Shown in pieces: positions 1 through 38,491 of a DNA stretch of 38,491 bases. The notes beneath the pieces were generated by a model that was given only the letters and a program-made list of their open reading frames with translations, did no database searches and had not been told where the DNA came from. Source of the stretch: Pseudanabaena sp. lw0831 (GTDB lineage Bacteria; Cyanobacteriota; Cyanobacteriia; Pseudanabaenales; Pseudanabaenaceae). Numbering within the stretch: the stretch's first letter is position 1; every line of letters starts with the position of its first letter. The stretch covers positions 1 through 38,491 of the forward strand of contig NZ_BBJB01000102.1 in assembly GCF_016584665.1 (NCBI RefSeq), given 5' to 3'. The translations under genes were made by a program, and so were the position numbers.

Positions 1-244
1 TATTGCCTTTAAATTCGCTCTGTAGACTTTTTCAGGAAGCCCTAATTAAATCAAGTTTTAAAGCTTCAGAAATCCTCATGTTATTAGCAAATCTTGCGCC
101 AATAATATATGAGTATATGCATAACTACGATCACCCTTACGATTTTGCTAACCCCTGTGATAGGTCGAGAATTTCGCTGCCAACCTCAAGAATTGTCAAT
201 ACACATCATTGAGGTTGATCTTTTCCAATCTCCCATCTCATTTC
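1..244. other. Left-edge stretch with no supported gene
   Basis: An open frame of 69 codons runs through positions 3-212 on the plus strand, but it shows no recognisable domain, signal peptide or ribosome binding site. No umuC-like start is visible on the minus strand downstream of the UmuD-type gene that ends at 245. I see no palindrome or promoter worth naming here. Confidence 0.4.
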
Positions 245-1330
245 TTAGAGGGAATGAATTACATTGGTAACTACTCCCCAAATGTGTAAGTCGGTATTCT
301 CATCTATTTCAATAGGTCTGAAGGACTCATTTTCTGGCATTAGCCACAATTTGTTTTGATGATTACGAATACGTTTCACGGTTAGTTCGCCATTCACCAG
401 TGCAATTACCACTTGTCCGCTAGTGACCTCAATCGAGCGATCAACAATTAGCATGTCATTAGGATGAATTCCTGCATCTTTCATAGATTCACCAACAACA
501 CGGACGAGAAAGGTTGTATCAGGGTGCTTTACAAGATGACGATTTAGATCGATTTTGCCTTCAATGTAGTCTTCAGGGTAAGTAGGAAAACCTGCGGCAA
601 CAGGATTTAAATAGAGGGGAAGACGAAATCTAGATCTGAGTTCGGCTCCAAAGAGTTCGACTCCAAAGAGTCTGGCTCCACTGAGGTCGGCTCCACTGAG
701 GTCGGCTCCACTGAGGTCAGCTCCACTGAGGTCAGCTCCACTGAGGTCGGCTCCACTGAGGTCGGCTCCACTGAGGTCGGCTCCACTGAGATCGGCTCCA
801 CTGAGGTCGGCTTTCTTGACTAATTCATTCAGTTGACCAGAATTGTATAGATCTTGAATCGTAGCTAGTGCTTCTGGTGAACCTTTCAAAATAATCTTAA
901 TACTACCTTCTTGAATATCAACTATTTCCAGCGAAGCATCACCAGTGATTTTCTGTAGTTGCTTTACTAAGGCTTGAATTTTTGCCCGTGTTAAAGCATC
1001 AATAGGGAATGACCCTTCTATTACAAAAGCTGCCAAGCGAGGAGAAATAGTTTCGATATCTGCAATATTTTCAATCTGACTATTCTCAAATTTCATAGGA
1101 TTATCTTTCTCAACAATTTCTTCCCATTCAAGGTTCAAAGTTTTACAGATTTTTGTGAAGTAAGGATGATCAATTGGCTTTGTCCTACTAAAAAAGCTAC
1201 TAATTGTTGATCTAGAAAAACCCAGTCTTTTTTCCAGACCAGTTTTGTTTATTCCAAGATCGATTAATGCTTTCTCAGCACGCTCAATGCCCATTTTCGA
1301 TGCAATTAGCGATCTTGTCACTTTAGTCAT
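245..1330 (-). CDS. HTH - pentapeptide repeat - UmuD/LexA-type S24 autopeptidase fusion
   Basis: Probably a self-cleaving transcriptional regulator of 361 residues. Residues 1-70 form an XRE-like helix-turn-helix (core [11 protein letters not shown]) of the type seen at the N-terminus of cyanobacterial NACHT/NB-ARC proteins. Residues about 90-172 form a short alpha/beta module with the motif [11 protein letters not shown]. Nine identical ADLSG pentapeptides and three degenerate ones follow (174-233). The C-terminal 120 residues match UmuD closely in order and spacing: an Ala-Gly cleavage site (AAGFP, A246-G247), serine nucleophile S282 in GESM and general base K319 in TVKRI. The start chosen is ATG at 1330; an in-frame TTG lies at 1342. 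UmuD is normally about 140 residues with no DNA-binding domain and LexA has no pentapeptide spacer, so this architecture is unusual. No umuC is visible beside it. The domain calls are firm; the regulatory role is inferred. Confidence 0.85.
677..811 (-). repeat. Nine identical-length 15-bp tandem repeats encoding ADLSG
   Basis: Nine consecutive 15-bp units (plus-strand form ctccactgaggtcgg with rare single-base changes) encode nine ADLSG pentapeptides. Three diverged units continue to about 632. Because 15 bp is five codons, gain or loss of units keeps the reading frame. Confidence 0.95.
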
Positions 1331-1501
1331 TGCCTCACCCAACTACCTAACACCATTCTAAACAGATACAAACTCAAACACAACACCAAAATACCTAGAC
1401 CAAACTCATACATCTAAAACAAGCCAAAGTCATCCAGAGTCGTACCCTACTCAAACATTACTGGTTTTACATTAGCAACATACTGATTCAAGACTTTCAA
1501 C

Positions 1502-1666
1502 ATGGAAACTAAAGTAAATAACCAAGCAGCCATTTCAGTTCCCACAAATAGCAATAGCAGCACGAACCAACAACAGCAATTCTATTTTGACCCCTACAGT
1601 CCTTTTTGGATCTTAGTTGGCTTAGCTATTCTTTTTGGTCAAGTTAACCCAAAACGAAAAAAATAA
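1502..1666 (+). CDS. Small single-span membrane protein, 54 aa
   Basis: The ATG frame of 54 codons has a polar Asn/Gln/Ser-rich N-terminus, one hydrophobic segment at about residues 32-47 (PFWILVGLAILFGQV) and a basic tail ending KRKK. This fits a one-helix membrane protein with a basic C-terminus. I do not recognise the family. It is divergent from the HTH-UmuD fusion gene, with 171 bp between the two starts, and is followed within 5 bp by a strong hairpin shared with guaA. No clear Shine-Dalgarno sequence precedes the start. The terminator position and the amino-acid pattern support a real gene, but it could still be a chance frame. Confidence 0.55.
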   Translation: METKVNNQAAISVPTNSNSSTNQQQQFYFDPYSPFWILVGLAILFGQVNPKRKK

Positions 1667-1670
1667 CACC

Positions 1671-1712
1671 TTAAATATAAAGGGGACGCATTGCGCCCCC
1701 TTTATATTTAAA
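1671..1712. terminator. Bidirectional terminator between the 54-aa gene and guaA
   Basis: An AT-rich stem ending in GGGG/CCCC (ttaaatataaagggg at 1671-1685, its complement at 1697-1711) closes over an apex CGC-ATT-GCG. A/T tracts on both sides let it serve the converging plus- and minus-strand genes. Confidence 0.8.
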
Positions 1713-3386
1713 TTATTCCCATTCAATCGTGCCAGGAGGCTTAGATGTGATATCTAGCACCACACGATTGACACCTTCCACTTCATTGACAATACGATTG
1801 GAAATAGTTTCCAATAGATCGTAGGGAACTCTTGCCCAATCCGCAGTCATTCCATCCTCACTGGTGACAAGTCGCAAAACTACAGGATGAGAATAAGTAC
1901 GCTTGTCACCCATCACACCGACGCTGCGGACTGTGGGCAATAGCACGGCAAAGGCTTGCCAGAGATTATTGTATTGACCCGAACGATTGATTTCTTGGCG
2001 AACGATTAAGTCAGCATCGCGCAAAGTATTCAGGCGATCGCTAGTAATCTCACCGATAATCCTGATTGCCAAGCCAGGTCCGGGGAAAGGCTGGCGCTTC
2101 ACAATTTCTTCGGGAAGTCCAAGTGCTGTGCCGACCTTCCTCACTTCATCCTTAAACAACTTGCGAAGTGGTTCCACTAAAGTAAATCGCAGATTATCAG
2201 GTAACCCGCCCACATTGTGATGACTCTTGATTTTTACAGCAACACGTTTGCCAGTGACAGGATCGGCGTTAGTGTCAGCCGATTCAATTACATCTGGATA
2301 AAGAGTACCTTGAGCGAGGAAATCAAAAGGACCTAATCGCTGTGATTCTTCTTCAAAGACATTGATGAATTCACTACCGATTAACTTCCGTTTCTGCTCA
2401 GGTTCGGTAATCCCCTTAACTCTTTCAAGAAACCTTTCACGAGCATTGACATACACAACATTAATATGGAACTGCTCTTCAAAAAGCTTGACTAAACGCT
2501 CTGGCTCTAGCTTACGCATGAAGCCTTGATCGATAAACATGCAGGTGAGCTGATCGCCGATCGCCCTATGCAATAAGAAGGCAAGAGTTGAAGAATCTAC
2601 ACCGCCTGACAGGGCTAGCAGCACCCGTTTACCACCAACCTGAGCGCGAATTTCACGAATCGAATTTTCGATAAAGGCATCGGTCGTCCAACTTGGCTCG
2701 CATTTGCAAATGTGATAAACAAAATTACGTATCATCGCCATGCCACCTGCGGAATGTACGACCTCAGGATGGAACTGGACTCCATAAAGATTTTTTTTGT
2801 GATCGGCGATCGCGGCACAGGGAGTGTTCGCAGTGTGAGCTAAAATTTCAAATCCTTTAGGTAGCTCAACTACTGAATCACCATGACTCATCCACATGGT
2901 GATACCCGTATCTACATTAGTAAGCAAATCAGTGGGATCGTCAATTTGTAATTCGGCTTTGCCATATTCCCCATACTCAGCAAGTTCGACAGTGCCGCCG
3001 AGTTGCTTCGCCATCAGTTGCATTCCATAGCAAACACCTAAAATAGGTATGCCCAAATCAAAAATTTCAGGATCGCATTGAGGAGCACCCTCGTCATATA
3101 CAGAATTCGGTCCACCTGACAAGATGATCCCCTTAGGATTAAACTTCAACAGATCTTCGGCTGAGATATGGTAAGTTAGAACTTCAGAATAAACCTGTGT
3201 TTCACGGATACGTCGAGCAATTAGCTCTGAGTACTGAGAACCAAAATCAAGAATCGCAATCATTGAACGACTAGTTATATTATCTGTGGTACTGTCAGAA
3301 TCTGGGCTGGATGAATTTATACTAGATGAAAGCGCACCTTCAAGATTTAGTACGACATTCGACGATGTTGGAGGGGAAGAAACCAC
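1713..3386 (-). CDS. guaA: GMP synthase (glutamine-hydrolysing)
   Basis: Converts XMP to GMP using glutamine and ATP, the last step of de novo guanine nucleotide synthesis, in the cytosol. The class I glutamine amidotransferase domain carries C119 (GVCYGMQL) and H206/E208 (FHPE). The ATP pyrophosphatase domain has the PP-loop SGGVDSS at about 260-266. The C-terminal dimerisation domain ends in the canonical TIEWE. The full frame starts with GTG at 3386 and has a Ser-rich N-terminal extension of about 40 residues. An ATG at 3263 begins directly before IAILDFGSQ and is an alternative start. Cyanobacterial GuaA proteins commonly have a shorter extension, so the start is uncertain while the identity is not. 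Confidence 0.97.
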
Positions 3387-3477
3387 AGTAGATACCTCTA
3401 TCTTAATGAGATAGCATTTAATGCGATCGTAAGGCTTTCGGTAAGCCTATCGCTGCGAAAAAGTAGCTATTCCTACA

Positions 3478-4122
3478 ATGCTAGCAAAACGGTACGTACT
3501 TATGGTGAAAAAAATGCGTAAAAAAGTTATGCCTGCGATCGCATTGCTACCAATATTTGCTCTGCCAGTTTTTGTAGGTAGCAATCAAAATCTTATTTCT
3601 AGAAATTTTCTAACGCCTTCAGCAGAAGCAGTACAGTTACGCGATGGCAAAACCTATTTTGTGCAATTGCCAATGCTTTTGGGGGCGGAAACGACTGTAA
3701 ATCGCATCTATTCTCGAAATGCGACATACTACTTTGCGATCGCCTTACCGCAAAATATGGGAGAGCCATTACAAAAGCTAGAGATTTTTCAGACAGAAGG
3801 TTTTGATACCGTTGATTTTTACAGCAATGAAACAATTGCTTATTTGCAATCTCCATCAGGCGATCGAGTTGCTGTTTCCAGTAAAACTGAGGTTTTGCCA
3901 AGTCAAGATCGAGATCGCCAAAAAGTCACAATTACTTTTAACCCCCCAATTCCTGCGAATAATGAGCTTAACAGTAAGCTAGTAGTTGGACTTCGCCCTG
4001 TCCGCAATCCTCGCTATGATGGCGTTTATCTGTTTGGCGTGACCGCATCTCCTCAAGGCGATCGCCCAAATCCACAATTTCTTGGTTATGGCAGGTTAAG
4101 CTTTTACGATTCGCGCTACTAA
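3478..4122 (+). CDS. Secreted DUF2808 protein
   Basis: A 214-residue cyanobacterial DUF2808 family protein of unknown function. A basic start (KKMRKK) and hydrophobic segment form a signal peptide, probably cleaved near the sequence AEAVQL at about residue 50. The mature part has the family pattern: an opening VQLRDGKTYF, a central ATYYFAIALPQNMGEPL, then KVTITFNPP and a final YDGVYLFGVTASPQG. It probably acts in the periplasm or cell envelope. An internal ATG at 3502 is equally plausible and would give a more normal signal peptide length. It is divergent from guaA, with 91 bp between the starts, so the two genes share a short promoter region. Confidence 0.85.
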   Translation: MLAKRYVLMVKKMRKKVMPAIALLPIFALPVFVGSNQNLISRNFLTPSAEAVQLRDGKTYFVQLPMLLGAETTVNRIYSRNATYYFAIALPQNMGEPLQKLEIFQTEGFDTVDFYSNETIAYLQSPSGDRVAVSSKTEVLPSQDRDRQKVTITFNPPIPANNELNSKLVVGLRPVRNPRYDGVYLFGVTASPQGDRPNPQFLGYGRLSFYDSRY

Positions 4123-4243
4123 GGAATAGATCGGCAAAGCCCACTTATTTTTGGCGTTTTCATAAAATAACCCGTTGAGTGTTTTATGAAAAACATTGAC
4201 GCTTGCTATACACTATTGGGAGATATTAACTAGATATTTCACT

Positions 4244-4708
4244 ATGACCTTCACAACAGAATCGCCAATAACTCCTGTAGAAGCAGAATCTAGTTTTGCA
4301 CCACCGACTAATCACATTGTGCAAACGATCCAAACTGTCATTGCCAGTATGGATGCTGAAAATTCGGCTCTTGAAAACCAGACCGAGGATACGTGGAAAT
4401 TTCAATATGGCACTGTAGAAGTAGTTGTCAACATTACTGGAACTGAGCCTAACGATACCTTCACCGTCTTTTCGACAGTGCTTGCAGCACCATTCAAAGA
4501 CGAAGCAAAGATGACGCGCTGGCTTTTAGAAAAAAATGCTGCTGACACCTTTGAAGCTCGGTATGCGCTCCAGAACGATCAAGTGCTGGTGTTGTGTTCA
4601 CGCTCTGTTGAGGATCTTTCTCCTGCGGAAATCTCACGAATCATCACGATTGTGGCAGCGATCGCCGACGAAAATGATGAAGTATTAAAAGAAAATTTTG
4701 GCGTTTAG
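4244..4708 (+). CDS. YbjN-domain protein
   Basis: A 154-residue protein of the YbjN (type III secretion chaperone-like fold) family as found throughout cyanobacteria. After about 25 polar residues comes the alpha/beta domain, with a TWKFQYGTVEVVV strand, the turn MTRWLLEKNAAD and the characteristic end DLSPAEISRIITIVAAIADE. Members are usually soluble and of uncertain function; several are linked to stress or cell-motility phenotypes. The start is the ATG at 4244. The frame extends upstream to a TTG at 4196, but those residues do not look like part of the family. A hairpin ends the transcript just downstream. Confidence 0.8.
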   Translation: MTFTTESPITPVEAESSFAPPTNHIVQTIQTVIASMDAENSALENQTEDTWKFQYGTVEVVVNITGTEPNDTFTVFSTVLAAPFKDEAKMTRWLLEKNAADTFEARYALQNDQVLVLCSRSVEDLSPAEISRIITIVAAIADENDEVLKENFGV

Positions 4709-4720
4709 AACTATGTTTTA

Positions 4721-4751
4721 TTAAGAAAGCACCGTTTGCGTGCTTTCTTGT
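4721..4751 (+). terminator. Rho-independent terminator after the YbjN gene
   Basis: The 10-bp stem AAGAAAGCAC (4723-4732) pairs with GTGCTTTCTT (4740-4749) over a loop containing GTTTG. A T-rich run follows. It lies in front of the next gene's ATG at 4767. Confidence 0.75.
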
Positions 4752-4766
4752 CATTTTTATAAATTC

Positions 4767-5501
4767 ATGAACAAACTATGGGAGCTTCTTCCTTATTCTG
4801 AAATATCGGGAAAGCTACAAATGGCTCTTGATAATTCTTTGCTTGATCGCCATAGCCAAGATCCTCAAGCGCCATCTATTTTAAGGTTTTATCGCTGGAG
4901 TCCATCTGCGATTTCTTTAGGTTTTCATCAAAAGCAATATCCTAATCGCTGGAATGAGATCGCCCAAAAGCATAATCTCGATATCATTCGTCGGCCAAGT
5001 GGGGGGCGCGCTGTGCTCCATCAAGGAGATCTTACTTATGCATTGATCACCAGCGCTGATATTGGTGGGGAGCAAGTGGGTGAATTTGAAGATAATACCT
5101 TCGGCAGAAAGCGATCGCATCGTGAGATCTATGAATATATCAGCGGATTTCTAATTCAAGGTTTTGCCAAGTTGGGGGTCAGTCTAAGCTACGGAAAGGC
5201 AGGGCGTGGCTATATTCACAATCCCAGTTGTTTCTCCACAGCAACCAATGCGGATTTAGTAATAGCTGATGGTCGTAAACTGATCGGCAGCGCTCAAGTC
5301 TATCGGCATAATTCAGTTTTGCAACATGGATCGATCTCGATCAATCCAAATTACAAGTTACTAACAGAGCTATTTCAAGCAGAAGTTCCCATTGTTGGTT
5401 ACCAAGAACTTGCATGGAATAACCATAAAGACATAACAGCAAAACTTATAGATGTTCTATCTGAGTCGGCGCGAGATTACTTTCAGGCGGAGTTCTTGTA
5501 G
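4767..5501 (+). CDS. Lipoate/octanoate protein ligase family (LipM/LplA-like transferase)
   Basis: A 244-residue BPL/LPL-fold enzyme that should attach lipoyl or octanoyl groups to carrier proteins such as GcvH or E2 subunits. Visible motifs are [19 protein letters not shown] (about 75-93), the lysine-bearing [10 protein letters not shown] (K171) and QHGSI (187-191). C155 in NPSCF sits where LipM-type octanoyltransferases carry their catalytic cysteine, which favours LipM over an ATP-dependent LplA. The start is the ATG at 4767; the upstream in-frame GTG at 4740 lies inside the preceding terminator. Its last 45 bp overlap the end of rluE on the other strand. Confidence 0.85.
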
Positions 5502-6059
5502 TTCTGGTTGAGTCAAATTTCGCCATTGTCCGACATGAAGATCTACCAAGCTTAAATGGGCGATCGCAACGCGCACTAGGCGCAAAGTGGGAAATCCTAC
5601 TGCTGCTGTCATTTTCCTAACTTGACGATTTTTTCCTTCTGTTAATTTTAGTTCCAGCCAAGCTGTGGGAATACTGGCTCGAAAGCGAATGGGCGGCTCT
5701 CGCTCTGGTAAATCTGGCTCAAAATCTAATAACTTAGCGATCGCAGGTTTAGTTCGATATCCTTGGAGCGTGACTCCATCGCGTAACTGCTGTAAGGATT
5801 CTTCTGTGGGAATTCTTTCTACCTGTACCCAATAGGTTCGTGAATGTTCAAACTGGGGATCGATTAAGCGATGCTTTAACTGCCCATCATTAGTCAGCAG
5901 TAATAATCCTTCGCTATCAAAATCCAATCTGCCTACTGAATACACTTCAGGGATGTCAATATATTCTTTTAACGTGGGGCGTGGGGATGCGCTGTCATCA
6001 GTAAACTGGCAGAGAACGCCATAGGGTTTATAGAAAAGAATATATTGGCGATCGCTCAT
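5457..6059 (-). CDS. rluE: 23S rRNA pseudouridine synthase, RluE type
   Basis: A 200-residue RsuA/RluE-family enzyme that isomerises a uridine in 23S rRNA (U2457 in the E. coli counterpart). The N-terminal segment [16 protein letters not shown], the catalytic loop [17 protein letters not shown] with D46, the RluE-typical [16 protein letters not shown] and [20 protein letters not shown] are all present. There is no S4 domain, as expected for RluE. The start is the ATG at 6059; the open frame upstream runs through a terminator and is not coding. Its 3' end overlaps the converging lipoate-transferase gene by 45 bp, so neither gene has a terminator hairpin between them. Confidence 0.93.
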
Positions 6060-6070
6060 AAATTTTTTTG

Positions 6071-6107
6071 AGAATAAAAAAGCTCGCGCTGCGAGCTTTT
6101 TTATTCT
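6071..6107 (-). terminator. Perfect 17-bp hairpin terminator of the CAP-domain gene
   Basis: Arms agaataaaaaagctcgc (6071-6087) and its exact complement (6091-6107) close over the 3-nt loop GCT. It lies 12 bp past the stop codon of the minus-strand CAP gene and before rluE. Confidence 0.85.
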
Positions 6108-6118
6108 ATAGCTATAAC

Positions 6119-6724
6119 CTAGCGCTGAGGTGTACCAAACACCTGTACCCAATAATGCCGATAGCGAGAGTTTGGGGCATTCTCATACCCAAAACCAATC
6201 TCAGTAAATTTGCTGTTGAGAATATTGGCGCGATGCCCAGAACTATTCATCCATTGCCGAATTGTTCCTTCGGGCGTGGCTTTACCAGCAGCAATATTTT
6301 CGCCTAAAGCAAAATATTTATAACCAGTCCCCTTAGCTCGATCTGCCATACTTGAACCATTCCGCCCCGTATGACTAAAATAGTTGTTTCTTGCCATATC
6401 TCCCGCATGGGACTGAGCTGCTCTCGTCAGTTGTGAAGATAGCTTCAGGGATGACAAACCTACTTTTTGGCGTTCTAAGTTAGTTAGTTTCAACAACTCA
6501 GTTTCAAAGCTGCCCCGATTAGTACTTTGACTTATATAGTGAAGCACAGAGGATTGTTTCCCCGCCTTCGGCGGGGAAACAATCCTCTCGTTACTACGAA
6601 TAGATTGTATTGGTGAAATTTGTTTTTGTTGTATGGCTAAAGAAGTCGCGTCTAAACTAGGCGCGATCGCGATTGCCCCCCCAAATGTCAAAAGGCTACA
6701 ACAGACTAAAAAAGTTGATTTCAT
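6119..6724 (-). CDS. Secreted CAP/SCP-domain protein (YkwD-like)
   Basis: A 201-residue exported protein. Residues 1-30 form a signal peptide ([19 protein letters not shown]), residues 30-70 are a low-complexity linker and residues about 72-200 a bacterial CAP domain. CAP landmarks are [48 protein letters not shown] and the closing YWVQVFG. The histidine and glutamate positions of the CAP cavity are kept. Bacterial CAP proteins are extracellular and their chemistry is poorly known. The linker codons for residues 46-59 are a perfect 41-bp palindrome (listed separately), an unusual insertion into a coding sequence. Confidence 0.9.
6548..6588. repeat. Perfect palindrome (19-bp arms) inside a coding sequence
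   Basis: The left arm agaggattgtttccccgcc (6548-6566) and its exact complement (6570-6588) flank the 3-nt loop TTC. It is translated in frame as the linker of the CAP protein, giving [14 protein letters not shown]. Its form matches the intergenic hairpins of the window. Confidence 0.95.
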
Positions 6725-7042
6725 AAAATTTAGTTACGAAACTTGTGAATAAATACACTTGATTATTGACTTTACCTTCCTTTAAGGGTTCCCATATTAA
6801 AGACCTTAAATAACAGACTAAAAAATATTGAGTTTTAAAACTACTCCTTTCCTAATGAAGAATTAGAGGTGCGCGGCTAAACTTGAACAACCAATTAATC
6901 ACTAAGTAGCTAGGCATAATTAAAACCGAGAGTCAAAACCTGTGGCGCACGCGCAACGTACACCACAGGTTTTTGGGTTTTATATTTAATTGCACCTAGC
7001 TACTTAGCAAGGAAATATGCAAAAAATATTAGGTAGCTAGAA
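6725..7042. other. Divergent intergenic region of the CAP and EAL genes
   Basis: This 318-bp stretch contains no gene I can support. It holds the promoters of two divergent genes and, at 6902-7007, a long interrupted inverted repeat described separately. No clear -35/-10 pair stands out. Confidence 0.6.
6902..7007. repeat. Long interrupted hairpin upstream of the EAL gene
   Basis: The outer arms CTAAGTAGCTAGG (6902-6914) and CCTAGCTACTTAG (6995-7007) match exactly. The inner arms AAAACCTGTGG (6935-6945) and CCACAGGTTTT (6963-6973) also match, and AATTAAA and AACC blocks between them pair in register with small internal loops. The apex loop is 17 nt. It ends 36 bp before the EAL start codon and could be an RNA leader or a small non-autonomous element. 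Confidence 0.8.
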
Positions 7043-7801
7043 ATGACAGAAAATCAAGAATATAAAAAAATTGGTTGTGCTGAATGTACGACAGGTGCTG
7101 GTTTAGGATTTGACTTTACAATGGCATTCCAGCCAATTGTTAACACTACTACCAAAGAAATTTTTGCCCAAGAAGCTCTTGTCAGAGGGATGAATGACGA
7201 GCCTGCGGGCGATATCTTAGGACGAATCAATGATGAGAACCGCTATCGCTTTGATCAAGCTTGCCGAGTCAAAGCAGTTCAGTTAGGGGCAAAGCTAAAT
7301 ATTAAATCTTTTCTTAGTATTAATTTCTTGCCAAATGCGGTGTACCGTCCTGAATTATGTATTCGCACGACCCTTGAGGCCGCCGCAACCTTTGGGTTCC
7401 CTGTTGACCGTATCATCTTTGAGATTACGGAAGGAGAGAAAATCAAGGACCACGGGCATCTTCGGGAAATTATTCAGTACTATCGACAACAAGGTTTTTT
7501 AACAGCGATCGATGATTTTGGGGCTGGTTATTCAGGACTGAATTTATTAGCTGAGTTTCAAACAGATTTAGTCAAGTTAGATATGGGATTAATTCGCCAT
7601 ATCGATCAAAACAGAGGTCGCCAAGCGATCGTCAAGGGAATCGTACAAGTATGTAGTGAGTTAGAGATTAAGGTGATTGCTGAAGGTGTCGAGACCTATG
7701 AAGAGCTAAGTATTCTGCAATCTTTTGGGATTGATCTTTTTCAAGGTTATTACTTCGCCAAACCTAAGTTTCAAGGTATAGCGATTCTAAATAATTTATA
7801 G
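7043..7801 (+). CDS. Stand-alone EAL-domain c-di-GMP phosphodiesterase
   Basis: A 252-residue protein that is almost all EAL domain, predicted to hydrolyse cyclic di-GMP to pGpG. All signature elements are visible: E44-A45-L46 in QEALVRG, the asparagine of SINFLPNAVY, FEITEGEKI, the paired aspartates of IDDFGAGYSGLNLL, the lysine of VKLDMGLI, AEGVET and FQGYYFAKP. It should therefore be catalytically competent rather than a degenerate binding protein. The N-terminal 25 residues contain a short CAECTTG pair of cysteines but no sensor domain. The start is an ATG preceded by a weakly purine-rich stretch. No GGDEF partner is in the window. Confidence 0.92.
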   Translation: MTENQEYKKIGCAECTTGAGLGFDFTMAFQPIVNTTTKEIFAQEALVRGMNDEPAGDILGRINDENRYRFDQACRVKAVQLGAKLNIKSFLSINFLPNAVYRPELCIRTTLEAAATFGFPVDRIIFEITEGEKIKDHGHLREIIQYYRQQGFLTAIDDFGAGYSGLNLLAEFQTDLVKLDMGLIRHIDQNRGRQAIVKGIVQVCSELEIKVIAEGVETYEELSILQSFGIDLFQGYYFAKPKFQGIAILNNL

Positions 7802-7881
7802 ATTTATTAGGATCACAAAATTTTAGAATCTCATAAGTACCTCTGTACAATTAGATATAGACCAGACTCAAAATCTGAAAT

Positions 7882-7908
7882 GCCAACCTAGCAGGCGGTT
7901 CGGCTTTT
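7882..7908 (+). terminator. Weak terminator candidate after the EAL gene
   Basis: GCCAACC (7882-7888) can pair with GGTTCGGC (7897-7904) with one bulged base, followed by TTTT. It is the only stem with a T run downstream of the EAL gene. Confidence 0.4.
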
Positions 7909-8016
7909 GGATCTAGTCAATTAATTATGCAAAGTCGCTTATGAGATCGCGATCGCCCTTAATATAAATTGACATTCATACAATGTTTCAATATCGATAT
8001 ATCACTCTATTTATAG

Positions 8017-8271
8017 ATGACGATCCCCTTTCGTCAACTTAGTCTGAGATATCGAAAGATTAAAAAACATAGAATTCAAGTATTAAACATGATTCATCAA
8101 TTAGCAGTTCGCTTAGGTGTGTCGTGTGTGCTGCTCGCAACCTTGCCCCTCGCTACAGACGAAATAGTTAAGTATGTTCAAGCTCCTCATATCTTTTCAG
8201 GAATTGGGGCGATCGCCTCATGCGTTGGAGCCTGTGTGCCAGTTTTAACCCTATTCCGCAATTCTGACTAA
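8017..8271 (+). CDS. Hypothetical small membrane protein, 84 aa
   Basis: I do not recognise this frame. It has a basic N-terminus (RYRKIKKHR) and two hydrophobic segments, at about residues 29-47 (around VSCVLLATLPLA) and 59-80 (around GIGAIASCVGACVPVLTL), so it would be a two-helix membrane protein. An internal ATG at 8089 could also start translation just before the first helix. A perfect hairpin begins 15 bp after the stop and would terminate it. No operon partner is evident. Confidence 0.45.
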   Translation: MTIPFRQLSLRYRKIKKHRIQVLNMIHQLAVRLGVSCVLLATLPLATDEIVKYVQAPHIFSGIGAIASCVGACVPVLTLFRNSD

Positions 8272-8284
8272 GTCCATTTTTCTT

Positions 8285-8341
8285 TTAAACCCAATAATGA
8301 AGATGCGGCGCAAAGCGCCGCATCTTCATTATTGGGTTTAA
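8285..8341. terminator. Perfect 26-27-bp palindrome between converging genes
   Basis: The arms (8286-8311 and 8315-8340) are exact complements ending in gcggcgc-AAA-gcgccgc; the flanking T/A pair extends them by one. The stop codon of ycf35 (8338-8340) is part of the right arm. It probably terminates both the 84-aa gene and ycf35, although it is much longer than termination needs. Confidence 0.85.
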
Positions 8342-8712
8342 GCCCATCGACCAATCACAATTCTCACAGTCCCGTCTTCTAATATTTCTTGCTGCTCGAT
8401 CGCAAATCCCTGTTGAGTTGCACTTTCTAGAACCGTTCTAGCCGCATATTGCTGATTAAGTTCCCCTAGAAACTCCTCGACATTCATTGCTAAGCCCCAC
8501 ATGTCAGCAATGAGTTCATACTGATCATCTACTTTCCTAAAGCCGATGTCATAGGCATTAGGCATGGGGATTACATAGTCGGCTGTAGTAGTATCGCCAA
8601 GGTATCCGCGCACTAAAGTATTTTGCTTGACGGGATAGCCTAATTCTTGCAACGCTTGCTCTAGCAAGTCACCATTTTTGATTTCGATGGCGATCGTGGT
8701 GAAGTGGGACAT
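8338..8712 (-). CDS. ycf35: Ycf35 (DUF1257) protein
   Basis: A 124-residue member of the Ycf35/DUF1257 family, conserved in cyanobacteria and red-lineage plastids and of unknown biochemical role. The opening MSHFTTIAIEIKNGDLLEQA, the central GYLGDTTTADYVI and DIGFRK, and the ending DGTVRIVIGRWA are typical. It starts 2 bp after the stop of ycf46 on the same strand, so the two are almost certainly cotranscribed and perhaps translationally coupled. This association supports a shared function, which I cannot name. Its stop codon lies within the following palindrome. Confidence 0.9.
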   Translation of the reverse strand: MSHFTTIAIEIKNGDLLEQALQELGYPVKQNTLVRGYLGDTTTADYVIPMPNAYDIGFRKVDDQYELIADMWGLAMNVEEFLGELNQQYAARTVLESATQQGFAIEQQEILEDGTVRIVIGRWA

Positions 8713-8714
8713 AG

Positions 8715-10337
8715 TTATTCCTCTAAGTTAATTGCAAACTTGCGAAGCTCTTGAAGCAATTGCTCATCGTTAGATGCGGTGCGTGCCCCCGACTCTGCGG
8801 CCCATTGTTTAAGGGATTCAATTTGTTGAGAGGCGATCGCTGCTAATGGTACTGTCTCCTCAATCGCACTAATAATATCTTCGGTAGTGAAATCTTCGCG
8901 GTTGCCAGTACTACCTCGACCAAAGGCGCGATGGATGCCATCGATGATTACTTGCTCTATTTCTGCGCCGCTAAAATTTTTGGTATGTCTAGCTAATAAA
9001 AATAGATCGAATTCTCGCAATCGACTGGGGCGCAGTTTTTGTAAATGCACCTTGAAAATTTCTTGACGTTCAGACTCAGTGGGTAAATTCAAAAAGAAAA
9101 TCTCGTCAAATCTACCTTTCCGCAAAAGTTCAGCTGGCAAAATCCGCACATTATTAGCTGTGGCAACAATAAAAACAGGGGCTGTTTTTTCCTGCATCCA
9201 TGTGATTAATGTCCCAAATACGCGCCGACTTGCCCCAGAGTCACCATCGACAGAAATATTCGCATTACCAAAAGCTTTATCGATCTCATCGATCCACAAT
9301 ACGCAGGGCGCAGTTGCTTCAGCAAGTTGAATCATCTGCCGCATCCGACTCTCGCTCTCTCCCACAAAACTTCCAAATAGTCGCCCAATATCGAGACGCA
9401 ATAATGGTAATCGCCATTCATTTGCGATCGTCTTAGCTGATAGAGACTTGCCAGTACCTTGAATGCCAACTAATAAAACACCCTTAGGCGTGGGGATACC
9501 GTAACGTTTCGCCTCTTCCGTAAAAGCATCTCGACGAATTCGTACCCATTGCTTGAGATTGTCTAACCCGCCCACATTTTTTAGCGATTCATTACCTGTA
9601 AAAAATTCTAAGATTCCTGTCTGCCTGATTGCTTGCTGCTTTTCAGCTAGCACCGCATCTATATCTGAATCATTTACTTGCTCTTTTTCGGCGATCGCTT
9701 TAGCTAAGACTCGTTGAATACGGGTACGGCTTAATCCCTGACAAGCCTTGACCAATTGCTCCCAAGCTAAGTTTGACAAGTCGAGTTTATTAGACGAAAT
9801 CTTTTGTTTGATTAAATATTCGATTTCCGCGATCGCAGGCAAAGGAAAATCAATCGCCGCAATTTCTTCGGTTAATTCGGGAGGAATCTCCAGTACATGG
9901 CTAGTTAGAGCAATCGTACGGCGATCGAGTTTAAGATCCCTCGCCAAATTTTTTAGCTCACGAATAATCGGAATATGGCGATCGTGGTGCGGATATTTCA
10001 GGATCGGATGCAAATCCCGTAATACATACAAAACGTTATCACCATCCTTAGTTGCCTTATCACGTTGAGCTATCCTCGACAAAGCCGCCATCACCGATCC
10101 TTTATCAGCGTTATTGTCACTCCAGCCTCTTGCTATATCCCAAAACAAGATCCTGCGGCTAGGGCTAGATTGCAGGGCTACTTCTGTCAAAATATCTTCG
10201 ACAGGCTCTTCCTCGGCAGTAACTATATATACAAGCGGATATTTGGCGCGGAGCAATAAATCAAACTGCTCTATTAGAGCTTGATAAACTCTACTTTTGC
10301 TCGGGAATATGGGATCTATTGGCAATTGTGGCGACAT
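8715..10337 (-). CDS. ycf46: Ycf46 AAA+ ATPase
   Basis: A 540-residue AAA+ ATPase of the Ycf46 family, found in cyanobacteria and some plastids and linked by previous work to photosynthesis and carbon-uptake regulation. The N-terminal 250 residues are the family-specific domain (YPLVYIVTAEEEPVEDIL and RDLHPILK). The AAA module has Walker A GIQGTGKS (291-298) and Walker B VLWIDEIDKAF, with the second region of homology LLRKGRFDEIFF. The start is the ATG at 10337 before SPQLPIDP; the frame continues upstream into a hairpin. It is the first gene of the ycf46-ycf35 pair. Confidence 0.94.
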   Translation of the reverse strand: MSPQLPIDPIFPSKSRVYQALIEQFDLLLRAKYPLVYIVTAEEEPVEDILTEVALQSSPSRRILFWDIARGWSDNNADKGSVMAALSRIAQRDKATKDGDNVLYVLRDLHPILKYPHHDRHIPIIRELKNLARDLKLDRRTIALTSHVLEIPPELTEEIAAIDFPLPAIAEIEYLIKQKISSNKLDLSNLAWEQLVKACQGLSRTRIQRVLAKAIAEKEQVNDSDIDAVLAEKQQAIRQTGILEFFTGNESLKNVGGLDNLKQWVRIRRDAFTEEAKRYGIPTPKGVLLVGIQGTGKSLSAKTIANEWRLPLLRLDIGRLFGSFVGESESRMRQMIQLAEATAPCVLWIDEIDKAFGNANISVDGDSGASRRVFGTLITWMQEKTAPVFIVATANNVRILPAELLRKGRFDEIFFLNLPTESERQEIFKVHLQKLRPSRLREFDLFLLARHTKNFSGAEIEQVIIDGIHRAFGRGSTGNREDFTTEDIISAIEETVPLAAIASQQIESLKQWAAESGARTASNDEQLLQELRKFAINLEE

Positions 10338-10363
10338 ATTGGCAAGTATAGCAATAAGCAAAG

Positions 10364-10386
10364 TAGGGTGGGCAATGCCCACCCTA
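10364..10386 (-). terminator. Hairpin between tal and ycf46
   Basis: The palindrome tagggtgggc-AAT-gcccaccct lies 27 bp upstream of the ycf46 start and about 100 bp past the tal stop. It could terminate tal readthrough. It lacks a long T run on the minus strand, so an attenuating or repeat origin is also possible. Confidence 0.55.
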
Positions 10387-10482
10387 TCTAATTTTTAGGT
10401 GCAGCCTAGTTACAGCTAGTTTCGATCAAACGAACCACAAGAAATTTTTTGGTTCGGGTTTGAGCGCAAAGCGCTGTAAAAT

Positions 10483-11499
10483 CTAAACTGCAGCGAGTAC
10501 TTGCTCTTCGAGTTTGGCTAGTCTCTCAGTTAGTAACTCCTCTAAAGTGACGAGTGCTTTGGAGAAACCCTTGATGCCTTCATCAAGTTTTTCGGATGCC
10601 ATGCGATCGCTGGCGTGCATCGCCTCAAAAGTAGCCTTGTCCATGGAAATTTGAGCTATATCTGACTGGGCTGCGATCACGGGATCAAGTCTGCGCACCA
10701 GTACTCCTTGAGTATGATGCAACTCATCAAGCAAAGCAGGAGAAATCGTCAGCAAGTCACATCCAGCCAATTCCACGATCTCGCCCATATTGCGAAAACT
10801 CGCACCCATAATTTCAGTTTTATGTCCAAACTTTTTATAGTAGTTATAAATTTTTGCGACTGACAATACACCTGGGTCTTCGGCAGCAGGATAGTTTTCG
10901 CGACCTGTATCTTTTTTGTACCAATCGAGAATCCGTCCCACAAATGGCGAAATTAAGGTCACTCCCGCTTCGGCGCAGGCGATCGCTTGATGCAAGCCAA
11001 ACAACAAAGTCAAGTTACAGTGAATCCCTTCTTTCTCAAGAGCTTCGGCAGCTTTGATCCCTTCCCAAGTTGAAGCGATCTTGATCAAAATGCGATCGCG
11101 AGAAATGCCATGAGCTTCATATTGCGAAATCAAGTAATGAGCTTTTTCTAGAGTTGCGACTGTGTCGTAGGACAACCTTGCATCCACCTCAGTCGAAACT
11201 CGCCCTGGGATAGTTTGCAAAATCCTCATGCCGAAAGCGATCGCCAAGCGATCAAAAGCAAGAGAAACCACTTGAGCAGGCTTGGCATCTTTACCAAGTT
11301 CAGCTCTTGCTTCGAGGAGGGTCTCATCGACAATTTCTTGATATTGCGGCATTTGGGCAGCCGCAGTAATCAAAGATGGGTTTGTAGTTGCATCTTGAGG
11401 CTTCACCATTTCAATGGCATGGATATCCCCTGTATCGGCAACCACAACTGTCATTTCACGTAACTGATCGAGAAAACTTTTGGGCAAATCATTAGGCAT
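10483..11499 (-). CDS. tal: Transaldolase (TalB type)
   Basis: A 338-residue transaldolase of the oxidative pentose phosphate pathway, transferring a dihydroxyacetone unit from sedoheptulose 7-phosphate to glyceraldehyde 3-phosphate. Visible are [22 protein letters not shown], the Schiff-base lysine K140 in [30 protein letters not shown] and [13 protein letters not shown]. The frame extends to an ATG at 11523, but a strong GGAGG lies 6 nt before the ATG at 11499 ([10 protein letters not shown]), so I choose that start. It is divergent from psaA across 644 bp. Confidence 0.95.
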
Positions 11500-11710
11500 A
11501 ACATCCTCCATAGCACCAGTCATTACTGGCTACCTTTGCAAGCCTATCTTAGCCTTAACTGCTTTGAGACTTTTGTAACCTTTAGAGTAATTACACAAAA
11601 GAATTTACCCCTCTTAGGCGCAAGCATCCTGCTCAATGCTGATGCAAGCAGGATGCTTGCGTATACTATCGGATATTTTTTTTGTACACCTCGCCAAGAT
11701 TTATTACAAG

Positions 11711-11755
11711 ATCAAAAAGTAAATGGGTTGCAAAGCAACCCATTTACTTTTTGAT
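11711..11755. repeat. Perfect 21-bp-arm palindrome, first of a pair
   Basis: The left arm 11711-11731 and right arm 11735-11755 are exact complements over the loop AAA (apex ggttgc-AAA-gcaacc). It lies between divergent genes, so no gene in the window ends here. Confidence 0.95.
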
Positions 11756-11812
11756 CAAAGCCCAGAAGACTATTGGAAGCGCTTTGCGCTTCCAATAGTC
11801 TTCTGGGCTTTG
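11756..11812. repeat. Perfect 27-bp-arm palindrome, second of a pair
   Basis: Starting at the base after the first palindrome, arms 11756-11782 and 11786-11812 match without error over the loop TTT (apex aagcgc-TTT-gcgctt). This is the longest perfect hairpin in the window. Confidence 0.95.
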
Positions 11813-11971
11813 ATTTACCTCAAGACTAATGACCATAGCTGCATATAAAATTCGAGCATTTGATAAAGTTTTGTTAAGAAAACACAAAGACTATTTACTT
11901 TGCAAAGCAAAACTGCACATCTCAATTTATTGCAGTGCAAAGGATTGAGCAAAATAGAGCCATTCTAAACA

Positions 11972-12015
11972 ATTGTTACAAAGACTCAAGAGCGACACAA
12001 ACCTAAATCTATAAT
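11972..12015 (+). promoter_or_regulatory. Candidate psaA promoter
   Basis: TATAAT at 12010-12015 is a good -10 box, while the -35 position is poor. TTGTTACAAAG at 11973-11983 resembles half of an HLR1-type light-regulated element known upstream of psaA in other cyanobacteria. I do not see a clean second half. Confidence 0.35.
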
Positions 12016-12143
12016 TACGTCATCGTGGCTCAGCTTCTCTTGTTAAAGCAGTACTTATCTCATTCATAGATTCAGCACTATGAGAGAACTAGCCTAATCG
12101 TTTAATCTACTTTGTCTTAACAGTCTGAGAGAGGAAAATTTAC

Positions 12144-14396
12144 ATGACAATGACTCCTCAAAAGCCAGACACAGAGGTAAGAGTTGTGGTTGATCGTGAC
12201 GTAGTACCTACTTCTTTCGAGAAGTGGGGACAACCTGGTCACTTTGATCGCACCCTTAAGAAGGGACCAAAAACCACCACATGGATTTGGGATCTTCATG
12301 CCAATGTGCATGACTTTGACAGTTTCACAACCGAAGAAGATACTGCCCGTAAGATCTTCTCCGCTCACTTTGGGCACCTAGGTATCATATTTATCTGGCT
12401 CAGTGGTATGTATTACCACGGAGCAAAATTCTCTAACTACACTGGTTGGCTTGCCGATCCAGTCAACATCAAGCCCAGCGCCCAAGTGGTCTGGAATGTT
12501 GTCGGTCAAGACATCTTGAACGGCGATGTTGGCGGCGGTTTCCAAGGTATTCAAATCACTTCTGGTTTGTTCCACCTTTGGAGAGCATCTGGTATCACCA
12601 CGGAGTATCAACTCCTCTGCACCGCAATTGGCGGTTTGGTGATGGCTGGTTTAATGTTCTTCGCTGGTTGGTTTCACTACCACAAGGCAGCTCCTAAACT
12701 TGAGTGGTTTAAGAATGCTGAATCGATGATGAACCACCACTTGGCTGGTTTGCTCGGTTTGGGTTCACTCTCTTGGGCTGGACATCAGATCCATGTCTCG
12801 ATTCCTATCAACTATTACCTTGATAAGGGCGTACCTGCAGATCAGATTCCTTTACCTCATGAGTTTATTTTTCATCCTGAGTTGATGGCAAAAATCTTCC
12901 CTAGCTTTGCTGAGGGTTTAACACCTTTCTTCACATTGAATTGGGGTGTTTATGCAGATTTCTTGACATTCAAGGGCGGTTTAAATCCTCAGACTGGCTC
13001 TTTGTGGCTAACTGACCAAGCTCACCATCACCTTGCGATCGCGACACTTTTCATCATCGCTGGACACATGTACCGCACCAACTTTGGTATCGGTCACAGC
13101 ATGAAGGAAATACTTGAAGCTCACAAGGGACCTTTAACTGGCGAAGGTCACAAGGGTCTATACGAAATTTTGACTTCTTCTTGGCACGCTCAGCTAGCTG
13201 TTAACTTGGCTTTGTTGGGTTCATTGAGCATAATCGTCGCTCAGCATATGTACGCGATGCCTGCTTATCCTTACATTGCCACTAGCTACGCTACTCAAGT
13301 TTCGCTATTTACACACCACATGTGGATTGGCGGCTTCTGTATCTGTGGTGCTGCTGCTCACGCTGGCATTTTCATGGTTCGTGACTACGATCCTGCTAAG
13401 AATGTAAACAACTTGCTTGATCGCATGTTGCGCCAACGCGATGCAATCATCTCTCACCTCAACTGGGTATGTATCTTCCTTGGCTTCCACAGCTTTGGTC
13501 TATATATCCACAACGATACAATGCGTGCATTGGGTCGTCCTCAAGATATGTTCTCCGATACCGCAATTCAGTTGAAACCCGTATTCGCTAACTGGATTCA
13601 AGGTATCCATGCTGCTGCTGCAGGTTCAACTGCTCCCTACGCAACTTCTAGCGTTAGCCCCATCTTCGGCGGCGACACTCTCGTAGTTGGTGGCAAGGTT
13701 GCGATGGCACACATGACTCTTGGTACGGCTGACTTCTTGGTACACCACATCCATGCGTTTACCATTCACGTTACTGTCTTGATCTTGCTGAAAGGCGTGC
13801 TTTATGCCCGCAGTTCTCGCTTAGTTCCAGACAAAGCTGAACTCGGTTTCCGCTTCCCTTGCGACGGTCCTGGTCGAGGTGGCACATGTCAAGTTTCCGC
13901 ATGGGATCATGTATTCCTAGGTCTTTTCTGGATGTACAACTGTATCTCAGTTGTAATCTTCCACTTCTCTTGGAAAATGCAGTCTGATATTTTCGGGACT
14001 GTTGATGCAAGCGGCACGATCACCAATATGGCTGGTGGCAACTTTGCACAGAGTGCATTGACCATCAATGGTTGGTTGCGTGACTTCTTGTGGGCACAAG
14101 CTTCCAACGTTATTCAATCCTACGGTTCGGCATTGTCGGCTTACGGTTTGATCTTCTTGGGCGCGCACTTCATCTGGGCATTCAGCCTAATGTTCCTGTT
14201 CAGTGGCCGTGGTTACTGGCAAGAACTTATTGAGTCAATCGTTTGGGCACACAATAAGCTCAACGTTGCTCCAGCTATTTCTCCTCGCGCTTTGAGCATT
14301 ACTCAAGGACGTGCTGTGGGTCTAGCTCACTACCTATTAGGTGGAATTGCCACAACTTGGGCATTCTTCCTAGCCCGTTACGGTGCACTTGGCTAA
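12144..14396 (+). CDS. psaA: Photosystem I core protein PsaA (P700 apoprotein A1)
   Basis: A 750-residue thylakoid membrane protein that, with PsaB, binds P700, the primary acceptors, most antenna chlorophylls and the FX iron-sulfur cluster. Typical PsaA sequence runs throughout: [20 protein letters not shown] near the start, repeated His-rich membrane helices, and the FX loop [12 protein letters not shown] with C573 and C582. The length is normal for the family. A purine-rich GAGAGAGGAAAA precedes the ATG; a second ATG two codons later is possible. psaB follows after 25 bp, forming the usual psaAB operon. The long upstream region is the likely site of light regulation. Confidence 0.99.
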
Positions 14397-14421
14397 TATT
14401 AACGGAGAAATTGAAGTAATT

Positions 14422-16650
14422 ATGGCAACGAAATTTCCTAAGTTTAGCCAGGCTCTCGCAGAAGATCCAACAACCCGTCGGATCTGGTATGCGATCGCCA
14501 CAGCGAACGATTTTGAAAGTCACGATGGTGTTACTGAAGAAAGTCTTTACCAAAAGATTTTTGCTTCACACTTCGGACATTTGGCAATCATCTTCCTGTG
14601 GACATCTGGCAACCTGTTTCACGTAGCGTGGCAGGGTAACTTCGAGCAATGGATTAAAAATCCTCTCACCACACGTCCGATCGCCCATGCGATTTGGGAT
14701 CCTCACTTCGGTAAGGCAGCCGTTGAAGCATTCACTCAAACTGATGCTGCTGGTCCTGTAAACATCGCTTATTCGGGTGTTTATCATTGGTGGTACACCA
14801 TCGGTATGCGTACCAACACCGAGCTTTTTACTGGCGCAATCTGGATGCTAGTATTTGCTGCGGTTCTCCTGTTCGCAGGTTGGTTGCATCTTCAGCCTAG
14901 CTTCCGTCCTAGCCTTTCTTGGTTCAAGAATGCTGAATCTCGTCTAAACCATCACTTGGCTGGCTTATTCGGAGCTAGCTCTTTGGCTTGGACTGGTCAC
15001 ATGGTTCACGTGGCGATTCCTGAATCTCGCGGTATCCATGTCGGTTGGGACAACTTCTTGAGCGTTCCTCCTCATCCAGCAGGGCTTGCGCCTTTCTTCA
15101 CTGGTAATTGGGGCGTATATGCTCAGAATCCTGATACCGCAGGGCATGTGTTTGGGACATCTCAAGGCGCTGGTACAGCAATCCTGACCTTCCTTGGTGG
15201 TTTCCATCCTCAAACTGAGTCTCTTTGGATGACTGACATCGCGCATCACCATTTGGCGATCGCAGTATTGTTCATCATCGCTGGTCACATGTACCGCACC
15301 AACTTTGGTATCGGTCACAGCATCAAAGACATCCTGAATGCTCACAATCCTCCTAAAGGTACTCCTTTCGGCGGTGCGTTAGGCGCTGGACACAAGGGCT
15401 TGTATGACACCATCAACAATTCCTTGCACTTCCAACTCGGTCTTGCTCTTGCTTCTTTGGGTGTAATCACATCCTTGGTTGCTCAGCACATGTACTCGAT
15501 GCCTTCCTATGCGTTCATCGCTAAGGACTTCACCACTCAAGCTGCTCTATATACTCATCACCAATATATTGCTGGTTTCTTGATGGTTGGTGCATTTGCT
15601 CACGGTGCGATCTTCTTCGTTCGTGACTACGATCCCGAAGCTAACAAGGATAATGTTCTTGCCCGTATGCTTGAGCATAAAGAAGCAATCATCTCTCACC
15701 TTAGCTGGGTATCTCTTTTCTTGGGCTTCCACACCCTTGGCATCTACGTTCACAACGACGTAATGCAAGCGTTTGGTACTCCTGAAAAGCAAATCTTGAT
15801 CGAGCCAGTATTCGCACAATGGATTCAAGCTGCTCACGGTAAAGCATTGTACGGATTTGATGTCCTACTTTCTAACCCTGATAGCATCGCTGCAACAGCT
15901 TGGCCAAATAGCGGTAACGTTTGGTTGTCTGGTTGGTTGGCTGGTATCAATGCTGGAGACAACTCGTTGTTCCTCACCGTTGGACCTGGCGACTTCCTAG
16001 TTCACCATGCGATCGCTCTAGGTCTTCACACCACCACCTTGATCTTGGTTAAGGGTGCGTTGGATGCTCGTGGATCTAAGCTTATGCCAGACAAAAAAGA
16101 CTTTGGCTACAGCTTCCCTTGCGACGGTCCTGGTCGTGGCGGTACTTGCGATATCTCTGCATGGGATTCCTTCTACCTCGCTATGTTCTGGATGTTGAAC
16201 ACCATTGGTTGGACAACCTTCTACTGGCATTGGAAACACCTCGGTGTGTGGCAAGGTAACGTTGCTCAGTTCAACGAATCCTCTGTCACCATCATGGGTT
16301 GGCTCCGTGACTACCTATGGCTCAATTCTGCACAGTTGATCAATGGCTATAACCCCTATGGCATGAACAATATCTCTGTTTGGGCTTGGATGTTCCTCTT
16401 TGGACACCTAGTTTGGGCAACTGGATTCATGTTCTTGATCTCTTGGCGTGGTTATTGGCAAGAATTGATCGAAACCCTTGTATGGGCGCACCAACGCACA
16501 CCTCTCGCAAGTTTGGTTCAGTGGAAAGACAAGCCTGTGGCTCTCTCCATTGTTCAAGCTCGTTTGGTTGGCTTGGCTCACTTCACAGTCGGTTACATAC
16601 TCACGTATGCAGCCTTCTTGATAGCGTCAACTGCAACTGCATTCGGTTAA
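14422..16650 (+). CDS. psaB: Photosystem I core protein PsaB (P700 apoprotein A2)
   Basis: A 742-residue partner of PsaA in the photosystem I reaction centre. It opens with [20 protein letters not shown], the canonical PsaB N-terminus, which fixes the ATG at 14422 rather than an earlier in-frame start. FX ligands C567 and C576 are in [12 protein letters not shown]. The C-terminal region [20 protein letters not shown] and the closing helices are intact. It is cotranscribed with psaA across a 25-bp gap and is followed by a strong terminator. I see no truncation or unusual insertion. Confidence 0.99.
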
Positions 16651-16669
16651 CCTAGCTTGCTAGTTAATT

Positions 16670-16703
16670 AAAAAAATCCCCTGCTTTCGCAGGGGATTTT
16701 TTT
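16670..16703 (+). terminator. psaAB terminator
   Basis: The stem atcccctgc (16676-16684) pairs with gcaggggat (16689-16697) over the loop tttc and is flanked by an A run and a T run of seven. This is a classic rho-independent signal 20 bp after the psaB stop. Confidence 0.92.
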
Positions 16704-16821
16704 ATGTATATTCATGTTTTATGAGGTTTATAGCTCCTCCATAAGTCTTTACTGATGTGTTACACTGCGTAGCTAATTTGAATAATTAAATCAACATCAA
16801 AGGCAACAGCAATTGAAATTT

Positions 16822-17922
16822 ATGAGAATGCGATCGCAATATCTTTTATCTTCTTTTGTGAATGTTGCGATCGCCGCAAATATTTTTACTTTTATTTCGC
16901 TAAGCGGGAATACTCAAAGCCATATCTTTGGGGCAGAAGCTCTAGAAGCAAAGGTAAATTCTGCCAATAAATCAAATCCTAATCGTTATTTATTCATAGA
17001 TTTACAAAACCACTGGTCGCGCTTATTTGTCGAGGGTTTATTGTCACAGCCAGCTTTGAATGCTGCTTTAGTGAATCCTGATGCAACTAGCCAATTTCAG
17101 CCCGAACGCCCCATTACCCGTGCTGAACTTGCTAATTTGTTAGCGATCTCCTTTGCCAATCGCAATGCACCAAGGATTACCACAAGACTCAATGAGATTG
17201 CCACCAAAGCTGAAGTATTAGTGGCAATCTCAAGTCAGCTTGGTCTAAATAGCAAAGCTCACAAAACGCCGCAAACATATTTGCTTTCAATGTATCGTGA
17301 TGCCCTAAAAGTCCCTGACTATGCTATCCCAGCGATCGCGACACTTACCCAGCAAGGCTTAGTTACTAATTATCCTGATCCTCGTATTCTCGCCCCTACT
17401 ACGGCGATCACTAAAAGTGAACTTGTAGTACTTCTTTATCAAGCTCTCGCTTATCAAAAGAAATTACCCGCACTAGGATCGCTTTACACGATTAATCCCA
17501 ATCGGCAACTGTGGGATCGTGAGCTAATGCAAATAACTCGTCTTGAAGTTAGCATCAGCAAACGCAAAGTTACTGCTTTTCATGGTGAAATCCCTTTAAA
17601 AACGTATCCTGTAGCTGTAGGAAAAGAAGGCTGGAGTACACCAGTTGGTAATCATCGGGTTTTAGAGACTATTGAGTATCCTGCTTGGCAAAATCCTTTT
17701 ACGGGTGACGTAATTCCTAGCAAAGATCCTGAAAATCCCTTAGGAGATCGCTGGATTGGCTTTTGGACAAATGGTAAGGATTGGTCTGGCTTTCATGGCA
17801 CACCTAACCGCGCTTCGGTCGGTACAGCTGCATCCCATGGCTGTATCCGTATGTATAACGAAGATGTTCGCGAATTATTTAGCCAAGTAACTGTAGGAAC
17901 TATCGTGAGAGTATCGCCATAA
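16822..17922 (+). CDS. SLH-domain L,D-transpeptidase (YkuD)
   Basis: A 366-residue exported protein. After a signal or anchor segment there are SLH-type repeats (FIDLQNHWSRLFVEGLL with a PITRAELANLL end, and a second around DYAIPAIATLTQQGLV), which bind secondary cell-wall polymer or outer-membrane partners. The C-terminal YkuD domain has YPVAVGKEGWSTPVGN, GFHGT and the catalytic SHGCIRMYNEDV (cysteine about 341). It probably forms 3-3 peptidoglycan crosslinks or anchors proteins. The start is the ATG at 16822; an in-frame TTG lies at 16813. Fusion of SLH and YkuD domains is known in cyanobacteria. Confidence 0.9.
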   Translation: MRMRSQYLLSSFVNVAIAANIFTFISLSGNTQSHIFGAEALEAKVNSANKSNPNRYLFIDLQNHWSRLFVEGLLSQPALNAALVNPDATSQFQPERPITRAELANLLAISFANRNAPRITTRLNEIATKAEVLVAISSQLGLNSKAHKTPQTYLLSMYRDALKVPDYAIPAIATLTQQGLVTNYPDPRILAPTTAITKSELVVLLYQALAYQKKLPALGSLYTINPNRQLWDRELMQITRLEVSISKRKVTAFHGEIPLKTYPVAVGKEGWSTPVGNHRVLETIEYPAWQNPFTGDVIPSKDPENPLGDRWIGFWTNGKDWSGFHGTPNRASVGTAASHGCIRMYNEDVRELFSQVTVGTIVRVSP

Positions 17923-17957
17923 AAAAAGAGACTTGCTAAGCAAGTCTCTTTTTTTAT
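17919..17957. terminator. Bidirectional terminator containing both stop codons
   Basis: Perfect 16-bp arms (17921-17936 and 17940-17955) enclose the loop TAA with apex ttgc-TAA-gcaa. The TAA of the L,D-transpeptidase gene and the reverse-strand TAA of the next gene are both in its A/T ends. Confidence 0.92.
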
Positions 17958-18736
17958 GATTTGAGAACGCGCACTACAGTAGTTTGAGGCAAGCTACCCG
18001 CATTCAGCTCTAGGGTTGAGCCTTCAAGTTTACGCACACTATCAGGGGGCATGAGTGCAAGAAACTCATCTACTGATGCTAGCTGGCAAGAATTACTAGA
18101 TTTATCGGTACGGTAATAGGTAGGGATAACAATTCGTGGATTAAGTTCTTGCACGATCGCCCTAGCTTCAACAGGAGAATAAGCTTTTAGTTGCATCGGA
18201 TCAGTACCTTGAGTATTACCGCCAATAGGCAAGATCAAAACATCGGGACGACCCATTAAAATTCTTTGAGAAGCGTTGATAGGAGCTGCTGCTCCGCCTA
18301 AATGCAAGATAAAAATACCCGATTGCTTCCAGCGCCATGCCACATTTCGCCCAAATCTGCGACCACCAATGCGATCGTGATCCATGGTAATGCCCTGTAG
18401 ATTAATGCCCTTAAGGTTATAAGAACCTGGCTCAGACAAAACTCGCGTATCTTTGGGGAGGTTCTCCAAATATCCTTCGTCAAGTAGCCGTGAACTAATC
18501 AAGATATAGTCAGATTTTGCTGTAGGAGAAGTCAATTTTGCCGTGCAACCAGCAGGACGAAAAGGATGAGTTAAAAAACTGACATTATCCCCTGAGATCA
18601 AAAACGACAGATGCCCCATCCACTGAAGTCTTAGGGTTGAATTCGTTTGCGAATTAGCTGCATCAGCGATAATTCCTGCGGTAAATGCTGAGATTAGTCC
18701 ACCTTGAGCGAGTCTAAGAATTTGTCTGCGGCGCAT
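17954..18736 (-). CDS. Exported beta-lactamase-fold protein lacking metal ligands
   Basis: A 260-residue UlaG-like metallo-beta-lactamase-fold protein with a twin-arginine-type leader (MRRRQILRLAQGGLISA). The fold is visible in LQWMGHLSFLI, DVLILPIGG and PRIVIPTYY. The metal-binding positions are replaced: the usual HxHxDH loop reads SSRLLDEG, the second site HxGD reads HLGG, and the late IPxHY reads IPTYY. It is therefore probably not a hydrolase of the usual kind. Similar ligand-free relatives seem to occur in other cyanobacteria (from memory). The gene stands alone between the L,D-transpeptidase and trpG. Confidence 0.8.
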   Translation of the reverse strand: MRRRQILRLAQGGLISAFTAGIIADAANSQTNSTLRLQWMGHLSFLISGDNVSFLTHPFRPAGCTAKLTSPTAKSDYILISSRLLDEGYLENLPKDTRVLSEPGSYNLKGINLQGITMDHDRIGGRRFGRNVAWRWKQSGIFILHLGGAAAPINASQRILMGRPDVLILPIGGNTQGTDPMQLKAYSPVEARAIVQELNPRIVIPTYYRTDKSSNSCQLASVDEFLALMPPDSVRKLEGSTLELNAGSLPQTTVVRVLKS

Positions 18737-18799
18737 GTTGTTTAGTTAATTGAGTGTTTTGGGTTATGTGGAGAATGTTTTACAACGGTACTTAAAGTA

Positions 18800-19399
18800 T
18801 TAGACTGTGACGCTTAATCCTTTTAGGAAGTTTCTCAGCAAGTCTTTGCCTGCTTCAGTCAAGATGCTTTCAGGATGGAATTGTACGCCCTGAACGTGAG
18901 GATATTGTTTGTGTCGGACTCCCATGATTATGTCATCTTCAGTCCATGCTGTAACTTCAAGTACATCTGGACAGTTGTGACGATCAATAACCAAACTGTG
19001 GTAGCGAGTTGCGGTAAAAGGATTGGCTAGTCCTGCCAAAATACCGACTCCCGTATGATAAATTTGTGATGTCTTGCCATGCATTAAGTAAGGTGCGGAG
19101 ACAACTTTGCCACCATACATCAAACCCATACTCTGATGTCCGAGACATACGCCTAATATCGGAGTATTTACGTCCATTTCCCGAATAATATCTAGGGATA
19201 CCCCTGCTTCTTCAGGGCGACCAGGTCCTGGTGAAATTACGACTCCTGAGGGTCGAAGTTGTTTAACTTCTTCGATGCTTATTTCGTCATTTCGTTTAAC
19301 TATAATTTCGCCTAATGTACGGAATTCGGGTAATAATTCCCCAAGGTACTGTACAAGGTTATAGGTAAAGCTGTCGTAATTGTCGATAACGAGAATCAT
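18800..19399 (-). CDS. trpG: Anthranilate synthase component II (glutamine amidotransferase)
   Basis: A 199-residue class I glutamine amidotransferase that supplies ammonia for anthranilate (tryptophan pathway) and possibly for 4-amino-4-deoxychorismate (folate pathway). The opening [20 protein letters not shown] and [11 protein letters not shown] are diagnostic. The triad is C85 (GVCLGHQ), H175 and E177 (FHPES). The length is normal. It stands alone here with no trpE or pabB beside it, as is usual in cyanobacteria, so its use in tryptophan or folate synthesis cannot be separated from sequence. Confidence 0.95.
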
Positions 19400-19528
19400 G
19401 TTTACAGGGCTTGTATTTGTGAAGCTTATTTATAAAGCTTTGGGATTAATAGCGATCGCTAATTTCTTACTCAAATTTAGCTTTCTCAATTTAACATTCT
19501 TTATCAAGAATTCAGACCAGAAAAGATT

Positions 19529-20443
19529 ATGAAACCAGTTTTGGGAGTTTTCGCGTCGGTCTTAGTAGTTGGTTTGAGTTGTGCAGATTTAGCAATCGCG
19601 CAACTGCGTGAAAAACCACCGCAAAAAGTTCAGATCCAGCAACAGATTGTTGTTCCGCCTAACGAAACTGCCGATCAGCTTTTAGAACGTGGGAATGCTT
19701 ATGTGCGTTTGGGGAATTTGGAGGGGGCGGTGGTGATTTTTCGGGCTGCGATCAAGAAAAACCCTGAACTCACGGCTGCGCATTACAACCTTGGTCTGGC
19801 TTACGCGCAGGGGGGCAAACTCAAAGAAGCAATTCATTCTTTTCAACGAGCAACCAGACTCGATCCAAAGTTTGCGATCGCTTACAGTAATTTAGGTGCA
19901 GCCCAGTTGCAGTCAGGAGATCCTAATCAAGCCATATCTAATTTACAAAAAGCCGTTCGTCTCGATCCAAAACTTTCAGTTGCCTATTACAATCTCGGTC
20001 TAGCATTTAAAGACAAAAAAGATATAAACAATGCGATCGCCAATCTCAATCAAGCCCTAAAGCTAAATCCTCAAGCACCTGAAACGATTTATAACTTAGG
20101 TTTATTAATTCAAACGCAGGGCGATATTCAAAAGGCGATCGCTTACTATGCCAAAGCATTGCAACTGAATCCTGAATATGCAGAGGCTTATTACAATTTG
20201 GGGGCAGCTTTATTGATTCAAGGTGAAACAGAACAGGCGATCGGGCAACTGCGTAACGCTTTGCAATTCCGAAAAGACTATGCCGAGGCTTATTATACGC
20301 TTGGTGTTGCTCAGGTAAGGGCTGGACAAAAGCAAGACGCAATTCAATCTTTTATTCAAGCGCAAGCTTATTTTAATCAGCAAAAAAATCTTCAATGGGC
20401 GCAACAAAGCGATCGCCAAATTAAGCGATTACGCAGTAGTTAA
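19529..20443 (+). CDS. Secreted TPR-repeat protein, about 7 repeats
   Basis: A 304-residue protein with a signal peptide (MKPVLGVFASVLVVGLSC, cleaved near LAIAQ) and seven consecutive 34-residue tetratricopeptide repeats from about residue 48 to 290. Each repeat has the xxAYYNLGLAxxxxGxxxxAIxxxxxAxxLxP pattern. It is likely a periplasmic or membrane-facing scaffold; no enzymatic domain is present, so the partner is unknown. The larger TPR protein starting at 30579 has the same plan. A bidirectional hairpin separates it from the converging WD40 gene. Confidence 0.88.
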   Translation: MKPVLGVFASVLVVGLSCADLAIAQLREKPPQKVQIQQQIVVPPNETADQLLERGNAYVRLGNLEGAVVIFRAAIKKNPELTAAHYNLGLAYAQGGKLKEAIHSFQRATRLDPKFAIAYSNLGAAQLQSGDPNQAISNLQKAVRLDPKLSVAYYNLGLAFKDKKDINNAIANLNQALKLNPQAPETIYNLGLLIQTQGDIQKAIAYYAKALQLNPEYAEAYYNLGAALLIQGETEQAIGQLRNALQFRKDYAEAYYTLGVAQVRAGQKQDAIQSFIQAQAYFNQQKNLQWAQQSDRQIKRLRSS

Positions 20444-20447
20444 AAAT

Positions 20448-20482
20448 ATAAAAAAGGTCGAGCGAAGCACGACCTTTTTTAT
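20448..20482. terminator. Bidirectional terminator (TPR gene / WD40 gene)
   Basis: The stem aaaaaaggtcg (20450-20460) and cgacctttttt (20470-20480) is continued by GC-GAA-GC at the apex with one A-A mismatch. The stop codon of the minus-strand WD40 gene is in the right end. Confidence 0.9.
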
Positions 20483-21669
20483 GGGACACCCCATACATGA
20501 ATATTGCAATCTTCGCCGCCAGTAACTAAGGTTTGTCCATCTTGACTGAGGGCGATCGCATTGATCAGATTAACATGTCCATTGAGAACCTGAATTGGTT
20601 CACCTGTTTCTAGGTTCCACACGCGAATTTCTTTATAACTGGCGCTAATTAAGGTTTTGCCATCTCGACTAATTGTCAGAGACTTCACCCAACCCCAATG
20701 TCCTTCTAAGGTGCGAATCGCTTTACCTGTTTGCAAATCCCAAACCTTAATGCGTGTATCGAGACTGCCACTGACAAGGGTGCGTCCATCGGGACTAATC
20801 GCAAAGGAGAGAACTCGCGCCGAGTGTCCGATAAATTCCCAACGTTGTTTGCCAGAAATTAAGTCCCATACGCGGATCGTCGTGTCCCAACTGCAACTTG
20901 CTATCGCCTTACCATCTGGACTCATGGCAACAGAATCTACGAGACTTGTGTGACCGCGCAGAGTGCAAATTTCTGTCCCTGTTCTGATATCCCAAAGTTT
21001 AATCGTGGTGTCTTGGCTGCCTGTAACTAAAGTTTTGCCATCGGGCGTAATTGCCACTGAGTTGACATAGCCGATATGCCCTGTGAGCGTTAGTAGTTCT
21101 TTGCCCGATCGCGCATCCCAAAGCTTAATCGTTTTATCGCGACTGCCACTGACTAATATTCTGCCATTAGCACTGAGAGCAATGGAGGTAACAATATGGT
21201 TATGACCACGGATTGTACCAATCTGCTTATTTCCCCCTTTTCCTAAGTCCCAAACCTTGATCGTGAAGTCTGCGCCAGCGCTATATAAGATTCTGCCATT
21301 TGTTGATAAGGCAAGAGAGGCGATCGCATCGGCATGACCTTGTAGAGTATCGACGATATCAAATAGGTGATATTGACTATATTCGGCTAATGCTTGACGG
21401 ATATGAGATTCAGACCTACGCCAGAGTAATAAGAGCGCTGTGCGCTGTACTTTGAGCGATTCATCTTCTAAACCTTGCAAAACCAAGTTCAAACCTGTTT
21501 CGCCATAGTTAAGAGCTTCTCTAAGAGCGGCAATTCTGGGTGCGATCGCGGGACTAGCTAATCTTCTTTTCACCCCGTCTAAACCACCTAGCACCACAGC
21601 ACCAAGTGGCGGTGGTACTTGACCTCCGAGAACTGCATCCTGTGCGGTTGGCTTCAGCTTGGCAATCAT
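20479..21669 (-). CDS. HEAT-like N-terminus plus seven-bladed WD40 protein
   Basis: A 396-residue soluble protein. The first 95 residues contain the cyanobacterial motif AVLGGQVPPPLGAVVLGGL and a HEAT-like helical stretch (DESLKVQRTALLLL). Seven WD40 repeats follow from about residue 107 to the end, each with GH near the start and VWD, LWD or a close variant at the end, giving one complete propeller. The repeats are regular and close to one another. The role is probably protein-protein scaffolding; no kinase, NACHT or other effector domain is fused to it. It is the last gene of a minus-strand run starting at 22929. Confidence 0.9.
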   Translation of the reverse strand: MIAKLKPTAQDAVLGGQVPPPLGAVVLGGLDGVKRRLASPAIAPRIAALREALNYGETGLNLVLQGLEDESLKVQRTALLLLWRRSESHIRQALAEYSQYHLFDIVDTLQGHADAIASLALSTNGRILYSAGADFTIKVWDLGKGGNKQIGTIRGHNHIVTSIALSANGRILVSGSRDKTIKLWDARSGKELLTLTGHIGYVNSVAITPDGKTLVTGSQDTTIKLWDIRTGTEICTLRGHTSLVDSVAMSPDGKAIASCSWDTTIRVWDLISGKQRWEFIGHSARVLSFAISPDGRTLVSGSLDTRIKVWDLQTGKAIRTLEGHWGWVKSLTISRDGKTLISASYKEIRVWNLETGEPIQVLNGHVNLINAIALSQDGQTLVTGGEDCNIHVWGVP

Positions 21670-21684
21670 CTGCTCATGTTTAAG

Positions 21685-21708
21685 TAAGCACCTTGCCTAC
21701 TTATAATT
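21685..21708 (-). terminator. Short hairpin after the 96-aa gene
   Basis: TAAGTA and TACTTA pair around aGCACCTTGCc, in which GC and GC can also pair. It overlaps the 3' end of the 96-aa gene and lies before the WD40 gene. It is weak as a terminator. Confidence 0.35.
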
Positions 21709-21991
21709 CTGTAAAGGTGACAGCACAAGTGTTTGTGCCTTCGCCCATGCCCTTGTGATAAAAGGTCAGCTTGTAATTAGGAAATTTCTTGGATTTTTGC
21801 ACCATGTCGGATGCGATGAGTAACAAATGGCGATCGCTAGCTGGTAAATGCAGTAATCCGCGTTTAATCCCATTTTTGACACCATCTTCTAGGGTGTTAG
21901 TCAGCCGCGCAATTACCTTGCCTAACTCAAGGTGATCGATGACAATCTCTTCTACAGACTCATGTTCTGCCGCCGCATTTAATTCTGACAT
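21701..21991 (-). CDS. Conserved-looking hypothetical protein, 96 aa
   Basis: I do not recognise a named family. The protein is soluble, with an acidic N-terminus (AAAEHESVEEIVIDHLELGKV), a central helix-rich segment (GIKRGLLHLPASDRHLLLIASDMVQKS is split by a turn) and a strand-like end (KLTFYHKGMGEGTNTCAVTF). Codon use resembles its neighbours. It lies between the tandem pterin-synthase gene and the WD40 gene on the same strand, 31 bp before the latter, which suggests cotranscription but not a function. Confidence 0.7.
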   Translation of the reverse strand: MSELNAAAEHESVEEIVIDHLELGKVIARLTNTLEDGVKNGIKRGLLHLPASDRHLLLIASDMVQKSKKFPNYKLTFYHKGMGEGTNTCAVTFTEL

Positions 21992-22019
21992 AATAAATAT
22001 TTCTGTAACTTGATTCTCG

Positions 22020-22044
22020 GATAGGCGGATTTGCGCCGCCTATC
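22020..22044 (-). terminator. Hairpin after the tandem pterin-synthase gene
   Basis: GATAGGCGG (22020-22028) pairs with CCGCCTATC (22036-22044) over ATTTGCG. It follows the stop codon of the minus-strand gene ending at 22057. Confidence 0.7.
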
Positions 22045-22056
22045 TTAATTTTGGCT

Positions 22057-22929
22057 TTAGCTAACCTTGGCTAAAGCCTCTTCTAATGAATGCTCAATGT
22101 CAGAAAGTTGATATTCGCCGTAAACTTCGCAGGAGTTATTTGGGCTTTCAATCAACTTAATGCTGTGCAGCTTTGCGCCGATGTCGCGAATTGGCTGAGT
22201 CAAAACTTTTTGAATATAGACAGCAATATTTTCGGCGGTTGGTACAACTTCGGCAAAGTAAGGAATATCTTTATTCAAGAACGTATGATCCATTGGATCG
22301 AGTATATGTTGGTCTAAAGCTTTTTGAAAATCGCTCAAATCGGCAATCATGCCCGTGCGTGGATCAATTTCGCCAGCAATGGAAACTTCTAAATGGTAAT
22401 TATGTCCATGACCATGCACACGGGCGCATTTGCCATAGATTGCAGTATTTTCTTCGAGAGAGAGGGTATCTAGAGCGAGGCGATGGGCGGCGGAAAAGTG
22501 AGTGCTAATCGTTAAATATGCTTGCATGTCGTTACCTTTGTAATCAGCCCAGAGTTCAGGTTGTTCGTATAAGCGAATATTGACCAATGGCAGATGCGAT
22601 TCTAGTCGCTGCCAAATGACACGGGCAATATTTTCGGTAGTTGGTAAAGTTTGCTGAAACTCTTCCCATGCTTGGTTGAGATAGGAAAAATTTAATTGAG
22701 CAGTTACTTCGCGGGCAATGGTGTGTTTAACCTCTGAAAGATTTAGCACCATGCCAGTGTTGTCAATCTCTCCTTGCATCCCAACGTACAAGACATAGTT
22801 ATGTCCGTGGGGTGGAAAGTTAGTGCATAAGCCAAATTTGGCTTGATTTTCCTCGTCTGGAATTTCGGGTAGCCAGTAGCGATGACTGGCTGAAAACTCA
22901 GCACGGCGATTAATTACACATTTAGCCAT
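22057..22929 (-). CDS. Tandem 6-pyruvoyl-tetrahydropterin synthase/QueD-fold protein
   Basis: A 290-residue protein made of two complete PTPS/QueD domains, about 1-128 and 135-290. Each has the zinc histidines and the catalytic cysteine: H16 in FSASH, C35 and HGHN (41-44) in the first; H149 in FSAAH, C168 and HGHN (174-177) in the second. Single-domain QueD (about 120-140 residues) makes 6-carboxytetrahydropterin for queuosine; PTPS makes 6-pyruvoyltetrahydropterin. The two halves differ enough that they may act on different steps or form a mixed tunnel-fold oligomer. Such fusions are known in cyanobacteria, where pterins are also made as glycosides. The specificity is not decided by sequence alone. 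Confidence 0.88.
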   Translation of the reverse strand: MAKCVINRRAEFSASHRYWLPEIPDEENQAKFGLCTNFPPHGHNYVLYVGMQGEIDNTGMVLNLSEVKHTIAREVTAQLNFSYLNQAWEEFQQTLPTTENIARVIWQRLESHLPLVNIRLYEQPELWADYKGNDMQAYLTISTHFSAAHRLALDTLSLEENTAIYGKCARVHGHGHNYHLEVSIAGEIDPRTGMIADLSDFQKALDQHILDPMDHTFLNKDIPYFAEVVPTAENIAVYIQKVLTQPIRDIGAKLHSIKLIESPNNSCEVYGEYQLSDIEHSLEEALAKVS

Positions 22930-23034
22930 CAGGAATTAGCCATTAAAAACAAGGCTTAGTGAATTGTAAATTTCTCTTAATACGTTAACATTTTCAGCGA
23001 TCGCATCGAAACTCAGTATATTTATCGCGGTCGC

Positions 23035-23040
23035 TATAAT
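23035..23040 (+). promoter_or_regulatory. Candidate -10 box of the first Uma2 gene
   Basis: TATAAT lies 44 bp before the ATG at 23084. The matching -35 position is weak. Confidence 0.35.
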
Positions 23041-23083
23041 TTAGAAAGTCCCCTGCTGTCAGTGCGATCGCATTGTTTGAGCT

Positions 23084-23836
23084 ATGACACCAATTATTGC
23101 CCCCGATCTTGAGTCTATTCAACAAATTCAAGAAATACCAAAAGAAATATTTTATCCTTCTGAGGATGGTGAACCCTTGGCAGAGACTTCTGTTCATGCT
23201 GATGCAATCATTGCGACGGTTGCCGTTTTACGCAATTATTTAGCCGAAAAGTTTGCAGAGCGATCGCCTGTTGTCCTTGCCGATCAGTTTTTGTATTACG
23301 CGCAGGGTTTTTCCAGATTGCGGGTTGCTCCTGATGTGATGGTGATTTTTGACATTCCGCAGCAGCCCTATGACAACTACAAAATTTGGGAAACAGGGAA
23401 AGTCCCCAGCATTATTTTAGAGATGACTTCGGCGAGTACACAAGCTCACGACCAAGCCAAAAAGCGGGAGCTTTACGAAAGTATCGGTGTGCAGGAATAT
23501 TGGCTTTTTGATCCTAAAGGTGAATGGATAACCGAAAAATTGCGCGGCTACCGTCGTCAAGCCAATCTGCCAGAAAATGAGGAGGCATCTCTGGTTTACG
23601 ATGCGATCGCTGATGGCTTGAGTCAAGTTTTAGGATTGCGTCTCGAAGTCGAAGATTCTCTGATTAATTTTTATCGACAAGATAATGGTGAAAAATTGTT
23701 GATTCCCAGTGAGCTATTTGCTGCCTTACAGGAACAAACTCAACGTGCCGAATCTGCGGAAGAACGGGCTAGACTGGCTGAATTAGAGGCTCAAAAATTA
23801 CGCGATCGCCTAGCAACATTGGGTATCGAAGCATAA
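23084..23836 (+). CDS. Uma2 family (DUF820) endonuclease-fold protein with coiled-coil tail
   Basis: A 250-residue member of the Uma2/DUF820 family, which has a PD-(D/E)XK nuclease fold and is greatly expanded in cyanobacteria; cellular targets are unknown. The active-site region is visible as RVAPDVMVIFD, PSIILEMTSAST and KRELYESIGVQEYWLFDP, supplying the Asp, Glu and Lys positions. The last 45 residues (EQTQRAESAEERARLAELEAQ and onward) form a charged coiled coil common in this subfamily. It is a monocistronic gene with its own promoter candidate, followed by a long-loop inverted repeat. Confidence 0.88.
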   Translation: MTPIIAPDLESIQQIQEIPKEIFYPSEDGEPLAETSVHADAIIATVAVLRNYLAEKFAERSPVVLADQFLYYAQGFSRLRVAPDVMVIFDIPQQPYDNYKIWETGKVPSIILEMTSASTQAHDQAKKRELYESIGVQEYWLFDPKGEWITEKLRGYRRQANLPENEEASLVYDAIADGLSQVLGLRLEVEDSLINFYRQDNGEKLLIPSELFAALQEQTQRAESAEERARLAELEAQKLRDRLATLGIEA

Positions 23837-23857
23837 AAAAGAAACCTGTAAACGCCC

Positions 23858-23924
23858 AGATCTCCGACTTTTTCTTTGCGATCGGCAGATCATTCTCATT
23901 AGTCACAAAAAAAGTCGGAGATCT
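23858..23924. repeat. Inverted repeat with long loop downstream of Uma2
   Basis: AGATCTCCGACTTTTT (23858-23873) is repeated exactly as its complement at 23909-23924 with 35 nt between. It may act as a terminator for the Uma2 gene, but the loop is much longer than in the other hairpins of this window. Confidence 0.75.
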
Positions 23925-24030
23925 CAATCTCTGCTTTTCAGGTGTTTTTAGGCTTAGTTACTTAACAACTATTACGGACAATTTAGGAGAATCATCGTAA
24001 AATCAATCTAAAAATCTGGGAATAGCTGCT

Positions 24031-25335
24031 ATGACCTCTACGGCGAAAAACTTTGCTGGTCAAAACTTGCGGGGTATGTCTTTTAAGGGGCAAGACCTCT
24101 CAGGAGCAGACTTTAGTGACACCGATCTGCGGGGCGCAAATTTTACAGGTGCGACTTTGATCGGGGCAAATTTCTCTAAGGCTGAGACTGGCGTGCAGAA
24201 GCGATGGGTGGCATTTCAGTTAGTTATTTCCTTCTTTCTGTCGGAATTGGCAGGAATTCTAGTTGCTTATACTGGTGTATGGGTAACCATATTTTTCGCC
24301 CCTCGCTATATCCCAAGCTCTAGGATCGCCACTGGTATAGTAATGATCATCACTCTTATGATCATTATCTTTGCCATTGTTCAACAGGGATTTACAGTGA
24401 AGGCTTTCGGTACAATGACATGGGCATTTGCCTTAGTAGCATTTGCATTTGCATTGTCAGGTGCAGATCCCTTGGTAGTATTATTTGCAGGGGCAGTAGT
24501 AGCATTGGCAGTAGTGGTATTTTCAGTGGCTTTGGCATTGTCCGAAGCAGGATCATTTGTAGCGTGGTTAGGGTCATTTTTAGGAGTATTGCAAGGAGCA
24601 TTGGTCGGCGCAGTGGCAGTGTCATGGTCAGGGGCTGGGTCATTTGATTTTGCATTGGTAGGGGCTGGGGTAGGGGCAGTGGTGACGGTATTACTCAGTG
24701 CTTATACTGCTGGGAGAGCTTTAAAAGGCGATCCTAAGTTCGATGAATTACTGAAGTTTATTGTTGGCTTTGCCAGCATCGGCGGTACAAGTTTTTGTGG
24801 TGCAGATTTAACTAAAGCTAACTTTACAAAGGCATATCTCAAAAGTAGCGATTTTCGCAATTCTCGTAAGCAGAGTACAAACTTGACTCGTATTATTTGG
24901 AATCAAGCAAAAGAACTAGACCGATCGCGTTTAGGAACATCAATTCTTGCTAACCCCGAAGTACGTGAACTATTAGTCACAGGCAAACCCAACCAAACCC
25001 AATCTTACGAAGGCTTAAACCTGCGTGGCGCAAACCTTGACGGAGCTTATTTAAAAGAAGTCAACTTCAAACGCGCCATCCTCAGCGAAGCAAGTTTTCG
25101 GAGTGCTAATCTCGAATCGGTAAACCTCACCGAAACCCAAACCATTGGCACAGATTTCACAGGCGCACAAATGACAGGCGTATGCCTAGAAGGTTGGAGC
25201 TATGACCACACCACCAAACTTGATGGTGTCGATTGTCGCTTTGTCTTCGATCTAGAGCATCCCAATGCTAAAGGAGATCGCGAACGCCGCCCCCACGATC
25301 CAGACAAAGATTTTGATCAAGGTGAGTTTAATTAA
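24031..25335 (+). CDS. Pentapeptide repeat - multi-helix membrane - pentapeptide protein
   Basis: A 434-residue protein. Residues 8-50 are pentapeptide repeats (A(D/N)LxG type), about 57-235 form five to seven hydrophobic helices rich in Ala, Val, Gly and Ser, and about 258-385 are further pentapeptide repeats. The C-terminus VCLEGWSYDHTTKLDGVDC followed by RRPHDPDKDF is typical of a cyanobacterial family. In relatives I remember, that segment is followed by an additional effector-like region; here the frame stops at DQGEFN, so this may be a short or truncated member. The function is unknown; the layout suggests two quadrilateral helices joined through a membrane hub. Confidence 0.85.
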   Translation: MTSTAKNFAGQNLRGMSFKGQDLSGADFSDTDLRGANFTGATLIGANFSKAETGVQKRWVAFQLVISFFLSELAGILVAYTGVWVTIFFAPRYIPSSRIATGIVMIITLMIIIFAIVQQGFTVKAFGTMTWAFALVAFAFALSGADPLVVLFAGAVVALAVVVFSVALALSEAGSFVAWLGSFLGVLQGALVGAVAVSWSGAGSFDFALVGAGVGAVVTVLLSAYTAGRALKGDPKFDELLKFIVGFASIGGTSFCGADLTKANFTKAYLKSSDFRNSRKQSTNLTRIIWNQAKELDRSRLGTSILANPEVRELLVTGKPNQTQSYEGLNLRGANLDGAYLKEVNFKRAILSEASFRSANLESVNLTETQTIGTDFTGAQMTGVCLEGWSYDHTTKLDGVDCRFVFDLEHPNAKGDRERRPHDPDKDFDQGEFN

Positions 25336-25514
25336 CGCTACAGCGAAACCCTCAACGTCTTCCAGTTAAAGTTAGTCCAACCTTTCAAAATGAGGCTAAA
25401 ATTTAGAAATTGTGGCGGGAATGCTTTGCCCCTAAGTGTCTATATATACGATCGCAACTCTCTGATTGATCGCGCTATTATTAACGTGATTTCAAGCAAC
25501 GATGGAAAAAGATT

Positions 25515-26483
25515 ATGGACATATTGTTTAGCTTTGTAATTGGTGCGGGTGTCTTTTTTGGTATTGGCAGTTCATCTTTTAAAATCGTTAACCAAGGTGA
25601 AGAAGCCCTAGTTGCATCCTTTGGTAAATACAAACGCAAACTGCCTGCTGGCCCCCATTTTATCTTGCCCTTTATTGATACCGTCAGTTATAGAGGATCA
25701 ATCAAAGAGCAAGTCCTAGATATTCCACCGCAACAATGTATTACTCGCGATAACGTGTCGATTGCCGCCGATGCGGTTGTGTACTGGCGCGTAGTTGATA
25801 TGGAGAAAGCCTACTATCGTGTTGATAACTTGCGTCAAGCGATGACAAATATTATTTTGACGCAGATTCGGGCTGAGCTGGGCAATTTAGAGCTTGATGA
25901 AACATTTACAGCGAGAAACAAGATCAATGAAGTTTTGTTGCAAGATCTTGATGAAGCTACTGACCCTTGGGGCGTGAAAGTAACGCGGGTGGAGTTGCGC
26001 GACATCTTGCCTGCTAAAGCTGTGCAGGAAGCTATGGAAATGCAAATGACGGCGGAACGTAAAAAACGAGCCGTAATTCTCACGTCCGAGGGCGATCGCG
26101 AGTCAGCAATTAACAAGGCAAAAGGTTTAGCGGATTCGCAGTTACTTAATGCTGAAGCTTCACAAAAGTCTGCCATCTTAGAAGCAGAGGGGCAGAAGCA
26201 GTCACGAATTTTGCGGGCTGAAGCGGAGCGTCAGGAGCAGGTACTTAAAGCGCAAGGAACATCTCAGGCGATGCAGGTATTATTGCAATCGATGAAGGGC
26301 AATCCTCAATCTCAGGAGGCCCTGCAATTTTTGCTAGCTCAAAGCTATATTTCCATGGGAACGACGATTGGCTCCAGTGGCAGTAGCAAAGTGATGTTTA
26401 TGGATCCGCGATCGCTGCCTTCAACTCTAGAAGGGCTTAAATCAATAGTTGATATCCCAGAGGCTGGAGATTGGACTAAATAA
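25515..26483 (+). CDS. SPFH/Band 7 (stomatin-prohibitin-like) membrane protein
   Basis: A 322-residue stomatin/paraslipin-type protein. An N-terminal hydrophobic anchor (about 3-20) is followed by the SPFH domain ([48 protein letters not shown]) and a long helical region rich in Ala, Glu and Gln (about 175-260) that mediates oligomerisation. Proteins of this kind form large membrane rings and organise microdomains; the Synechocystis relative is Slr1128. No NfeD partner is adjacent. It ends in a terminator shared with the converging cyanophycinase gene. Confidence 0.9.
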
Positions 26484-26517
26484 AAAAAGGCTCGCAAAGC
26501 GAGCCTTTTTTTATTTA
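26477..26517. terminator. Perfect 19-bp bidirectional terminator containing both stop codons
   Basis: Arms 26477-26495 and 26499-26517 are exact complements over AAA (apex gctcgc-AAA-gcgagc), with runs of seven A and seven T. The SPFH stop (26481-26483) and the cyanophycinase stop (26515-26517) both lie inside it. Confidence 0.95.
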
Positions 26518-27453
26518 TACCGATGGACTAATGGGAATGCGCTTGAGCATGTGATATTTACAGCCTGCGGCAAGAATATGTACTCGCAAGTTATGGATTG
26601 TTAAAGGTGCAGCACCACTAACCCATAGTTGATTGCTGTAGGAAACCTCGCCAGGATCGACTACGGTGACAGTACCACGACCCAAAACGCGCATAGTATT
26701 GTTTGGCTCAAAAATTGCCACCGTATCTTCATCAATACCGATGCCAATTTTGTCTGGATGTGCAGCGATCGCAGTCATCAGACGGGCCATCCGATTACGG
26801 TTATGAAAGTGCTGATCGACGATGATTTCAGGCAAAATATTTAAGCCAGTGCTCATATTTACAAGTTCCTTATGAGGGGACTCGCCACTACTGCCTCCTG
26901 AAATCATGTGATAACCCATAGCAGCCGCACCTGCACTTGTCCCAGCTAAAACTATCCGCTTTTGATCAATGCGTTTGGCGATCGTGATTGCAAAGGGAGT
27001 ATCAGCAATCAAGCCACATAAACGCAACTGGTCGCCGCCAGTCATGAAAATGCCTGTAAACCGATCTACTAGAGCCTCGGCTTCGGGATAGTCATCATGA
27101 GGACGTTCACGAATATCTAATACTTCAACTACACTTGCACCAAGTTCAGTAAAAATATCATGATAAATCCTCCCGATAATATCAGGTTCTCTTGAGGCGC
27201 ATGGAATTATAGCAATGCGAGCTTGGGAGCCACCAGAACTTTCTACAAAGGCTTTGAGAATTTTGCGGTCTTGGACTTTATCCTCTCCACCACCAATTAC
27301 CATTACCGCCGACTTAATAATTTGAGTCATGCCCCTATCTATTGCCACATCTTCATCTAAATTCAGCATATTAGCAGATTGGTCAACAAATTTTTTGAGG
27401 CGGTTAATTAGGCTAACGCCTTGACTCAGTTTTTGCTCTTGCTGACTCGCCAA
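26515..27453 (-). CDS. cphB: Cyanophycinase
   Basis: A serine-type exopeptidase that releases beta-Asp-Arg dipeptides from the storage polymer cyanophycin. Diagnostic features are IGGGEDKVQDRKIL, PCASREPDIIG, FMTGGDQLRLCGL, the nucleophile S173 in GTSAGAAAMG and DQHFHNRNRMARL. The frame starts with TTG at 27453, 12 nt after a good GGAGG, and has an extra 45 residues at the N-terminus compared with the usual enzyme. ATG codons at 27369 and 27330 are alternatives. cphA, often adjacent to cphB, is not on either side, so cyanophycin synthesis genes must lie elsewhere if present. Confidence 0.94.
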   Translation of the reverse strand: MASQQEQKLSQGVSLINRLKKFVDQSANMLNLDEDVAIDRGMTQIIKSAVMVIGGGEDKVQDRKILKAFVESSGGSQARIAIIPCASREPDIIGRIYHDIFTELGASVVEVLDIRERPHDDYPEAEALVDRFTGIFMTGGDQLRLCGLIADTPFAITIAKRIDQKRIVLAGTSAGAAAMGYHMISGGSSGESPHKELVNMSTGLNILPEIIVDQHFHNRNRMARLMTAIAAHPDKIGIGIDEDTVAIFEPNNTMRVLGRGTVTVVDPGEVSYSNQLWVSGAAPLTIHNLRVHILAAGCKYHMLKRIPISPSV

Positions 27454-27559
27454 TGGTTTGTATAACCTCCATTGATGCTTACACGGTTAGCAATAAGGCT
27501 AAACCTTGTCAGATTGTATAACTTTTGTGCAGTTAAAGACCAGTATTTCATCAAGTCAC

Positions 27560-27596
27560 TACAAAATAAGTGGAGGCTTTGTCCCCTCATTTTGTA
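27560..27596 (-). terminator. Hairpin after the DUF4327 gene
   Basis: tacaaaataagtgg (27560-27573) pairs with cccctcattttgta (27583-27596) with two mismatches, over a loop of 9 nt. It follows the minus-strand stop at 27602. Confidence 0.5.
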
Positions 27597-27601
27597 ATTA
27601 C

Positions 27602-27829
27602 TTAATCACTTTGCCAACATTCATGACTGACTAAATCACAAATACGATCGCGCAATAGATATTGATTGTTTTCTAGTTCTCGTTCGATTTGACACCATTC
27701 GCGATCGCGAAAGAAACGACAAAGAGTATGAATGGGTTGACTACGCGTGAGTCGTCCGCTTTCGAGTAAATGTCTTGCTTCGTCTTGAATAGCGCCAATA
27801 GAATAATAAAGTGAGTGCAACATAACCAA
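27602..27829 (-). CDS. DUF4327 protein, 75 aa
   Basis: A short protein of the cyanobacteria-specific DUF4327 family, of unknown function. The family pattern is clear: YYSIGAIQDEARHLLESG, QPIHTLCRFFRDREW, then ELENNQYLLRDRICDLV. The charge pattern and length suggest a small soluble helical protein. The ATG at 27829 is preceded by AGGG, and a TATAC element lies immediately upstream, so it may have its own promoter. It lies between cphB and the livH-type gene on the same strand. Confidence 0.88.
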   Translation of the reverse strand: MVMLHSLYYSIGAIQDEARHLLESGRLTRSQPIHTLCRFFRDREWCQIERELENNQYLLRDRICDLVSHECWQSD

Positions 27830-27998
27830 ACCCTCTGTATAGGTTTTTGCTTAATAATTTGCTTGATGCTTTGAAATTATCTAAAAACAATCTATGTCTG
27901 TGATGCAGAATACAGACTCTAATTATCTTCTCACGGAGTTTTAGTTAATACATAAAAGTAAATGAAACTCAAAAGAAAAAAATATTTCTTGTTAAACC

Positions 27999-28017
27999 AA
28001 ACAAGCGGCGCTTGTTT
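27999..28017 (-). terminator. Hairpin after the LivH-type gene
   Basis: AAACAAGC (27999-28006) and GCTTGTTT (28010-28017) flank GGC. The stem is 3 bp past the permease stop on the minus strand. Confidence 0.6.
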
Positions 28018-28019
28018 TT

Positions 28020-28976
28020 CTAGACTTTCTGGACGAAGGTTTTGCCGAGGAGTCCTTGGGGACGAACAAGTAAGACGATAAATAATAAAGCAAAGGCTAC
28101 GGCATCTTTGTATGCCGACTGCTCGGATGGCACAAAGGACTCTGCAAGTCCTAAGATAATGCCACCAACGACGGCTCCAGGAATATTGCCTAGTCCACCT
28201 AGGACGATTACGGCTAGACCTTTTAAGCCAAAGCCAATGCCAAAATAGGGGCCAGAAATGCTGACGCTGGAGCCAACTAGGGTTCCTGCTAGTCCAGCTA
28301 AGAATCCTGACACGAAAAAGGTGAGCAGAATGAAAAAATCGGTATTAATACCCAAAAGACTAGCGGTGGTAGCATCTTCAGCTACAGCTTTCATCGCCTT
28401 GCCCAGCTTGGTGAAATTAATCCCATAGGTGAGAATCGCTAAAATGATACCTGACACGCCAAAAATAACAATTTGGACGGTGCGAATGTTGATCGGTTTG
28501 TCGATTGTGCCGAAATTTATCGCTGATGGCAGGCTGCCATAAATATTGGCGGGGAAGTTATAACTCTCGGCTCCAACAAAATATTGGATCGTGTTGACGA
28601 TGACTACGGCTACGCCCAAACTGGAAACTAAGGTGAGTAATGGATCGGCTTGGCGATCGCGTAGTGGGCGGAAGGCAATCCGCTCGATCAGGATACTTAC
28701 ACATCCCGCGAGAATACTGCTGATGAAAATAGCAACAAAAAAGGGTAAATGCAGTTCTTTAGGTAAGGACAAGTTGGCAAGTATGCCATTAAATCCAAAT
28801 GCACCGCCACAGAGTACATAGGTAAAATATGCTCCGAGCGTAAATACAGCACCGTGAGCAAAGTTAATAATTCCTAAAATCGAGAATACTAATGTGTATC
28901 CAAGGGCAAAGATGGCGTAGACACTGCCAATCGATAAGCCATTTAAAAATTGCTGTAAAAATACCGAAAAGTCCAT
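28020..28976 (-). CDS. livH: Branched-chain amino-acid ABC transporter permease, LivH type
   Basis: A 318-residue inner-membrane permease with about eight hydrophobic segments. The LivH pattern is strong: FLNGLSIGSVYAIFALGYTL, GIINFAHGAVFTLGAY, ERIAFRPLRDR, KAMKAVAEDATTASLLGI (the cytoplasmic loop that contacts the ATPase) and GGLGNIPGAVVGG. In cyanobacteria this belongs to neutral amino-acid (Nat-I/N-II type) or urea-like importers. The start is the ATG at 28976; the longer frame upstream is the shadow of the divergent gene. No livK, livM, livG or livF gene is next to it, so it is a scattered subunit. Confidence 0.92.
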   Translation of the reverse strand: MDFSVFLQQFLNGLSIGSVYAIFALGYTLVFSILGIINFAHGAVFTLGAYFTYVLCGGAFGFNGILANLSLPKELHLPFFVAIFISSILAGCVSILIERIAFRPLRDRQADPLLTLVSSLGVAVVIVNTIQYFVGAESYNFPANIYGSLPSAINFGTIDKPINIRTVQIVIFGVSGIILAILTYGINFTKLGKAMKAVAEDATTASLLGINTDFFILLTFFVSGFLAGLAGTLVGSSVSISGPYFGIGFGLKGLAVIVLGGLGNIPGAVVGGIILGLAESFVPSEQSAYKDAVAFALLFIVLLVRPQGLLGKTFVQKV

Positions 28977-28986
28977 GCGAGGTTTT

Positions 28987-29739
28987 ATGGGTTTTTTAAA
29001 AAATTCTACACTTGCGATCGCAACTATCGCGATCGCTGTAACAGTCACGCCAGCAATATCAGCAATTACCACGCTCAACCGTCCCCATGGAGCATCAAAA
29101 AAATCCCAGAATAAATCTCCAGATAAATCTCAGGACTTAGTTGCCACTAATGGCTCATCTGAACCAATCCAACTGCCAGATACAGGCGAACAAAATGATA
29201 GCTGGAGTTGTGGTCCAAATTCGGCAGCGCGGATATTACGTTATTACGGTCATGATGTTAACTATGCAACAGTTCGCGCCGCAACTGACAAAAAACTATT
29301 TTTGCCACAAAAATTCCGTAATCCTTTGAATAATGAATGGATTGAGGTGCGAACTGGTACACCGCCGCAGACATTACAACAGGTCATGCAACGCTGGGAG
29401 GGCGATCGCGTCAGGAAATCCCCACAAACAAACTTTAGTCAGCTAATTAAACTAGTGAGATCAGGTAAACCAGCGATCGCTTTAGTTAGGGTCGGCGGTT
29501 TGACTATTCCCTATGTTGGATCAATTCCTTATCTACATTGGATTGCAGTGACGGGAGCTAATCCACAAAGCCAACAAATTTATTACACAGATACAAATAG
29601 CCAAACTTATTCTTTGTCCTACCAAGATTTTCAAACTATGTGGAATTTAGGCTTGGATCGAGATGTAAGTGGTGCGATCGCGAGTGTCCTCAAAAGTAAT
29701 GGCGTAGAGGCAAGAACAATTGTGTGGGTAGACAAATAA
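28987..29739 (+). CDS. Secreted C39-like cysteine peptidase family protein
   Basis: A 250-residue exported protein. An N-terminal hydrophobic segment (LAIATIAIAVTVTPAISA) is a signal peptide, followed by a Ser/Lys-rich linker and a papain-like domain of the C39 type. The triad is visible as C75 in SWSCGPNSAARILRYYG, H184 in YLHWIAVTG and D202 in YYTDTNS. It has no ABC transporter fused to it, so it is not a bacteriocin exporter peptidase. The start could be the ATG at 28975, which overlaps the livH start codon, or that at 28987, chosen here. The substrate is unknown. Confidence 0.85.
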   Translation: MGFLKNSTLAIATIAIAVTVTPAISAITTLNRPHGASKKSQNKSPDKSQDLVATNGSSEPIQLPDTGEQNDSWSCGPNSAARILRYYGHDVNYATVRAATDKKLFLPQKFRNPLNNEWIEVRTGTPPQTLQQVMQRWEGDRVRKSPQTNFSQLIKLVRSGKPAIALVRVGGLTIPYVGSIPYLHWIAVTGANPQSQQIYYTDTNSQTYSLSYQDFQTMWNLGLDRDVSGAIASVLKSNGVEARTIVWVDK

Positions 29740-29757
29740 AACCCGAACCAATAAATT

Positions 29758-29790
29758 TTTAATAAGTGTTGCCAAGCAACATTTATTAAG
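29758..29790. terminator. Imperfect hairpin between converging genes
   Basis: tttaataagtgttgc (29758-29772) pairs with gcaacatttattaag (29776-29790) with two mismatches over CAA. It could serve both the C39-like gene and the 115-aa gene. Confidence 0.7.
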
Positions 29791-29815
29791 ATGAGATTTT
29801 GTGAATGCGTAAGTC

Positions 29816-30163
29816 CTATTTCATATCTTTGGTTCGCCACATGTGTTGAAGTGTCGTCAAAAGAATCAAGCCGATACTCAGTGAGGCGATCGCTAAATCA
29901 ATCGTCAAAAATACTGCTACTTTCTCTTCTGAAAGCCAACCGAAGTGGATAAAGGCTAAATTAGCAATATAGGCAATCCCTGCGACCATAAGAATACAAG
30001 GCTGACTAAGGGATGTGCCAAGGTACGGCATATCTGTTCCCATCGCTATTCTTTTCGAGACAATAGCTGGCAGATCTCCCAGCAACAAAGTCAAGCCAAC
30101 TAGGGCAAATATGATTGGTAGCCCATTTACTATGGCAACAAGGGGATTATCAATTTGAAACAT
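29816..30163 (-). CDS. Hypothetical three-helix membrane protein, 115 aa
   Basis: I do not recognise the family. It has hydrophobic segments at about residues 7-28 (LVAIVNGLPIIFALVGL), 55-74 (PCILMVAGIAYIANLAFIHF) and 83-105 (AVFLTIDLAIASLSIGLIL), with a short basic C-terminus. Codon use fits its neighbours, and a long noncoding region lies upstream. It is divergent from the large TPR gene and converges on the C39-like gene, so it is a single-gene unit. I see no conserved charged residue that would suggest a channel or enzyme. Confidence 0.65.
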   Translation of the reverse strand: MFQIDNPLVAIVNGLPIIFALVGLTLLLGDLPAIVSKRIAMGTDMPYLGTSLSQPCILMVAGIAYIANLAFIHFGWLSEEKVAVFLTIDLAIASLSIGLILLTTLQHMWRTKDMK

Positions 30164-30578
30164 ATTCTGTTACTCCCAATTTCTCAAGAAAAAGCAGCAG
30201 TCTACTTAAATTATAACGAATCTTTTGGCTATCCTTATCCGCATATAGCCATGTACGCTTTGTTTAGGACATAAAATCCAAAAGAGTAATGGCGGCGCGA
30301 AGCGCCGCCATTACTCTTTTGGGTGGTGTTTTTTCGACAACACTTACGCCGATTTACGGATCAGCTTAAGGCGACATTGCAAATACGATAAATAATTGAA
30401 ATCTACAATTTGATAGGTTTCCTTGCTAAAGTCATTAATGTGGTGTGATGGATCAAGACTTAGCTCTTGTAATTTGTTCTTCTAAATTTATAAATCTATA
30501 ACCTACTGCTCATTCTCATTTCTGCTTTACCAACCCATAACTTTTGATAGCAGAAACAAGCTAAAAGCAATATTAACT
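30164..30578. other. Divergent intergenic region with a perfect palindrome
   Basis: No gene is supported in these 415 bp. It contains the palindrome at 30278-30322 with its left flank, which recurs at the right end of the window. The rest is AT-rich DNA that must carry the promoters of the two divergent genes. Confidence 0.65.
30278..30322. repeat. Perfect 21-bp-arm palindrome between divergent genes
   Basis: The left arm 30278-30298 and right arm 30302-30322 are exact complements over GAA (apex ggcggcgc-GAA-gcgccgcc). The stretch before it (atagccat at 30245 and tgtttaggac at 30261) recurs before the hairpin half at 38481. Confidence 0.95.
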
Positions 30579-32141
30579 ATGATCAAAACCGCAATTACGA
30601 AGATCGCACTAGTAGGATTTCTTCCGCTAATATGCAGTCTCGCTCCTGCTCTTGACCCGATCGCCTTAGCTCAAACATCATCGACTGCTACAAATGAGCT
30701 TACTCAAAAAATTTCTCAGAGCGATCCAGTTGCCAATACACCAATCAAGTTGGTTGAACGCGCTAACTCTCTGAGAGAGCAAAATCAACTTGATCGCGCC
30801 CTTGCTCTGTACCGCCAAGCGATCGCGGAGAGTCCAGAGCTAGTGCCTGCTTACTATGGTTTGGGTGTGACGTTGCGCCAAAAGGGGGATATCCAAGGTG
30901 CAATCGAAGCTCACCGCCAAGCGATTTTAATCGATAAAAGCTATACGCCTGCCTATTATGGTTTGGGGATTGCCCTTTATCAAAAGGGCGATGCAAATGG
31001 GGCGATTGATGCTTACAACCAGTTTGTGCAGCTTAGCAAATCCGACACTAACCTTGCTCCTGTTTATTACAATTTAGGTTTAGCTCATGAACGCAAAAAC
31101 AATATTCAGGGAGCGATCGCGTCTTTTCGGAAGGCGATTGAGTTTGATCCTAAATATGCCCTAGCCCATAATGGTCTAGGCACAGTGCTGCGTCGGCAAG
31201 GCAATCGTCAAGAGGCGATCGCATCTTATCGAAAGGCGATCGAGCTTGCGCCCCAGTATGCCGTGGCACATTTTGCGCTGGGAATTTCGCTATATGAAGA
31301 TCGTAACTACGCAGGATCAATTGATGCTTATAAACGAGTAACTAAGATTGATCCGAATTTTCCGAATGTTTATTACAACCTTGGCTTGGCATATAACCAA
31401 CTCGACGATCGGCAAAAGGCGATCGCGACTTTCCGCAAAGCATCCGAACAAGATCCTCGCAATGCCGATATCTATGCGGCCCTAGGTAGTGCTTTATTGC
31501 GAGAGGGAAATATTCCTGAAGCAGCGGAAGCCTTTAAACGCAGCACGGAAATCAATCCGAGGGTTGCTAGTACTTTCAATGGTTTAGGGCTTGCTCTGCG
31601 TCGGCAAGGCGATCTCGAAGGATCGATCGCTGCCTATGAGAAATCGATCGCGATTAATCCTAGATATGCGGCGGCTTACAACAATCTGGGGCGGGTTTTG
31701 TCCGATCAAAACCGTAACGCTGAGGCAATTACCGCGTTTCGTCAGTCGGTGGCGATTGACACCAAGAATGCCGTTGCCTATAGCAATCTCGGCAATTTAT
31801 TACGCGCTCAGGGCAATAGTGATGAGGCAATTGATGCTTTCCAGAAAACTATTGCGATCGGTAAAGAAGATCTATGGGTGGACTATACCAGTTTGGGGCT
31901 TGCCTATGCCGATCGTGGCCGACTCGGTGAAGCTCAATCAGCTTATTTCAAAGCACTATCTTTAAATCCAACTTTTGCTAAGGCACATTTTGGGCTAGGG
32001 GCTTTGTATACGCTGAAGGGTGAAGTCAGTAATGCGATTCGCTCTTACCAAGAAGCCCTGAAGTTATACGAAGAAAATCGTGATGCCGAATGGATTAAGC
32101 GCACTCAGCAGGCGATCCAAGCCTTACAGGGAATTACATAA
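30579..32141 (+). CDS. Secreted TPR-repeat protein, about 13 repeats
   Basis: A 520-residue exported protein with a signal peptide (MIKTAITKIALVGFLPLICS, cleavage near IALAQ) and about thirteen TPR units from residue 57 to near the C-terminus. The repeats follow the YYxLGxALxxxGxxxxAIxxYxxAxxxxP pattern and are long enough for a full superhelical turn or more. It resembles the seven-repeat protein at 19529 in signal, spacing and final EENRDAEWIKRTQQAIQ-like tail, so the two may be paralogues. The partners and function are unknown. A perfect hairpin that includes its stop codon ends the transcript. Confidence 0.88.
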   Translation: MIKTAITKIALVGFLPLICSLAPALDPIALAQTSSTATNELTQKISQSDPVANTPIKLVERANSLREQNQLDRALALYRQAIAESPELVPAYYGLGVTLRQKGDIQGAIEAHRQAILIDKSYTPAYYGLGIALYQKGDANGAIDAYNQFVQLSKSDTNLAPVYYNLGLAHERKNNIQGAIASFRKAIEFDPKYALAHNGLGTVLRRQGNRQEAIASYRKAIELAPQYAVAHFALGISLYEDRNYAGSIDAYKRVTKIDPNFPNVYYNLGLAYNQLDDRQKAIATFRKASEQDPRNADIYAALGSALLREGNIPEAAEAFKRSTEINPRVASTFNGLGLALRRQGDLEGSIAAYEKSIAINPRYAAAYNNLGRVLSDQNRNAEAITAFRQSVAIDTKNAVAYSNLGNLLRAQGNSDEAIDAFQKTIAIGKEDLWVDYTSLGLAYADRGRLGEAQSAYFKALSLNPTFAKAHFGLGALYTLKGEVSNAIRSYQEALKLYEENRDAEWIKRTQQAIQALQGIT

Positions 32142-32175
32142 AAACAGGCTGTGCTAAGCACAGCCTGTTTTTATG
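32137..32175 (+). terminator. Perfect 18-bp terminator of the large TPR gene
   Basis: Arms 32137-32154 and 32158-32175 match exactly over TAA (apex gtgc-TAA-gcac). The TPR stop codon 32139-32141 lies in the left arm. Confidence 0.92.
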
Positions 32176-32181
32176 CGTTAA

Positions 32182-33052
<871 letters not shown>

Positions 33053-33096
33053 ATTGCCGCGTCCTAAATTCTGTTATTTTTTTGAGAGAGAGCTAT

Positions 33097-33588
33097 ATGC
33101 GCCGCACCTTTAAAATTTTCAGACAAGTTTTGAGCATTTGGATATTTGCGATTTGCATTTTGGTGATTTGTCCAAATTTGGCGATCGCAGCTCCAGACAA
33201 ATTAGCAGCAGTCGATTTTACGAAACAAACTGCGATCGAAGTTAAGGTTAGTCTGAGCAACAATGCCAACGAACTAAAATTCTTCCCCGATCGCTTCACT
33301 TTTGAATCTGGTAAACGTTATAAGTTATTACTAAGTAACACCAGTGGGATGAAGCATTATTTCACCAGCAAAGATTTTGCTGATGCGATCTGGACGCAAA
33401 ATGTGGTGGCAGGCAATGTGGAAGTTAAAGGCAATATTCGCGAATTAGAATTACGTCCGAATACAACTGCTGCATGGACTTTTATCCCGATTAAGTCTGG
33501 TACTTACGAATTGCATTGCGCGATCGCTGGTCATACTGAAGCAGGAATGCGAGGTCTCATCACAATTCAACCTAGTGTAGTAGATTGA
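33097..33588 (+). CDS. Exported cupredoxin (type 1 copper) protein
   Basis: A 163-residue protein with a signal peptide (about 1-31, ending NLAIA) and one cupredoxin domain. The type 1 copper ligands are all visible: H87 in GMKHYF, then C141, H146 and M151 in LHCAIAGHTEAGM. It is therefore likely to bind a single copper and carry electrons or store copper in the periplasm or lumen. It is neither plastocyanin nor a multicopper oxidase by length and motif. The start ATG follows GAGAGAGAG. Its TGA stop overlaps the TTG start of the next gene by two bases, suggesting translational coupling. Confidence 0.88.
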   Translation: MRRTFKIFRQVLSIWIFAICILVICPNLAIAAPDKLAAVDFTKQTAIEVKVSLSNNANELKFFPDRFTFESGKRYKLLLSNTSGMKHYFTSKDFADAIWTQNVVAGNVEVKGNIRELELRPNTTAAWTFIPIKSGTYELHCAIAGHTEAGMRGLITIQPSVVD

Positions 33589-34784
33589 AAGTCCTTCATA
33601 TTATTCCTTCGGTAGCATCAGTGCGCGGAGGAACAAGCCAAGCTGTGATTGAAATAGTAGGTGCTTTGCGATCGCAAGGTGTAGATGCAGAAATTGCCAC
33701 CACTAATGATAATGGCAAAGACTTGCTAGATGTGCCTCTGTGCAACCTGACTGATCAGCTTGCAGAATATGGAAATATACCGATTCGCTTCTTTCCCAGA
33801 TTTTCACCAAATATCAATGCTATACGTGAGTTTGCCTTCTCGCGATCACTGACAATTTGGCTATGGCAGCATATTGCTGAATATGATCTAGTGCATGTAC
33901 ATGCAATTTTTTCCTATGCTTCAACGTTATCTATGGCGATCGCTCGTATTCGGCAAGTTCCTTACATAAATATGCCCCATGGGCTGCTATGCAAATGGTC
34001 GTTACAACAAAGTAAGTTCCGCAAACAGATATATCTGAATGTGATTGAACGTTCCAATTTATTGCGTAGTCAATCGCTCCATTTCACGACTCAGCAAGAA
34101 CAAGAAGAATTCAATCTATTACATCTAAATATTCCTAATTTTATTTTGACGCACGGAGTGCAGATCCCGACTTTAATTCCCGATGCTCAAGCTCAACTAC
34201 GAGAACTTCTGCAAATTCCCACTCACTTTCCTATCCTTCTATTTATGTCACGTATTCATCCTAAAAAAGGATTGGAATATCTAATCGAGTCTCTGGGTAA
34301 ATTAAAAGAATATAATTTTGCTTTAGTAATCGCAGGTAGTGGTGAATCTGATTATGTAAGCCAAATTCAAGATTTATTGGTTACTCAGGGCATCAGCGAT
34401 CGCACGCATCTAGTGGGCTTTGTCAAAGGTGAAGCCAAAAATCTCTATCTCCAAGGTGCGGATCTCTTTACGCTCACTTCCCATTCTGAAAACTTTGGTA
34501 TCGCGGCGATTGAGTCACTGGCTGCTGGTACGCCTGTACTGATTACTGATGGAGTTGCGATCGCACCTATGGTAAGAGAAAAAGCGATCGGCTATGTCAC
34601 TAAATTAGAGATTAATGAGATCGTTGTCACATTGGAAGATTTTTTGCAAAACTTTCATCAAAAACTACATAACAGGTCACGCTGCCAACAAATTATTGCT
34701 GAGAACTATAGTTGGCAATCTATCAGTGCTCAACTTGCTAAGATTTATCAAACTCTCGTCAATGAATTTATTGCTATAGTCTAA
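33585..34784 (+). CDS. GT4-family glycosyltransferase
   Basis: A 399-residue GT-B glycosyltransferase, probably using a nucleotide-sugar donor for cell-surface polysaccharide or lipid glycosylation. The N-terminal domain opens MKVLHIIPSVASVRGGTSQA with HVHAIFSYAS and PHGLL; the C-terminal domain shows LLFMSRIHPKKGLEYLIE, IAGSGE, and the donor-binding SHSENFGIAAIESLAAGTPV. The start is TTG at 33585: no upstream in-frame codon other than a stop exists, and the residues after it are exactly the family start. It overlaps the stop of the cupredoxin gene (TTGA). Confidence 0.92.
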   Translation: MKVLHIIPSVASVRGGTSQAVIEIVGALRSQGVDAEIATTNDNGKDLLDVPLCNLTDQLAEYGNIPIRFFPRFSPNINAIREFAFSRSLTIWLWQHIAEYDLVHVHAIFSYASTLSMAIARIRQVPYINMPHGLLCKWSLQQSKFRKQIYLNVIERSNLLRSQSLHFTTQQEQEEFNLLHLNIPNFILTHGVQIPTLIPDAQAQLRELLQIPTHFPILLFMSRIHPKKGLEYLIESLGKLKEYNFALVIAGSGESDYVSQIQDLLVTQGISDRTHLVGFVKGEAKNLYLQGADLFTLTSHSENFGIAAIESLAAGTPVLITDGVAIAPMVREKAIGYVTKLEINEIVVTLEDFLQNFHQKLHNRSRCQQIIAENYSWQSISAQLAKIYQTLVNEFIAIV

Positions 34785-34809
34785 GAATATTCTCAAACAA
34801 CTAAATATT

Positions 34810-35373
34810 ATGATCGCAACACCTGTTAAAACTCTAACTCTAGATGCATTTCTGCAATTGCCAGAGACTGAACCTGCTAGCGAATATATTAACAATAAGA
34901 TTATTCAAAAAATCATGCCAAAAGGTAAACATAGTTTTTTACAATACGAAATCTGCAACGTTGTCAATCAACTCACAAAAGCTAAAAAAATTGCCTATGC
35001 TTTTCCAGAGCTAAGATGTACTTTTGATGGTCGTTCAATTGTTCCAGATATTGCAGTGTTTGAATGGCAAAATATTCCATTTCTTGCAGATGGAGAGATT
35101 CCTGATAACTTTAATCATGCGCCAGATTGGATCATTGAGATTCTTTCACCCGATCAAAATGCAAACCTAGTTATCGGCAAGATTTTACATAGCCTTAAGA
35201 ATGGTAGCCAATTAGGTTGGTTTGTCGATCCTAAAGATCGCAGCATTCTGACATTTCAGCCTAATCAACAACCTGTATTAATGACAAATAGCGATCGCTT
35301 ACCTAGTTTAGAAATAATCCCTTTAGAACTAACAGTTGAAGCGCTGTTTAGCTGGTTAAAAATGGAAAGCTAG
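34810..35373 (+). CDS. Uma2 family (DUF820) endonuclease-fold protein
   Basis: A 187-residue compact Uma2 protein without the coiled-coil tail of the copy at 23084. Family features are the start LTLDAFLQLPETEPASEYI, the histidine and strand GKHSFLQYEICNVV, RSIVPDIAVFEW and DWIIEILSPDQN, giving the PD-(D/E)XK-like acidic residues, and GWFVDPKDR. Uma2 genes are numerous and mobile in cyanobacteria and their role is not settled. Here it sits between two glycosyltransferase genes, 25 bp after the first, and is probably on the same transcript. Confidence 0.88.
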   Translation: MIATPVKTLTLDAFLQLPETEPASEYINNKIIQKIMPKGKHSFLQYEICNVVNQLTKAKKIAYAFPELRCTFDGRSIVPDIAVFEWQNIPFLADGEIPDNFNHAPDWIIEILSPDQNANLVIGKILHSLKNGSQLGWFVDPKDRSILTFQPNQQPVLMTNSDRLPSLEIIPLELTVEALFSWLKMES

Positions 35374-35378
35374 GAACC

Positions 35379-35415
35379 AGTTTTTTGTAGCGCGGCTGCC
35401 GCACCACAAAAAACT
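35379..35415. repeat. Degenerate palindrome after the second Uma2 gene
   Basis: agttttttgtagcgcggc pairs with the complement at the right (ending aaaaaact at 35415) with two mismatches. It resembles the fabG palindrome (ttttgtggcgcggc) and seems to be a decayed copy. Confidence 0.7.
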
Positions 35416-35437
35416 ATTAAATCGTAGTGCCTTAAAG

Positions 35438-36211
35438 ATGCTAGAACAAATTACCCCATTAATTCTCACGTATAATGAAGCTCCAAATATTGGACGTACA
35501 TTAGAGCGATTAACTTGGGCAAAAAAAATTGTTGTAATTGATAGTTTTAGTGATGATGCAACTCTAGAGATTTTGATTAGTCATCCACAAGTAGAAGTCT
35601 GGCAACGAGAGTTTGATACGCATACAGAGCAATGGAACTATGGATTAAAGCACGTCAATTCTGAATGGGTACTTGCACTTGATGCCGATTATGTATTGTC
35701 GGAAGAATTAATCGAAGAAATTCAGTCAACGATTGAGAATAAAAAAATTGAATTACTGGATGGATATTTCGTTCGATTTCGATATTGTGTATTTGGGAAG
35801 CCCTTGAGAGCAACTTTGTTGCCACCTCGTCAAGTTCTATTCCGCAAAGATAAATCTATATATATTGACGATGGACATACACAATTACTGAAAGTGAATG
35901 GTAAGTCTGGAAGTCTTCGGGCTTATATTGATCACGACGATCGCAAATCATCAAGTCGTTGGCTTTGGGCACAAGATCGCTATTTATTAATCGAAGCTAA
36001 GAAACTATTGACAACCCCAAAAAGTGAATTAAGCTTTGGCGATCGCCTTCGCAAGTACAAGGTGATTGCACCAATTGTGATTTTGCTTTACTGCCTGATT
36101 GTTAAAGGTGGGATTTTGGACGGATGGGCGGGATGGTACTACGCTTGGCAAAGAACATTAGCTGAAATTTTATTGGCAATTCGGCTAATTGAGTTAGAAC
36201 GCTATAAATAA
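35438..36211 (+). CDS. GT2-family glycosyltransferase (WaaE/KdtX-like)
   Basis: A 257-residue GT-A glycosyltransferase. The N-terminus PLILTYNEAPNIGRTLERL, the strand KKIVVIDSFSDDATLEI and the metal-binding DAD (D82-D84 in ALDADYVLS) are characteristic, and the middle part (PPRQVLFRK, DHDDRKSSSRW) matches the lipopolysaccharide glucosyltransferase WaaE group. A hydrophobic segment near residues 207-225 (APIVILLYCLIVKGGILDG) suggests membrane attachment. It is likely to work in surface polysaccharide synthesis, like the GT4 gene upstream. Confidence 0.9.
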   Translation: MLEQITPLILTYNEAPNIGRTLERLTWAKKIVVIDSFSDDATLEILISHPQVEVWQREFDTHTEQWNYGLKHVNSEWVLALDADYVLSEELIEEIQSTIENKKIELLDGYFVRFRYCVFGKPLRATLLPPRQVLFRKDKSIYIDDGHTQLLKVNGKSGSLRAYIDHDDRKSSSRWLWAQDRYLLIEAKKLLTTPKSELSFGDRLRKYKVIAPIVILLYCLIVKGGILDGWAGWYYAWQRTLAEILLAIRLIELERYK

Positions 36212-36242
36212 AAAGCGACGTGAAGCGTCGCCTTTTATTTAT
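36204..36242. terminator. Bidirectional terminator with both stop codons (GT2 / 192-aa gene)
   Basis: ataaataaaaagcgacg (36204-36220) pairs with cgtcgccttttatttat (36226-36242) with one mismatch over TGAAG. The GT2 stop and the reverse-strand stop of the 192-aa gene lie in its ends. Confidence 0.9.
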
Positions 36243-36817
36243 GGATTTTGCCGATTGTTATACTTTTGGGCGGTGGTGGTAGTGGGCATTATGCCATCAG
36301 TGCTGGGAGAAGCGACCCCAGATGGATCGAGGAGCTTAATCGTCACTTGATTATTTTTGATCCAGCCCTGCTTTCTCAATAACATTTCTTGAGATTTCCC
36401 AGAATTTAAAGTTTGGGGTAATTTTTCGCGCATACCATTTACCCTTTGCTCAGTCGAGTTTACCTCTGTTGTAATTTCGTCGAGACGATCTTTTTGTGAA
36501 GATTGGTAAGGGAGTAATTTTGCGATTGCCGCGATCGCGGCAATGGACAAAGCAACATTAACAGCAATTACAATAATTGACTCGGTTGCTTTTGCGCGGT
36601 AATACTGTTCTTTTTTGCGATGGACGTTCTGAGCAACTGCTTCACTGTAGTTGCCAGAACCATTTAAAGCCGATGACAGACTTTCGCCAGAGGTAGAATG
36701 GCTGCTGCGTGAATGCATACTCACAACATCATTTCTCCCGTACTGGCTCTGCGATCGCAGGGCTTGTTTTTGTACTTGTGGAGAAAAACGCGGAGATAAG
36801 TCTCGTTTGGCAACCAT
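36239..36817 (-). CDS. Hypothetical one-helix membrane protein, 192 aa
   Basis: I do not recognise a named family, but this architecture is common in cyanobacteria. An N-terminal polar and Ser-rich region (1-80) is followed by a single membrane helix (about 82-105, IIVIAVNVALSIAAIAAIAKLL) and a short coiled coil (KDRLDEITTEVNSTEQRV), then a Pro/Thr-rich tail. The ATG at 36817 is 6 nt after AGAGG, which supports that start over the TTG at 36823. It lies 35 bp downstream of psaM on the same strand and is probably cotranscribed with it. Confidence 0.75.
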   Translation of the reverse strand: MVAKRDLSPRFSPQVQKQALRSQSQYGRNDVVSMHSRSSHSTSGESLSSALNGSGNYSEAVAQNVHRKKEQYYRAKATESIIVIAVNVALSIAAIAAIAKLLPYQSSQKDRLDEITTEVNSTEQRVNGMREKLPQTLNSGKSQEMLLRKQGWIKNNQVTIKLLDPSGVASPSTDGIMPTTTTAQKYNNRQNP

Positions 36818-36852
36818 TCGCAACCTCTAGGCTGTAAAAATAGATATAATGA

Positions 36853-36951
36853 CTAGGAATTGGAAAGAGCAGAACCTAATAGTGCTGCCAATACTGCGGG
36901 AAAAAGTGAAACTAACAAAGCGGTAAAAACTTGACCATCTGAAAGATTCAT
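36853..36951 (-). CDS. psaM: Photosystem I subunit PsaM, 32 aa
   Basis: A very short single-helix photosystem I subunit, found at the periphery of the core near PsaB and important for trimer stability. The frame of 32 residues starts MNLSDGQVFTALLVSLFPAV and has one membrane span. It shares the M-x-L-S-D-x-Q pattern, the Ala-Leu-x-Val-x-Leu-x-Pro-Ala core and the overall length of known PsaM. An AGGAG sits 7 nt before the ATG. The C-terminus lacks the RLSTELYK ending of the Synechocystis protein. It is too small for most gene finders. Confidence 0.8.
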   Translation of the reverse strand: MNLSDGQVFTALLVSLFPAVLAALLGSALSNS

Positions 36952-37052
36952 ACAATATCTCCTTATATAGTGCTTATTTCGATCTTAACAATACACTGTC
37001 AGATCAAAAATTGACTAGTAATTAGCAAAAAAAGTAGCAATTCTAATTATAA

Positions 37053-37105
37053 AAATCGGTTTTAATAAAAGTCAGCCAACGACTGACTTTTATTAAAACC
37101 GATTT
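37053..37105. repeat. Perfect 23-bp-arm palindrome
   Basis: Arms 37053-37075 and 37083-37105 match exactly over the 7-nt loop ccaacga. Its last bases are the first bases of the next palindrome. Confidence 0.92.
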
Positions 37106-37144
37106 CGGAGTTTATAGCGCCAATGGCGCTATAAACTCCGAAAT
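37102..37144 (-). terminator. Perfect 20-bp palindrome after the esterase gene
   Basis: Arms 37102-37121 and 37125-37144 match exactly over AAT (apex gcgcc-AAT-ggcgc). It lies directly past the stop of the minus-strand esterase gene and may terminate it. Confidence 0.85.
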
Positions 37145-37146
37145 AC

Positions 37147-37776
37147 TTAAGTATTTTGATGTTCTAAGATAAATGTTTGGATGCGATCGCAGGTTTCAGG
37201 ACGGATCTCATGTGACATCTCATATTCTTCATATTCCACGGTTACGCCCAAACGCTCAAAGACTTCTTTTGTATTATGAGCCACAGCGATGGGAACAACT
37301 GTATCTTGTGTACCGTGAGCGATCAAAATTGGCGGGAATGATTGACCTGAAAGCTCTTGCAACTCTTCTTCCGTGATATGCAAGTAGCCGCTCAGGGCTA
37401 TTAACCCTGCTAATGGAAATACCAAACCTACGTCCAAGGTCATTGCCCCACCCTGTGAAAACCCTAACAAAAATGTTTTCTCTAAAGGGATGCCCGTCAT
37501 TGCTGGTAGATCTTCAAGAAACTGGCTAAGAAGTTCGCAACTTTTGGCTAACCCTTCAGTATCAAGACTTTGCAGGTCGTACCACATCTTGCCATTGGGC
37601 ATCGGATGGTTAAAGGGCGCTTCAGGACAAATCCATTGATAATTGCGGAGTCCAACCATGGGCGCAAGCGAGATCAGATCATCACAATTCGCGCCCCAGC
37701 CATGCAGTGCGACGATCGCACCAATTGCATTGGGATTGGGTAGTTGAGCAGGAAACGATCGGTAATTTAAGGTCAT
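37147..37776 (-). CDS. Phospholipase/carboxylesterase family alpha/beta hydrolase
   Basis: A 209-residue cytosolic hydrolase of the phospholipase/carboxylesterase group (PF02230; relatives are YpfH and acyl-protein thioesterases). The oxyanion-hole motif is ALHGWGANCDDL. The triad is S107 in GFSQGG, D158 in AHGTQDTVVP and H189 in EMSHEI. Length and order match the family. The frame begins at a TTG at 37782, but the ATG at 37776 is the better start. Its substrate in cyanobacteria is not known; short esters are typical. Confidence 0.92.
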   Translation of the reverse strand: MTLNYRSFPAQLPNPNAIGAIVALHGWGANCDDLISLAPMVGLRNYQWICPEAPFNHPMPNGKMWYDLQSLDTEGLAKSCELLSQFLEDLPAMTGIPLEKTFLLGFSQGGAMTLDVGLVFPLAGLIALSGYLHITEEELQELSGQSFPPILIAHGTQDTVVPIAVAHNTKEVFERLGVTVEYEEYEMSHEIRPETCDRIQTFILEHQNT

Positions 37777-37812
37777 AAGCAAAATTATATATTTATATAG
37801 TGATCGCCATAT

Positions 37813-38415
37813 TTATTGCCACAATCCATAATTCTTGGCAAAATCCAACGAAATATCTGGAAGGTTACGCAGCATATCATCCCATGTAGTTTGTGCTTGC
37901 ATTGCTTCTACGACTAATCGCAGTGGTTCCGCAAAAATTGTTGGGAAATCCGCCTCTTCAGGTAACTGAATTTTATATGCCAACTGTTTATGCGGTGGGT
38001 TGAAATGAGCGTTAACTCCTGCTTTGTTGCCTCTGGCATCAACCCGATACCAACCAATTTCGGGCAAGTAGATGGCATTGAAACCATGCAAAGTGTATGG
38101 CGCACCTAGATCGTCAATGCTCAATCGCTGATAACAAAATCCTGCTGGAATCTGGTTTGCGCGTAGTAAGGCAGCTAGTAAATGACTCTTCGCGAAGCAG
38201 TAACCTGTTTTGTGTTGCAGAACATCAGAGGCTCGCCAAGTTATCGGATTCATTTGATAGTCACTGCTATGACAAATTTCGTCTCGTACCCATTCAAAGC
38301 AGGCTTTGGCGATCGCATCTGGAGTCTTCTGTCCCGATGCGATTTTTTGGGCGCATTTGATAATTTCGGGATGCTGCCAATCGATAACTTCAGTAACTTG
38401 TAAATACTCTTCCAT
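37813..38415 (-). CDS. Transglutaminase-like cysteine protease-fold protein
   Basis: A 200-residue soluble transglutaminase-core protein. The papain-like triad is visible: C73 in KTGYCFAKSHLLAALLRA, H110 in YTLHGFNAIYL and D126 in WYRVDARG. There is no signal peptide or membrane segment. Such proteins in bacteria are usually peptidases or amidases rather than true crosslinkers. The start ATG is at 38415; I see no strong ribosome binding site. It is separated from the esterase gene by 36 bp on the same strand and may share its transcript. Confidence 0.88.
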   Translation of the reverse strand: MEEYLQVTEVIDWQHPEIIKCAQKIASGQKTPDAIAKACFEWVRDEICHSSDYQMNPITWRASDVLQHKTGYCFAKSHLLAALLRANQIPAGFCYQRLSIDDLGAPYTLHGFNAIYLPEIGWYRVDARGNKAGVNAHFNPPHKQLAYKIQLPEEADFPTIFAEPLRLVVEAMQAQTTWDDMLRNLPDISLDFAKNYGLWQ

Positions 38416-38435
38416 ATCAAAAAGCTTTGACTCTT

Positions 38436-38491
38436 ATAGCCATCAATGTTTAGGACAAAACCAAAACCCAAGAGAGAGTTGCGGCGCTTTG
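38436..38491. repeat. Left half of a probable hairpin repeat, cut by the window edge
   Basis: The stretch atagccat (38436-38443), tgtttaggac (38447-38456) and the following gagagagttgcggcgc-TTT-g resemble the left flank and left arm at 30245-30298. The right arm would lie beyond 38491. Confidence 0.65.

Follow-up and report, generated by a model that had tools for sequence, protein, structure and literature searches.

In Acinetobacter, the UmuD homologue UmuDAb is described as carrying an HTH-like N-terminal domain and as repressing like LexA. According to these descriptions, repression requires the HTH-like head and dimers, and cleavage relieves it (PMC4807011, PMC11332147). The second account adds that UmuDAb needs a dimer glycine five residues beyond the catalytic serine and a free C terminus (PMC11332147). 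Several cyanobacteria without lexA are reported to keep SOS genes, which another, unknown factor may regulate (PMC3091678). A third line of work deals with bacterial TRADD-N proteins, for which it proposes the N-terminal domain, an HTH in some of them, as effector and describes a variable C-terminal part (PMC8195603); the main text of that paper makes no mention of S24, UmuD or LexA. Here, we describe a Pseudanabaena gene in which elements of these systems meet. A preliminary description of the gene held that no DNA-binding domain is known from UmuD, a view contradicted by UmuDAb, and the donor family of the S24 part of our protein is itself N-extended.

The window analyzed is one entire contig of 38,491 bp from a genome of 5.26 Mb (99.97% complete). 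Close to its left end, a single open frame on the minus strand (245-1342) specifies 365 aa from a TTG codon; an ATG at codon 5, behind GGTGAGGCA (a GGTGAGG stretch), yields the 361-aa frame at 245-1330 on which the preliminary description was based. Residue numbers given here count from the TTG and exceed those used earlier by four. The proposed succession of an HTH, an alpha/beta module, pentapeptides and a UmuD domain was recovered by ORF, Pfam and NCBIfam analyses, with one correction: the alpha/beta module is there, and it is a TRADD-like_N domain (PF20694). The XRE/Cro-type HTH occupies residues 24-78 (1109-1273). Its assignment to HTH_26 is marginal because it scores 22.1 bits against a cut-off of 22, and the same domain reaches 26.6 and 25.2 bits in the two orthologues introduced below. 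TRADD-like_N follows at residues 121-176 (815-982; E 2e-12, 47.2 bits, cut-off 23.7). This domain is flanked by an N-terminal HTH in the effector position and by a variable C-terminal part, an arrangement that places the protein among the TRADD-N members. Next come 12 pentapeptide units at residues 178-237 (632-811; Pfam Pentapeptide from residue 178, E 1.7e-24, 85.4 bits, cut-off 20.2), the first nine encoded by near-identical 15-nt units. Slippage among these nine units would alter the repeat number and keep the frame. The UmuD-type S24 part closes the protein (residues 240-365, 248-625; Peptidase_S24 at 242-358, E 2.1e-31). The sequence thus shows the architecture of the fusion protein, its ancestry and the integrity of its catalytic residues.

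The C-terminal part is of UmuD rather than LexA type, as originally proposed: the NCBIfam UmuD model (PRK10276 / NF007621) scores 155 bits over residues 249-363 against a cut-off of 110, whereas the LexA model (TIGR00498) matches the S24 half only and stays below its cut-off (96.9 against 110.95 bits). The predicted scissile bond A250-G251 (590-595; both residues invariant in a 10-sequence alignment), catalytic Ser286 (485-487) and catalytic Lys323 (374-376), previously numbered A246/G247, S282 and K319, are all intact according to alignment and residue spacing. With spacings of 35 and 37 residues, the protein thus displays the signature of self-cleaving S24 regulators (A/C-G site, Ser, Lys and S24 spacing). 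The glycine of the dimer interface (Ser+5, G291) is present as well, and the C terminus is free. A structure model places the S24 fold at the C terminus, as anticipated, and matches UmuD' (1umu) with a TM score of 0.88 by target length in Foldseek; it also matches UmuD on the RecA filament (8gmt), with a TM score of 0.93 by target length and an rmsd of 1.4. Model confidence is pLDDT 70-84 by blocks over residues 281-360, under 50 over residues 179-268, the cleavage site included, and 49.8 on average for the whole protein. The fused frame is not a product of chance: its S24 part shares 83% identity with a clade-B relative (see below), and two syntenic orthologues match its N-terminal part at 81-83%.

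A Cro/CI-type HTH combined with S24 recalls the domain order of CI, and the module looks horizontally acquired, features expected of an ordinary CI-like repressor from a prophage or mobile element. We regard this origin as very improbable. The S24 domain is of UmuD type and groups within the N-extended UmuDs, TRADD-N and a repeat domain stand between it and the HTH, and inspection of the ORF list by eye revealed no phage genes in the window. Neither did full-length relatives appear in viral contigs (27 pattern matches, none related), in phages or among the plasmid matches listed, where no plasmid or phage record covers at least 80% of the query at one place. Two candidate relatives were rejected: an Acaryochloris plasmid (H1) looked like a split version, but its umuD gene precedes a distinct pentapeptide protein without TRADD-N as judged by eye, and a Microcystis phage (H31) encodes a pentapeptide protein with a TRADD-N-like start, judged by eye, and without S24. 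Seven long S24-bearing frames, from at least 165 rows, contain no pentapeptide domain within the stretches fetched, and the frames as read were mostly shorter than the search listing stated. PADLOC has no family for the fusion and returned three weak matches (E 0.0055-0.026) for one of the orthologues (that of G137).

How the fusion arose can be followed by comparison within the genus. Relatives of the N-terminal half at E 1e-10 or better occur in 3 of 26 genomes: the fusion genome, G137 (83% identity) and G266 (81%). Both orthologues adjoin guaA, as the fusion does, and both end as plain HTH-TRADD-pentapeptide proteins without S24. The preliminary description had suggested a search for the same domain order in Pseudanabaena relatives; across the 26 genomes, the fusion is present in one only, and a few other frames that were inspected showed no S24 fusion either. 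At the DNA level, 246-619 is homologous to N-extended umuD genes, and homology to the host gene resumes at 636. The stop codon of the insert terminates the fusion protein, and downstream of it the original C terminus of the host gene persists as a decayed stump (43-97, minus strand). Positions 43-78 match locus L087 (36 nt at 91.7%, E 3e-8) and positions 44-97 match locus L086 (54 nt at 77.8%, E 4e-6), in each case close to the 3' end of the orthologue, and RISEALKLDLI reads on the minus strand of the stump with a stop shortly after. Because this remnant of the host tail lies beyond the S24 part, the S24 segment lies inside the old gene. Judged by these alignments, the pentapeptide region of an HTH-TRADD_N-pentapeptide gene has received an in-frame insertion of a UmuD-type S24 segment. 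The repeat domain, which had been interpreted as an added spacer or DNA mimic, instead turns out to be the remainder of the repeats that the host protein already had; it counts 60 residues, where a permissive pattern finds runs of up to 140 and 165 in the orthologues. Between the UmuD stop and the stump, 147 bp (98-244) have no match of their own in DNA homology searches.

The contig ends 244 bp past the fusion gene, at position 1, within the end of a repeated element (1-48) that has nine further partial copies in the same genome. Such a contig end, the repetitive nature of the pentapeptide units and the single occurrence of the fusion could all be taken as hints of an assembly chimera that joined two unconnected genes, one pentapeptide and one umuD-like. 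This explanation is scarcely credible, since the stump beyond S24 shows that the two flanks of the insert come from one locus, the reading frame continues across the junction, and the S24 copy is no duplicate of another one in the assembly, its identity to the copy on contig C95 being 76%. In the DNA of the fusion, the parental parts can still be recognized, as can the clade of the donor and the old tail left behind.

The donor family is a UmuD-like protein with the head MPRGGKR..AGRP..TKAxRxP, hereafter N-extended UmuD, of which the 26 genomes of the genus contain 27 copies, with at least one in each. This head has no Pfam match and a mean pLDDT of 37 in a structure model; by eye only, it resembles part of a ribbon-helix-helix. 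The fusion genome has its own N-extended UmuD (C95, 43906-44478). A tree built from 28 DNA rows groups the fused S24 with clade B (support 100/100), where it is the sister of the G266 copy (95/92), and puts the resident copy in the other large clade; direct descent from the resident copy goes against this tree and was rejected. In this phylogeny, the fused S24 descends from N-extended UmuD proteins, of a clade other than that of the resident copy. The host module points the same way. It is 86% identical to G266 over 636-1800 and 90% identical to G137 over 846-1800. Over the guaA stretch, identity to these two is just 80-81%, against 91-92% to G108, G165 and G239. The difference indicates that the module was probably taken over from clade B, by horizontal transfer and perhaps already fused on arrival.

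Comparison of the fused S24 with its nearest relative (L054) gave dN 0.062, dS 0.994 and a dN/dS of ~0.06, over a span that includes pre-fusion time. Sixty-seven of the 69 columns that are invariant in 27 N-extended UmuDs are kept, the changes being T255P and V314L. Two values speak against strong constraint: the fused S24 branch measures 0.35 versus 0.024 for its sister branch, and dN to an outgroup (L058) is 0.091 for the fusion versus 0.049 for L054. An accidental fusion without selected function, in which the host gene was broken by a UmuD fragment and the locus now decays beside a repeated element, is the main rival to a functional reading of the protein. It would fit the restriction to one genome in 26, the shortened repeat domain, the long S24 branch, the repeated element and eroded tail at the contig end, and the situation in G192, where the module has already been lost and a relic of the neighboring small ORF is left. 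Nevertheless, the 365-codon frame spans both parts without stop or frameshift across an in-frame junction, every catalytic residue and almost all invariant columns survive, and the upstream region and divergent ORF are conserved; we therefore consider an accidental origin without function unlikely.

Searches for LexA in this genome came back negative. TIGR00498 matches only three UmuD-type S24 domains in it, none over the cut-off, and none of the 26 genomes of the genus has a protein passing that cut-off or a LexA winged HTH (PF01726), a domain found in 280 of 388 genomes of the class. At least 45 genomes of the class, the 26 of the genus and 19 others, encode full-length N-extended UmuD; some of the 19 are incomplete, down to 74%. 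This count takes in matches starting at residue 7 or earlier and leaves outside those weaker than about E 3e-34; G192 was included after direct reading of its head. Among the matches listed, 43 of the 45 genomes with N-extended UmuD have no LexA winged HTH, versus 65 of 343 other genomes, the two exceptions carrying this HTH clearly (G161) or weakly (G080). The corresponding Fisher tests, likewise among the matches listed, give p values of 6e-25 by genomes, 3e-10 without the genus, and 6e-7 by genera (14 versus 146), the last being the only correction applied for relatedness. N-extended UmuD is therefore a candidate LexA replacement, in parallel to UmuDAb of Acinetobacter. S. elongatus, a species without lexA per the literature, makes a poor LexA control. 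A survey of the open-licence literature by title and opening of the abstract found no paper on N-extended cyanobacterial UmuD or on the fusion.

Alignment of promoters by eye uncovered the dyad TGAWTA-N2-GTAC-N2-TAWTCA. It is shared by two sets of genes: the 18 umuD genes of the genus other than N-extended ones, of which 16 are followed by umuC (umuDC-type umuD; L003, L081, L082, L149-L163), and the genes for N-extended UmuD (L054-L080, L164-L168). The former set matches at least 14 of the 16 positions in 18/18 promoters and the latter at least 13 of 16 in 29/35, with a consensus that was drawn from the same promoters; the background for this score, taken from the remainder of these loci, is 16 of 819 windows. 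Much of that background consists of real sites, since 13 loci have a second near-perfect site (14 or more) beyond the N-extended umuD gene. In all 13, one and the same neighboring gene starts 9-22 nt after this site; the gene encodes 169-183 aa and has no Pfam match (L079:1371-1390, along with L065, L066, L068-L075, L078 and L080). As the consensus derives from the promoters it was scored on, we built a matrix solely from 13 N-extended sites of Pseudanabaena. Above 11.8, the best score of 248 background windows, it recognized 18/18 umuD promoters of the genus and six of eight distant N-extended promoters, one of them only just (11.9). A further set comprised 13 umuD promoters of LexA-bearing cyanobacteria, none of which exceeded 11.8, and seven N-extended promoters, of which four did and three did not; two of these seven repeat L018 and L019 (Aphanocapsa and Thermosynechococcaceae MAGs).

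The LexA box has the consensus AGTAC-N4-GTACT. It was present at 9 or 10 of 10 positions in 12/13 umuD promoters of the LexA-bearing genomes and in none of the seven further N-extended promoters. In Pseudanabaena, it reached 9 or more in 0/18 umuD and 1/27 N-extended promoters versus 2/73 background windows, and its absence from those promoters rules out that the dyad is itself a LexA box. The genomes in these sets are related, and the counts are not independent events. From promoter comparison, the dyad qualifies as a candidate for a new SOS box. This wider context may matter more than the fusion itself, given that N-extended UmuD together with the shared box would be a concrete candidate for the missing SOS factor of lexA-less cyanobacteria postulated in the report mentioned above (PMC3091678). 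No N-extended-UmuD/umuDC-type box was found in the fusion window, which leaves the fusion gene outside this presumed regulon.

The immediate surroundings of the fusion gene suggest a different, local target. Divergently oriented from it is an ORF of 54 aa (P0002; 1502-1666, plus strand) with one TM-like segment as judged by eye. P0002 occurs in 4 of the 26 genomes, namely, all three with the HTH-TRADD gene and G192, which has a relic with two stops and no match to the HTH gene at that locus. It has no Pfam match, including to CyanoTRADDas_TM (PF20712), a domain that is not required of all TRADD-N members. A similar layout is seen on a Trichormus plasmid and in G338, where a gene with TRADD-N and pentapeptides called by Pfam diverges from a small membrane protein; these neighbors (L022 and L033) do match PF20712. 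The Trichormus gene aligns to fusion residues 1-235 and the G338 gene to residues 11-174, with the HTH not called by Pfam in the former and far below the cut-off in the latter. Beyond P0002, to the right of the fusion, comes guaA (by eye); to the left is the contig end, and the umuDC operon of the genome is on contig C57. Behind guaA lies a hairpin-like, terminator-like sequence (1671-1711), with many further occurrences in genomes of the genus. The divergent upstream region shared by the fusion gene and P0002 (1331-1501) is conserved by alignment in three genomes and is the likely site of HTH action. An operator had been expected between 1330 and 1502; the region contains no good dyad, only a weak, widely spaced inverted repeat.

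On these grounds, we tentatively read the fusion as a damage-cleavable, DNA-binding regulator of the local two-gene TRADD-N module, an interpretation whose chances we place a little short of even. With UmuDAb as the precedent, we infer DNA binding, dimerization through S24, RecA-stimulated cleavage and control of the divergent ORF. The fusion product would bind the intergenic region between its own gene and the divergent small membrane-like ORF, with the S24 domain supplying dimerization. Contact with activated RecA would trigger self-cleavage at A250-G251, parting the HTH-TRADD-pentapeptide piece from the dimerization domain and changing expression of the module. A DNA damage sensor would thereby replace or supplement a sensing role that the repeat domain probably had before. 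Domain gain may thus have placed a suspected defense module under DNA damage control.

Several lines of evidence argue for this regulator: the domain content with intact catalytic residues, 67/69 columns and a low dN/dS; G291, the free C terminus and a C-terminal S24 fold like that of RecA-bound UmuD (8gmt); the S24-less orthologues, the clade B grouping and the module identities; and co-occurrence with the small ORF, the Trichormus/G338 layout and the effector order proposed for TRADD-N proteins (PMC8195603). Weighing against it are the single genome, the long S24 branch with raised dN and two otherwise invariant residues changed, the lack of a good operator dyad or umuDC-type box in the window, an HTH barely at the cut-off, a model that is poor outside residues 281-360, and a divergent ORF without Pfam match. 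S24 might also act solely as a dimerization or mixing module, forming mixed dimers with the resident N-extended UmuD or UmuD and altering their binding or Pol V supply. S24 proteins are described as dimerizing via this domain (PMC11332147), the resident N-extended UmuD is 76% identical in it, and the genome encodes a umuDC-type UmuD as well. Full conservation of the cleavage site and catalytic pair, needless for dimerization alone, makes such an exclusive role improbable.

In the fusion, an SOS-type autoprotease has moved from one presumed DNA-binding head to another and into a suspected immunity module. A more far-reaching version, possible and on balance doubtful, is that a TRADD-N conflict module was rewired by capture of S24 from a LexA-replacing UmuD, which would serve as a RecA-filament sensor, and that the donor is the SOS repressor of LexA-less cyanobacteria acting at TGAWTA-N2-GTAC-N2-TAWTCA. 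It would be a second, independent UmuD-turned-repressor besides that of Acinetobacter.

Compared with known systems, the fusion shares with LexA and lambda CI repressors an HTH at the N terminus and S24 at the C terminus, but it scores below the LexA model cut-off, has no LexA winged HTH and carries two extra domains in between. With E. coli UmuD, a Pol V subunit, it has in common the S24 type and a structural match, whereas it possesses a large N-terminal part, and adjacency to umuC was not seen within the contig. UmuDAb resembles it in that a DNA-binding N-terminal part precedes a UmuD-type S24 domain and in that the organism lacks LexA, and its A83-G84, S119 and K156, as described, have the same spacings as A250-G251, S286 and K323. 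It differs in having a short HTH-like head instead of the HTH-TRADD_N-pentapeptide head and in being described as the repressor of its genus, the fusion being known from one genome and its promoter lacking the box shared with umuDC. The N-extended UmuD of LexA-less cyanobacteria (MPRGGKRxGAGRP..TKAVRLP..), the clade B of which contributed the fused S24, has the box in most promoters of the family, unlike the fusion gene, in which the head has been exchanged. Lastly, the N-terminal half is orthologous to bacterial TRADD-N proteins with HTH and pentapeptides, syntenic in G137 and G266, and has the divergent small membrane-like partner gene in common with them; in the fusion, the repeat domain is cut short and an S24 autoprotease follows.
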